Positions 1-64,000 of a stretch of DNA of 64,000 nucleotides are shown piece after piece. Each line of letters starts with the position of its first letter. Position 1 is the first letter of the stretch. Made by a program: the position numbers and the translations under genes. The notes beneath the pieces are model-generated. The model had not been told where the DNA came from and did not search any database. It saw only the letters and a list, made by a program, of their open reading frames with translations. Source of the stretch: Nocardioidaceae bacterium (GTDB taxonomy: Bacteria > Actinomycetota > Actinomycetes > Propionibacteriales > Nocardioidaceae); the NCBI GenBank assembly GCA_030447585.1, contig JAUJOO010000004.1, forward strand, positions 110,025-174,024, read 5' to 3'.

Positions 1-53
1 CAGGCGAGCGTGATCGCCTGGCGCATTGCCAGGAGTTCGGCGTCGCTTGCCAT
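1..53 (-). CDS. ribD: Riboflavin biosynthesis bifunctional deaminase/reductase RibD, N-terminal fragment (runs off window)
   Basis: Reverse complement from 53 reads MASDAELLAMRQAITLA, like the RibD deaminase N terminus; lies directly downstream of an FMN riboswitch. Confidence 0.65.
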   Translation of the reverse strand, partial: MASDAELLAMRQAITLA

Positions 54-184
54 CACAGGCCCCTTCGTCAGCGCCGTGTCGCGCGACTCCAGGGTCTCCG
101 ACCACGGCGAGACACGGTCCAGGCACCTCGCCAGGCGCCGAAGCGCCCGACGAGCTCGCGCCGGTTGGCGTCGTCCGTACGTCG

Positions 185-310
185 GCGTGCATCCTCCCAT
201 CCGGACTTTAACCGTCGGTCCCGGAGTTTCACCGGGTCAACCGACCACCCTGAGGTGGTCGGGTCGCGGACTGTCACCGCCGGTTCGGGATTTCACCGAC
301 CCCGGAGCAC
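185..310 (-). promoter_or_regulatory. FMN riboswitch (RFN element)
   Basis: Minus strand reads GGGGTCGGTGAAATCCCGAACCGGCGGTGACAGTCCGCGACCC...GGTTGACCCGGTGAAACTCCGGGACCGACGGTTAAAGTCCGGATGGGAGGAT, matching conserved RFN segments. Confidence 0.93.
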
Positions 311-388
311 GCGAGCGTTGAACACTCGTGCCGACAAGTATGGCATCTGCTGCCCGGCATCGGGACTCGGCACGGTGTGCGGCTCGTC

Positions 389-1060
389 TCAGCGGCTCGT
401 GGGCTGCGCCTTCTCGGCGAGCGAGCGCAGGTGAGTGACGACGGCGTCGGGGTTGTCGGCTCCGAAGACGGCAGAGCCCGCCACGAACACGTCAGCGCCT
501 GCTTCTGCACAGCGCTCGATGGTGTCCGCGGAGATACCGCCGTCGAGCTGCAACCAGATGTCTGCACCGGTCTTGTCGAGCAACCGGCGGGTCCGGGCGA
601 TCTTCGACAGGCAAAACTCGAGGAAGCGCTGCCCTGCGAAGCCCGGCTCGACCGTCATGATCAGCACCATGTCGAGCTCGGCAAGCAGGTCCCCGTAGGG
701 CTCGATCGCTGTTGCGGGCTTGAGCGCCATCCCGGCCCGTGCCTGCTGGGCCCGGAGCTCACGAGCCAACCGCACCGGCGCACGACAAGCCTCCACGTGG
801 AAGGTGACGCTGCCGGCGCCAGCCTCGACGTAGGCAGGAGCCCACCGGTCGGGGTCCTCGATCATCAGATGGCAGTCCAACGGCTGCGACGCCACCTTCG
901 CCAGCGACTCGACCACCGGGACTCCGATGGTGAGGTTGGGCACGAAGTGGTTGTCCATCACGTCGACGTGGAGCCAGTCGGCGGAAGCGACGGACTCGGC
1001 CGCCGTCCGAAGGTCGGCGAAGTCCGCCGACAGGATGCTCGGCGAGATCTGGATGCCCAT
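389..1060 (-). CDS. rpe: Ribulose-phosphate 3-epimerase
   Basis: [17 protein letters not shown]..., [28 protein letters not shown] motifs. Confidence 0.96.
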
Positions 1061-1147
1061 CGGTCGAGCAGTCTAGTGCGCCTGACAAGGCGATCCGACG
1101 CTGACGCGTTCCTGACCACCTTCGAGTCGTTTCCTTACGCCGCGGAG

Positions 1148-2527
1148 TCAGCGGACGCGGCGCAGCACCGACACGAACATGGCGTCGGTCCCGTGCACGT
1201 GCGGCCACAGCTGCAGGTGGGGGCCGTCTCCGAGGTGGGGGACGTCCGGCAGCAGCGCGCGGGCATCCTCCTCCTCCACATCGGTGCGGGTGTGCAGCAC
1301 AGCGTCCACCACGCCACGCGTCTCGGCGGCAGCGGGTGTGCAGGTCACGTACGCGACGACGCCCCCCGGGCGGACGGCGTCGATGCCGGCGTCGACTAGC
1401 GACCGCTGCAGCGGCACCAGCGAGTCGAGATCACCGGTGGTGCGCCGCCACCTCGACTCCGGGCGACGACGCAAGGCCCCCAGCCCGCTGCACGGCGCGT
1501 CGACGATGACCCGGTCGAAGGACTTGGCCGGCCAGGCCGCCCGGGTGGAGTCGACGCAGACGACGGCGCCGGCTGCGGCGTACCCTCTGAGCGACGAACG
1601 GACCAGGCGAGCCCGGTGCTCCAGGCGCTCAGCCGCCACCAATGTCGCACCGTACTGTCGGGCGAGGCCGGTCAAGATCGCCGCCTTCCCGCCGGGTCCC
1701 GCGCACAGATCGAGCCAGCGAACGTCTCGGCCGGGCACCGCCGCGTGCATGAAGGCGAGTGCGGCAAGCTGTGACCCCTCGTCCTGAACGCCGGCCCGGC
1801 CCTCACGTACCGCCGCCAGCGCGCCGGGATCGCCTCCGCCGATCACCGCCGCGTACGGCGACCACCGGCCCGCGGTTACCACGTCGGCAGGCAACTCGGG
1901 CAGGTCGGCGAGGCCCGGACGCAGTGCCAGGGTGACCGCAGCCGGGTCGTTGTCTGCGGCCAGCAGGCTCTCGAGCTCCGCACCCTGCCCCACGAGGCGG
2001 GCAAACTCCTCCACCACCCATCGGGGATGGGAGAACCTGACCGCGAGATGGCCGAGCAGGTCAGTCTCGCGCGACGGCGCGCACTCATCCACCCACGCCT
2101 CGAAGGTCCGCCGCCCGACCGCGCGCAACACCGCATTCGTGAGCCGGACGGGGCGCTCCCCCACGACGGCGCGGACGAGCTCCACCGTCGTTCCCACCGC
2201 CGCATGTGACGGGACCCTCATCGCCAGCAGCTGGTGCGTCCCCATCCGCAGCGCGATCGCGACCTCCACCTGGAGCTCGACGACTCCACCCTTCACACAC
2301 GACTCGAGGACAGCGTCGTAGGCGCCCTGCATCCGTGCGGTCCCGGCCGCCAGCTCGGTGGCGAAGGCGGCGTCGCGTCCGCAGAGCCCACGCTCGCTGC
2401 GAAGCCGAGCCAGCGCCAAATTGAGGTAGGCGTCCTCCTGCGCGACGCGTCGCAGCGCGTCGTACGCCACCTGCCGCGCCGCGTCGACCTTGGTCCGGGT
2501 GCGCGCGCGTCGCGGCTCGACGCTCAC
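1148..2527 (-). CDS. rsmB: 16S rRNA (cytosine-C5) methyltransferase RsmB/Sun
   Basis: NusB-like N-terminal domain, [34 protein letters not shown]; adjacent to fmt. Confidence 0.95.
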
Positions 2528-3453
2528 CGGGTGCCGAAGCGTGTGGTCTCGGTACGCCGTCCGCGCGCCCAGTCAGCGGCCCGCATCCACGGCTTGCCGG
2601 GTGCCTGGACCATGTCGAGCTCGACCGCGTGGGTGCCGGTCCCGACAAGGACGGCATTCTTCTCCACGGCCACCTCGCCAGCAGCCAGCCCGTCGACGTC
2701 GGGACGCACACCCACCGGTCCCAGCTTGACGCGCTGCCGGCCCACGGTCGTCCACGCGCCCGGTGCGGGCGTGCAGCCGCGGATGTGGCGGTCGATGCCG
2801 TCGGCCGCGTCGGTCCAGGTCACCTGGGCGTCCTCAACCTTCACCTTCGGGGCGAGTGAGACGCCCTCGACCGGCTGAGGCTGCGCCTCGAGAGCACCGT
2901 CCTCGATGCCGTCGAGCGTGCGGACCAGCAGCTGGGCACCGTGCTCGGCCAGCCTCGCGAGCAGGCTCCCAGCGGTGTCTTCGGGTCGGACCGTCTCGGT
3001 GAGGAGCCCGTAGATCGGGCCCGCGTCGAGCTGCTCGACCAGCCGGAATGTCGTCGCTCCGGTCACTTCGTCCCCCGCCATGAGCGCCCGCTGCACCGGA
3101 GCCGCGCCTCGCCAGGCCGGCAGGACCGAGAAGTGCAGGTTGACCCAGCCCTTCGGCGGTATGTCGAGCGCGGGCGGTGGCAGCAGGCCGCCATAGGCCA
3201 CCACGGGGCAGCAGTCGGGAGCGAGCTGCGACAACCGGGCGAGGAACGCGGGTTCGGAGGGCCGCCGCGGCTTGAGTACCTTAATGCCCACGCCTGCGGC
3301 AACCTGCGCCACGGGTGAGGCAGCGACGCTCCGTCCACGCCCACTGGGCGCGTCGGGCCTCGTCACCACAGCGACCAGCTCGTGTCTGCTGCCGAGGATC
3401 GCGGTGAGGGATGGCACCGCCGCCTGCGGCGTGCCGGCGAACACCAGGCGCAC
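2524..3453 (-). CDS. fmt: Methionyl-tRNA formyltransferase
   Basis: [46 protein letters not shown]. Confidence 0.96.
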
Positions 3454-3469
3454 TACGGTGCGCCCGCCA

Positions 3470-4012
3470 TCACATACCCCGACCGAACAGGGCGTGCGGT
3501 GACTGCTTGACGACCGGCGGCGCGTCGTCCCACTCCGCCTCGCGAATCACCTTCATGGCGAGCTTGCGCGTAGCGGGGTCGAGGCGGTCCACGAACAGCA
3601 CCCCGTCCAGGTGGTCGGTCTCGTGCTGCAGGCAGCGGGCCAACGTCTCGGTCCCCTCGACGACCACCGGCTCGCCGTACATGTCGAACCCACGTGCCAC
3701 CACGCCGTACGCCCGCGTGCAGTCGAACGTCAGACCGGGGATGGACAGGCACCCCTCCTCGCCGTACTGCGTCTCGTCGCTCAGCGACAGCTCGGGGTTG
3801 ACGAGGTGCCCGACGACGTCATCGACGTGGTAGGTGAACACCCGCAGGCCGACGCCGATCTGCGGGGCCGCGAGCCCAGCACCCGGGGCGGCGAGCATCG
3901 TGTCGGTGAGGTCGCGGACGAGGGTCCGGATCTGCTTGTCGAAGTCGACCACTGGGCTGGCGACGCTGCGCAGGATCGGGTCGCCGAACAGCCGGATGTC
4001 GCGCACGGACAT
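3470..4012 (-). CDS. def: Peptide deformylase
   Basis: [41 protein letters not shown] motifs; ORF is open upstream to 4066. Confidence 0.95.
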
Positions 4013-4062
4013 GGGCAGGCTCCAGGGGCTCTGGGGGGAGGGCCCGTCCAGTCTAGTGACGC

Positions 4063-6093
4063 TCAACCGAGGTCGGGTGGGTCCACCTGCACCCGCACCG
4101 GGGCCTGCTTGCGGCTGCTGCGACCCGCCTGCAGCTGCTGCAGGGCACGGGACAGCGCAGCGCCGCGTTCGCGCGTCGTTCGTACGACGACCCGCGCCAG
4201 TGCCTGCTGTCTCTCGGACACGTCCGCGGGCCCCAGCACCTCGACGTAGCGGGGCAGGGCGAGGGCGGTCAGCGCCTCGGTCAGGGTCTCCGGAGCAGCG
4301 GCGACAGTGGCGAGCCTGGCAGCCGGCGTCAGTCGGGCAGCTGCTCGGTCGGCAAGCTCGCGGTCGGCGAAACCCGCTGGATCCCAGCGCACCAGCGACT
4401 GCAGTGCCGGTGAGGTGGGGTCCCCCACCGCGACGACGCGGCCTCCCTCGGCCGCGGGGCGCACCAGCGCTGCGACGGTGAACCAGCGTCTCAGCGCCTC
4501 CTCGCCTGCGCGGTAGCCCGGCCGGGTCAGCGTCAGCCAGGTGTCGAGCAGCACTGCGGCGGCGTAGCCACCGGCGACCCGAGGCTCGGCTCCTGGCGTT
4601 GCCACCACCAGCACCCGCCGGGGGTCGACCTCATCGAGGACATGAGCGCCGCCGGACGACACGACCGGGGTGTGCGGGAATGACCGCCCCCACTCCTCCG
4701 CGGTGCGAAGCGCCCCGACCACGGGGGCACGCAGCCTGTCAGCGCGACAGTGCGGGCAGGCCCAGGACTCGGCTCTGCCGGCGCACCAGCGGCACTGCGG
4801 CGGCTGTGTCGCTGACGTCCGAGCCAGCGGGCCGGCGCAGCGTTCGCATCGGGCCGCACGCCGGCAGGCGGAGCATGCCAGCGCCGGCTGGTAGCCGTAG
4901 CGGGGCGAGTGGACAAGCACCGGCCCGGCGCCGAGCGCCGCGCGGACCACCTCGAAGACCCGACGCGGCATCCGGGCCGCGGGCACCGGCTCACGCTCGA
5001 GCTCGGAGTCGCTCTCGCCTGCGACGTGCACCTGCGGCGCTCGGTCGCGGACGACGGCGCGCGGCGCGCTGAGAGCGGCGGCCCAGCCGGACACGACCAG
5101 CGCCTGAGCCTCGACCGACCTCGCCACGGCGCCGAACAAGGTGGCCGCTCCCTCATGGTGCGCACGCAGCAGGAGCACCTCACGGGCGTGCGGGTACGGC
5201 GCCCGGGGTTCGGCGTACTGGTCGTCACCGTCGTCCCACATCGCGACGAGCCCGAGGTCGTGGACGGGAGCGAAGGCGGCGGCCCGGGTGCCGACGACGA
5301 TGCAGACGCGGCCACGCGAGACGGCCAGGAAGCTTCGGTAACGCGCTGCCGGCCCCAGGTCCGCGGTGAGGGTGACGTGTCGCCCTGGGCCTAGCAGCTC
5401 GGTGAGTGCCCGGTCGAGCCTGCTGACGTCGCGGGCGTCCGGCACGCAGAGCAGACTCCCGCGACCCGCAGCTGCTGTGGCCGCCGCCGCCTCGGCGAAC
5501 CGCGCTGGCCAGGCCTCCGAAGGTAGGGCGGTCCAGACCGCCCGAGGTGCACTACCGCTGAGCAGGCGCGTCACGAACGCGCCCCCACCGTCGTACGCCG
5601 CCCACGGCTCCATCAGCCGGTCAAGTCCCGGCACGAGCACAGCCGCCCGCTCAGGGGGTGCTTCATCCTCCACCCGCGCGTGCCGTGGAGGTACCGCGAG
5701 CCGCAGCACGTCGGCCACCGTACCGGCATACCGGTCGGCCACCAGCCGGGCGAGCCCGCGGACCGCGGGCGCGAGCACCGGCTCTGCCGACACCACCGTC
5801 CGCAGCGGCGACAGTCGCCCGGGGTGGTCGGACTCGTCTCGCCGTTCGACGAGGAAGCCGGCGACGTCGCGACCCGCGAACCGTACTTTGACGCGGCAGC
5901 CCGGCTGCGCCTCCTCATGCAGGCGCGCGGGGACGCTGTAGTCGAACGGCCGGTCGAGGTGGGCGAGCGGGAGGTCCACGAGCACCGTGGCGACCGGTCG
6001 GTCGGGGGCCGGTCCATCGACGGGGGTCGGACGCCGACGACGAACTGCGCTCTTGAGGAGCGTGAGCTGCTCGGGGGCGGGCGTCGAGGTCAC
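4063..6093 (-). CDS. priA: Primosomal protein N' (PriA), actinobacterial type with degenerate ATPase motifs
   Basis: Zn-binding Cys cluster CSACRRAARCERCAGP...CRWCAGRAESWACPHC; N-terminal VDLPLAHLDRPFDYSVP; no Walker A GxTGSGKT. Confidence 0.9.
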   Translation of the reverse strand: MTSTPAPEQLTLLKSAVRRRRPTPVDGPAPDRPVATVLVDLPLAHLDRPFDYSVPARLHEEAQPGCRVKVRFAGRDVAGFLVERRDESDHPGRLSPLRTVVSAEPVLAPAVRGLARLVADRYAGTVADVLRLAVPPRHARVEDEAPPERAAVLVPGLDRLMEPWAAYDGGGAFVTRLLSGSAPRAVWTALPSEAWPARFAEAAAATAAAGRGSLLCVPDARDVSRLDRALTELLGPGRHVTLTADLGPAARYRSFLAVSRGRVCIVVGTRAAAFAPVHDLGLVAMWDDGDDQYAEPRAPYPHAREVLLLRAHHEGAATLFGAVARSVEAQALVVSGWAAALSAPRAVVRDRAPQVHVAGESDSELEREPVPAARMPRRVFEVVRAALGAGPVLVHSPRYGYQPALACSACRRAARCERCAGPLARTSATQPPQCRWCAGRAESWACPHCRADRLRAPVVGALRTAEEWGRSFPHTPVVSSGGAHVLDEVDPRRVLVVATPGAEPRVAGGYAAAVLLDTWLTLTRPGYRAGEEALRRWFTVAALVRPAAEGGRVVAVGDPTSPALQSLVRWDPAGFADRELADRAAARLTPAARLATVAAAPETLTEALTALALPRYVEVLGPADVSERQQALARVVVRTTRERGAALSRALQQLQAGRSSRKQAPVRVQVDPPDLG

Positions 6094-6149
6094 GCCGACT
6101 GTCTACCAGCAGCTTCCGACGTCACCCGGCGGCTCCGTTTCGCGACGGC

Positions 6150-7343
6150 TCAGATTCCGGCTGCTGCCTTGAGGGCGGTGGTGCGGTCGGTGCGCTCCCA
6201 GGTGAACTCCGGCAGCTCCCGGCCGAAGTGTCCGTACGCGGCGGTGAGGGCGTAGATGGGGCGCAGGAGGTCGAGGTCGCGGATGATGGCGGCGGGGCGC
6301 AGGTCGAAGACCTCGAGCACTGCCTCGCGGATGACGTCGACGTCGGCGTTCTCGGTGCCGAAGCAGTCGATGTAGAAACCCACCGGATGCGCCTTTCCGA
6401 TGGCATAGGCGACCTGGACCTCGCACCGCCTGGCCAGGCCGGCTGCGACGACGTTCTTGGCGACCCAGCGCATGGCGTACGCACCGGACCGGTCCACCTT
6501 GGAGGGATCCTTGCCACTGAAGGCACCACCGCCGTGGCGGGCCATGCCCCCGTAGGTGTCGATGATGATCTTGCGGCCGGTGAGGCCGGCATCTCCCATC
6601 GGCCCACCGATCACGAAGCGACCGGTCGGGTTGACCAGGAGATGGTAGTCGCTGATGTCGATGTCGAACTGGCCGAGCACCTCGTCGACGACATGCTTTT
6701 TGATGTCAGGGGTCAGCATCGCGCCGACGTCGATGTCACCGGCGTGCTGGCTCGACACGACCACGGTGTCCACCCGCGTCGGGCGGTCGCCGTCGTACTC
6801 GATGGTGACCTGCGTCTTGCCGTCCGGACGCAGGTAGGGCATCGTGGCGTCCTTGCGGACCTGGGTGAGCCGTTCGGCCAGCCGGTGGGCGATCATGATC
6901 GGCAGCGGCATCAGCTCGGGAGTCTCGTCGCAGGCGTAGCCGAACATCAGCCCTTGGTCGCCTGCACCCTGCTGGTCGAGCGGGTCGTGGGAGTGTTCGA
7001 GACGCTCCTCGTAGGCGTCGTCGACACCGCGGGCGATGTCTTGCGACTGGGCACCGATGGCTACCTGGACGCCGCACGACCGACCGTCGAACCCCTTCCG
7101 TGAGGAGTCGTAGCCGATCTCCAGGACGCGCTCGCGGACGATGTCGGCGATGGGAGCGTAGGCGTCTGTCGTCACCTCGCCCACGACGACGACGAGCCCC
7201 GTGGTCAGCACGGTCTCGACGGCAACGCGGCTCGTGGGGTCGTCTGCGAGGAGAGCGTCGAGGATCGAGTCGCTGATCTGGTCAGCGATCTTGTCGGGAT
7301 GTCCTTCGGTGACGGACTCAGACGTGAACAGACGACCTGTCAA
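6150..7343 (-). CDS. metK: S-adenosylmethionine synthetase
   Basis: [59 protein letters not shown]; probable TTG start at 7343. Confidence 0.97.
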
Positions 7344-7383
7344 GGCGGGTCTCCTCAGATGGGGGCGTTGGGCTGCGGCCAGC

Positions 7384-8658
7384 CTAGCGGCAGGCACCCG
7401 CCGAACCTGGCGTTGTTTCGCCCTCGGTTGTGGACCACCGCGTCGACACCTGGTCCCACACGGCGTGCGCGAGGTCTGTCTTCGAGCCCCGCGGCAGGCT
7501 CGTCTCCCCGCCCTCGGCCGACAGGATCACTGCCTGGTTGTCGTCGGCACCGAAGACCCCTCCCCCGGAGACGTCGTTGACGACGAGCAGGTCACACCGT
7601 TTGCGGCGGAGCTTGGCGCGTGCGTGCGCGAGGACGCCTGCCTGGACGTCCCCTGTCTCCGCGGCGAAGCCGACCAGCACTGGAATCCACGAGTCGCCAC
7701 GCTGGCGCACCAGGGCGGCGAGGACGTCCGGGGTCTCGACCAGCTCGATCGTGGGCGCGGTGCCGTCGGCGCGTTTCTTGATCTTGTGGTCGGTCCTGAC
7801 CGCCGGCTTGAAGTCAGCGGGCGCTGCGGCCATCACGACCGCGTCGGCGTCGCGGGCCACGTCGAGGACGGCAGCGTGGAGCTCATCGGTGGATGTCACC
7901 GGCACGACCTTGACTCCGGCGGGCTCTGGAAGCGACACGTTGGCGGCGACCAGGACGACGTCGGCGCCCCGGGCAGCCGCGGTCGCTGCAAGTGCGTAGC
8001 CCTGCTTGCCCGACGAGCTGTTGCCGAGGAAACGCACAGGGTCGAGCGGTTCCCTGGTGCCGCCCGCCGAGACCACCACGCGCCGACCGGCGAGGTCGTT
8101 CGCGGCGGTTTCACCGCGGCGTAGCACCTCGCGGCAGTAGGCGAAGATCTCGGCAGGCTCCGGCAGCCTGCCGAGCCCGGTGTCGGCGCCGGTCAGCCGC
8201 CCGTGAGCAGGAGGTATGACGAACACGCCACGGCTGCGCAGCGTCTCGACGTTGGCCTGCGTGGCCGGGTGCTGCCACATCTCGGTGTGCATGGCCGGCG
8301 CGAGGACGACCGGGCAACGCGCGGTCAGCAGCGTCGCGGTGAGCAGGTCGTCGGCGAGCCCGTGCGCGGCTTTGGCGACCACGTTGGCGGTTGCGGGGGC
8401 GACGACCACGATGTCGGCCTGCTTGCCGACCGCGACATGGGCCACCGACGCCACGTCGTCGAAGACGGAGCTCGACACGGGTTTCCCCGACAACGCCTCC
8501 CAGGTGGCGGTACCGACGAAACGAAGCGCCGCCTCGGTGGGGATGACCGTCACGTCGTCACCGGACTCGGTGAAGCGGCGTACCAGCTCGCAGGCCTTGT
8601 AGGCGGCGATGCCACCGCTCACCCCGAGGACGACGCGCGTCGCGGAGCTACCCGACAT
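7384..8658 (-). CDS. coaBC: Bifunctional phosphopantothenoylcysteine decarboxylase/synthase
   Basis: [56 protein letters not shown]. Confidence 0.96.
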
Positions 8659-8680
8659 GAGTCATCTCACCTCGAGCGCT

Positions 8681-8962
8681 CTAGGAGCTGAGGTCTTCTT
8701 CCGGCTCGATGTCCTCGCAGGTGAGGAGGTCGGCGTTGATCTCACGCAGCGCGATCGACAGCGGCTTCTCCTGCACGTGGGTGTCGACGAGCGGGCCGAC
8801 GTACTCGAGCAGGCCCTCACCCAGCTGGGAGTAGTAGGCGTTGATCTGGCGCGCGCGCTTGGCGGAGTACAGCACGAGCTTGTACTTGGAGTCGGTCTTC
8901 TCGAGCAGGGAGTCGATGGGGGGGTTGGTGATCCCCTCGGCGACGGGCAGGGAGCCTGACAC
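8681..8962 (-). CDS. rpoZ: RNA polymerase omega subunit
   Basis: [38 protein letters not shown]; syntenic with gmk/coaBC. Confidence 0.95.
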
Positions 8963-9009
8963 GCAGATGCCTCATTCAAAGGTTGGGACGGATCACGTCG
9001 TGACCCGGG

Positions 9010-9651
9010 CTAGGTCAAGTCGCGTTCGGACGCGGCCGAACTCATCAATGTTACCAACTGGGCGGCTGCGGCGGAAACTTCGGTGTTGACGACGGTCTCG
9101 TCGAACTCTTGTTCGGCGGCCATCTCGACGACTGCGGTCTCCAGCCGCCTGACTCTTTCCTCCTCCGTCTCGGTTCCTCGCTCGTCCAGGCGGCGGACCA
9201 GCTCTTCCCAGGAGGGCGGGGCCAAGAACACGAAGAGCGCCTCGGGCATCGACTCCTTGACCTGCCTGGCGCCTTGCAGGTCGATCTCCAGCAGCGCGGG
9301 TCGGCCTTCTCGCAGCGCCTTTTCGACCGGCTCTCTCGGTGTGCCGTACCGCGCCGAGCCGTGAACCACTGCCCACTCCAGCAGCTCGTCGGCGGCGATC
9401 AGCTGGTCGAACCGGGCGTCGTCGACGAACCGGTAGTGCACGCCGTCTGTCTCCCCCGGCCTTGGTGGTCGCGTCGTCACCGAGACAGAGATCCACACCT
9501 CGGGACAGGTGTCGCGGATGTACGCCGAGACGGTTCCCTTGCCGACCGCTGTCGGACCCGCGAGCACAGTCAACCGGCTGCGGCCTGAGGACAGGGCCTG
9601 CTCAGCGCTGTTCAAACTCACGCTCGAGCGCAGCCGCCTGGTTCGTGCCAA
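9010..9651 (-). CDS. gmk: Guanylate kinase (start uncertain; overlaps mihF end)
   Basis: [35 protein letters not shown]. Confidence 0.95.
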
Positions 9652-9919
9652 GGCCTCCCACCCGCCGAGACTCCGAGATGTGCAGCCGCTGCATCAGCGT
9701 CTTCGCCCTGACTTTGCCTACGCCTGGCATCGCCTGGAGGAGGTCAAGCACCTTCATCTTGGCAACGGCCTCGTTCGTCCGACCACTCTCGAGCACCTCG
9801 GCCAGCGAGGTCCCTGAGTGCTTCAGCCGGTTCTTCACCTCGGCACGCTCCCGGCGTACGCGGGCCGCCTTTTCCAGCGCCGCTCGGCGCTGCTCGGCGG
9901 TCAGCTCAGGCACAGCCAC
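9602..9919 (-). CDS. mihF: Integration host factor, actinobacterial type
   Basis: [28 protein letters not shown]...[32 protein letters not shown]. Confidence 0.95.
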
Positions 9920-10020
9920 AGCCCAACCTCACTTCCAGGGACAACGAGCGACCCTAGCGTCGTGGCGGTGCTCAGGGGAAGGGACTCCGGGGAGCCGCTG
10001 CCCAGTGGCGGCGAACGGTC

Positions 10021-10587
10021 TCAGAAGCCGGGGATGTCCAGGCTGAGGTCGCAGTGGTTCTGAGCGTCGTCAGCGATGACCTGAAATGCGTTCAACGCCT
10101 CGAGCCCCGCCCCGATATCCGGGATCTGCCTTGCCATGGCGGTCTCGGCGAAGTCGGAGAGCGTCTTCCAGTCGTCAGCAACCACGGTTGGTGCGATGTC
10201 CTGGATGGCCAACAGTCGGTCCAAGGTCGTCTGGTCGGCACCGGACAGTGCTGCGGACAGGTCACCGTCGTGGGTGATGTCCCTCAGCTCCGCGCAGTAC
10301 TCGGCGCGGGTGTCATCTCCTTTGTCACGGAGCAGGAAGAAGACCAGCCCGGCCACCACGATGAGCGCGAGGACAGCCGCGACACCGGCGTAGATGGGTC
10401 TCCGGTTCGTCCCGCTCTTGATCTCCTGCGGAAGCAGGTCTTGGCGCGGATAGTCGCCCGGCCCGCGGCGCGGCTCTGGTGGCGGAGCGTAGGGCCCCAG
10501 TGCCGTCGGCTCTGGTGGCCGACCGTACGACCCCTGCCAGCGCCCCGGGTCCGGTGGGGGGCCAGCTTGGCCCGGCGTGTCAGACAT
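10021..10587 (-). CDS. TM-anchored extracytoplasmic protein, island paralogue family member 1
   Basis: Pro-rich N-term, one TM (YAGVAAVLALIVVAGLVFFLL), then YC...C domain EYCAELRDI...NHCDLSLD. Confidence 0.8.
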   Translation of the reverse strand: MSDTPGQAGPPPDPGRWQGSYGRPPEPTALGPYAPPPEPRRGPGDYPRQDLLPQEIKSGTNRRPIYAGVAAVLALIVVAGLVFFLLRDKGDDTRAEYCAELRDITHDGDLSAALSGADQTTLDRLLAIQDIAPTVVADDWKTLSDFAETAMARQIPDIGAGLEALNAFQVIADDAQNHCDLSLDIPGF

Positions 10588-10621
10588 AGTCCCTCGTCCC
10601 CCGCATCCCAGTGCTTCGGCG

Positions 10622-11347
10622 TCAGTTGCCGTCGATGGTGACGTTGCAGGCCTTGACGGCGTACGACTGGATGTTCTTCAAGGCAGCGCTCGGGTCGACC
10701 GGTTCACCGTTGACGGCGTCGATGAGGACCTGATAATCGTCCCTGAGCTGGGCCGGAGCGAGCTCCCTGAAGATCTGGAGCTCAGCCTTCAGCTTGTCGA
10801 GCTCGCTCCGGTCGACGACGTCGAACTCGTTGCTCTTGGCGTTCTTGCGGAACCGCTTACAAAACGTCTCGCCCGCCGGAATGACCGGACTTGGCGGCGC
10901 CGACGTGGGGGCCGCGGATGTGGTGGTCTCGGTCGCCTCTGTGGTCTCCGTCGCCTCTGTGGTCTCCGTCGGCTCTGTGGTTTCCGTCGGCTCTGCCGAG
11001 GTGGTCTCCGGTGGCGTCGTCTCCGCCGAGGTGGTCTCGGTCGTGGTGCCCGCGCTGTCGTCGTTGTCGTCGCCGAGGAACACGAAAGCGCCCACTCCGG
11101 CCGCGCCCAACAGCAGGGCCGCCACCAAGATGCCCGCGATCAGAGCCGCGCGGTTCTTCTTGGACGGCTGCTGTCCGTAACCGCCGGGATCGCCGGGCTG
11201 GCCACCGTCGGGCGGTTGACCTCCGTACGGCGGTTGGCCACCAGCCGGTGCCTGCCCCCCGTACGGCGTAGGTCCGTAGCCGGGCTGGCCGTAGGGGGGC
11301 TGGCCGCCGTACTGAGGTGGTTCGTTCCCCTGAGGAGGCTGGGTCAT
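10622..11347 (-). CDS. TM-anchored extracytoplasmic protein, island paralogue family member 2
   Basis: MTQPPQGNEPPQYGGQPPYG... Pro/Gly/Tyr/Gln-rich tail, TM, TETTEA stalk, C-terminal domain TFCKRFRKNAKSNEFD...APAQLRDDYQVLIDA...ACNVTID. Confidence 0.85.
   Translation of the reverse strand: MTQPPQGNEPPQYGGQPPYGQPGYGPTPYGGQAPAGGQPPYGGQPPDGGQPGDPGGYGQQPSKKNRAALIAGILVAALLLGAAGVGAFVFLGDDNDDSAGTTTETTSAETTPPETTSAEPTETTEPTETTEATETTEATETTTSAAPTSAPPSPVIPAGETFCKRFRKNAKSNEFDVVDRSELDKLKAELQIFRELAPAQLRDDYQVLIDAVNGEPVDPSAALKNIQSYAVKACNVTIDGN
10919..11000 (-). repeat. 18-bp-period tandem repeat encoding TETTEA/TETTEP hexapeptides
   Basis: + strand: repeated ggtctccgtcgcctctgt units with few substitutions. 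Confidence 0.8.
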
Positions 11348-11385
11348 GTGCGTACTGTACGACGTGGGCGGCGCACAGTCGGTCG
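11347..11385 (-). promoter_or_regulatory. Candidate leaderless promoter for island paralogue 2
   Basis: CGTACAGTACGCACATG: TACAGT -10-like hexamer 6 nt before ATG; the same block precedes the 12120 gene. Confidence 0.5.
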
Positions 11386-11434
11386 CTTCCCAGGGTTGTG
11401 GCCGGGTTGACCGGCGCGTGACACCGCCACAGCG

Positions 11435-12120
11435 TCAGCCGCCCATGTCGACGCCGCAGGTCGCTTGGGCATCCAGGCCGATGGTGGTCAACGCCTGAGT
11501 GAAACGCGCCTGGTCGACATCTTGCGGCCTACCCTCCCTGACGGCCGCGAGCCCATCGGTGACGACCCGGTAGTCGTCTTGCAGGTCAGGGGGTGCAACG
11601 GCCTCGAGGCCGTCCATCACCTCAACGAGCTTCTGCTGTCCCTCTGCCGCGACTCGAAGTCACCGTGGGCGAGATCCAGCTCCTCGTCGTACTGCTTCAT
11701 CGTGTTGCAGTATTCGTCAACGACAGGCGTAGCGCTCGAGGTCGGTGGAGTGCTCGACGTGGACGGAGCCGAGGTCGTGTCCTCAGTGGCGGTGGCGCTG
11801 CTCTCGCCGCCCACAAGCGACGGCTCGGACAGCGTCAGGTCGGCGTCTTCGCGCAGGAGAAACAGGCCGCCCACCGCACCGGCGATCAGGAGCAGGACGA
11901 TCACGCCGATCGCGATGATCAAGCCGGTCTGCTTCTTCGGCGGCTGTTGGCCGTACCCGCCTGGGACGCCTTGCTGGCCACCGTAGGGCGGCTGCTGGCC
12001 GTACCCGCCGCCGTACCCGCCCGGACCACCGGGCGGCGGCTGCTGGCCGTATCCGGGCTGGCCTACGGGTTGCTGGCCGCCGTACGGAGGTGGCTCGTTG
12101 CCCTGAGGAGGTTGGGTCAT
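11435..12120 (-). CDS. TM-anchored extracytoplasmic protein, island paralogue family member 3 (frameshifted near 11645-11660)
   Basis: ORF 11617-12120 (MTQPPQGNEPPPYGGQQPV...TM...EYCNTMKQYDEELDLAHGDFES) continues in another frame as AEGQQKLVEVMDGLEAVAPPDLQDDYRVVTDGL...ATCGVDMGG down to 11435. Confidence 0.75.
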
Positions 12121-12155
12121 GTGCGTACTGTACGGCGCGAGCGGTGCACGTCGAA
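12121..12155 (-). promoter_or_regulatory. Candidate leaderless promoter for island paralogue 3
   Basis: TTCGAC-17 nt-TACAGT-ACGCAC-ATG; shares palindrome CGTACAGTACG with the 11347 gene. Confidence 0.5.
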
Positions 12156-12173
12156 GAAGACGTCACACCTCTG

Positions 12174-12740
12174 CTAGGAGCTAGTGTCCAGCGTCACGTC
12201 ACAGTTCTCCTCGGCATCCTCGCTGATGTTGGTCAATGCCTCCTGAAGCTTCGCTTGGTCCGCCGCCTCCGGTTGTTCGCCTTCGCTGAACGCTTCGAAA
12301 GCATCGATCAGCAGGGCGTAGTCTTCCTTCAGCTCGTCGGGAGCGCTCGACTCAAGCTCCTCGAAGGCTTCCAGCACCTGCTGCTGACCCTCTTCGGTGT
12401 TCTCATCGGCGTTCTCAAGGGCCTCGTCCGACTCAAACCTCTCCACTTTCAGGCAGTACAAATCGATTACCGGCTTGGCTTGTCTCGACGAGCCCCCCTG
12501 GTCCCTGCGGTCATTCGACGCGTCATCCCCGAGCACCAGCACTGTCGTGACGATGCCCACCCCAATCAGGATAACCACGACCGCTGCGGCGAGTGCCAGA
12601 ATGCGATAGCCGCCGGGAGGGCCACCCCAGCCGCCTTGGTCTGACTGGTCCGGAAACCCGGGCCCAAACCCAGGTGGACGACTCGACCCCGAAGGGGCGC
12701 CTTCGTGTGGAGGCCCACCGTGAGGACTGCTTGCTGTCAT
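12174..12740 (-). CDS. TM-anchored extracytoplasmic protein, island paralogue family member 4
   Basis: Pro/Gly-rich N-term, TM (ILALAAAVVVILIGVGIVTTVLVL), domain YCLKVERFESDEALENADENTEEGQQQVLEAFEELESSAPDELKEDYALLIDAF...ENCDVTLD. Confidence 0.85.
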   Translation of the reverse strand: MTASSPHGGPPHEGAPSGSSRPPGFGPGFPDQSDQGGWGGPPGGYRILALAAAVVVILIGVGIVTTVLVLGDDASNDRRDQGGSSRQAKPVIDLYCLKVERFESDEALENADENTEEGQQQVLEAFEELESSAPDELKEDYALLIDAFEAFSEGEQPEAADQAKLQEALTNISEDAEENCDVTLDTSS

Positions 12741-12902
12741 GTCGCGATGGTACGTCCACTAGTCCCTGGGACGCACAACTGCAAGTAGGCGGTGGCCGAC
12801 CGGTCGTTAGGAGAACAGCACGCATCCCTGTGAGTCCGGCCGGGTCAACCACCACCATGGACGTTACTGTTCCGGTACCAGCGTGCGCTATCGGGAGTAG
12901 TT

Positions 12903-14177
12903 GTGACAGAGAGCCCCAGCAGTCGGCCGTCATCCGGGGCCGATGCCCCGTCATCCCCAAGGCTTCCCCGGCCTCCGGGCGGTCCGACCTCCCCGCACAG
13001 GCATCCTCCACCCGGCGCCATACGGGGTCCGGACCAATACTGGCCAGGGTACGGCGACATGAGGTCAGCTCAGAGCGGCAACCATCCACCCCCTAGGCAA
13101 GCGCGCGTAAGCAGAATCGCAACTGACATCGTGGTCGTTATGTGGGTGCTCGCGGCGATTGGCCTCGTAATCGCTCCCTTTCGTGATCTCGCCTTCGCCC
13201 GCGTCGGTGCTGGTTCGAATTTTGTCTATCGGGAGGCAGTGGACGGCTGGGGTCGGATCACCTCCACCATGGGCGGATCATCCTTGGACTATCACGGCCC
13301 CCGATATGCCATTCCTCTTTACGGACTGGCCGCACTGCTGCTGGTGGCAGCCGTCGGGACTGCCTTCTCGAGGGTGGCACGCTGGCCTCTGATCGTCGGT
13401 CGACAGGCGACTGTGGGCACACTGGTTGTCATCGCGCTCGCGGCAGCGGATGTGGCTGCTTCACTACGAATGGCAAACTTAGTGGCTGTGGAGAACGACC
13501 TCTTTTCAAAGTATGAGGTCCGGTACGGCGGCTTCGCCCTCGTCGCCATCGCTGCGTGGCTACTTATCGCTCTGATCCCTGCCTGGCGGGTGGGACGAGG
13601 CCGCGATGCAGTAAACCGAGCATCGCTGGATTACCCTATGTCGTATGCACCGGCGGAAGCAAGGCTCGTGCTGGCTCTGCCCTGGTTTTTCGCCGGCTGC
13701 TTGGGCATCGGCGGATGTTTCCTGACCCTATGGAGGTGGTCGCAAGGCAGCAACTTCCAGGGAATCACTGGTTTGGGAACCTTCCGCACCGAAGGGCGTG
13801 GCGACGTATTGGACGGCGCCTTTGCGGTTCCTTTCATTGCGGCATATGCTCCGGCAGCACTTCTACTATTTCTGGGGGCAGGCGCGATCGTCTCCAGGTC
13901 ACGGCGATGGCGGTGGATCAGCACGGGACTCTATGGGTCCATCATGGCCAGTTCAGCTGCTATCGTCGTTCTGCTTAGCGGCCGCGCTTTCGTCTCGTTC
14001 GGGGAGTTGCCTTTCGTGGAAGCCGAGTACAGCCTTGCTTTAGGCTTCTGGTTGCTCGTGCTATCTGGCGTCTGCGCCCTGCTTGGTGCCCTTGTCGCCA
14101 TAGTTATCCCCCACGTCGAACCTGACCCGACAGCGGCTGCGTCAGTTCCAGGGGGGTGGTCACCTCCACATCCTTGA
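12903..14177 (+). CDS. Polytopic membrane protein with apparent internal duplication (2 x 4 TM) and Pro-rich N-terminus
   Basis: GTG start; about eight hydrophobic segments in two halves of similar layout; encoded opposite to flanking paralogues. Confidence 0.75.
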   Translation: MTESPSSRPSSGADAPSSPRLPRPPGGPTSPHRHPPPGAIRGPDQYWPGYGDMRSAQSGNHPPPRQARVSRIATDIVVVMWVLAAIGLVIAPFRDLAFARVGAGSNFVYREAVDGWGRITSTMGGSSLDYHGPRYAIPLYGLAALLLVAAVGTAFSRVARWPLIVGRQATVGTLVVIALAAADVAASLRMANLVAVENDLFSKYEVRYGGFALVAIAAWLLIALIPAWRVGRGRDAVNRASLDYPMSYAPAEARLVLALPWFFAGCLGIGGCFLTLWRWSQGSNFQGITGLGTFRTEGRGDVLDGAFAVPFIAAYAPAALLLFLGAGAIVSRSRRWRWISTGLYGSIMASSAAIVVLLSGRAFVSFGELPFVEAEYSLALGFWLLVLSGVCALLGALVAIVIPHVEPDPTAAASVPGGWSPPHP

Positions 14178-14302
14178 CGGTCACTATCTGACGTGAAGCA
14201 GCACGGTGTCGCGGTGCGCAGATGGTCAGATTCGCGTGACGCCGCATGCCCTATCCATAGGGGACGGTAAGCTGACCTGTCGACGGTTAGCTGATCTGGG
14301 TG

Positions 14303-14657
14303 TCAGGCGTTCATGTTCACGTCACACTTCTTCTCGGCATCCTCGGTGATGTTGGTCAATGCCTCCTGAAAGCTTCGCTTGGTCCGCCGCCTCCGGTTGT
14401 TCGCCTTCGATGAACGCTTTGAAGGCATCGATCAGCAGGGCGTAGTCATCCTTCAGCTCGTCGGGAGCGCTTGACTCCAGGTCCTCGAAGGTGTCGAGCA
14501 ACTGCTGCTGACCCTCTTCGGTGTTCTCATCGGCGTTCTCAAGGGCCTTGTCTGACTTATACTCCTTCAGCTTGTCGCAGTAGTCGTCGCCACCGCAGGC
14601 AGAAAGCGAACCGGTGGCCATGATCGCCACGGCAGCCAGAGATGCAATGCGCTTCAT
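14303..14657 (-). CDS. Lipoprotein, island paralogue family member 5 (single-base frameshift near 14370)
   Basis: Lipobox SLSAC; domain YCDKLKEYKSDKALENADENTEEGQQQLLDTFEDLESSAPDELKDDYALLIDAF; near-identical DNA to 12.2-12.45 kb; one extra base (AAGCTTTCAGG vs AAGCTTCAGG). Confidence 0.8.
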
Positions 14658-14676
14658 CGTCTTCCTCTCGAGTTGT

Positions 14677-15006
14677 TCAGGTGTTCTTGATCTCGACGTC
14701 GCAGTTCTCGACTGCGTGGTCCTGGATGTGCTTGACCGCCGCCGCAGTGAACGGGGAGGGCGGCGACCCGAGCGCCGCGATCAGCGTGTCGTAGTCGTCT
14801 TGCAGCTCCTCGGGGGCGATGTCGCGGAACTTCTCCAGCTCGGCTTTGATCTTGTCGATGTCATCTGCCCCGAGATTGTCGAACTCGTTGCTCTCGGCGT
14901 TCTCCCGGAACTTGTCGCAGTATTCGCTGCCGTCTCCGCCGCTGCAGGCGCTCAGCGTTGCCACGCTCATGACGACGACTGCTACGCACGAGGGAACTCG
15001 CTTCAT
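14677..15006 (-). CDS. Lipoprotein, island paralogue family member 6
   Basis: MKRVPSCVAVVVMSVATLSAC lipobox; EYCDKFRENAESNEFDNLGADDIDKIKAELEKFRDIAPEELQDDYDTLIAAL...ENCDVEIKNT. Confidence 0.85.
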   Translation of the reverse strand: MKRVPSCVAVVVMSVATLSACSGGDGSEYCDKFRENAESNEFDNLGADDIDKIKAELEKFRDIAPEELQDDYDTLIAALGSPPSPFTAAAVKHIQDHAVENCDVEIKNT

Positions 15007-15142
15007 GGCTTCTCCTTCAGTCAGAGGCGACACGATCGCGTCCGCTCGTCTGCGGTACGGAGCGACGACCTCGTGCACCGGAACTGAGCCACTCTTTCAC
15101 ACGGCCGTGTCAGCCGGGGAAGCACCGGGGTGAGATGGCGGG

Positions 15143-15979
15143 TCAGCCGGCTTCAAGGGCGGCCGCCAGCTCCTCGCCGACGCGTCGAGCTTTGTTCCGC
15201 AGCGCCGCGACGTCCGGCCCGGCCGTGAGCACTTCACGCGACGAGCTGGGGAGGACGCGGTCCGCCACTGCGGCGAAGATCCGGCGGATGTCGGCGGGGG
15301 TTCCTCCCTGGGCTCCGAGCCCGGGTGCCAGCAGGGGACCGCCGATGTCGAGATCCTCGTCGACCCGGGCGAGGTTGGCGGCCACGACCGCGCCTACGGA
15401 GCCCCACGGCTCAGCGGAGGTGTTCTCCCGTCGGATCGCCGCGAGAACACCACCCGCCACACTGCGGCCGTCCCGCACGGCAGCCTGCACGTCCGACGCC
15501 TCAGGGTTGGAGGTCAGCGCCAGCACGAAGACGCCGGCGCCGTGCCGCTTGGCGGTGGTGAAGGCCGGACGCATCGACTCGAACCCGAGGTAGGGGCTGA
15601 GCGTGATGGCGTCGACGGCCAGTGGTGATGTCTGGTCGAGATAGGCGTCGGCATACCCCTGCATCGTGGAGCCGATGTCGCCACGCTTCGCGTCCAGCAG
15701 CACGAGCGTGTTGCTCGTGCGCAGCGTCGCCACCAGCGACTCGAGTACGGCGATGCCACGAGAGCCGTGCCGCTCGAAGAACGCGGACTGCGGCTTCACG
15801 ACAGCCACCTGGTCCGCGAGCGCCTCGGCGCAGGTCATCGTGAACCGCTCGAGACCGGTGACGTCGTCGTCCAGCCCCCACTCGCGCAGCAGCGACACGT
15901 GCGGGTCTACACCGACGCACAACGGGCCGAGCTTGTCGACGGCGCCACGGAGCCGCAGTCCGAAGGGTGGTTGTGTCAT
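15143..15979 (-). CDS. pyrF: Orotidine 5'-phosphate decarboxylase (type 2)
   Basis: MTQPPFGLRLRGAVDKLGPLCVGVDPH, LDAKRGDIGSTMQGYADAYL. Confidence 0.95.
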   Translation of the reverse strand: MTQPPFGLRLRGAVDKLGPLCVGVDPHVSLLREWGLDDDVTGLERFTMTCAEALADQVAVVKPQSAFFERHGSRGIAVLESLVATLRTSNTLVLLDAKRGDIGSTMQGYADAYLDQTSPLAVDAITLSPYLGFESMRPAFTTAKRHGAGVFVLALTSNPEASDVQAAVRDGRSVAGGVLAAIRRENTSAEPWGSVGAVVAANLARVDEDLDIGGPLLAPGLGAQGGTPADIRRIFAAVADRVLPSSSREVLTAGPDVAALRNKARRVGEELAAALEAG

Positions 15980-15980
15980 G

Positions 15981-16937
15981 TCAGCTGCCTCCGATGGACG
16001 GATGAGCGAGGCCGATCGCCTCGGACACCTTGGCAATCCCTCGTGTCGCCAGCTCCTCTCGCAGCTCTTTGAGCACCCGGACCGGCGCGCAGGGGTCGTT
16101 GAAGATCGCCGTGCCGACTTGGATGGCGCTGGCGCCTGCGGCGATGAACTGCAGCGCATCTGCGCCCGTGCGGATGCCTCCCACCCCGATGATCGGAACA
16201 CCTGGCAACGCCCGGGACACCTCCCACACCGCGCGCAGGGCAACCGGCTTGATCGCCGGTCCCGACAGCCCGCCTGTCACTCCGGCCAGCGCGGGACGCA
16301 TCCGGTCGAGCTGGATGTCGAGGCCGAGCAGGGTGTTGATCATCACCAGTCCGTCCGCCCCCGCGGCCATGACCGCTGTGGCGATCTCCGCGATGCTGGT
16401 GACGTCGGGAGACAGCTTGGCGAAGATGGGCAGGCCACGAGGAGTGTCACGGCGTACGACGGAGAGCACCCGACCCGCTTGGAGCGGGTCACAGGCGAAC
16501 ACGAGACCGCGGTCCTCGACGTTCGGGCAGGAGATGTTCACCTCGATCGCGGCGACGCCGGGTGAGTTACCTACCCGGCGGGCAAGCTCGGCGTACTCCC
16601 CCAACGAGCTGGCCGCGATCGAGACGATGGGTCTGGCGTCGTGTCTCAGCAGCCACGGCAGGTCCGTGGCGAGGAAGGCGTCGATGCCGGGACCTTGGAG
16701 CCCGATGGAGTTGAGCATTCCGGATGCCGTCTCCGACATCCGGGGAGTCGCCCGTCCGGAGCGGGCATCACGCATGATCGACTTCGTGACGACGGCCCCG
16801 AGGTCGGCCACGTCGAAGAACTGGTGAAGCTCGCGACCCGCCGCAGCACACCCACTCGCCGTCATCACCGGGTTGTCGAGATGGACGTCTGCAAGCACCG
16901 TCGACAGGTCGACGTCCTCCGGACGGAGCCGGCCCAT
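15981..16937 (-). CDS. pyrD: Dihydroorotate dehydrogenase catalytic subunit
   Basis: NPVMTASGCAAAG, VEVNISCPNVEDRG, GVPIIGVGGIRTGADALQFIAAGASAIQVGTA; PyrK adjacent. Confidence 0.94.
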   Translation of the reverse strand: MGRLRPEDVDLSTVLADVHLDNPVMTASGCAAAGRELHQFFDVADLGAVVTKSIMRDARSGRATPRMSETASGMLNSIGLQGPGIDAFLATDLPWLLRHDARPIVSIAASSLGEYAELARRVGNSPGVAAIEVNISCPNVEDRGLVFACDPLQAGRVLSVVRRDTPRGLPIFAKLSPDVTSIAEIATAVMAAGADGLVMINTLLGLDIQLDRMRPALAGVTGGLSGPAIKPVALRAVWEVSRALPGVPIIGVGGIRTGADALQFIAAGASAIQVGTAIFNDPCAPVRVLKELREELATRGIAKVSEAIGLAHPSIGGS

Positions 16938-17815
16938 CAGCGACCTCCCGATCGCGGTGCGCCGAACGTCCCCGGCGGAACAGTCCCGATGTCGTCCCAC
17001 CTGACCTTGTCGCCGGCGAACACCGGCCCCTCGACACAGGAACGGACCATCCGGGTCACGTTGTCGTCGCCGACGACCGGCAGGACACAGGTCATGCACA
17101 CCCCGATCCCGCAGGCCATGTCCTCCTCGACCGCCGTCTGTGTCCAGGCACCATGCTCGAGTGCCAGCTGCGTGACTGCCTTGAGCATGCCCATCGGTCC
17201 GCAGGAGTAGACCACCTCCACGCCCCGGTTGAACAGGGCGGGAAGCGCGTCTGTCACCACACCCTTGATCCCCACCGAACCGTCCTCGGTCGTCACGGTC
17301 ACCGAGTGCGCGGCACGTTTCGCCTCCAGGGCGCCGAACAGCCTCGACTCCGTCGCGGCGCCGAGCACCATGTGGACCGAGCACTTGCGCTCGCGGAGCC
17401 GTTCGGCGAGGCCGAACAGCGGAGCGGACCCGTATCCGCCCCCCACCAGTGCGCACCCAACCGGCTCCTTGGGCAGCGCGAAGGGGCGACCGAGCGGCCC
17501 CACCACGTCGACCGGGTCGTGGGCGGCCAGCCTTGCCATCCACTGGGTTCCGCGGCCGCGAGCGGAGAAGACGATCTCGACAGTGCCGCCGTAGACACCG
17601 GCCGGCCGCACCCGGTAGATCGAGAAAGCCCGGCGGAGCAGGGCTCCCGACGTGTCTCCTCCTACGGCCAAGGCCACGAAGCTGCCGGGTCGGGTGCGCT
17701 CGGCGATTCCGTCCGCGACCAACGTCAGATGCCAGTAATCGCCGACCCGCTTGTTCGAGAAGACCTTGGCGGTGACCTGGAGGGGTCCCCGTGTCGTCGC
17801 GGCCGTGCTGGTCAC
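16937..17815 (-). CDS. pyrK: Dihydroorotate dehydrogenase electron transfer subunit
   Basis: FAD/NAD-binding reductase; C-terminal 2Fe-2S motif [13 protein letters not shown]...RSCVEGPVF; probable GTG start. Confidence 0.92.
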
Positions 17816-20800
17816 AGCGAAGCCCCTTGCCCCGATGTGTCGGCTTCGGCTCCCCGGCCCCTCGCCCACGACTGCAAAGAGCGCACGCCGAGCTTACCGA
17901 CTCGCAACGCCTCGATACCGAGCACTGCGGCGCCAAGGCCCTGGACGGTGGTGATGCAGGGGATGTTCTGCGCCACCGAGGCAGTGCGGATCTCGTACCC
18001 GTCGAAACGGGGTGAGCCTTTGGATGTCGACCCGTGAGGGGTGTTGATGACGAGGTCCACCTCACCGGCGAGGATGCGCCCGACAATGGTCGGTTCGCCG
18101 TTCGGACCGACCCCCTCGGAGTGCTTTCGCACGAGCGTCGCGGCCACGCCGTTGCGGCGGAGTACCTCGGCGGTGCCGGCGGTCGCGAGGATCTCGAACC
18201 CCAGGTCGGCAAGTCGCTTGACCGGGAAGATCAGGTGTCGCTTGTCGCGGTTGGCCACGGAGACGAATGCCCGCCCGCGGAGGGGCAGCCCTCCGATCGC
18301 GGCGGCCTGGGCTTTCGCGAACGCCGTTGAGAAGTCTGCGTCGACGCCCATCACCTCACCCGTCGACCTCATCTCCGGTCCGAGCACGGTGTCGACCCCT
18401 GCCCCGTCGAAGGTCAGGAACCGGTTGAACGGCATCACCGCCACCTTGACGGCAACCCCGTGCTCACCGTCCGCGCCGGCGCCGTCCCCCTCGGCCGGTA
18501 GCATCCCCTCCACGCGAAGTGCGGCGATGGTGCTTCCGAGCATGACCCGGGCCGCCGCCTTGGCGAGGGGGTACCGGTCGCCTTCGACACGAAAGGCACC
18601 GTCCTGGATGCGCGGGGGTTCGCTTCGAGCACGTACAGGACGTCCGAGGCGAGCGCGAACTGGATGTTCAGCAGGCCAAGGACACCGACCCCACGGGCGA
18701 CCAGGTGCGTTGCCGCGCGGATCCGCTCGACGGTGTCGCTGCCCAGCGTGATCGGGGGCAGCACACATGACGAGTCCCCCGAGTGAACACCGGCCTCCTC
18801 GATGTGCTCCATCACCCCGCCGATGAAGAGCTCGTCGCCGTCGAAGAGCGCGTCCACGTCGATCTCGACGGCGTCGTCGAGGAAGGCGTCGACGAGAACC
18901 GGGTGCAGCGGTGAGATCTGGGTGGCGCGCGCGATGTAGGCGCGCAGGGAGTTGTCGTCGTACACGATCTCCATGCCACGCCCGCCGAGCACGAACGAAG
19001 GTCGGACGAGGAGCGGAAAGCCTATCTCGTCGGCGATGCGCTTGGCCTCGTCGAACGACGTGGCTGTGCCGTGCTTGGGTGCCGGCAGGCCCGCGGCAGC
19101 GAGCACACGACCGAAGGCGCCCCGGTCCTCGGCGAGGTCGATGGCGTCCGGGCTGGTGCCGACGATGGGGACTCCCGCAGCGGCCAGGCCGTGGGCCAGG
19201 GCGAGCGGCGTCTGGCCACCCAGCTGGACGAGCACACCGGCGACCGGGCCAGCCGCTGTCTCAGCAGCGACCACCTCAAGCACGTCCTCCAGCGTCAGCG
19301 GCTCGAAGTAGAGGCGGTCGGAGGTGTCGTAGTCGGTGGAGACGGTCTCAGGGTTGCAGTTCACCATCACCGTCTCGTAGCCGGCTGCCGACAACGCCAT
19401 GGACGCGTGCACGCAGGAGTAGTCGAACTCGATGCCCTGGCCGATCCGGTTAGGTCCACTGCCCAAGATGATCACCGCCGGTCGGCTGCGCGCCGCGACC
19501 TCTGTCTCCTCGTCGTACGTCGAGTAGTGGTACGGCGTGCGCGCCGCGAACTCCGCCGCGCAGGTGTCGACGGTCTTGAACACCGGCCGGACACCCAGCG
19601 CCTGGCGAACGCCACGGACCACCTCCGCGGTGCTGTGCGTCAGCTCGGCGACCTGCAGATCCGAGAACCCGTGGCGCTTCGCCCGGCGCAGCAGGTGCGG
19701 GGTGAGCACGGGCGCTGTGGCGAGCTCCTGGGCGATCTCGTCTATCAGGAGGAGCTGGTCGACGAACCAGGGGTCGATGCCGGTTGCGGCGTGCACCTCG
19801 CCGACGTCGGCGCCGGCGCGCAGAGCATCCATGACGACCCGCAGCCGGCCGTCGCGGGCACAGCAGCGGCGGCGAGCAGGCTTTGCTTGTCGCCTGGCTC
19901 CTGGGCCCAGCTGAAGGCGGCGTCGGGCTTGTCCATGGAGCGCAAGGCCTTTTGCAGGGCCTCGGTGAAGTTGCGCCCGATCGCCATCGCCTCGCCCACG
20001 CTCTTCATGTGCGTCGTCAGCACCGGGTCCGCCGCCGGAAACTTCTCGAAGGCGAAGCGGGGAACCTTGACGACCACGTAGTCGAGCGCCGGCTCGAAGC
20101 TCGCGGGTGTCTCGGTCGTGACGTCGTTGGAGATCTCGTCGAGAGAGTAGCCAAGGGCGACCTTTGCGGCGATCTTGGCGATCGGGAAGCCGGTGGCCTT
20201 CGAGGCGAGTGCGCTCGAGCGGGACACCCGGGGGTTCATCTCGATGACGATCATCCGGCCGTCTTCGGGGTCGACGGCGAACTGGATGTTGCAGCCGCCG
20301 GTCTCCACGCCGACTGCCCGGATCACCGCAATCGCCATGTCGCGCATCCGCTGGTACTCGCGGTCGGTCAGGGTCATCGCCGGCGCGACGGTGATCGAGT
20401 CACCGGTATGGACGCCCATCGGGTCGAGGTTCTCGATGGAGCAGACGATCACCGTGTTGTCATGGCCGTCACGCATCACCTCGAGCTCGTACTCCTTCCA
20501 GCCGAGGACCGACTCCTCGAGGAGCACCTCGGTCGTCGGGCTGGCATCGAGGCCGGCCCCGGCGATCCGGTGCAGGCCCTCGACGTCGTACGCGAGGCCG
20601 GACCCAGCGCCTCCCATGGTGAACGACGGGCGGACGACGACCGGGAAGCCGAGAGACTCGGCGGCGACGCAGCACTCGGCGACAGAGTGGCAGACCACAC
20701 TGCGTGCCACCTCACCGCCGAGCGACTCGACCACACCCTTGAAGACGTCCCGATTCTCACCCGCCTCGATGGCAGCCACGGAGGCGCCGATGAGCTCGAC

Positions 20801-21137
20801 GTCGTACTTGTCGAGGGTGCCGTCGCGCGCGAGCCCGACCGCGATGTTGAGGGCCGTCTGCCCACCCAAGGTCGCCAGCAAGGCGTCGGGCCGTTCCTTC
20901 TCGATGACGTGGGTGACGAACTCAGCGGTGATCGGCTCGACGTACGTCGCATCGGCCACCTCGGGATCGGTCATGATCGTCGCCGGGTTGGAGTTCACCA
21001 AGACCACCCGAAGCCCCTCCGACCTGAGCACCCGGCAGGCCTGGGTGCCCGAGTAGTCGAACTCGCAGCCCTGCCCGATCACGATCGGACCGGACCCGAT
21101 GACCAGCACCGACGAGATGTCCTGCCGTCGCGGCATC
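17812..21137 (-). CDS. carB: Carbamoyl-phosphate synthase large chain, interrupted by two frameshifts (~18573, ~19860)
   Basis: Three consecutive ORFs (19745-21346, 18435-19832, 17812-18768) together give a full-length CarB starting [35 protein letters not shown]. Confidence 0.93.
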
Positions 21138-21184
21138 AGCCCTCCACCTCGCCGCCAGCGTCGACGGCGCGACCGGCGTCGACA

Positions 21185-21300
21185 GTCTGGACCGTGCAGG
21201 GACGGCCGGGTCCCTGGGGGTGCGCCGCCGCGCAACCAGCCTCGCTCCTTCGTCGCTTCGGCGGCCAGTCCCATCCACCCCGGCGTCGCACCGTCCAGAC
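21185..21300. repeat. Long imperfect inverted repeat (hairpin element 1) between carB and carA
   Basis: Outer arms GTCTGGACCGTGC (21185-21197) and GCACCGTCCAGAC (21288-21300), 12/13 complementary; inner CCGCCG/CGGCGG stem around CTCGCTCCTTCGTCGCTTCG. Confidence 0.65.
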
Positions 21301-21342
21301 CCCCGGCCTCTGGGTCGGGGCGGTCGCGCCACTCCTCGAGAC

Positions 21343-22571
21343 TCATAGGGTTCGGAGCCGGGGGTGGGGGTGGCTCGGACGTGGATGGGCCTGGCCGGCG
21401 AGCGAAGCGATGCCGGTTGTCCGAGCCACTCCTGCCCCCGGCGTCGGACGGTCGGGGACTGTGTCAGTTCGGCTCATCAGTGCGAGGAAGCGGTCGAAGA
21501 GGTAGTCCGCGTCGTGGGGCCCGGCCGCCGCCTCCGGGTGGTACTGCACGCTGAAAGCCCGAAGCCGGTCGTCCGCGCCGCTGAGCTCCAAACCTTCGAC
21601 CACGTCGTCGTTGAGGCAGACATGACTGACCCTCGCAGCGCCGTACGGCGTCGAGATGGTCGCGTCGAGCGGCGCCTCGACGGCGAAGCCATGGTTGTGC
21701 GCGGTCACCTCGACCTTGCCGGTCGTCAGGTCCATGACCGGTTGGTTGATGCCGCGGTGGCCGTAGCGGAGCTTGTACGTCGCCAAGCCCAGCGCCCGGC
21801 CGAACAGCTGGTTGCCGAGGCAGATGCCGAAGAACGGTATCCGCCGGTCCAAGACCTCCCGCAGGAGCGCGACCTGGTGGTCGGCGGTGGCCGGGTCTCC
21901 GGGGCCGTTGGAGTAGAAGACGCCGTCGGGGTTGATGGAAAGCAGGTCGTGGAGGGTCGAGGCGGCAGGCAACACGACGGTCTCGACCCTCTCTCCGCAA
22001 GCCGCTGCGGCGTCGTCGCTTTGAGCCCGAGGTCGAGTGCCGCAACACGAGCGCGACGCACACCGACGGCGGAAACCGTGTAATTCTTGGTCGTCGACAC
22101 CTCTGCCGCGAGCGAGGAGCCGGACATCACCGGCGCAGCCCGCACGCGGGCCAGCAGCGCGAGCGGGTCGGTCTCGCTGCTGGAGATCCCCACCCTCATC
22201 GCTCCGCGCTCGCGCAGATGCCGGGTCAATGCCCGCGTGTCGACACCGCTGATGCCGACGACTCCGTGGGCCGTCAGCCGAGCGGCCAGGCTGTCAGTCG
22301 AACGCCAGCTGCTCGGCAGTCGCGCCGGGTCGCGGACGACGTACCCGGCGACCCAGATGTGACCTGACTCGTCGTCGGTGTCGTTCATGCCCGTGTTGCC
22401 GATGTGAGGTGCCGTCATCACCACTACCTGGCGGTGGTAGGACGGGTCGGTGAGCGTCTCCTGGTAGCCGGTCATGGCCGTGCAGAAGACAGCCTCCCCG
22501 ATCGTCTCTCCGCAGGCACCGTACGCGTCACCGGTGAAGACCCGGCCGTCCTCCAGTACGAGCATGGTCAT
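21343..22571 (-). CDS. carA: Carbamoyl-phosphate synthase small chain, one frameshift (~21988)
   Basis: [36 protein letters not shown]...; other frame [39 protein letters not shown]; junction at a GGG run. Confidence 0.93.
21357..21442. repeat. Long imperfect inverted repeat (hairpin element 2), overlapping the carA 3' end
   Basis: 24-nt arms GCCGGGGGTGGGGGTGGCTCGGAC / GTCCGAGCCACTCCTGCCCCCGGC with 3 mismatches; inner CCGGC-GAGCGAAGCGAT-GCCGG. Confidence 0.75.
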
Positions 22572-23878
22572 TGCAGCTTGCCGTCCAGCACGGTGGCACG
22601 GCCGCGCAGGAAGGTCGCCACCACGCGGCCAGGCAGCTCCAAGCCGCGGTAGGGGTTGTTGCGCGAGAGCGACTGCGACTCCGTCGCCTCGACCGTTCGG
22701 ACCGCCGATGGGTCGACGAGGGTGACATGCGCCGCAGCACCGACCTGGAGCGGCTGCCCTTGGGTGAGGACCCGGCCGATCGCGGCTGGGCGGACCGACA
22801 TCCGGTCGGCGACCTCGGCCCAGTCGAGCAGGCCGGTGTCGACCATCGTGTGCTGGACGACACTGAGAGCTGTCTCAAGCCCGAGCATGCCCATCGCCGC
22901 CGCGCCCCACTCGCACTCCTTGTCCTCGGTCGGATGGGGTGCGTGGTCGGTGGCCACGCAGTCGATGGTGCCGTCGGCAAGGCCTGTCCGCAGCGCTGCT
23001 ACGTCCTCTGCGGTGCGCAACGGCGGGTTGACTTTGTAGAGGGGGTCGTACGTCGCGACCAGCTCATCGGTGAGCAGCAGGTGGTGCGGGGTGACCTCGG
23101 CAGTCACCGCCCAGCCCTTGCCCTTGGCCCACCGGATCAGCTCGACCGAGCCGGCGGTGGAGACGTGGCAGACGTGCAGCCGGGAGCCGACGTGACCGGC
23201 GAGCAGACAGTCCCGGGCGATGATCGCCTCCTCGGCCACCGCGGGCCACCCTGTCAGGCCGAGGACACCAGACATCACGCCCTCGTTCATCTGGGCACTC
23301 TCGGTGAGGCGGGGCTCCTGGGAGTGCTGGGCGATGACCCCGTCGAACGCCTTGACGTACTCGAGCGCCCGCCGCATGAGGACCGCATCCGAGACACAGC
23401 TGCCGTCGTCGGAGAAGACCCGGACCCGAGCCGCCGAGTGGGCCATGGCACCCAGCTCCGCCAGGCGCTGGCCACCGAGGCCGACCGTGACGGCACCTAC
23501 GGGCCGCACGTCGCAGTACCCGGCGTCCCGGCCGAGGTTGTAGACCTGTTCGACGACCCCGGCGGTGTCGGCCACCGGGTCGGTATTGGCCATGGCGTGC
23601 ACCGCCGTGAAGCCTCCTGCGGCGGCTGCCCGCGACCCCGTGTGCACGGTCTCGGCGTCCTCGCGGCCCGGCTCACGCAGGTGGGTGTGGAGGTCGACGA
23701 GGCCGGGCAGGGCGACCAGGCCGTCCCCGTCCACGGTCACGGCGTCGCCGGGCGCATCCGCGGGATCGAGAAGCTGACCGGCACCGAGGAGCAGGTCGCG
23801 AGGTTCACCACCGAGGACGGAGACGCCCCTGAGCAGGTAGGTCCTCTCAGGACTGCCCAGGTAGGTGTGCGTCGTCAC
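22568..23878 (-). CDS. pyrC: Dihydroorotase
   Basis: [38 protein letters not shown]. Confidence 0.96.
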
Positions 23879-24828
23879 AGGACCGCCTCCTCAGTGCCGG
23901 GCCGAGCGGCGTCGGAGCCGCTGAGCAGCAGGTAAAGGACGGCCATCCGGACAGCGACTCCGTTCGTGACCTGCTCGACGATGACTGACCTGGTCGAGTC
24001 GGCGACCGTGGCGGAGATCTCCATACCGCGGTTCATCGGCCCGGGGTGCATGACGATGGCGTGGTCGGGTAGCCGGTCGAAGCGCCGGTCGTCCAGGCCG
24101 TACCTGCGGCTGTACTCACGCGCACTGGGGAAGAAGGCGGCGTTCATCCGCTCGTGCTGCACGCGCAGCATCATCACCGCATCGCACTTGTCGAGTGCCG
24201 AGTCGAGGTCGTACGACGTCTGCACCGGCCAGGCTGAGACACCAACCGGCAGCAGGGTAGGAGGCGCAACAAGCGTCACCTCTGCGCCAAGGGTGGCGAG
24301 CAGTAGGGCGTTCGAGCGGGCAACGCGGCTGTGCAGCACGTCGCCCACGATGGTGATCCGACGCCCCGCGAGGTCGCCGAGGTGGCGGCGCAACGTGAAC
24401 GCGTCCAACAGTGCCTGGGTGGGGTGCTCATGGGTGCCGTCTCCCGCGTTGACGACGCTGGAGCGGACCCAGCCGCTGGTGGCGAGCCGGTGCGGCGCAC
24501 CCGAGGAACCATGCCGGATGACGACGGCGTCTGCTCCCATCGCCTCCAACGTGAGGGCGGTGTCCTTGAGGCTCTCGCCCTTGGAGACGCTCGAACCCTT
24601 CGCGGAGAAGTTGATGACGTCGGCGCTGAGTCTCTTGGCCGCGGCCTCGAAAGAGATACGGGTGCGCGTGGAGTCCTCGAAGAAGAGGTTGACGACAGTT
24701 CGACCGCGCAGCGTGGGCAGCTTCTTGATCGGCCGGTCAGCCAGTGACCGCAGCTCCTCGGCCGTGTCGAGCACCTGGAGCGCGTCGTCGCGCGTCAGGT
24801 CGGCACTGGACAGCAGGTGGCGTCTCAT
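23875..24828 (-). CDS. pyrB: Aspartate carbamoyltransferase catalytic subunit
   Basis: [46 protein letters not shown]. Confidence 0.97.
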
Positions 24829-25406
24829 GAGATCCCTCCTTCGGCTGGCGAGATCACCACGGCATCCACCGCGTCCGTCTCCGCAAGCGTCACGGTGACC
24901 CGCTCCGCCAGGGAGGTCGGCAGGTTCTTCCCGACGAAGTCGGCGCGGATCGGCAGCTCACGGTGGCCGCGGTCGACGAGGACAGCGAGCTGGACCCCTC
25001 TCGGGCGGCCCAGGTCTCCGAGTGCGTCCAGCGCCGCACGGACGGTGCGGCCACTGAACAAGACGTCGTCGACGAGTACGACGAGAGCGCCGTCGACGCC
25101 ATGCCCGGGGATGTCGGTGGGCTCGAGCGTGCGCGCCGGACGGAGCCGCAGGTCATCGCGGTACATGGTGACGTCGAGCGACCCCGAAGGGACCTCGGTG
25201 CCCTCGACCTTCGCCATGACTTTGGCCATGCGGTGCGCCAGTGGTACGCCTCGGCGCGGGATCCCCAGCAGGATCACGTCATCGGGGCCCTTGTTGCGCT
25301 CGAGGATCTCGTGCGCTATCCGCGTCAGGGCGCGGGTGATGTCGGTGGCATCCAGGACGACGCGGGATGCGGTCGTGGTCTTGACGCTGCGCTCAGCAGA
25401 CGACAC
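24825..25406 (-). CDS. pyrR: PyrR bifunctional regulator / uracil phosphoribosyltransferase
   Basis: [54 protein letters not shown] start. Confidence 0.95.
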
Positions 25407-25414
25407 GAGCCTGA

Positions 25415-25445
25415 CCTCCTTCTCCGCCTCACGGGACGGATCGTT
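25415..25445 (-). promoter_or_regulatory. Candidate PyrR-binding RNA element overlapping the pyrR Shine-Dalgarno
   Basis: Minus strand AACGATCCGTCCCGTGAGGCGGAGAAGGAGG resembles the PyrR box UCCnGnGAGGCnGAGAAGG; followed by CTCGTG start region. Confidence 0.65.
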
Positions 25446-25534
25446 AAAGGATGTCTTTTCACGGATACCGTACATCACCCTTCGTGCTTGCGGTTTACTC
25501 GCTACGCTGCGAAAGCCAACGAAAGGACACCGGG

Positions 25535-26023
25535 GTGCCCGAGACCTACGCGAAGACACTGGGGAAGCGCCTGCGCGCCATCCGCCAGCAGCAGGCGTTG
25601 TCGCTCCAGGGCGTCGAGGAGAAGTCGGGTGGTCGGTGGAAGGCAGTCGTCGTTGGATCCTATGAGCGTGGAGACCGTGCGGTCACCGTGCAGCGGCTTT
25701 CCGACCTCGCACGTTTCTACGGCGTGCCCGTGGCAGAGCTGCTGCCCGGCGGCGAGGACCTCGGAGCAGGCGCGGAGGCGCCGCCCAAGCTCGTGCTCGA
25801 CCTCGAGCGCCTGCAACAGCTCGACGACGGCGACGCGGTGCCACTGGCTCGGTTCACTGCCAGGATCCAGTCGATGCGCGGAGACTACAACGGCCGGGTG
25901 CTGACGATTCGCAACGACGACCTTTGCACCTTGTCGCTCATCTACGACGAGAGCACGGACCAGCTGGCCGAGCGGTTGATCGACTGGGGCGTGCTGCGCC
26001 AAGACGCCGACAAGGACCGCTAA
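25535..26023 (+). CDS. bldD: BldD-like HTH transcriptional regulator
   Basis: [74 protein letters not shown] start. Confidence 0.9.
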
Positions 26024-26454
26024 GACCCTGGTTGCGTGCCCGCTGTCGGCTGGTCATGGTCGCAACGGCCCGCGATCTTTGCCAGCAGGCCGTTGACGAA
26101 CGCCGGTGACTCGTCGGTAGACAGCTCGCGCGCCATCGCGACGGCCTCGCTGAGCGCAACTTCCGTGGGAACCTCGTCGACGTGTCGCAGCTCGAAGACC
26201 CCGATGCGCACGATATTGCGGTCGACGGCGGGCATCCGCTCGAGCTGCCAGCCTCTCGAGCACTGCGAGATCACCGCGTCGATCTCCTCGAGGTGGGCCA
26301 CCACGCCCTCGACCAGGCGCACCGTGTAGTCGTTGAGACGCGGCTCGACCGTCATACGACGCTCGGCCAACGTCGCTCCGGGCGCAAGACCCTGGAGCTC
26401 CGACTCGAAGAGGATGTCGAGCGCACGTTTGCGCGCCTTTGACCGGGCTCCCAC
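26020..26454 (-). CDS. nusB: Transcription antitermination factor NusB
   Basis: GARSKARKRALDILFESE...ELRHVDEVPTEVALSEAVAMARELSTDESPAFVNGLL. Confidence 0.95.
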   Translation of the reverse strand: MGARSKARKRALDILFESELQGLAPGATLAERRMTVEPRLNDYTVRLVEGVVAHLEEIDAVISQCSRGWQLERMPAVDRNIVRIGVFELRHVDEVPTEVALSEAVAMARELSTDESPAFVNGLLAKIAGRCDHDQPTAGTQPGS

Positions 26455-26457
26455 GAG

Positions 26458-27021
26458 TCAGCTCGTCACGCGGCCGAGGTAGCTCCCGTCACGCGTGTCG
26501 ACCTTGACCACCTCGCCGGTCGTGATGAAGAGGGGTACGGCGATCTCGTAGCCGGTCTCGAGCCGCGCCGGCTTGGTGCCGCCTGTCGACCTGTCGCCTT
26601 GGATGCCTGGCTCGGTGTACTCGATTGTCAGCTCGACCGAGGCCGGGAGCTCGATGTACAGCGGGGTACCCTCGTGGACCGCCACGACGGCGTTCTGGTT
26701 CTCGAGCAGGAAGTGCGAGGCGTTGCCGACGGTCTCTGCCGGGACGTGGGTCTGCTCGTAGGTGTCGGTGTCCATGAACACGTAGGAGTCACGGTCCATG
26801 TAGAGGTAGGTCATCGTGCGCTTGTCCACGTTGGCGACGTCGACCTTCACGTCGGCGTTGAAGGTCTTGTCGACCACCTTGCCCGACATCACGCTCTTGA
26901 GCTTGGTCCGCATCACCGCGCCACCCTTGCCGGGCTTGTGGTGTTGGAACCACACGACCGACCACAGCTGGCCGTCGAGGTTGAGGACCATGCCGTTCTT
27001 GAGGTCGTTGGTGGTGGCCAT
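26458..27021 (-). CDS. efp: Elongation factor P
   Basis: [42 protein letters not shown]. Confidence 0.97.
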
Positions 27022-27252
27022 GGAGTCGCGTCTACTTCCCTTTTGCTGTGCGGAGCCGTGGTCGCATGCGTCGTACGACAGAGATCCACGGGGTTCGGCG
27101 TGTCAGTGTAACCGAGTCGCTCTGGCGTCCCAGCGCGCGCAGCGCTCTGCATGCGCTCGATGCTCACTCTTCGACCCGGGTTTCGGGCCGTCCTCTGGCC
27201 CGTGTGTGCGGGATATTGGGCACGTGGCCCAGGCGAGCCCTAGGGTGGCGTC

Positions 27253-28110
27253 ATGAGTTGGTTCTGGGTCATCGTTATCGCCGTCGTCGTCATCCAACTT
27301 CTCAACACGCTGAACAAGCGGACCAGCAAGACGACGTCTGCGCCAACAACTTCCGAGGCGCCGCAGCCGCGGCCGAACGCCGCCTGGGCGTCCACGCCAC
27401 CACCGAGATCCCCGGACACCGCTTGGGCGCCACCCACGCCGCCGGGAGCGCCTGGCGCCGCCTGGACATCCTCGGCCGCCGCTCGGCTACCTCAGGCATC
27501 GCCTGGACGGGAGGCGTCCGGTCAACTGGGACCCGGCCGACAGGCACCAGGCTGGCAGAACCGGCTGGCCGGGGCAGTCGAGGAGCGGTTCGGGGAGGTG
27601 GTCCAGGAGCGGTTCGCGGGGGTTCAGGAATGGGTCGGCGGGGCAGTCGAGGAACGGTTCGGCGAAGTCGAGGAACGGTTCGGCGAGCAGGTCGACGTCG
27701 TACGGGCGGGTCTGGCGCCCACCCAGTCTGCCGGGCCCACCTCGACCCCGGTCGCGCCTGCGCCGACGCCTGCAGTCGCAGCCAGGACGACTCAGGCCGA
27801 GTCGGTGCGGGAGCAGCTGCCGGCCGTCGTCCGAGATCGCAGCGAGATCGGGTCGGCCGCTTTGGAGAGCACCCTCGACAGTTCGATCGAGAGCAGCCTC
27901 TTCGGCGCGACTCGCACCCCTCCGCCGCTGCCGTTGCTGGCTGGCGCTTCCACGGTGCGGCTGCCGGCAGACATCCACTCTGCGGTCATGAAGTTCCTGG
28001 ACCTGGGGCAGGAAGTGGCCGCGGTCTCGCTCGTCCGCGACAAGCTCGATGTCGACATCCTCGATGCCATGCGTACGGTCCGTGAGCTCGCCGGAGGACC
28101 GGTCAGCTGA
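27253..28110 (+). CDS. TM-anchored protein with EERFGEV-type repeats and possible ribosomal L7/L12 C-terminal-like domain
   Basis: N-terminal [19 protein letters not shown]; repeats [41 protein letters not shown]-term [35 protein letters not shown]. Confidence 0.7.
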
Positions 28111-28531
28111 GCGCTGCCAACGCCTCCAAGGCGAGTCGGTACGACTCGACGCCGAACCCCGAGATGGTGCCCGTCGCCACGGCGGCCACCACACTGGTGT
28201 GCCGGAACTCCTCGCGAGCCCATGGATTCGACAGGTGTACCTCGATGAGCGGGGCGGCGAGTTGAGCGCAGGCGTCGCGCACGGCATAGCTGTAGTGCGT
28301 GAAGGCCGCCGGGTTGAGCACGACGGGATCTCTTGCGTCGGCGGCCTCGTGCAGCCACAAGAGCAGCTGCGCCTCACTGTCGGTCTGCCGCACCTCGACG
28401 TCAAGACCGAGCTCAGCCCCCCACCGCCGGCACGAGGACACCAGGTCGTCATGCGACGTGGAGCCGTACACCTCGGGCTCGCGGGAGCCGAGGCGGCCGA
28501 GGTTGGGGCCGTTGAGGACGAGCACAGGCAC
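28103..28531 (-). CDS. aroQ: 3-dehydroquinate dehydratase, type II
   Basis: [55 protein letters not shown]. Confidence 0.95.
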
Positions 28532-28553
28532 GAGGCGGAGCCTACCCGTCAGG

Positions 28554-29651
28554 TCAGGGTGCGAGTGTCGCAAACGCCGCCGTCATCAGGTCGGGGTCGG
28601 GGGCCGCCAGGATCGACGGTTGCGCCAACCCGTCCAAGACCACGAACCGCAACATGTCCCCCCGTGCCTTCTTGTCGACCTTCATGGCGGCGTGCAGTGT
28701 GGGCCAGCCTGCGCCTGCGTACGACGTCGGAAGCCCGACCGCCTGCAGCACGGTGCGGTGTCGGCCGGCGGTCGTCTCGTCAAGGCGGCCGGCGAGCCTG
28801 GCCAGCTCGGCGGCATACGTCATGCCGACCGCGACGGCGTCCCCGTGCCTCCACGAGTAGCCTTCGGCGCGCTCGATGGCATGCCCCAGCGTGTGGCCGT
28901 AGTTCAGGGCCTCCCGTCCCAGCGGGCCGCTTCTTGTGGTGGCCTCGTAGAGGTCGAGACCGACCACGTCTGCCTTGACCTGGACGGCGCGCTCGATGAC
29001 CTCGCGGCAGCGCGCCGAGGTGGGGTCGGCGCACTCGTTGGGCCCCTCCTCGACCAGCTCGAGGATCCGTGGGTCGGCGATGAAACCGCACTTGACGACC
29101 TCCGCGAGGCCGCTCACCAGGTCGTCACGGCCCAAGGTGGCGAGATGGACGAGGTCGCACAGCACCGCCGCCGGCTCGTGGAACGCGCCCACCAGGTTCT
29201 TTCCCTCCTCGGTGTTGATCCCGGTCTTTCCGCCCACCGCGGCGTCGACCATCCCGAGCAGGGTGGTTGGCACGTGCACCACGCGGATCCCGCGCAGGAA
29301 CGTCGCGGCGACGAAGCCCGCCAGATCCGTCGTCGCGCCACCTCCGACACCGACCACGGCGTCGGACCGGGTGAGTCCCGCCTGGCCGAGAAGCTTCCAG
29401 CAGACCGCTGCCACCTCGGCCGTCTTCGCGTCCTCGGCGTTCGGCACCTCGACCAGGTGGGTGTCGTAGCCTACGGCCGCCAGGCTCTCGCGCACCGCGA
29501 GCGCTGTCGCGACCAACGCCTGCGGGTGGATGACGGCGACCCGGTGGACCTCGTCACCCACCAGGGCGGGGAGCTGTTCAAGCAGGTCCGCCCCGATGAC
29601 GACGTCGTACGGCGCCTGCGACTGCACCCGGATGCGGGTCGCCTCACCCAT
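28554..29651 (-). CDS. aroB: 3-dehydroquinate synthase
   Basis: [54 protein letters not shown]. Confidence 0.96.
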
Positions 29652-30186
29652 CTGGCACCTCATCGACGGCCAGCGAAACGAGCTCGCGCTCGATCTCCTC
29701 GACCACCTCCTCGGCCGACCGACCGTCGGTGAGCACGTGGACGGTCGCGACCTCGCGGTAGAGCGGTCGACGAGCGTCGAGTAGCGACTTGAGCTGGCTG
29801 CGTACGTTTCCCAGCAGCAGTGGCCGGGTCGCTGCCAACCCGACCCGGGCCGACGCCTCGGCCAGTCCCACGTCGAGGAAGACGACGTGGTGGCCGAGCA
29901 GGGCGGCTCGCGTGGACGTGTCCATGACAGCACCGCCCCCGAGTGCCAGCACGCCGTCGTGAGAAGCAAGCGCCTCCTGCACGGCGGCGGACTCGAGCTT
30001 GCGGAAGACCGCCTCGCCGTCGTCGACGAAGATGTCGCTGATCACCTTGCCGGCGTGCGCCTCGACGTCGCGGTCTGTGTCGCGGAAGGCGACTGCCCAC
30101 CGGGCCGCCAGCAGCGACCCGACGGTGGTCTTGCCCGCGCCTGGCGGTCCGACGAGGACGAGCCGCGGACGGCCGGCGTCGCTCAC
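29644..30186 (-). CDS. aroK: Shikimate kinase
   Basis: [34 protein letters not shown]. Confidence 0.95.
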
Positions 30187-31361
30187 CGGTGCCTCATCGC
30201 GGCGAGGTACCCGTCGCGGTTGCGCCGGGTCTCCCCGAGGGAGTCACCGCCGAACTTCTCCACTGCCGCGTCGGCCAACACCAGCGCGACCATCGCCTCG
30301 GCCACCACTGCAGCCGCCGGAACGGCACAGACGTCCGAGCGCTGGTGATGGGCCACCGCCGCCTCGCCCGTCACGACGTCGACAGTCCTGAGGGCCCTCG
30401 GGACCGTGGAGATCGGCTTCATCGCGGCCCGCACCCGCAGTAGCTCCCCCGTCGACATCCCTCCTTCGGTGCCGCCGGAGCGACCCGACGTACGGCGGAT
30501 CCCGTCCGGACCCGGCTCGATCTCGTCCTGCGCGACGGACCCGGGGTCGCGGGCGAGGGCGAAGCCGTCACCGACCTCGACGCCTTTGATCGCCTGGATG
30601 CCCATCAGTGCGCCGGCCAGACGCGAGTCGAGTCGCCGGTCCCAGTGAACGTGGGATCCGAGGCCCGGAGGCAGACCGTGTGCCACCACCTCGATGACAC
30701 CGCCGAGCGTGTCGCCGGCGGAGTGCGCCGCGTCGATCTCCGCAGTCATGGCGGCACTTGCGTCGCGGTCGAGACAGCGGACCGGATCGGCGTCCAGGGC
30801 CTCGACCTGCTCAGGAGTCGGCACAAGACCAGGTGGGGCCTGCGCGGCGCCGATCGACACCACGTGCGCGACGAGACGTACGTCGAGTGCCTGGTCGAGG
30901 AAGGCCGACGCGACCGCCCCCAGGGCGACCCGGGCGGCGGTCTCGCGCGCACTTGCCCGCTCGAGAACCGGCCGCGCCTCGTCGAAGTCGTACTTCTGCA
31001 TGCCGACGAGGTCCGCATGCCCTGGCCTGGGCCGGGTGAGTGGAGCGTTTCTCGCCAGGCCGGCGAGGACCTCGGGGTCGACGGGATCCGCTGCCATCAC
31101 CTGCCGCCACTTGGGCCACTCTGTGTTGCCGATGGTGACGGCTACCGGCGCGCCCGTCGTGCGCCCGTGCCGTACGCCGCCGAGGACTGTGACCTCGTCC
31201 TGCTCGAACTTCATCCTCGCGCCACGACCATAGCCGAGCCGGCGGCGGGCCAGAGCCGCTGTGATGTCGGCTGTGGTCACGGCCACTCCGGCCGGCATAC
31301 CCTCGAGTACGGCGACGAGGGCGGCACCGTGCGACTCTCCCGCGGTCAGCCAGCGAAGCAT
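30183..31361 (-). CDS. aroC: Chorismate synthase
   Basis: [54 protein letters not shown]. Confidence 0.97.
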
Positions 31362-31490
31362 GCCGCAAAGTCTGTCACGGGGCATTCGCCCGCCGCGCGA
31401 CCCAGGGTTTCGGGACTGGCTGTGCCAGTCCGGAACGAGCTGCACTCTGCTGCGTTCAAACCAATCTGCCTTCCCGGTCGGTCGGGTCGT

Positions 31491-31539
31491 GGAGACTCTT
31501 GCGCCTTCGCTTCGCTAGTTGACGGCGCTGCGAGTCTCC
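31491..31539 (+). repeat. Interspersed hairpin element, copy A
   Basis: Arms GGAGACTC/GAGTCTCC flanking TTGCGCCTTCGCTTCGCTAGTTGACGGCGCTGC. Confidence 0.75.
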
Positions 31540-31647
31540 CCGCCCCCACCCTCCCTGCACCCTGCGGGCTTATCGCGTACGGCGCCGACCCGACACCGCC
31601 ACCTCGCTCATATTCGATGCGGCTGCAGTGAGCGCGGCGCGTCAGCG

Positions 31648-32121
31648 TTATGGGAGGCGGCGGGTGCCGGTGTGATCGACGACGAAGTATCGGCCGTGGG
31701 GAGATCGCCAGATGAAGATGCCGGGATAGGGCTGTTTGACCTGCCATCGGCCATGAGTCTTGACCCGATGGTGAAACCTGACGAAGGGTCCGAGGTTGCC
31801 GATGCGGGTCTGGCCGGGTGGTCCACCCTTGTCGGGTGCGACGTACGGGACGCTGTGGTCAATGTCTTGTTTGCGGCTGGTGTTGGCGGAGAACGGGAAT
31901 ACGTCCGCCGGAGTCATCAAGTGGACGGCTTCGCGGAACCGGTCGGGGACCTCGTAGCTGTCGACCGGTGTCATCGCCTCGGGAAGAACGACCGGTTTCA
32001 CCGTGACGTTGCAGTGACGAAGCCACCTCTTGGTCTGATCCAAGGTGACCGGTCCAATGTCTTCGACCCGGGCCACCCCGGCTGTGTCTCGCAGCAGCGC
32101 TTCCCGGCTGATATCTATCAA
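31648..32121 (-). pseudogene. C-terminal remnant of a DUF222/HNH endonuclease (13E12 repeat family-like)
   Basis: MTPVDSYEVPDRFREAVHLMTPADVFPFSANTSRKQDIDHSVPYVAPDKGGPPGQTRIGNLGPFVRFHHRVKTHGRWQVKQP...YFVVDHTGTRRL; N-terminal DUF222 region absent. Confidence 0.8.
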
Positions 32122-32894
32122 ACAGCCAAGTTGTAAAGACGAGTTTCGCCGTAGGACTCAAACCCCAATCGGGTCAGGATCGGCTTGGATGTGTCACTTC
32201 GGGCGTGCACTAGCGCGAGGCGGGCTCCATGGTCGTGCGCCACCCGCAAGCGCTCGCGCACGGTCGAGCGGTATCCGCCGAGGCCCCGCAACTCTGGTAG
32301 GACGCATCCCCCATACAGCCGGGCGACATCAGCAACGATCTGGCATCCAGCGGTCGCGAACGGCCTGCGGTCAAGATGGGCGACTACCCGGAAGCCTCCT
32401 TGGTCGTCTAACGGGTGCCCGAGAGACAGAAGTTGGCCATTCCGCCGTTCGCCGGATGAAGGAGTGCCTCCCCAGACGACAGCAGCAACTCTTTCGGCAT
32501 CGTCCAGGCCCTGGGCGTTCGTGACCACTATGTTGTCGACATCATCCGGCACCGGGATCTCCGGAGGGCCCTGCGACATGTCGTAAGCCAGGATGTCGGC
32601 AACCTCCGCGAGGGTGGCGCCGCTGTGCAAGAGCAGCCTCTGAAGATCGGCCGGCTCGGTATCGGGCGCTACCCACCAGCTCACAGTCTCGCGTCCGCGA
32701 CTCCGCGCCTCAGCAGAAACTGCAGTTACTGCCGCGGCAGGGTTAGTGACGCCGGCAGGCATCGCGTAGAAGCCCATTCGCGCCCACTCTGGGTAGTCGA
32801 TGACGGGGACATCACCAATCTGCAGTGCTTCAGCGCCTGGCGGGATCCATTGCCAGGCACGAGAGGCTTTGAGCACCTGGTCGCTTGTCCACAT
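32118..32894 (-). CDS. GNAT-family N-acetyltransferase
   Basis: LYGGCVLPELRGLGGYRSTVRERLRVAHDHGARLALVHARSDTSKPILTRLGFESYGE acetyl-CoA binding region. Confidence 0.8.
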   Translation of the reverse strand: MWTSDQVLKASRAWQWIPPGAEALQIGDVPVIDYPEWARMGFYAMPAGVTNPAAAVTAVSAEARSRGRETVSWWVAPDTEPADLQRLLLHSGATLAEVADILAYDMSQGPPEIPVPDDVDNIVVTNAQGLDDAERVAAVVWGGTPSSGERRNGQLLSLGHPLDDQGGFRVVAHLDRRPFATAGCQIVADVARLYGGCVLPELRGLGGYRSTVRERLRVAHDHGARLALVHARSDTSKPILTRLGFESYGETRLYNLAV

Positions 32895-32957
32895 GTGGAC
32901 ATGCTCCCACGAGTCAGATCCTGAAAGTGGCCTCGGGCTCGTACGCCCGCACGCGCC

Positions 32958-33330
32958 TCAGCTGAACGACGCGGCCTGGGTTTGGAATAGGGAAGCGTAT
33001 TTGCCGTTGCGGCTGAGAAGCTCTTGGTGCGAGCCGACCTCAACCACCCGCCCCTGGTCGAGCACCACAATCAGAGGCCGTAACGCGCCGTCGACAGGCG
33101 ATGGGACGCGATAAACGTAATGCCACCGTCCGCACTCGCCGTGGCGGACCCGCTGGCCATGGCCGCGACCATTTGGTGCTCGGTTTCCGCGTCCAGCGCG
33201 GCTGTCGGCTCGTCCATCACGAGCAGCCGCAGGCCCGGGCCGATTCGCATCAAGCCGCGCGCGAGCGCCACCTTCTCCACTGCCCGCCGGACAACTCCAC
33301 CCCGTCGGGCCACAAGTCGCCCAACTGCGT
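32958..33330 (-). pseudogene. Remnant of an ABC transporter ATP-binding domain (C-terminal half, frameshifted)
   Basis: ALARGLMRIGPGLRLLVMDEPTAALDAETEHQMVAAM...ITFIASHRLSTARYG then in another frame LRPLIVVLDQGRVVEVGSHQELLSRNGKYASLFQTQAASFS; Walker A absent. Confidence 0.8.
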
Positions 33331-33406
33331 CTCCAGACCCGCAGTGGACATATCGGCGAGGACAGGTGGCTCAGTCCAGGACGACCGAGCTCTCGAGCCG
33401 GGCGGC

Positions 33407-34218
33407 TCAGCGGTTCAGGTACCAGTCGCCGAGCGGGTCTCCCCAGGCGAGCCCGACAAGCGCGCCGAGGAGCATGAACGGGCCGAACGGGTACCGCTTT
33501 CGGTCGAACACCTTGAGAGCGACAGCAGTCCTCCACCGACGCCGCCGAGCAAGAACCCGGCGTACATGCCGACGAGCACCTCCGGCCAGCCGAGGTATCC
33601 GAGCGCGAGGCCCAGCAGGCCAGACAGCCGGACGTCCCCGTAGCCGAGGCCTTGGGGATAGATGAACCACATGGCGAAGTAGAAGCCACCCATCGCCAAC
33701 CAGGCCAGTCCCGAGCGGAGCAGCGGCTCATGCTCGCCGTCGACCAGCGCGGCGACGCCGAGGAGCACGATGACGACGCCGTAGCTTGGCGCGATGACCC
33801 ACGTCGGCAGCAGACGGGTCTGCACATCGACGTAGGCGAGCACCACCCCGATGACGGCGAGGTAGACCCAGGCGCCGAGCACCGGTTGCCAGCCGATCTG
33901 CGCTCCGACCAGGCCGCCGGCGACAGTACCGGCCAACGCGAGCTTTGGCGCCAGGCGGGACCGTGCGGCGAGGTCGGCGTACAACGGCTTCGTGAGCACA
34001 GCCGGTGCTGGATCGGCGACGATGTCGGTGACCAGCGGCTCGTCAGCAGGAGCCGACTCCTCGTCGGCCGAAGCCAGACCAGGCGCGGCCGACTCAGCGG
34101 CCGGCGTCTCGGGGTCGGCCACGGGCTCCGGTATCCGGCCTATCAGCCGGGGGCCGAACCAGCACGCCAGCGCCGTGACCACCGCGGCCAGCAGACCGGC
34201 GAGAAGCTCCTCCTGCAC
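33407..34218 (-). CDS. Prepilin peptidase (A24 family), frameshift near 33530
   Basis: VLAYVDVQTRLLPTWVIAPSYGV..., YPQGLGYGDVRLSGLLGL; C-term VFDRKRYPFGPFMLLGALVGLAWGDPL in another frame. Confidence 0.85.
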
Positions 34219-34269
34219 ACGGGCGACCTTAGCGGGGACATCTCAAGAGAGTCCGCCGCGCGGCAGGCG

Positions 34270-35852
34270 TCACATGGTGTAGGCCGAGCGGAAGAAGCCG
34301 CCCGGGTCGACCTGCTCCTTGATCCGACGAAGCCGCGGTAAGTTCTGCCCGTAGTAGGCCTCCAGGGGGCGACCCGGTTCCAGGTAGTTGACGTACGCTC
34401 CCGCTGACTGAGCAGCGATGGCTCGGTGGGCGCTGTTGATCCAGCGCTGGGAGGCGCGGACGGTTTCCGGAGACGGACGCAGGGGCAGTCCGACGTACCA
34501 CTGGATGCTGGCGAGGTGGTTACGCCACGGGAACGCCGTCGCCCGGGCACCTGGGTCCGAGACTGCTCCCGTCAACGGGTCGAGGATGACCGCTACCGGT
34601 GGCCCGCCGCTCGCCGCCCGACGTGCCAGGACGCGCGGCAGCGCAAGGACAGCGTCCGGCTCATCCTCGCCACGACGTCGCTGCCGGCGACGAACGCCTG
34701 TCGCGACGACGTCGTCCCACCGGCGAAGTACCTGACACCGTCCATGAAGGCCTTCCCGAAGGTGGACACGCTGGTCGCCTCCAACCCGACGGCGCGTTCC
34801 ATGGCTGCCACCTGCGCGTCCTGGTCTCCTTCGGAGCAGGCTCCGACGATCCGCACCCCGGTCGAGCCGTCGGCCCCTGCCTCAAGGTGCAGGTTGCACC
34901 ATGCCGACCGGGGCATCGACCGGGCCCTGGCTGCCCACCCCCGCAGCACCGCGCCGGCTTGGTCCCACCGAAACGACACCAAGAAGACGCCGATCGGTCG
35001 GGCCGCATGGGTCCGATAGCTCAACGACGTGACGACGCCGAAGTTTCCGCCGCCGCCGCCACGAGTGGCCCACCACAGGTCGCCTTCGCGGCCTGGACCG
35101 ATGCGCCGGACGGTGCCGTCGGCGGTGACCATGGTGAGTCCGGTCAAGGCGTCGCAGGTCAACCCGTGGGCCCGATTGTCGATGCCAAGTCCTCCTCCTA
35201 GCGTCAACCCGGTCGCCCCGACGGTGGGACAGGTACCGGTCGGGATGCTCCGGCCGTGTCGCGCCAACGCCGCATGCATGGCGTACAGCTGAGCCCCCGC
35301 GCCCACCGTCGCAACGCGGCCCGCCGGGTCATACCTGATCGCGCGCATGCGTCGTACGTCGATCACGAGTCCGTCGTCGAGGGTGGAGGCCCCGACGTAG
35401 GAGTGGCCGCCGGCACGCGGTCGCGACCGAAGGCCGAACCGCTGCGCGAACAAGATCGTCTCCGACACGTCTGCCGGCCCCGCCGCCTCGACGACCGCGA
35501 CCGGCCGGGCGTGGTCGAAGCGAGTGTTGAAGAGCTGCTTCACCTCGGCATAGTCCGGCGCGAAGCGGCTCACGAGATCACCGTCGAGTGAGGCGGCCAA
35601 CGCACGCCAGTCGGCTTTGCGGGGCCCGCCGGTCGCGCCGGTGGCAGGACCGCCACGCGGGCCGGCACTGGGACCTGTCCCCGGACCGCTACCGCGACTG
35701 CTACTTGTGTCGGTCCCCGCAGCGCTACGGGGAGCGGTGCCTGTGGTTGGCGCCGGTGCGTTTCGTCGGCTCGGGTCACAGGCCGCGACAGCCGCCGCGG
35801 TCAGCGTTGCCGCTGCGCCGCTGAGGACTCGTCGGCGCGAAACCGAGGGCAT
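34270..35852 (-). CDS. Secreted FAD-binding oxidoreductase (BBE-like), Tat/lipoprotein signal, frameshift near 34640
   Basis: SRRRVLSGAAATLTAAAVAAC; RPRAGGHSYVGAST; GTCPTVGATGLTLGGGLG; BBE-like C-term NYLEPGRPLEAYYGQNLPRLRRIKEQVDPGGFFRSAYTM in second frame. Confidence 0.85.
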
Positions 35853-35860
35853 GCCCCCGC

Positions 35861-36730
35861 TCATGGCCGAGGCGTCGGTAGGGCCGCCTGACGACGGCTC
35901 AGCAGAGCGCGCAGACCCGCCCGGCGCATGGGTTCCAGCGGCGCCTTGGTGCAGCCGGTCATCAGCTCCACCTGGCGGCCCGCCTGGTGCAGCAGCAGCT
36001 CGAACCCGCCGATACAGCGATCTCCGCGGCGGGCGGCGTGGTCGAGAAGCGGCGTGTCCACCGGGTCGTAGATGACGTCGAACACGACGGGTGCGTGCGG
36101 CGCCGCAGCCGCCACCAGCCTTTCCTGCGCCGCCGCCGGGATCGTCGAGACCAGGAGGTCGACGTCGTGGGGGGCTCTGCTCCCCAGCGTGTCGAGCACA
36201 AGCTCGACCCCTACCCGCTCCGCGACGGCGCCGAGATGGCTCGCGCCCCGGGATGAGCGGGCGAGGACGGACACCTTCGTGGCGCCCAGCCCCGCCACCG
36301 CGCAGATCGCCGACGCCGCTGTGGCGCCAGCGCCGAGGACGAGCACGTGCTTGACGTGTCGTACTCCGGCGGCGGTAAGTGCCTCGGTGAAGCCGAAGAC
36401 GTCGGTGTTGGATCCCGACCACCCGCCGTCGTCGCGGCGGACGACGGTGTTGACCGCTCCCACCACACCGCCGGCCCAGTCGATGTCCTCGACGTGGTCG
36501 ACCACGGGCACCTTCAGCGGCATCGTCACCGAAAGGCCCACCCAGCGCGGGTCATCGTCGACTCCCGAGAAGAAGGCGTCGAGGGTCTCGACCGTCACGT
36601 CGTGGGTGTCGTAGGTCCAGTCGAGTCCCAGGTCGGCGTACGCCGCCGTGTGGAGCACGGGTGAGAGCGAATGCGCGACCGGGCTCCCGATGACGCCGCA
36701 GCGCGGACGCCCGGTCTCGTCAGCACTCAT
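35861..36730 (-). CDS. aroE: Shikimate dehydrogenase
   Basis: CGVIGSPVAHSLSPVLHTAAY, GLSVTMPLK, NTDVFGFTEAL, LVLGAGATAASA. Confidence 0.95.
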   Translation of the reverse strand: MSADETGRPRCGVIGSPVAHSLSPVLHTAAYADLGLDWTYDTHDVTVETLDAFFSGVDDDPRWVGLSVTMPLKVPVVDHVEDIDWAGGVVGAVNTVVRRDDGGWSGSNTDVFGFTEALTAAGVRHVKHVLVLGAGATAASAICAVAGLGATKVSVLARSSRGASHLGAVAERVGVELVLDTLGSRAPHDVDLLVSTIPAAAQERLVAAAAPHAPVVFDVIYDPVDTPLLDHAARRGDRCIGGFELLLHQAGRQVELMTGCTKAPLEPMRRAGLRALLSRRQAALPTPRP

Positions 36731-37835
36731 CCGAGGTGGCGCAGTAGGTGTTGTAGACCTCCACGTTGCGAAGGTGCTCCTGGTAGGACCCGGTGAACCT
36801 GGTCTGCCCCGTCTTGAGGTTGACCGTGACGAAGTAGAGATAGTTCGTGTCGGCCGGTTCGAGGGCGGCTTGGAGTGCCTCGGCACCTGGCGAGTCGATC
36901 GGCGTGGGCGGCAGACCGGCGCGCGTGTAGGTGTTGTATGGCGAGTCGATCTTGCGGAGATCCTCGCCGGCGAGAACCTCTCCGCGGCTGTCGACCGCGT
37001 AGTGCAGCGTGGAGTCGAACTGCAGGGGCATCGGCTCCGCAAGCCGGTTGTAGACGACGCTCGACACCTTGTTCATGTCTGCCGGTCCCGCCTCTGCCTG
37101 GATGAGGCTGGCGATGGTGACCACGTCCTGCGGGCCGTAGCCGAGCGTCTCGGCTCGCCCCTCGAGGTCCAATGTGTCCGCCTGCTCCTTGAACTTCTCC
37201 ACCATGGCCTTCAACAGGTCGCCGGCACCTCTGTTGGGCGGCACGTCGTACGTCGAAGGGAACAGGTAGCCTTCGGCGTCACCCTTGGCATAGTCGGGCA
37301 GGTCAAGGCCGGCGGTGTCGGCGTACGCACGCTCGACCTCCTTCTTGGTGAACGGGGTCTGCTCGACGATGCTCGCCAAGATCTCCTTTGCCCGCAAACC
37401 TTCGGGGATCGTCACAGTCGGGTTGCGGACCAGCGAGCCGGGGTCGACCATGGCGTCGAGCGCGCTCTCAGCAGACATCTTCGACAACAGCTCGTACCGG
37501 CCGGCCTGGATGGTGCTTGACCTGTCGTCGGTGTTAGCCACCGCCGTGAAGGCCTCGACGCTCTTGACGACACCCGCGTCATACAGCTTCTGCGCGATGT
37601 CGGCCCCAAGGTCGCCCTTCTCGACCCGGATCGTGACCACAGGCTTTTGTCCGTTGCCGCTGTAGTCCTCAGGATCCGCCAAGGTTCCTTTGATCAGGTC
37701 GACGCCCTTGACGTACGCGAAGACCCCGATGGCGACCACGACAGCCAGCGCTACCAGGACCGCCAGACATCCGCGTACACGCTTATGACGGGTGCGATGG
37801 CTGCCCCGGAGTCCGCCGATGCCGAGGTCACTCAC
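36720..37835 (-). CDS. mltG: Endolytic transglycosylase MltG
   Basis: N-terminal TM; TIPEGLRAKEILASIVEQT, EGYLFPSTYDVPP, VVTIASLIQAEAG, YNTYTRAGLPPTPIDSPGAEALQAAL. Confidence 0.95.
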   Translation of the reverse strand: MSDLGIGGLRGSHRTRHKRVRGCLAVLVALAVVVAIGVFAYVKGVDLIKGTLADPEDYSGNGQKPVVTIRVEKGDLGADIAQKLYDAGVVKSVEAFTAVANTDDRSSTIQAGRYELLSKMSAESALDAMVDPGSLVRNPTVTIPEGLRAKEILASIVEQTPFTKKEVERAYADTAGLDLPDYAKGDAEGYLFPSTYDVPPNRGAGDLLKAMVEKFKEQADTLDLEGRAETLGYGPQDVVTIASLIQAEAGPADMNKVSSVVYNRLAEPMPLQFDSTLHYAVDSRGEVLAGEDLRKIDSPYNTYTRAGLPPTPIDSPGAEALQAALEPADTNYLYFVTVNLKTGQTRFTGSYQEHLRNVEVYNTYCATSDEC

Positions 37836-38341
37836 GACGGCTGGCCCACTTCCTGCCCCGGCGGTCGACCGGTCGACCGCTCGGCGTCAATGGCATGCTG
37901 CAGGATGACGACTGCGGCGGCCTGGTCCACCACCGCGCGCTGCCTACGTCGCAGCCGACCGCGCTCCCGCAACACTCTTTCCGCACTCACCGTAGTCAAT
38001 CGTTCGTCGACGAGCCGAACCGGCACCTCTCGTCCGCGGCTGCACAACGTGTCGCGAAGAGCTACTGCGTACAAGATGACCTTGTCAGCCGCGGGGCCGA
38101 GGCCGCCACTCAACGAGCGGGGCAGACCGACCACGATCTCGACGGCGTCGAGCTCCGCCGCCAGGTCAGCCAGCCGGTCGAGATCCCCCTGACCACGAAG
38201 CACCGTCTCGACCGGTGTTGCGATCAGCCCGTCGGTGTCGCACCGTGCGACGCCGATCCGGACGTCGCCGACGTCGACACCTAGCCGGACCCCCGGTCGA
38301 AACCGCGGTCCGCCGTCGATGCCCGAGGCGACGTCGCTCAA
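37832..38341 (-). CDS. ruvX: Putative pre-16S rRNA nuclease YqgF/RuvX
   Basis: [41 protein letters not shown]. Confidence 0.93.
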
Positions 38342-41016
38342 GCGTCCTCGACGACGACGCTCGCGATGGCCTGCTCCAGATCGTTGAGCGCCTCCGGTGC
38401 CGTGGCTGCCTGGGTGCCGCCGCCCTGTGCGACATCGTCCTTGCCTCCCCCGCTGCCGCCCAGCCGGCTGGCGGCGACCCGCACCAGCTGAACGGCACTG
38501 AGGCCGCGCTCGCGGCCGCCGTCGTTGACGGCAACGACAACGCTTGGTTTCCCGTCGACGGCCCCGACAACTGCGACCACGCCCGGGCGCTCAGCGCCCA
38601 TCCGACCACGGATGTCGAGCGCAAGAGAGCGTACGTCGCCTGCGCCGGCTCCCTCGGCGAAGTGGCTGACGAACGAGACGCCGTGCACGTCTCGCGGCTG
38701 CGCTGCCAAGGTGGCGGCCTCGGCCAGCAACGACTGCACCCGAACCCGCTCGATCTCCTTCTCGGCCGCGCGGAGCCGCTCGACGAGGTCGTGCACGCGC
38801 TCGGCGAGGTCGCTGCGCGGCACCTTGAGCACGTCGGTGAGCTGTGCCACCAAGACATGCTCGCGCGCCAGGAACTGGTAGGCGTCGGCTCCCACCAACG
38901 CCTCGACGCGGCGTACGCCGGAACCGATCGACGCCTCCCCGAGCAGCTTGATGACACCGAGCTGCCCCGACCTGACCGCATGCGTCCCGCCGCAGAGCTC
39001 ACGCGCCCAGTCCCCGACGGAGATGACGCGGACCCGCTCGCCGTACTTCTCGCCGAACAACGCCATCGCGCCCGCATCGCGGGCTTGCTGCTGGGTCATC
39101 TGCTCCGCCTCCACACCGAGGTCGGCCAGCACGAGGTCGTTGACCCGCGCCTCGACATCACGAAGCACAGACGTCGGCACCGGACCGCTGGCCGCGAAGT
39201 CGAACCTGAACCGCCCCGGCGCATTCTCGCTACCAGCCTGGGTGGCGGTATCTCCGAGCGCTTCGCGGAACGCCTTGTGCACCATGTGGGTTGCGGTGTG
39301 TGCGCGGCTGATCGACCTGCGGCGCTCGACGTCGACGCGAGCTTGTGCGCTCGATCCACGTGTCACCTCGCCGGAGATGACCGTCGCCTTGTGGACGATG
39401 ATGCCGCCCGTCGGCGCCTGCGCGTCGAGGACCTGCATCTGGGCGCCGTTGTCCAGCGTGACCATCCCCTGGTCGGCGAGCTGACCGCCGCCTTCGGGGT
39501 AGAACGGGGTCCGGTCCAAGACGAGCTCGAACGTCTGGCCTTCACCGACCTGCTCGACGGAACCTGCCTCGGTCACCAGCCCGGTGACCGTTGCCTCGGA
39601 CACGACCTCGTCGTAGCCGGTGAACGTCACCGCCCGACTCATGCCGTCCGCGATCTGCCGGTACGCCGACGTGTCGCTGTGGTGGCCCTTCTTCGCCTGC
39701 GCATCCGCCTTCGCGCGCCGGCGCTGCTCGGCCATCAGCTCCCGAAAGCCCACCTCGTCGACAGCCAACCCTTGCTCTGCGGCCATCTCCAGGGTCAGCT
39801 CGATCGGGAAGCCGAAGGTGTCGTGCAGCTGGAACGCTCGGGAACCGGGGAGCTCGGTGCGTCCCTGCTGCTTGGTCTCGCTGGCGGCGAGGTCGAAGAT
39901 CGCGGTTCCCGCCTTCAGCGTCTGCCGGAACGCGTCCTCCTCGGCGTACGCCACCGAGGAGATCCGGGGCCAGGCCTCGGCCAGCTCCGGGTAGGAAAGC
40001 CGCATCCTCTCCAAGGACGCCGGCAGCAGTTCCGGCATGGTCTTGTCCTCCACCCCCAGCAAGCGCATCGAGCGCACCGCCCGGCGCAAGATGCGCCGAA
40101 GGACATAGCCGCGCCCCTCGTTGCCCGGCGTCACGCCGTCGCCGATGAGCATCAGCCCGCTGCGGACGTGGTCGGCCACCACCCGCAGTCGCACGTCGTC
40201 TTCGTGGTTGGCGCCGTACGCCTTGCCGGCGAGCTCGGCCGCGCGGCTCAGCACGGGAGAGACCTCGTCGATTTCGTAGATGCTTCCGGCGCCTTGGAGA
40301 AGCATCGCCATCCGCTCGAGGCCCATACCGGTGTCGATGTTCTTGGCGGGTAGGTCGCCGAGGATCTCGTAGTCCTCGCCCGACCCCTCCCCCCGCTCGT
40401 ACTGCATGAAGACGAGATTCCAGAACTCCATGTAGCGGTCACCCGCCTTCTCGATGTCCCCCTCGGGGCCGTGGCGAGGACCCCTGTCGAGGAAGATTTC
40501 CGAGTCCGGCCCGCACGGTCCCGGAACTCCCATGTCCCAGAAGTTGTCGGCCTTTCCGAGCCGGTGGATCCTCTCGTCGGGCAGGCCCGCGACCCTCTTC
40601 CAGAGCCGGGCTGCCTCGTCGTCGTCGTAGAACACCGACACGTGCAGCAGCGACTCGTCGAGCCCGTAACCACCGTCTGCCTGGGACCTGGTGACGAGAT
40701 CCCAGGCATGCTGGATGGCGCCCTCCTTGAAGTAGTCGCCGAACGAGAAGTTCCCGTTCATCTGGAAGAACGTGCCGTGCCGGTCGGTCTGCCCCACCTC
40801 GTCTATGTCGGTGGTGCGCACGCACTTCTGGACACTCACCGCCCGGCCGTACGGCGCCCGCTCCTGACCGAGGAAGTAAGGCTTGAACGGCACCATGCCG
40901 GCGCCGACGAACAGCAGCGTCGGGTCGTCCAGCAGCAGGGACGCGCTCGGCACGACGGTGTGGTCGCGGTGCTCGAAGTGAGCGATGAACCTGCGTCGGA
41001 TCTCAGCGGTGTCCAT
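38338..41016 (-). CDS. alaS: Alanyl-tRNA synthetase
   Basis: [79 protein letters not shown]. Confidence 0.97.
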
Positions 41017-41353
41017 CGAGGCTGCCTGGTGCCCTTTCTGTGCTCGGTTCGGGAAGCGTCTGTGGTTCCGGGAGCGCTGTCGGTTCAGGGGGCGCCTGTG
41101 GTTCTGGGAGCGCTGTCAGCTGTTGCGGTGCAGCTGCCCCGAGCTGCAGGCGCAGCTCGGTTTCCCGCTCCGACATGCCGGCCCGGACCTCGTCGGCGAA
41201 GACCTTGCCACCGGCGCGTAGCGCCGCCAGCCGCGCAGCCAGTCCGTCGGGAGTGAATACCTGTACGGTTCGCTTTGCTTTGACGAGCGTGTAGACGCCA
41301 GAGGCGGCACCGACGGCGAACCAGAACGTCCGCCTCACCGCCGCCTCCGCCAT
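41003..41353 (-). CDS. Small membrane protein (DUF6167-like) with Pro-Glu repeat tail
   Basis: [45 protein letters not shown]...; repeated ALPEPQxPPEPT. Confidence 0.65.
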
Positions 41354-41369
41354 CTCGATCTCATCGTCG

Positions 41370-41840
41370 TCATCGCACCCACCCCTGCGAGCCTGCCTGC
41401 TCGGTGTGTCGGCGTCGACGCATTTTCCGCTGTCGGCGTAGCTCCTTGCGGAAGGCGTACGCGATCCGCATCCGCTGCTCTTCGCGCAGAGCCTGGCGCA
41501 GACCGTGGGGCAACGCCGCCACCTTGATGAGTGGTCCGCCAAGACTGACGGAGGCTATCTGTGCGGTGGTCGGTCCATCGTCCCGGCTGGGTGTCCCCAA
41601 GCCGGTGATGACGCTGACGTCGTCGGGGTGTACGGCGTCCGCGCCCTCGGGGGCAGGACGCAACGCGGCGGGCGCGGACTGCGGGCTCTCGGCCGATATC
41701 GGCCCGGGAGCACCCCTGCCCCGGCGCAGCTCCTCGACCTCACGACGCAGCGTCCGCACCTCTTTGCTGACGCGCACGACCACGACGAGCAGCACGACGG
41801 CCAGCACCGCCACGGCGATCACCGGGTAGATGACCGACAT
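41370..41840 (-). CDS. Membrane-anchored coiled-coil protein (DUF948-like)
   Basis: MSVIYPVIAVAVLAVVLLVVVVRVSKEVRTLRREVEELRRG; position between alaS and rarA. Confidence 0.6.
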   Translation of the reverse strand: MSVIYPVIAVAVLAVVLLVVVVRVSKEVRTLRREVEELRRGRGAPGPISAESPQSAPAALRPAPEGADAVHPDDVSVITGLGTPSRDDGPTTAQIASVSLGGPLIKVAALPHGLRQALREEQRMRIAYAFRKELRRQRKMRRRRHTEQAGSQGWVR

Positions 41841-41878
41841 CCGACCTGCCCTTTCGCTGCGCCTGGCAAACCGCCACC

Positions 41879-43255
41879 CTACCTGTCGCGACCCCTCCCC
41901 TCGTCGTCCGCCAGGATCATCTTGATGCGCTCGAGCCGAGCGGCGTACTGCTCCTCGGCGCCATGGGTCGTGGGTCGGTAGTAGGTCGCGTCGATGAGAA
42001 GGTCCGGAACGTGTCGCTGGGGTGCCACGCCTCGGGGGTCGCTATGTGCGTAGAGGTACCCGTCACCGTGGCCGATCTGGCCGGCGGCACGATAGTGCGC
42101 GTCGCGCAGGTGGACCGGCACCGACCCGATCTTGCCTGCCCGCACGTCGGCAACCGCAGCATCTACGGCGCGGATGACGGCGTTCGACTTCGGCGCGAGC
42201 GCCAGTGCGATGACGGCCTGGCCCAGGTTGAGGCGGGCCTCCGGCATACCGATCAGCTGCACCGCCTGAGCGGCGGCCACTGCGGTGGTGAGAGCCGACG
42301 GATCCGCGAGGCCCACGTCCTCACTGGCGAGGATCACGAGGCGCCGCGCGATGAACCGTGGGTCCTCCCCCGCCTCCACCATCCGCGCGAGGTAGTGCAG
42401 CGCCGCATCGACGTCGCTTCCACGGATCGACTTGATGAACGCACTGATCACGTCGTAGTGCTGGTCACCTTGCCGGTCATAGCGCACCGCCGCACGGTCG
42501 ACGGCGGCTTCGAGCGCTTCGATGGTAATGGCATCTCGACCCAGCGAGCGGGAGGCATTGGCCGACGCCTCGAGGTAGGTCAGTGCCCGCCGGGCGTCAC
42601 CACCCGCGAGCCGGACCAGCTGGTCCTCGGCATCGACATCGAGGCTGAAGGCTCCGGCGAGCCCACGCTCGTCGGTCAGCGCGCGGCCGACCACGGCGCG
42701 CACGGCGTCATCGGTCAGCGGCTCCAGCGTCAGGAGCAGCGAGCGAGAGAGCAACGGCGAGATGACCGAGAAGAACGGGTTCTCCGTGGTGGCGGCAACC
42801 AGGGTCACCCAACGGTTCTCGACCCCGGGCAGCAAAGCGTCCTGCTGTGCCTTGCTGAACCGGTGGACCTCGTCGACGAACAGCACGGTCTGGTGACCCC
42901 CTGCCGCCAGCTGGCGCCTGGCCGCATCGATGACCTCGCGGACCTCCTTGACTCCCGCCGAGACGGCGGACACCTCCACGAACCGACGGTTGGTCTGCGC
43001 GGAGACGATCGCCGCGATTGTCGTCTTGCCGGTGCCTGGTGGTCCCCACAACAGGAGCGCGGTGGGCTCATCGGCCTCGACGAGCCGACGTAGTGGAGAC
43101 CCGTCACCGAGAAGGTGACCCTGGCCCGCGAGCTCATCGAGAGTCTGCGGGCGCATGCGCACAGCAAGGGGGGTGGCCGAGTTCAGAGGATCAGCGAGGC
43201 TTCCACCTTGTCTGCCGGTCGGCACGGCGACCTCGAAGAGCGCTTCCTCGTCCAC
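41879..43255 (-). CDS. rarA: Replication-associated recombination protein A (MgsA/RarA AAA ATPase)
   Basis: [57 protein letters not shown]. Confidence 0.95.
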
Positions 43256-43296
43256 CGAGTCAGCCTCTCACGGGCGACTGACCGACGACTCCACGC

Positions 43297-44418
43297 TCAG
43301 CTGACCTCGAGGGTCGGGCTCTGGTCGTCCTGGCCGACCTGCGTCGCGATGTCGCCTTCCCCGGCTGCGATGACCTGCAACGGCTCGGCGAAGTGGCAGG
43401 CCACCTCCCGACCGCCGACCTGGTACAGCGGCGGCTCCTCGTTGGCGCAGATGTCCTGGGCCTTCCAGCAGCGCGTGCGGAACCGACACCCCGACGGCGG
43501 GTTGACGGGGCTCGGGACGTCGCCGACCAGACGGATGCGCTCGCGCCTGCCGCCGATGGCCGCTTGCTTCACGTCGGGAGCCGAGGAGAGCAGCGCCTGG
43601 GTGTAGGGGTGGTGCGGCGTGTTGTAGATGGTGTCGCGGTCACCCATCTCGACGATCTTGCCGAGGTACATGACGGCGATGCGGGGACAGAAGTGGCGCA
43701 CGATGGCCAGGTCGTGCGCGATGAAGAGGAAGGCGATGTTGAACTGCCTCTGCAGGTCCTGCAGGAGGTTGATCACCTGCGCCTGGATCGAGACGTCGAG
43801 AGCCGAGACCGGCTCGTCGGCGACGATGAGCTTCGGGTTGAGGGCCAGGGCCCGGGCGATCCCGATGCGCTGCCGTTGACCGCCTGAGAACTCGCTGGGA
43901 TAGCGGTTGTAGTGCTCAGGGTTGAGCCCCACCGTCTCGAGCAGCTCCTGGACACGCGGGATGATCTTGTTCTTCGCGACGGTCTTGTGCACAAGCATGG
44001 GGGTCCCGACGATCGTGCCGACCGTGTGTCGGGGGTTGAGCGACGAGTAGGGGTCCTGGAAGATCAGCTGGATCTCACGGCGGTACGGCATCATCTGCTT
44101 GCTGCTGAGCTGGCCGATCTCGGTGCCGTCGAACATCATGGTGCCGGCGGTGGGCTCGTACAGGCGGGTGACGACGCGTCCCGTCGTGGTCTTGCCGCAC
44201 CCCGACTCCCCGACGAGTCCGAGAGACGAGCCCTCGTCGACGGTGAACGAGACGCCGTCGACCGCCTGTACCTGGCCGATGGTACGACGGATGACGCCAG
44301 ACGACTTCACCGGGAAGTGCTTGACCAGATCCTTGACCTCCAGCAGCGGGATGCCCGACGACTCAGGTGCTGCCGGTTCGGCGGTGGTGTCGGCGACGGT
44401 CTCGTGGGACGCGCTCAC
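43297..44418 (-). CDS. oppF: Oligopeptide ABC transporter ATP-binding protein
   Basis: [44 protein letters not shown], oligopeptide-type C-term [18 protein letters not shown]. Confidence 0.92.
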
Positions 44419-45493
44419 ATGACCATCTCCTTCACTTCGTCCTCGTAGATCGCGTCAGGGTCCGGGAGGTGGCAGCGCTTGAGGTGGTTGGCGTACAGGC
44501 CCGGCAGCAACTCAGGCAGCTCGCTCTTGCAACGCCCGTCCGGCACCTTGTCCTTGTGCACGCAACGGGGGTGGAACGGACAGCCGGTCGGCGGGTTGAG
44601 CAGGCTGGGCGGGGTGCCCGGAATCGGCACCAGCGGCTTGGACGTGTCACCGATGACGTCGGCGATGCTGCCCAACAGCCCCCAGGTGTACGGCATCTCC
44701 GGGTGCGTGAGGATCTGCTTACAGGAGCCCTTCTCCACGGCCCGACCGGCATACATGACGAGGACCTCGTCGGCGACCTCGGCGATGACGCCGAGGTCAT
44801 GGGTGATCAACACCACCGCCGAGCCGAACTCCTTCTGCATCTGTTGGATGAGGTCGAGGATCTGTGCCTGGACCGTCACGTCGAGCGCGGTGGTGGGCTC
44901 GTCGGCGATGAGCAGCTTGGGGTTGTTGACCATCGCCATGGCGATCATCGCGCGTTGCCGCATCCCCCGGAGAACTGGTGCGGGTAGTCGTCTACCCGAC
45001 GGTCCGGCTGCGGTATCCCCACCAGGTCCAACATCTCGACCGCCCGCTGCTTCGCCGTCTTCTTGTTGACGTGGTTGTGGAGCCGGTACGCCTCCACGAT
45101 CTGCGCCCCGATCGTGTAGAACGGGTGGAGGGCGGTGAGCGGGTCCTGGAAGATCATCGCGGCTTCCTTGCCGCGGATCCTGCGCATGGCCTGGTCCGAG
45201 GCCCCCACGACCTCCTTGCCGGCGATGCGGATCGAGCCGGTCATCCGGGTCCGCTTCTCGTCGTGCAGACCCAGCACGGCCATCGACGAGACGCTCTTGC
45301 CGGAGCCGGACTCTCCTACGATGCCGAGGGTTTGCCCGAGGCCGACGCAGTACGTAAGGTCGGAGACCGCCTGCACTAGCCCGTCGTGGGTGGGGAACTG
45401 GACGGTCAGGTTCTCGACCACCAGGAAAGGGTCGGAGTCACTCGTCGGGAGCGCCTCTGGTTGCGGCTCCCTGGCGTGGAGCACCTCCGTCAT
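44415..45493 (-). CDS. oppD: Oligopeptide ABC transporter ATP-binding protein, frameshift at 44964-44968
   Basis: Two ORFs joined at the signature [36 protein letters not shown]; one G missing in a G homopolymer. Confidence 0.92.
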
Positions 45494-46491
45494 GCCAGCC
45501 TGACCCGGGGGTCGAGGAAGCTGTAGAGGATGTCGACTATGAGGTTGGCCGCCACCACCAGCACGGCTCCGACCAGGACGGTTGCGGCGATCACCGGAAG
45601 GTCGACCGGGATCGCTTCGAGACCCCACTTCCCGATCCCGTCGATGTCGAAAATCTTCTCGGTGAAGACGGTGCCGGCGAGCAGTGCGGCGAGATCGAGG
45701 CCGAAGATCGTGATGATCGGGACGATCGCGGCCCTCAGGCCGTGTTTGAACAGCACCTTGTTGCGAGGCAGCCCCTTGGCCGAGGCGGTGCGGATGAAGT
45801 CCTCGCTCATCGTCTCCACCATCGACCCGCGTCCGAAGCGGGCGTACTGCGGAGAGTTGGCGACGCCGAGGACGAGCCACGGAAGCAGGAGACCGCTGGC
45901 CCACTTGACCGGATCGTCGGTGATGGGGAAGTAGCCGGTCTTGGGAAACAGGTTGAACTCGTTCACCAGGAACAGCCAGGCCAGCAAGGCCACCAGGTAG
46001 TACGGGATCGAGCTGACGATGAGGCTCGAGCCAACCAGAAGCTTGTCTGTCGTGGTACCGCGCCACTTCGCCGCCAAGATCCCGAGCGTGCAGCCGAGGA
46101 AGAGATAGACGACACCTCCGACGAGAGCAACCGATAAGGTCGCCGGGTACTTGTCCTTGAGCAGCTCGGTCACCTCCTCCTTGGTGACGTAGGAGATGCC
46201 GAGACAGGGGGCCGAACAGTCGTAGTGAGCGCCCGGCCCAGTGCTGATGGTGCGGCCGACGAAGACTCCCTTCGCGAACTCGCCGTACGCGGGCACGACA
46301 TTCTGGTCCAGGCCCAGCGAGTGCTCCAGCAGTGCCTGTCGCTCCTGGGTGCAGCGACCGTTCTGGTTGCAGATGACGGCCGCGGCATTGGTCGGTCCCA
46401 GGAAGAAGATGGCGAACACGAACATCGAGCTGATGATGACAACTAGGATCGCCGCCACGACTCGCCGAATGATGTAGCCGAGCATGAGCAC
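45490..46491 (-). CDS. oppB: Oligopeptide ABC transporter permease
   Basis: MLGYIIRRVVAAILVVIISSMFVF..., FKHGLRAAIVPIITIFGLDLAALLAGTVFTEKIF. Confidence 0.92.
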   Translation of the reverse strand: MLMLGYIIRRVVAAILVVIISSMFVFAIFFLGPTNAAAVICNQNGRCTQERQALLEHSLGLDQNVVPAYGEFAKGVFVGRTISTGPGAHYDCSAPCLGISYVTKEEVTELLKDKYPATLSVALVGGVVYLFLGCTLGILAAKWRGTTTDKLLVGSSLIVSSIPYYLVALLAWLFLVNEFNLFPKTGYFPITDDPVKWASGLLLPWLVLGVANSPQYARFGRGSMVETMSEDFIRTASAKGLPRNKVLFKHGLRAAIVPIITIFGLDLAALLAGTVFTEKIFDIDGIGKWGLEAIPVDLPVIAATVLVGAVLVVAANLIVDILYSFLDPRVRLA

Positions 46492-46506
46492 TCCCTAGCC
46501 TGGGTC

Positions 46507-46536
46507 GTGGGGTGAGCCCCGAAGGGCCCACCCCAC
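46507..46536 (-). other. UUCG-capped 13-bp RNA hairpin between oppA and oppB
   Basis: Minus strand GTGGGGTGGGCCC-TTCG-GGGCTCACCCCAC (12 WC pairs plus one G-U). Confidence 0.8.
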
Positions 46537-46594
46537 ACCGTGAATCATTTTGCTCCCAGCGACCCGACGGATCACCGGTTGTGGATGTCAAGGA

Positions 46595-48370
46595 TTACTG
46601 GCTGAGCCAGATGTCCTTCCAGGTGGGCTCCCCGAAGGTCGGGTCGATGTTGAACCCGTTGACGTTCGAGCCGCGCATCTGGGCTTCGCCACCATACGCC
46701 AGCACGATTATCGGGAAGTAGTCCTCCAGGATCTTCTGGTCGAGCTCGTTCCAGGCAGCCGGCTGGTCCTCCAGCGACAATGTCTGGATCTGCTTGATCT
46801 CCTTGTCGATGGCCTTCTCGGAGAAGACGGAGTAGTTGAGGCCGATCCCCTCCTCCTTGAGGTTCGTCGACTGCAAGATGACCGGGAACCAGGAGGCACC
46901 CGACGGCCAGTCGGAGCACCATCCTGCGCTGCGGATGTTGATGTCGGAGTTGAGGTCGTCCTGGACGGTGGTGAACTGATCCAACGTCGTGGCGACCGGG
47001 CTTGCCTTGAAGCCGGCATCTTCGAGCGCTGCCTTGACCGTGTCCTTCACGTCGACCGACAGCGGGTCATCGGTCGCGTAGAGCCACTTCAGCTCGTACC
47101 CGACGGCATCGGCCTCTTCGAGCAGCTGCCTGGCCTTGTCCGGGTCGGTTGAGCCCGGCTCGTGGTCCGGCAGCGGGTTGTACTCCTCGCGACCAGGGAT
47201 CCCCGGCGGCATGATGTTCGTGCCCGGGATTCGGGTCACCCCCTCGATGCGACCGCCGGCAGCGTAGGCGTCCAGGTAGGGGTAGGCGTAGGCGATCGCC
47301 TGGCGAACCTTCTTGTCGGTGACCTCGCGGTAGTCGGGGGCCCAGTAGAACGTGCAAGGGTTGGACCCCAGCACGAGCCGGTCCGGAGACTCCTCCTTGA
47401 ACTTGAGGTAGTTGGCGACTGTGACGCTGTCGTTGCTCAAGGTGTTCTTCGCGTCGCCTTCGTCCTTGAGCATGATCTGGTCGATCTTTGCCGACTCGAC
47501 GTCGAACCTCATCTCGTAGCCGTCGACGTACTGGTGCCGGCCCGGGTCGGTGTCAGGGTCCCACTGGTCGTTCTTGACCAGGGTGAGCGCCTTCTGCGGC
47601 GTGTACTCCGCGAACTTGTACGGACCGGTCGCCAATGGGTGCAGCGCATACTTCGCGGGGTCGCTTGCCTTGCCCGGGGGGATGGGGCTGATCGCCGGGA
47701 ACGCCCCCCAGTACGGCATGTCGGCGAAGGGGGTCGCCATCTTGATCGTCAGGTCCATGCCGTCCACGACGACCCCGTCGTAGTCGGTCCCGCTTCTGTA
47801 GGGCCCCTTGTACTTGTCGCCGTCGAGGAAGTACTCGTTGCTGTACGGGGCGCCGTTGGGGAACGTCTGGCGGTCCATGGACCGCTTGATGCCGTACGCG
47901 ACGTCCTCTGCGGTCACTTCCTGGCCGTTCTCGTACTTGACTCCGTCACGGATCGTGAAGGTCCACTCGGTGAAGTCGTCGTTCGGCCGGCCGAGGTCCG
48001 TGGCGAGGTCCGGGATGAGGACCATGTCGCCGGTTTCCTGGTCGTAGACATACTGGGTCAGGGACCGGACGACGAGTCCCTGCAGGATCGCGGCGGTGTT
48101 GGTGTAGTACGCCTCGGTCGGGTCCATGGTCTCCAGGCCCGAGAAGCTGATCACCTTGACCGTGCCGCCCTCCTGGGCGCCCTCGATCGGCTCTGCGGGG
48201 CCTTCGCTGCGGGTGGGGTCCTTGCCCTGGCCGGTGCCTCCGCCCTCTTTGAATGTCGGTTCCGTCTGATCGCCATCGCCGGTGCTTCCATCAGTGCCCC
48301 CGCCGCCGCATGCGGCGAGAGCGAAAAGCGCGGCGGTGGAGACGGCAACGATCGGTTTGTTCAGCCGCAT
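46595..48370 (-). CDS. oppA: Oligopeptide ABC transporter substrate-binding lipoprotein
   Basis: Lipobox LFALAACGGGG; SBP family 5 features; start at MRLNKPIVAVS. Confidence 0.92.
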   Translation of the reverse strand: MRLNKPIVAVSTAALFALAACGGGGTDGSTGDGDQTEPTFKEGGGTGQGKDPTRSEGPAEPIEGAQEGGTVKVISFSGLETMDPTEAYYTNTAAILQGLVVRSLTQYVYDQETGDMVLIPDLATDLGRPNDDFTEWTFTIRDGVKYENGQEVTAEDVAYGIKRSMDRQTFPNGAPYSNEYFLDGDKYKGPYRSGTDYDGVVVDGMDLTIKMATPFADMPYWGAFPAISPIPPGKASDPAKYALHPLATGPYKFAEYTPQKALTLVKNDQWDPDTDPGRHQYVDGYEMRFDVESAKIDQIMLKDEGDAKNTLSNDSVTVANYLKFKEESPDRLVLGSNPCTFYWAPDYREVTDKKVRQAIAYAYPYLDAYAAGGRIEGVTRIPGTNIMPPGIPGREEYNPLPDHEPGSTDPDKARQLLEEADAVGYELKWLYATDDPLSVDVKDTVKAALEDAGFKASPVATTLDQFTTVQDDLNSDINIRSAGWCSDWPSGASWFPVILQSTNLKEEGIGLNYSVFSEKAIDKEIKQIQTLSLEDQPAAWNELDQKILEDYFPIIVLAYGGEAQMRGSNVNGFNIDPTFGEPTWKDIWLSQ

Positions 48371-48419
48371 GGTTCTGCCCACCCTTTCTGGTTGGTTGTG
48401 CATTCTCTCGGCGACGTTG

Positions 48420-49439
48420 TCACCGACGAGTCGAGGGGTCGAAGGCGTCTCGGACGGAGTCGCCTAGCAGGTTGAGCGCCATCACCAGCAGCATGATTGT
48501 GACGACCGGAGCCCACAGGTACAAGCCGTACTGTTCGTAGTAGCCCTGCGCCCGCACAATCGTCTGGCCGAGAGACGGGATACCCGTGAGCCCGATGCCC
48601 AGATAGGCGAGACCCGCCTCGGCCGCGACGAAGGCCGGCATGCTGAGTGAGATCGTGACGACGATGGGAGCCACCAGGTTCGGCAGCAGCTCCTTGAACA
48701 GGATCCGGCTCGTGGGCACCCCGATGACCTGTGCGGCCTGGATGAACTCGCGCTCGCGCAGCGACAGCACCTGGCCACGGATCAACCGGGCGAGCCCCAT
48801 CCAGGTGAAGAGCACGAGAACGGAGATCAGGGAGATGAACTGCGCCTTCTCGAGCTTGGCGGCGTCGGTCGCGAACCGGTTCGTGATGATCGGTGCGAGC
48901 GCCAGGGCGCCGAGCAGGAACGGGAAGGACAAGAAGACGTCGATGACGAACGAGATGACCTTGTCGAGGGCCCCGCGGGCAAAGCCGGCCATGAGCCCGA
49001 TAGTCACCCCGATGGTCGTCGTGAGCAACGTCGTCAGCAGGGCCACCGTGAACGACGTCCGAATGCCGTAGAGGAGGCCGGCGAAGTTGTCGTAGGCGGT
49101 GCCGGGTGACAACCCAAGTGGATGGTCCCACGTTAAGCCGCCGAAGGGCGGGCCGTACTCCGGCCTCGGGTATCCGTAGAGCAGGTACTGGGTGGCCGGT
49201 CGGCTGGGCGGCTTGTCGACGTACACGCCGAAGAGGTCGCTGATGAGGGGGGCGAAGAGGCCCAGCAGGGCGAGGACGAACACGATGGTGGCTGAGACGA
49301 CGGCGACCTTGTCCCTGCGGAGGCGGTCGAAGGCGATGCGGGTGGGCGAACGCCCGGTGATCTTCTTGCCGCTCGCATCGACTGGCGGCGCGGTCTCGGC
49401 GTCTCCGGCGCCAAGCACCTCGAGATCCGCAACAGTCAT
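48420..49439 (-). CDS. oppC: Oligopeptide ABC transporter permease
   Basis: FLSFPFLLGALAL, QAAQVIGVPTSRILFKELLPNLVAPIVV, AFVAAEAGLAYLGIGLTGIPSLGQ. Confidence 0.92.
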   Translation of the reverse strand: MTVADLEVLGAGDAETAPPVDASGKKITGRSPTRIAFDRLRRDKVAVVSATIVFVLALLGLFAPLISDLFGVYVDKPPSRPATQYLLYGYPRPEYGPPFGGLTWDHPLGLSPGTAYDNFAGLLYGIRTSFTVALLTTLLTTTIGVTIGLMAGFARGALDKVISFVIDVFLSFPFLLGALALAPIITNRFATDAAKLEKAQFISLISVLVLFTWMGLARLIRGQVLSLREREFIQAAQVIGVPTSRILFKELLPNLVAPIVVTISLSMPAFVAAEAGLAYLGIGLTGIPSLGQTIVRAQGYYEQYGLYLWAPVVTIMLLVMALNLLGDSVRDAFDPSTRR

Positions 49440-49670
49440 GGTTGCCCTTCTTCGGCGGTGGGCTCGATGGATGAGCCGTTGAGGACTCTAGACCACTTGT
49501 GTCGCAGCGGCTGCCACTCCACGTAACGATCTGGAAACACCTCCGGAACCCAAGACCTGCCACCCGGACGCCTCTGACTGTGCCGACCGCAGGTCGCGGA
49601 AGGGGTCCTGGGCGGTAACGATCGGGGCACGCTGCTGTTCCAGGACGCCGCAAGCTCGCCGAGGCGTCGG

Positions 49671-51428
49671 TCAGGTCGCTGGAGCGGAGTCGACGCCGGT
49701 CTCCTTGCGTTGCCCGGCCGTGATGGGTGCCGGTGCTGACGTCAACGGGTCGAAACCGGCCCCGGTCTTGGGGAAGGCGATCACGTCCCGGATCGAGTCG
49801 GTCCCAGCCAGCAGCGCGCAGATGCGGTCCCAGCCGAACGCGATGCCACCATGCGGTGGGGCGCCGTACCTGAACGCCTCGAGCAGGAAGCCGAACTTCT
49901 CCTGCGCCTCCGACTCGTCCAGGCCCATCACCGCGAACACGCGCCTTTGCACGTCCTCGCGGTGGATGCGGATGGACCCACCACCGATCTCGTTTCCGTT
50001 GCAGACGATGTCGTAGGCGTAGGCGAGCGCCGTCGCCGGGTCGGTGTCGAACGTGTCGAGACTCTCGGGCTTGGGAGCGGTGAAGGCATGGTGGACCGCA
50101 GTCCACGCACCCGCCCCCACCGCGACGTCGTCGGTCTCCGCTGTTGGTTCGAACAACGGCGCGTCCACCACCCAGACGAAGGACCAGGCGGCCTCGTCGA
50201 TGAGCCCGCCGCGACGGCCGATCTCCAGGCGGGTCGCGCCGAGCAGCCCGCGCGACGCCTTGGTCGGGCCGGCCGCGAAGAAGACGCAGTCGCCGGCCCT
50301 CGCCCCGACATGTTCGACGATGCCGGCTCGCTCGGCCTCCGACAGGTTCTTGGCGACCGGACCACCGAGCTCGCCGTCCTCGCCGACCAGGATGTACGCA
50401 AGCCCCTTGGCGCCCCGCTGGCGGGCCCAGTCCTGCCACCCGTCGAGCTGCCGGCGCGGCTGCGACGCTCCGCCTGGCATCACGACCGCGCCGACGTACG
50501 GCGCCTGGAAGACGCGGAAGGGCGTGTCGGCGAAGAAGTCGGTGCACTCGACGAGCTCCAGGAGCATCCTCAGGTCGGGCTTGTCGGTCCCGAACCGCCT
50601 CATCGCCTCGGCGTAGGCCATCCGCGGGAGGGGCGTGGTGACCTCGTGGCCGATGAGACGCCATAGAGCGACAAGGATCTCCTCGCTGATGGCGATCACG
50701 TCGTCTTGATCCACGAAGCTCATCTCGATGTCGAGCTGGGTGAACTCGGGTTGCCGGTCGGCGCGGAAGTCCTCGTCGCGGTAGCAGCGGGCGATCTGGA
50801 AGTAGCGCTCGAGCCCCGCGACCATGAGGAGCTGCTTGAAAAGCTGTGGGGACTGTGGCAGCGCATACCACGACCCCGGCTTCAAGCGTGCGGGGACGAG
50901 GAAGTCTCGGGCACCCTCCGGAGTCGAACGGGTCAGGGTTGGAGTCTCCACCTCCACGAAGTCGTGTCTGGCGAGGACGTCACGGGCCACCTTGTTCACC
51001 GCACTGCGCAGCCTCAGGGCAGCTGCGGGACCCGTCCTCCTCAAGTCGAGGTAACGGTGCTTGAACCGCACCTCCTCGCTCACCGGAGTCGTGTGGTGCT
51101 CCTCGACCGGAAACGGCAGCGCCGCGGCGTCGCTGAGCACCTCCACCTCCTGCGCTATCACCTCGACCTCACCGGTCGGCAGCTGCGGGTTGGCGTTTCC
51201 CTCCGGCCGGGCGGCGACCTCACCGACGACCCGCAGGCAGAACTCGGAGCGCAGCGGTCGCGCGACCTCCTCGTCGCGAATGACCGCCTGGGCGACGCCG
51301 GTGGCGTCGCGCAGGTCGATGAACGCCACACCCCCGTGGTCTCGCCGCCGCGCCACCCAGCCGGTGAGGGTGACGGTCTGCCCGACGTGGTCGCTTCGCA
51401 GACTGCCGGCGTGATGGCTGCGGATCAC
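49671..51428 (-). CDS. aspS: Aspartyl-tRNA synthetase
   Basis: [44 protein letters not shown]; class II motifs [29 protein letters not shown]. Confidence 0.97.
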
Positions 51429-52783
51429 GGGTCCTGCTCCTCGGGGAGTGCGGCGGAGACGACGCGGGGTCGCAGATCGGCGGCGGGTGGCTGCCAGGAC
51501 GCCACGTCTGCCGGGACCTGGTCGCCGCTGCGGATGTCCTTGACCTCGTCACCGGAGCCGTCCCCAGCGGGGAACCAAACGAAGGGGATTCCTCGCCGGT
51601 CGGCGTAGCGAATCTGGCGACCGTACTTCTGCGGCTCCGCTGCGACCTCGGTAGCGATGCCACGGGCACGGAGCTGTTCGGCGACGGCATCGCTTGCCGG
51701 CCGGGACTGCTCGTCCGCCAGCGCGACGAGTACGGCGGACGGCACTGCCCGGCTTCCGGTCAAGCTGCCCCGCTGGAACAGGGGGACAAGAGTGCGCGAC
51801 ACCCCGAACGAGATCCCGACACCCGGGTAGGTGGTGGCACCGTCACGTGCCAGGGCGTCATAGCGGCCGCCCGCACCGACGGACTTCAAGAACTCGTAGC
51901 CCGTCATGAAGATCTCGAAGACCGTGCCGGTGTAGTAGTCGAGTCCCCGGGCGATTCGCAGGTTGGCCTCCACCCTGAACCCCTCGCTCATGGACGCGGC
52001 GCAGCCTCCTATGACGGCGGCGAGCTCGTCGAGGCCGGCATCGAGCAGTTCGTGCTCCACACCGAGAGCGTGGACCTTGTCGACGAAGGATGTGTCGGAG
52101 GTGCGGATCGCGGCGAGCTCGAGGCACCTGTGCGCCTGCGCCTCGTCCATGCCAGCCTCCGACACCAGCAGCGCAGCAACCGCGGTGGCAGAGACCTTGT
52201 CGAGCTTGTCGATGACGCGCATGGCCGCGGAGCGGTCGGGGGCTCCAATTCCTCGCAAGAAGCCCTCGATGATCTTGCGGTTGTTCACCTGCATGCTCAG
52301 CGGAGGCAAGGGCAGGGCGACCAGCGCCGCCGCCATCACTCTTGCCACCTCGACGTCATAGTGGAATGGCAACACGTCCTTGCCGACCACGTCGATGTCG
52401 GCCTGCGTGAACTCGCGAAAACGGCCCTCCTGCGGCCGCTCGCCACGCCAGGCTTTCTGGATCTGGTAACGACGGAAGGGGAACTCGAGCTTGCCGGCGT
52501 TCTCCAGCACGTAGCGGGCGAACGGGACGGTCAGGTCGTAGTGCATGCCGAGCCCGGAGTCCGAGGCCTCGTCGTCCGCCTGCAGGCGACGCAACACGTA
52601 GATCTCCTTGTCGATCTCCCCGCCCTTGACAAGCTGGTCAAGCGGCTCGACCACCCGGGTCTCGATGCTGGCGAAACCGTGCAGCTCGAACACGGAGCGG
52701 AGGTGGTCGATGACCGCAAGCTCGGCGCCTCGTTGCGCAGGCAGCAGCTCTGGGAAGCCACTCAGTGGCATTGGCTTGCTCAT
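51425..52783 (-). CDS. hisS: Histidyl-tRNA synthetase
   Basis: [61 protein letters not shown]. Confidence 0.96.
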
Positions 52784-52788
52784 GGAGG

Positions 52789-53487
52789 TCAGCGGCCTTC
52801 AGCGGAGACGAGGTCCAGCAGGTAAGGGTTGGTGGCGCGTTCGCGGCCGATCGTCGTATGCGGCCCGTGCCCGGGCAGCACCACCACCGCGTCGTCAAGC
52901 GGCAGCACCTTGGACACAAGGCTTTGCAGCATCGAAGGATGATCCCCTCCGGGAAGGTCGGTCCGACCGATGGAACCGGCGAAGAGCACGTCGCCCGAGA
53001 GCAGCACCTCCGGCACGTCGTCGGCGCCGGCGTACGGCGTACGGAACGTCACCGAGCCTGGAGTGTGACCGGGCGTGTGGTCGACGACGAAGCTCAACCC
53101 GGCCAGCTCAACTACCTGGCCATCGCCGAGCTCGCGCACCTCGTCAGGCTCGGCGAACGAGTAGTCGACGCCCAGCAGCAAGGCGGCGCTCTCGGGCGAG
53201 ATACCGGCGGCAGGATCAGTCAGCAGATGGCGGTCTTCCGGGTGCACATACGCGGTGGCGTCATACGCCCCGGCTACCGGAACGACGGAGAAGACATGGT
53301 CGATGTGTCCGTGCGTCAGCAGTACGGCGCTCGGGCGCAGCCGGTGCTCGCGAACCACATCGGCGATACCGTCGCTCGCGTTCATCCCGGGGTCGACGAT
53401 GACGCACTCCTCCCCTGCGGCGACGGCGACCAGATAACAGTTCGTCGCCCACGGTCCAGCCGGAAAGGCGGCGATCAGCACCAGCAT
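52789..53487 (-). CDS. MBL-fold metallohydrolase (glyoxalase II-like)
   Basis: NCYLVAVAAGEECVIVDPG, LLTHGHIDHVFSV, DHTPGHTPGSVTF, LLSGDVLFAGSIGRTDL. Confidence 0.9.
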   Translation of the reverse strand: MLVLIAAFPAGPWATNCYLVAVAAGEECVIVDPGMNASDGIADVVREHRLRPSAVLLTHGHIDHVFSVVPVAGAYDATAYVHPEDRHLLTDPAAGISPESAALLLGVDYSFAEPDEVRELGDGQVVELAGLSFVVDHTPGHTPGSVTFRTPYAGADDVPEVLLSGDVLFAGSIGRTDLPGGDHPSMLQSLVSKVLPLDDAVVVLPGHGPHTTIGRERATNPYLLDLVSAEGR

Positions 53488-53627
53488 CCTCCCAGGGTCG
53501 GTTGTCTGGCGCAGCCTACCGATGCCCGTGCCGTGACGGCACACCCGCGGTCACGTTCGGGCTGGGGTCGTGGCGCGCGAGGACGTGCTCCTAGACTGTC
53601 CAGCCGATGCAAGGGTGCGTCGGAAGG

Positions 53628-53927
53628 ATGCATGTGATCACCAGCAAGCAGCGCCAACGACAGCTGGCGCGGGCGCGGTACGAGCGTCAGCAGGCGCAGC
53701 GTGAAAGCCGTGCGAAGCGCCAGCGCCTCATCAGGCTCGTCATCGGTGCCCTTGTCGGTCTTGTGGTGCTCGCGGCGCTGGGCTGGCTTGTCCTCCACAT
53801 CGTCAACGAGGAGAAGAAGCGCGAGCCGAACGTCCCGACGCCGAGCATCCCCTTCAGCACGGATCTGCAAACTCCGAGCAGCAACGTCTCCCCGACTTCT
53901 GGCGAGCCGACAAAGGACTCGGAATGA
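53628..53927 (+). CDS. Small single-TM membrane protein upstream of a DUF349 gene
   Basis: SKQRQRQLARARYERQQAQRESRAKRQRLIRLVIGALVGLVVLAALGWLVLHIV; -10-like TAGACT upstream. Confidence 0.7.
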   Translation: MHVITSKQRQRQLARARYERQQAQRESRAKRQRLIRLVIGALVGLVVLAALGWLVLHIVNEEKKREPNVPTPSIPFSTDLQTPSSNVSPTSGEPTKDSE

Positions 53928-55246
53928 CCGAGCAGCCGGAGCTGCCGGGCACCAGTGCTCCCGATGGCGCCGGTGTTCCCACGCCGACCGGTGCTCCCCA
54001 GGCTTCCGGCGTCCCCGAGGCCACTGCAACCCACGGTCGGGTGGGGCCAGACGGAACTGTCTACGTGACAACCAAAGACGGAGAGCGGGTCGTCGGTCAG
54101 TGGCCGCAGGGTGATCCGGCGGCCGCGTTGGCGTTCTACCGAACCCGATACGACGGCCTGGCCGTCGAGGTAGGCCTGCTCGAGAAGCGGATCGAGGCAG
54201 GCGCGCTGTCGCCGGAGGACGCCGGCAAGAGCGTGGCAAAGGTCCGCGAGACGGTCTCCAACGCGCAGGCGGTGGGCGACCTCGACAGCCTGTTGGCGCG
54301 GCTCGACGCTCTCGCCCCGGTCATCGCCGAACGTCGACGAGTCCGCAAGGCCGAGAAGGCCGAGAAGGCAGCCGAGGCAAAGAAGGCGAAGACGTCCATC
54401 GTCGAGGAGGCTGAACAGCTCGCCAAGGGCAGTGACTGGCGAGGCGGAGCTACCAAGATGCGCCAGCTCGCCGACCAGTGGAAGACCCTTCCCCGACTGG
54501 ACAGACAAACAGACGACGAGCTCTGGCATCGCTTCTCGGCAGCCCGTACGACGCACACCCGTCGCCGCAAGCAGCACTTCGCCGAGCTCAACGAGAAACG
54601 GGACCTCGCACAGGCGACCAAGGAGAAGCTCGTCGCGGAGGCTGAGCAGCTTGCGGCGACGACAGACTGGGGCGCCACCGCACGTGCCTACCGCGATCTC
54701 ATGGCGAAGTGGAAGGCTGCCGGTGGCGCGCACAAGGACATGGACGACGCGCTGTGGAAGCGCTTCCGAGCCGCTCAAGACACGTTCTTCGAAGCCCGCG
54801 ACGCCGCCACCTCGAAGGTCGACGCCGAGTACACGGCGAATGCCGAGGTGAAGCGGGACCTGCTGGCGCGGGCCGAGCAGCTGCGACCTGCGCAGGACCC
54901 GAGAGGTGCACGCGAGGCGTTTCGCCAGCTTGCCGAACGCTGGGATGCGGCCGGCAAGGTCCCCCGTGAGCAGCAGAAGGACCTCGAGGCGCGGTTCAAG
55001 CGCGTCGAAGAGTCGGTGCGAGGAGCTGAGGACGAGCGCTGGCGACGGTCCAATCCCGAGGGCCACGCCCGCGCCGCCGAAACCGTCGCGAAGCTCGAGG
55101 AGTCGCTCGCCTCACTGCAGCGCGACCTGGACCGGGCCGAGGCGGCAGGTAACGCGAAGAGGGCGGCTGAGGCGCGCGCGGGTATCGAGGCGCGCCGCCT
55201 GTGGCTCGACCAGGCCCGCAAGTCCCTCGAGGACTTCAGCTCCTGA
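53924..55246 (+). CDS. DUF349 domain-containing protein
   Basis: Repeated W-containing helical units (DWRGGATKMRQLADQWKTL..., DWGATARAYRDLMAKWKAAG..., LWKRFRAAQDTFFEARDA). Confidence 0.9.
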   Translation: MTEQPELPGTSAPDGAGVPTPTGAPQASGVPEATATHGRVGPDGTVYVTTKDGERVVGQWPQGDPAAALAFYRTRYDGLAVEVGLLEKRIEAGALSPEDAGKSVAKVRETVSNAQAVGDLDSLLARLDALAPVIAERRRVRKAEKAEKAAEAKKAKTSIVEEAEQLAKGSDWRGGATKMRQLADQWKTLPRLDRQTDDELWHRFSAARTTHTRRRKQHFAELNEKRDLAQATKEKLVAEAEQLAATTDWGATARAYRDLMAKWKAAGGAHKDMDDALWKRFRAAQDTFFEARDAATSKVDAEYTANAEVKRDLLARAEQLRPAQDPRGAREAFRQLAERWDAAGKVPREQQKDLEARFKRVEESVRGAEDERWRRSNPEGHARAAETVAKLEESLASLQRDLDRAEAAGNAKRAAEARAGIEARRLWLDQARKSLEDFSS

Positions 55247-55292
55247 TCCGCCATCTCAGGTCCTGAGCTGACGTGCTCGCCGGTCGGCCGAG

Positions 55293-55352
55293 GTCGAGGG
55301 GGCTCTTGCGCCTTCGCTTCGCTCTTTGACAGGGCTGCGAGTCCCCCTCGAC
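55293..55352 (+). repeat. Interspersed hairpin element, copy B
   Basis: Arms GTCGAGGGGGCTC/GAGTCCCCCTCGAC flanking TTGCGCCTTCGCTTCGCTCTTTGACAGGGCTGC. Confidence 0.8.
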
Positions 55353-55415
55353 CCCGTCCTCCCTGTGGCGCAGCATCAAGGGGCTCGGGCGGAACACGTT
55401 TAGGACAGGACGAAG

Positions 55416-55491
55416 GTCGGGGGGGTGGTGACCCGAAGGGCCGTCAAGAGCGAAGCGAAGCGCGCAAGAGCCCCCCTCGCCCCCGCCCGAC
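55416..55491 (-). repeat. Interspersed hairpin element, copy C (inverted relative to copy B)
   Basis: Minus strand CTCTTGCGCGCTTCGCTTCGCTCTTGACGGCCC core; outer arms GTCGGG../..CCCCCCCGAC. Confidence 0.7.
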
Positions 55492-55501
55492 CGGGCACGA
55501 G

Positions 55502-57814
55502 CTACTGGGTGATGCGGTAGGCGTCAAAGACGCCGTCGACGGTGCGGACCGCCTTGAGGACGTGGCCGAGGTGTGCGGGGTCACCCATCTCGAACGTGAA
55601 CTTGCTCTTGGCGATGCGGTCGCGGGTGGTGGTGACGGACGCGGACAAGATGTTGACGTGCAGGTCTGACAGCACCCGGGTGATGTCGCTGAGGAGCCTG
55701 GCTCTGTCGAGGCCCTCTACCTGGATCGCGACCAGGAACATCGACTGAGCCGTGGGTGCCCACTCGACCTCGACCATCCGCCCGGGCTGCGATGACAAAC
55801 TCTTGATGTTCGTGCAGTCGCCGCGGTGTACCGAGACGCCGGAGCCGCGGGTGACGAAGCCGACGATCATGTCGCCGGGGACCGGTGTGCAGCACCGGGC
55901 CAGCTTGATCAGCACGTCCGACAGACCCTTGACGATCACACCGGCGTCGCCTCGCGGTGACTGCTTGCGGCGCTCCCGCTCGCTGGTGATCGCGACAGCC
56001 TCGGCCGCCTCGTCAGCGGCCGCCGCCTCGCCGCCGAAGACCTCGAGGATTCGCCGCACTACTGCCTGCGCGGTCGTGTTGCCCTCCCCGATGGCGGCGT
56101 ACAGCGCGGACACGTCGTGGTGACGCAGGTCGGTGGCGACGACCGACAGAGTCTCGTGCGTGAGCATCCTCTGCAGCGGGAGACCCTCACGTCGCATCAG
56201 GCGGGCCAGCGTGTCCTTCCCCTGCTCGATGGCTTCCTCGCGACGCTCCTTGGTGAAGAACTGCCGGATCTTGTTGCGCGCCCGGGGGCTGTTGACGAAC
56301 GACAACCAGTCTCGGCTCGGCCCGGCGTTCTGCGCCTTTGACGTGAAGACCTCCACGACGTCGCCGTTGTCGAGCTTGGACTCCAGCGGCACGAGGCGTC
56401 CGTTGACGCGGGCGCCGATGCAGCGGTGCCCTACCTCGGTATGGATCGCGTAGGCGAAGTCGACGGGGGTGGAGTCTGCGGGGAGGGCCACCACCTCACC
56501 GCGAGGTGTGAAGACGTACACCTCTGTGGAGCTGATCTCGAAGCGCAGTGACTCGAGGAACTCACCCGGGTCCTCCGTCTCCTTCTGCCAGTCCATCAGC
56601 TGGCGGACCCAGGCCATGTCGCTGGTGGCGTCTTCGCCCGAGGCGGTCTTGGTGGTGTCGAGCCCGGCCCGGCCGTCCTCCTTGTACTTCCAGTGCGCCG
56701 CGACGCCGTACTCGGCCCGGCGGTGCATCCCGTAGGTGCGGATCTGCAGCTCGACCGGGTTGCCGCCGGGACCCATCACGGTTGTGTGCAACGACTGGTA
56801 CATGTTGAACTTCGGCATCGCGACGAAATCCTTGAACCTGCCGGGCAGCGGGTTCCAGCGTGCATGGAGCACACCGAGGGCTGCGTAGCAGTCGCGGAGG
56901 GACTCGGTGAGGACGCGGATGCCGACCAGGTCGTAGATGTCGGTGAACTCCCGACCCCGCACGATCATCTTCTGATAGATGGAGTAGTAGTGCTTCGGCC
57001 GGCCTGTCACCGACGCCTTGATCTTCGCCGCACGCAGGTCGCTTTGCACCTGGTCGACGACAGTGGCCAGGAACTCGTCGCGCGCCGGCGCCCTCTCCGC
57101 CACCATCCTGACGATCTCGTCATAGACCTTGGGGTGCAACGTGGCGAACGCGAGGTCCTCGAGCTCCCACTTGATGGTGTTCATGCCGAGCCGGTGAGCG
57201 AGCGGCGCGTAGATCTCCAGTGTCTCGGTGGCTATCCGTTCCTGTGACGCCTGGCGCAGGAAGCGCAGGGTGCGCATGTTGTGGAGCCGGTCGGCGAGCT
57301 TGATGACGAGGACGCGGATGTCCTTGCTCATCGCGACGATCATCTTGCGGATCGTCTCGGCCTGCGCGGACTCGCCATAGCGGACCTTGTCGAGCTTCGT
57401 CACGCCGTCGACGAGGTCGGCGATCTCGTCGCCGAAGTCCCGTCTCAGCTGCTCGATCGTGTACGGCGTGTCCTCGACCGTGTCGTGGAGCAGCGCCGCA
57501 CACAGGGTCGGGGGCGTCATGCCGAGCTCGGCGAGGATCGAGGCGACGGCGAGGGGATGGGTGATGTACGGGTCTCCGCTGTTGCGCATCTGCCCGCGGT
57601 GATGGGCCTCGGCGACCCGGTACGCCTTCTCGATGACGGCGAGGTCGGCCTTCGGGTGCGTGTTGCGCACGACCCGAAAGAGCGGCTCGAGCGCCGGGTC
57701 TGACGCCTGGGCTCGCCCGATCCTCGCGAGCCGGGTGCGCATGCGGACGGGGGCAGCGGCTGTTTCGGCGACGCCCTGCTCTTCAGTCGCCTCGGCGAGT
57801 ACCTCGTCAGCCAC
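55502..57814 (-). CDS. relA: Bifunctional (p)ppGpp synthetase/hydrolase
   Basis: HD domain [16 protein letters not shown]...LLHDTVEDT; synthetase domain; [38 protein letters not shown]. Confidence 0.96.
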
Positions 57815-57854
57815 TACTGCTCCAGACCGCTCATGCGAGAGACCAGTCTACGGG

Positions 57855-58406
57855 TCAGACCGTGGTCAGGGCATCGAGCGAGTGGTCGGCGAGTGTCTCG
57901 CGCCCGCTGAGGAAGCCGAGCTCGATCAAGACGGCTACAGCGCTCACCACGGCGCCGCACTGCCCGACAAGCCGGCTGGCGGCGTTGACCGTGCCACCGG
58001 TGGCGAGCACGTCATCGACGATGAGCACGCGGTCGCCGGGTCTGAAGGCGTCCTGGTGAACCTCCAGGGTCGCCTCGCCGTACTCCAGGGAGTATGTCTC
58101 CCGGTACGTCAGCCCCGGCAGCTTGCCGGATTTGCGGATGGGTACGAAGCCCGCACCAAGGGCCAAGGCTACCGGCGCGGCGAGGATGAAACCGCGTGCC
58201 TCGATACCGACGACCTTGTCGACGTTCGCAACCCCCTGCTCGTCTTGGCCAGAGACGGTCAGGGCGTCGACAACGGTGCGGAACGCCTCGTGGTCGGCGA
58301 GCAGGGGCGAGATGTCCTTGAAGACAACACCAGGCTCCGGGAAGTCGGGGACGTCGCGGATCAGCGTCGACAGTGCGCCGTGCAGCGCCGACGCTTCGAA
58401 GCTCAT
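57855..58406 (-). CDS. apt: Adenine phosphoribosyltransferase
   Basis: IRDVPDFPEPGVVFKDISPLL, VVGIEARGFILAAPVALALGAGFVPIRK, RVLIVDDVLATGGT. Confidence 0.96.
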   Translation of the reverse strand: MSFEASALHGALSTLIRDVPDFPEPGVVFKDISPLLADHEAFRTVVDALTVSGQDEQGVANVDKVVGIEARGFILAAPVALALGAGFVPIRKSGKLPGLTYRETYSLEYGEATLEVHQDAFRPGDRVLIVDDVLATGGTVNAASRLVGQCGAVVSAVAVLIELGFLSGRETLADHSLDALTTV

Positions 58407-59548
58407 CTCGACTTGCCGCGCTTGGAGCGCGTCTGGCGCCTCGGCTGTGTCCGCGGGGATGACGAACCGCTCACCGGGCCCTGAAATGCCCTCGCAGCCG
58501 TGGCTCCCGCCGGCGCAGCCACGACGGAGGCCGTAGCCGGCTCAGGCGTGGATCCTCGCGCGGTCTCCCGCTGTATCTGCGCGCGTCGCGAGGCCACCCG
58601 CTTCGCCTGGGCCTGCATGGCCGGCTCGCGCATCTTGAGCTGTGCCAGCAGCGGCGTCGCGATGAAGATCGACGAGTAGGTACCCGCAGCCATGCCTACG
58701 AACAGGGCGAGCGCCAGGTCCTTGAGCGGGCCAGAACCGAGCTGGAAGGCGCCGACGTACAACAGGGCACCGACCGGCAACAGCGCGGCCAGCGACGTGT
58801 TGATGGATCTCACCAGGGTCTGGTTGACGGCCAGGTTGGCAGCGGTCGCGTACGTCCTGCGGGTGGACGTCACGATGCCGCGGGTGTTCTCGCGCACCTT
58901 GTCGAAGACGACGACGGTGTCGTAGAGCGAGTAGCCGAGGATGGTCAACAGCCCCGTGACGGTAGCGGGCGTCACCTCGAAGCCGGAGAGGGCGTAGACG
59001 CCCACGGTGATGAGGAGGTCGTGCGCCAGGGCCACGATCGCGGCCACCGACATCCGCCACTCGCGGAAGTAGGCCCAGATGAACAAGACCACCAGTACGA
59101 CGAAGACGAGCAGACCCGTCAGCGCCTTGTTGGCGACCGTCTGCCCCCAGCTGGGTCCGATCGAGGAAGGACTCACCTCGGTGGCGCCGGCGGCCAGGAT
59201 CGCATTCTGGACGACCGCCTTCTGGTCGAGCGACAGCGGCTTCGTCTGCACCCTGATGGCGTCGGTACCCGACGCCACGACGACAGGGTTCGCGGCTGCC
59301 TCGATCTCGGTGTCGACGACGGCGTCCTGCACCTTCTCCACGTTGGCGGCAGGGTTGGCGATCTGGGCGTTGAACTCGACACCGCCGCGGAACTCGATCC
59401 CGAAGTGGAGGCCTCGCAGCACCATCGCGGCCACCGCGACGAGGACGATCGCCACCGAGACGAGGTACCAGGTGTTGCGGCGTCCCACGAAGTCGATCGA
59501 GACGTCCCCTTGGTAGAGCCGCGCGCCGAGCGTGCCGAGCTTCGACAT
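58403..59548 (-). CDS. secF: Protein translocase subunit SecF
   Basis: DFVGRRNTWYLVSVAIVLVAVAAMVLRGLHFGIEFRGG; GYSLYDTVVVFDKVRENT; RSINTSLAALLPV. Confidence 0.95.
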   Translation of the reverse strand: MSKLGTLGARLYQGDVSIDFVGRRNTWYLVSVAIVLVAVAAMVLRGLHFGIEFRGGVEFNAQIANPAANVEKVQDAVVDTEIEAAANPVVVASGTDAIRVQTKPLSLDQKAVVQNAILAAGATEVSPSSIGPSWGQTVANKALTGLLVFVVLVVLFIWAYFREWRMSVAAIVALAHDLLITVGVYALSGFEVTPATVTGLLTILGYSLYDTVVVFDKVRENTRGIVTSTRRTYATAANLAVNQTLVRSINTSLAALLPVGALLYVGAFQLGSGPLKDLALALFVGMAAGTYSSIFIATPLLAQLKMREPAMQAQAKRVASRRAQIQRETARGSTPEPATASVVAAPAGATAARAFQGPVSGSSSPRTQPRRQTRSKRGKSR

Positions 59549-61379
59549 CAGACGTCCCCTCCTGCCGGACGCGGCGCTGGTGCGCGCCTCGGCGTGAGCG
59601 CAGGCATCCCCAGGTGCTGGCGGTCGAGGCCGGACCACTTGTGACCCTGCCCGAAGAACTTGGTCCGGGACAGCAGCGTCACCATCGGCTTGGTGAAGAA
59701 GAACACCACGAAGATGTCGATGAACGTCGTCAGCCCGAGGGCGAAGGCGAAGCCCTTCACCACCCCGATGGCGAAGATGAACAAGATCACCGCCGCGAGC
59801 ATGGAGACCGCGTCCGCAGCCAGGATGGTCGTGCGAGCACGGGCCCACCCGGTCTCGACGGAGGTGCGCAGGGTGCGGCCGTCGCGTACCTCGTCCCGCA
59901 ACCGTTCGAAGTACACGATGAAGGAGTCTGCGGTGATCCCCACCGCGACGATCAGGCCGGCGATGGCGGGCAGCGTCAGCGTGTAGCCGTAGGCGCGTCC
60001 CAGCAGCAGGATCGAGGCGTAGAGAAGCAGGCCCGCGATCAACAGTGAGGCGACCACGACAAGCCCCAGCCCGCGGTAGTACACCAGGCAGTACACGACG
60101 ACGAGGATCAGGCCCACGATGCCGGCGATGATGCCTGCCCGGAGCTGGTTGCTGGCGAGCTGGGGGCCCTCGGCGGAGACGCCCTGCTCCTCGAACTCCA
60201 GGGGCAAAGCGCCGTACTTCAAGGAGTTGGCAAGGCTCTGCGCTGACTGCTGGGTGAAGGGGTTTTCCTGACTGCCGGAGATCTCGGCCCGTCCGCCCGG
60301 GATCGGGTCGTCGTTGGTGGGCGCCGACAGCACCTCACGGTCGAGCACGATCGCGAAGGGTGTGCCGGCGTAGGGACCGCCGAGGTTGTTGGCGATCTTC
60401 GTCGTCACCTCGCGGAACTTCTTGCCTCCCTCGCTGCTGAACTCCATGTTGACGACGTAGTTCGCGCCCTGCTGAGTCAGACCCGAGCTGGCATCGGTGA
60501 CCTCCGTGCCCTCGATCATTGCAGGCCCGAGCAGGTAGCGGTTGCCGTCCTCGTCGCAGGCCAGCAGCGGCTGGTCGGGAAGGTCGAACTGGTCGACGGG
60601 CTGACCCTCCTTCGGACAGGAGAAGGCTGCCAACTTCGCCTGCCACTCCGGCGGCGGGCTGGCGATCCACGCGTAGGGGTCGGCGATCTCCTCCAGGTCC
60701 GGGGGACCAACGCCTCCGGAGGAGTCCCCGGTGTCGTAGGTGTGTCGTCTCCTCCGCCGGTCGTCGTTGGGCCGCTGGTTGGCGTCGTCGGGGGGGTGGT
60801 GCTGGGGGCGGGGGCGCCCTTGCCGTCTGCCCACGCCGGTCCGACCCGGTTCTTGCCGTCCGGTGTGGCGGTGTCCTTGGGGCTCAGCTTCGGCCCGGTC
60901 TGCTTGGGCGTTGACGTCGAGGAGCCTGGGGTCTTCGGCGTACCTGCCGTCTCACCGGGGGTCGTCGGCGTCGGGGCGGATGTGGTCGGTAGCTCCGCGC
61001 CTTCGGGAGGAAGCTGCGCGGCTACCAGCCGGAACCGCAGCTGCGCTGTCGAGCCGAGTGTGCGGGTGAGGTCGTCGTCCACTTCGCCGGGAATCTCGAC
61101 GACGATGATGTCGTTTCCCTGCGTGCTCACCTCGGCCTCGGCCACTCCGGCGCCGTTGACGCGGCTGTTGATGATGTCGACGGCCTCGTTGAGCTTTGCC
61201 TGCGTCACCGAGCCGCCGCCGGCGGCCCTGGCCTGCAGGGTGATCCGGGTGCCCCCCTGCAGGTCGAGACCGAGCTTCGGAGTCCACGTGCCCAACGCGG
61301 CAGCGGCCGCGAACATGATCGCGATCACCACCAGGAAGACGGCGATTGTCCGGCCGGGGTTCGAGGTCTTGGCCGCCAC
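59548..61379 (-). CDS. secD: Protein translocase subunit SecD, frameshift at ~60701-60705
   Basis: N-term LGLDLQGGTRITLQA; C-term AGLIVAVGITADSFIVYFERLRDEVRDGRTLR in another frame; junction at a CCCCC run; Pro/Thr-rich insert. Confidence 0.94.
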
Positions 61380-61380
61380 G

Positions 61381-61779
61381 TCAGACTGCTCCTCGGTTGC
61401 TCTCGCCGTCGTGGCCGTCGCGAGCGTCCTCGCCGGTTGATGCGTCGGAGGTGCTGGCGCCGTCCGCGCCCGCTGCGGCCGCGCCGGCGTTGTCGGTCAC
61501 GATCTTGCCGACGGCGCCTCGATGCGCTGTCAGCACGACGCCGGGGGCCACCTCGATGCGCACGCTTTCGCCCTCGATGGCCACGACACTTCCGAAGAGG
61601 CCGCTGGTCAACATGATCTGGTCGCCTGGAGAAAGCGCCGCCTGCAGCGCCGCCGTCTCGCGAGCGCGCCTGCGCGTCGGACGGATCAACAGGAAGTAGG
61701 CAAGGACCACCAGGACCACGAGCGGCAGCAGACCCGCCACATCGTCAGATTTCACCGAGGAACTCCTTGAGCTCGGCAC
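61381..61779 (-). CDS. yajC: Preprotein translocase subunit YajC
   Basis: LLPLVVLVVLAYFLLIRPTRRRARETAALQAALSPGDQIMLTSGLFGSVVAIEG. Confidence 0.93.
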   Translation of the reverse strand: MPSSRSSSVKSDDVAGLLPLVVLVVLAYFLLIRPTRRRARETAALQAALSPGDQIMLTSGLFGSVVAIEGESVRIEVAPGVVLTAHRGAVGKIVTDNAGAAAAGADGASTSDASTGEDARDGHDGESNRGAV

Positions 61780-61924
61780 ACTCGCGCATGCGAGGCCGAC
61801 ACGACAACACGTCAGCCGTTCGGACAGCGCCGACGGCCAAAGCCGGAGTCTACTTGCCGAGTCGCCGAATCCCCGAATGGGTGTCCGGGTGCGTGTCCGG
61901 AATCGTTGCGCCAGTCGATCGGGG

Positions 61925-62986
61925 CTACCCCTCGAAGAGCGAGACCTGCTGCGCTCCGAAGTGTGCCCGCTCCGGCACGGGCAGCCCGAGGTGCTCCCAG
62001 GCCGCCGGCGTGGCGACTCGTCCCCGCGGGGTGCGGGCGAGGTATCCGGCTCGCACCAGGAACGGCTCGGCCACCTCCTCGACGGTCTCGCGTTCCTCGC
62101 CGACGGCCACCGCCAGGGTGCTCAGCCCCACGGGGCCGCCCCCGAAGCGACGGCACAGCGCGTCGAGTACCGCAATGTCGAGCCGGTCGAGGCCGAGCTC
62201 GTCGACCTCGAACAGTGCGAGCGCCGTGTGAGCCAGTGGCTGAGTGACCACTCCGTCGGCGCGGACCTGGGCGAAGTCGCGGACCCGCCGCAGCAACCTG
62301 TTCGCGATGCGCGGCGTGCCCCGTGACCTCGAGGCGATCTCGGCGGCGCCGTCGACGTCGACGGGCACCTGCAGGAGCCTGGCGGACCGCGTGACGATCT
62401 CCTGCAGCTCGGCTTTCTCGTAGAACTCCAGGTGGCCGGTGTATCCGAAGCGGTCACGGAGAGGGCCAGGGAGCAGTCCGGACCGCGTGGTCGCTCCGAC
62501 GAGAGTGAATGGCGGGATCTCCAGTGGAATCGCCGTAGCGCCCGGACCTTTGCCCACAATGACGTCTACCCGAAAGTCCTCCATCGCCATGTAGAGCATC
62601 TCCTCGGCCGGTCGCGACATCCGGTGGATCTCATCGAGGAAGAGGACGTCTCGCTCACTGAGCCCCGACAAGATCGCCGCGAGGTCACCGGCGTGCTGGA
62701 TCGCCGGGCCACTCGTCACCCGCAGAGGCGCCTGCATCTCGGCGGCGATGATCATGGCCATGGTGGTCTTGCCCAGCCCGGGTGGACCTGACAGCAGCAC
62801 GTGGTCGGGGGCCCGGTCGCGTCTGCGTGCCGCCTCGAGCACAAGCCCGAGCTGTTCTCGCACCCGCTCCTGGCCGATGACCTCGTCCAGCGTGCCCGGC
62901 CGCAGTGCGGCTTCGACCGCGCGTTCGTCGCCGGCGGCGTCGGCGTCGACCAGGGTGCGGGCATCGTCGTACGACACAGGTCTCAT
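61925..62986 (-). CDS. ruvB: Holliday junction DNA helicase RuvB
   Basis: [67 protein letters not shown]. Confidence 0.97.
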
Positions 62987-63606
62987 GCCCTCGACAGCGA
63001 CTGCAGGGCGGCGCGGAGCAGCTCGGCCACGGACAGCGTTTCGCCGGCAGCCCGCGCGTCGTCGGCTGCAGGCGCCACCGTCTCGACGGCCTGCTCGGCT
63101 TCCCTGGTGGACCAGCCGAGGCCCAGCAGCCCGGCGCGGACCTGGTCACGCCAGGCATCAGCCGGCGGGGAGACCCGCTGGGACGAGCCGTTCGCGGTGC
63201 CTGTCGGCGACCCGATGCGGTCCTTGAGCTCCAAGACGATGCGCTGGGCACCCTTGCGTCCGATTCCGGAGACGGCGCACAGAGCCGTCAGGTCCTCGGT
63301 GGCGATCGCCGCGCGGAGCTCGTCCGGTCCGTGCACCGCCAGCATTGCCTGCGCCAGCTTCGGGCCGACTCCGCTGGCCGTCTGCAGGAGCTCGAACACG
63401 CTGCGCTCGTCGTGGTCTGCGAAACCGAACAAGGTCAAGGAGTCCTCGCGGACCACCATGGATGTGGAAAGGGTCGCCTCCACTCCGACGCGCAGACCGG
63501 CGAGGGTGGCTGGCGAGCACATGACCAAGATGCCGACTCCCCCCACCTCCAGCACCGCCGAGTCGATGTGCACGGCGACGACCGGACCTCTGACGAAAGC
63601 TATCAA
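62983..63606 (-). CDS. ruvA: Holliday junction DNA helicase RuvA
   Basis: [69 protein letters not shown]. Confidence 0.95.
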
Positions 63607-64000
63607 CGCAGTGCTCCTCCTTGCTGGGCTGCCACTGCCCGGTTGAGCCGGCGCTGGGCTTCTCCCCGCCAGATCTGGCAGATGGCCAGCGCCAGCGCGT
63701 CGGCCGCATCAGGCGTGGCGGGACTCTCAGTCAGGCGGAGCAAGCGAATGACCATCGCGATCACCTGAGCCTTGTCGGCGCGCCCGCTACCCGTCACCGC
63801 GGCCTTGACCTCGCTCGGGGTGTGGAGGGCGACGGGGATGCCGAGCCGGGCGGCCGCGGTGATGGCCACTCCGGCCGCCTGGGCGGTGCCCATCACCGTC
63901 GTGACGTTGTGCTGGGAGAACACGCGTTCGACGGCGACGGCATCCGGAGTGTGCAGCTCCAGCCAGCGGCATACCTCGGCCTCGATGCGAACCAGCCGAT
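63603..64000 (-). CDS. ruvC: Holliday junction resolvase RuvC (N-terminus beyond window)
   Basis: [58 protein letters not shown]...[14 protein letters not shown]. Confidence 0.95.

Follow-up and report, generated by a model that had tools for sequence, protein, structure and literature searches.

A tandem array of small membrane-tethered proteins sharing a two-cysteine domain between mihF and pyrF in a Nocardioidaceae bacterium

The window, a stretch of 64,000 nucleotides of DNA from a Nocardioidaceae bacterium, contains six copies (D1 to D6) of one C-terminal domain of ~85 to 100 amino acids (aa), all encoded on the minus strand between mihF and pyrF (Table 1). A preliminary description of the locus had proposed six related C-terminal modules here, and this was borne out by an independent profile (E values from 4e-7 to 5e-14). 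The six products had also been described as consecutive, but a plus-strand open reading frame (ORF), gene M, separates D4 from D5. Likewise, two of the products had been read as uninterrupted. For 11435 to 12120 (D3), the upstream ORF ends early, and the remaining domain lies in another frame. For 14303 to 14657 (D5), one extra T shifts the frame, such that CTTT is found where the D4 copy reads CTT, and the ORF stops at 14322. Because D3 and D5 are broken in the assembly, either the full six-copy set is dispensable or these are assembly errors.

Table 1. Genes and gene parts of the mihF-pyrF array (positions in the window)
Feature	Coordinates	Strand	Description
mihF	9602..9919	-	Integration host factor; conserved flank
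D1	10021..10587	-	Transmembrane (TM)-anchored "type C" member, 188 aa
D2	10622..11347	-	TM-anchored member, 241 aa, long Thr/Ser/Glu/Pro stalk
D3, first part	11617..12120	-	TM-anchored member; frame breaks near 11650
D3, remainder of domain	11435..11659	-	Other reading frame; independent-profile match E 1.1e-9
D4	12174..12740	-	TM-anchored member, 188 aa
M	12903..14177	+	Multi-TM orphan of 424 aa, lying within the array as an insertion; outside domain family
D5, first part	14322..14657	-	Lipoprotein with LSAC lipobox; single extra T near 14370 shifts the frame
D5, domain end	14303..14431	-	Other reading frame
D6	14677..15006	-	Lipoprotein, LSAC lipobox, 109 aa
pyrF	15143..15974	-	Orotidine 5'-phosphate decarboxylase; conserved flank

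Individual members of the array differ in their parts and in their history. D1 consists, in order, of a cytoplasmic juxtamembrane motif (YPRQDLLPQEIKSGTNRRP), one TM helix, a short stalk, and the four-helix domain, and its orthologues were found in ten genomes, counting its own; orthologues of D6 were found in two genomes of the genus. D2 has a leaderless-type start (TACAGT-N6-ATG), and its start region and upstream 103 nt are 86% identical to those of D3. The domain DNA of D4 is 89 to 94% identical to that of the lipoprotein D5. Among the genomes compared, the D4 copy and the inserted gene M occur in this genome only; M had no homologue among 58 related genomes and no family match in Pfam, NCBIfam, or PHROG searches.

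Homology of the six domains was assessed with a profile that drew on other genera and excluded the window genus. All six were matched, with E values of 5.5e-14, 9.2e-14, 1.7e-13, 4.5e-12, 1.1e-9, and 4.3e-7. This profile found no further locus among 825 window ORFs and gave zero matches among shuffled ORFs, and across the whole genome of this bacterium the domain is confined to the mihF-pyrF array. Columns common to the six copies comprise (Y/F)C, AP, D(W/Y), and C(D/N/G)(V/L), with C8, A45, P46, D52, A80, I84, A88, and C92 invariant in all six. D1 is the most divergent copy, yet clearly a member of the family. Cysteines stand at both ends of the domain in every copy, frameshifted parts included, and both are kept in 57 of 58 full-length family members. 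The distance from the first cysteine to the AP motif is mostly 34 to 39 residues, the few outliers being cases where an earlier AP or SP was caught by the pattern. The interval between the AP motif and the second cysteine ranges from 37 to about 85 residues across members, as would be expected if the distal loop between helices H3 and H4 is free to vary. For intact orthologous domains within the genus, dN/dS was 0.19 to 0.70, with most values below 0.5; purifying selection thus acts on most orthologues.

The domain matched no known family in our searches, in agreement with the earlier statement that no named family was recognized. No window protein scored above the curated cutoff in Pfam-A, and for 34 domain members the best Pfam-A E value was 0.0012, with chance-level matches to single members. 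At the NCBIfam curated cutoff there was likewise no match to the domain, and the better matches fell on the low-complexity tail, the stalk, or the TM helix; weak matches to GltJ, FliL, and the Rv0361 C terminus were rejected because they covered only the Pro/Gly/Gln tail, the Thr stalk, or the TM helix. PHROGs yielded no family match for the array proteins. The PADLOC anti-phage models gave no match over a functional domain; the matches to PD-T4-6 were discarded because they fall within the low-complexity tail, the TM helix, and the stalk. A profile search against the PDB found no significant relative, the best hit (E 0.011) being to a designed protein.

The domain was predicted by AlphaFold to be an all-helical four-helix bundle in D4 (pLDDT 88.4), and D1 was modeled as a four-helix bundle of D4-like topology (pLDDT 90.9), so D4 and the most divergent copy share one predicted topology. 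In both models the conserved cysteines are placed on the first and last helix, which they would probably join by a disulfide near the membrane. The disulfide-type helical bundle suggested earlier, in an extracytoplasmic setting, is consistent with both models and with conservation of the Cys pair. Placement of the domain outside the membrane also fits the sequences, although the means of tethering is not uniform: D5 and D6 carry an LSAC lipobox, whereas D1 to D4 have one TM helix and a Pro/Gly/Gln-rich tail. A lipobox or TM anchor was present in the family members inspected. Anchor type switches at least five times on the domain tree, which makes the lipobox a poor family-defining feature.

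These switches raise the idea that the array is a variable surface display or decoy, its copies swapping domains and anchors so that changing versions of a single domain are presented by the cell, for example against phages or competitors. D4 and D5 have near-identical domains on different anchors (TM and lipid, respectively) and form sister rows on the tree (98/88), D2 and D3 are alike in start region and N terminus but not in domain type, and stalk lengths are very different. Even so, most copies from different species of the genus cluster with their positional orthologues rather than with copies of their own genome, dN/dS between D4 and D5 is 0.61 and not above 1, and neither a defense family match (PADLOC) nor mobile genes beside the array were seen. 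We consider a display or decoy array improbable.

The family is not restricted to this genome. Of 25 Nocardioidaceae genomes drawn evenly, 22 have a family gene next to mihF; the other three gave no family match. In most Nocardioidaceae, and also in two sister families, a family gene fills the slot between pyrF and mihF, examples being Nocardioides daejeonensis, Aeromicrobium, and Marmoricola, and the mihF-adjacent position is kept across three families. The proposal of a lineage-specific insertion or expansion therefore holds only in its second part, as it is the expansion to 4 to 6 copies that is genus specific. Profile matches extended over Nocardioidaceae, the two sister families (f3 and f4), and a further family (f23), with additional matches in several families beyond the class. 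Elsewhere in Actinomycetota, the family lies at other loci, mostly as one to three lipoproteins per site, with neighbors that vary by clade, such as clpC and a HAD phosphatase in f23 and secDF-apt-relA in one genus (g19), gene names here being read by eye from N termini. A common neighbor theme was sought at 20 of these loci and not found; as neighbors differ between clades, gene context indicates no common pathway. No match was found when plasmids were searched with one member of the family, and a literature search on this locus or family found nothing. Because the domain is widespread in actinobacteria and usually lies beside mihF in Nocardioidaceae, it is a real but unnamed protein family, and not a new kind of system. 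The word "system," used earlier for the locus, is too strong, since nothing shows the array products acting together.

It is also conceivable, if on balance unlikely, that these are passive structural or filler lipoproteins, stable extracytoplasmic bundles with no specific partner that travel alongside housekeeping operons and have multiplied through unequal crossing over. The inconsistent gene context, fast sequence change and variable charge, the two frameshifted copies, and the three Nocardioidaceae genomes without a match would all be in keeping with such a role. It sits less well with dN/dS far below 1 for most orthologues, with a mihF-adjacent position maintained in three families, and with the conserved cytoplasmic motif of type C. 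That motif is 61% identical between pairs, versus 41% for the ectodomain and 42% for the TM helix. A search of other proteins for the D1 juxtamembrane motif gave strong matches to D1 orthologues only; the two best nonorthologous matches examined aligned over generic TM regions and were rejected.

Arrays of immunity proteins are similar in style. The products might be immunity or exclusion lipoproteins that bind and neutralize an incoming toxin or block entry and are kept as a tandem array, and small size, a lipid or TM tether, and tandem divergence would suit this. We regard it as very unlikely, given that inheritance is vertical and syntenic, that no toxin gene was recognized beside the copies examined, and that no immunity family matched significantly (Imm5 and CdiI_2 appeared only at E > 0.01, for single members). 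Carriage of a small-molecule or metal ligand, as in the secreted heme-binding proteins of mycobacteria, seems just as remote. These proteins have a similar small helical two-cysteine extracytoplasmic fold, and many array-family members are acidic; against this, the domain has few or no His or Met residues, charge is not conserved, and the PDB offered no fold match. The strongly acidic make-up of many members also raised the idea of ion binding, but this was rejected because charge is not conserved; a net charge ranging from +8 to -34 argues against any simple role of this kind.

Our tentative preference, at somewhat short of even confidence, is for membrane-tethered, disulfide-closed bundles that are vertically inherited, expanded at the genus level, and predicted to serve as envelope adaptors or receptors; the anatomy is well supported, and from it we infer the function. 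Under this proposal, an old actinobacterial family of small membrane-tethered proteins would have passed vertically and expanded in this genus, each product bearing one extracytoplasmic four-helix bundle stapled by a disulfide beside the membrane. If the helices run up-down-up-down, YC, the AP turn with D(W/Y), and C-D-V would lie at the membrane-proximal pole, a placement read from helix order, and the parts of variable length and sequence would be the two distal loops. The stapled bundle may hold these loops at a fixed distance from the membrane, where they could bind another envelope component, and D1, the TM member beside mihF, may relay such contact to a partner inside via its conserved cytoplasmic motif. 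A bolder version, which we think quite doubtful, would be a modular display and sensing set, with the stapled bundle held at several heights above the membrane, lipid and TM anchors swapped by recombination, and D1 signaling inward through YPQQxLLPQE to a cytoplasmic partner; if true, this would be an undescribed actinobacterial family of envelope sensors.

The type C subfamily, with its conserved cytoplasmic motif, stands out as the likeliest of the members to interact with a specific partner. More generally, for a widespread actinobacterial envelope domain there is now a profile as well as a predicted fold, and its genomic address (pyrF-X-mihF) is conserved, so the domain is nameable and testable in culturable Nocardioides or Aeromicrobium, and its tandem members have been shown to switch anchor yet retain the domain.

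Four-helix bundles in the PDB, designed and natural (such as 3u3b and 7t03), share the generic topology, with a TM-score of up to 0.59, and Foldseek searches of the PDB with both models returned only generic helical bundles, none of them a significant match (best E 3.7 and 2.8). DUF732 and the hemophore-like secreted proteins of mycobacteria are small, helical, and extracytoplasmic with two conserved cysteines. The array family is alike in style but has no Pfam match to them, DUF732 being absent among the Pfam families listed (25 of 26) for the 34 members at E 0.1. In mycobacteria, the position next to mihF is likewise taken by a pair of envelope proteins, PE15/PPE20 (Rv1386/Rv1387), and pyrF is Rv1385. 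PE15/PPE20 belong to a different protein family from the array domain; PE/PPE models matched none of the six array proteins, and PE15/PPE20 are not known to be lipoproteins. PE15/PPE20 have been reported to transport calcium (PMC9731449), and mIHF is Rv1388 (PMC3724605). Unnamed small lipoproteins of actinobacteria with the pattern (Y/F)C ... APxx(L/V/I)xx(D/E)(W/Y) ... C-[DG]-[VIL] belong to the same domain family as the array, but these mostly number one to three per site, whereas the window genus carries 4 to 6 copies on a mixture of TM and lipid anchors.

The interval between mihF and pyrF carries, on the minus strand, six copies of one two-cysteine, predicted four-helix domain, here D1 to D6, with D1 next to mihF. 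A profile built solely from genera other than that of the window matched all six (E values of 4e-7 to 5e-14), bearing out the preliminary description on these points. The profile detected no further copy among the 825 ORFs of the window and gave no matches to shuffled ORFs. The domain is absent from the rest of the source genome (a 3.1-Mb draft in 55 contigs, with the window on contig C12), making the array its sole site. Its closest named relatives are metagenome genomes of Nocardioidaceae. Contig C182 of the same-genus genome G001 shares its set of domain genes with JACCVZ010000335.1 (Nocardioidaceae bacterium MGR_bin139, L059).

Features of the array and window (window coordinates)
Feature	Position	Strand	Remarks
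FMN riboswitch	183-314	-	score 95.9
D1	10021-10587	-	domain copy
D1 juxtamembrane motif	10390-10470	-	also in orthologues
D2	10622-11347	-	domain copy
D3	11435-12120	-	domain copy, frameshifted near 11650
D4	12174-12740	-	domain copy
M	12903-14177	+	multi-TM protein, 424 aa; no family, no homologue in 58 related genomes
D5	14303-14657	-	domain copy, frameshifted near 14370
D6	14677-15006	-	domain copy

The picture of six consecutive products did not hold, as the plus-strand gene M breaks the array and neither D3 nor D5 is a single ORF. M matched no family and had zero homologues in 58 related genomes; its GC content is about 0.60 to 0.64, versus about 0.68 in its surroundings. The D3 reading frame is broken, and that of D5 is disrupted by an extra T relative to its near-identical sister D4. 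Draft assemblies with near-identical repeats are able to produce such frameshifts, and assembly error could account for both. Because the flanking housekeeping genes that we read (metK, coaBC, rpoZ, gmk, mihF, pyrF, pyrD, and pyrK) are intact, we lean towards real decay.

Family members were present in 22 of 25 Nocardioidaceae genomes, drawn evenly for a class survey. In all 22, a member adjoins mihF, within about 0.5 kb in 21 and at about 2 kb in G008. Named loci with a member between pyrF and mihF include Nocardioides daejeonensis, other Nocardioides, Marmoricola, and Aeromicrobium. Sister family f3 (8-Mb genomes) has one to three copies at this site, some of sister family f4 have a member there, and family f2 has none there. 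Streptosporangiales loci have no member in the slot, and their pyrD-mihF distance mostly leaves room for little beyond pyrF. Elsewhere in the phylum, members are lipoproteins at other loci. With neighbors named by eye from sequence, the flanking genes are clpC and a HAD phosphatase gene in family f23, where members are often tandem, and secDF and apt-relA in genus g19. At f23 loci L218, L219, and L224, two to three same-family lipoproteins sit beside the clpC and phosphatase genes; these arrays are a second expansion of the family. From this distribution and synteny, the pyrF-mihF slot is therefore old and the array expansion recent. Of the proposed lineage-specific insertion/expansion, the expansion stands, at genus level, and the insertion is not supported, as a member adjoins mihF in 22/25 Nocardioidaceae and members are also found at this site in f3 and some f4.

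In a domain tree of 104 columns, in which many forks are weak, most copies cluster according to their place in the array throughout the genus: D1 with type C rows (D1-type TM-anchored members), D2 with TM rows, D3 with a TM row from same-genus genome G003, and D6 with lipoproteins of G001 and its congener G002. Because TM-anchored D4 and lipid-anchored D5 are sisters (support 98/88) with 89 to 94% DNA identity between their domains, one of these domains is a recent copy set on another anchor. The tree shows five or more switches of anchor type. The dN/dS values, 0.19 to 0.70 for intact orthologous domains and 0.87 for broken D3, are consistent with purifying selection on the intact genes and decay of D3.

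The helical bundle anticipated earlier was recovered in AlphaFold models of D4 (pLDDT 88.4) and of D1, the most divergent copy (pLDDT 90.9), as four helices, one cysteine of the pair falling on helix 1 and the other at the end of helix 4; the input alignments came from the same family, and so the models are not fully independent. Foldseek with both models returned only generic bundles, none significant. If the bundle runs up-down-up-down, as deduced from helix order, the membrane end would hold the AP turn and D(W/Y) together with the cysteine pair, and the far end the length-variable loops. The cysteine pair has one exception among 58 full-length members: a G001 member at a contig end (L041:1-246, minus strand), in which Arg replaces the first cysteine.

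The N-termini of D5 and D6 comprise a signal peptide and an LSAC lipobox, with only a few residues between the lipid-carrying cysteine and the first domain cysteine. D1 to D4 have a single TM helix and a Pro/Gly/Gln-rich tail, which we read as cytoplasmic. D2 and D3 carry additional Thr/Ser/Glu/Pro-rich stalks, so that the distance between domain and membrane differs among copies. Shine-Dalgarno-like sequences are present for D6, D5, and D1. TACAGT or TACACT lies six bases before the ATG of D2, D3, and their two G003 orthologues, and TACCAT precedes the D4 start; this TANNNT spacing is seen upstream of 11347, 12120, and 12740, and G003 shares it for D2 and D3. The pattern is that of actinobacterial leaderless starts, and D2, D3, and D4 may be leaderless.

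Directly inside the TM helix, D1-type proteins of ten genomes, including this one, keep the motif YPQQxLLPQE(I/V)xxGxNRxP. Across nine D1-type proteins, it is 61% pairwise identical, versus 41% for the ectodomain, and strong matches are confined to D1-type proteins. This points to a putative cytoplasmic-side partner or processing step specific to the subfamily.

Taken together, the D1-D6 domain family is real, widespread, and without a name, and its position in the genome is conserved. The array described here is an expansion at genus level that has seen anchor switching and includes two damaged copies. Of the functional readings, a tethered envelope binding domain is the likeliest. Nothing identifying a ligand turned up, charge is not conserved across members, adjoining genes vary between clades, and no gene of toxin, protease, or transport function was observed to accompany the family at every site. 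The interest lies in an open domain family rather than a new kind of system. In M. tuberculosis, the slot beside mihF is presumably occupied by PE15/PPE20, an adjacency we take from the locus numbers. M. tuberculosis mihF is Rv1388 (PMC3724605), and PE15/PPE20 (Rv1386/Rv1387) are reported to be calcium carriers across the outer membrane (PMC9731449). Their likeness in position to the D1-D6 family is a parallel, but not homology.
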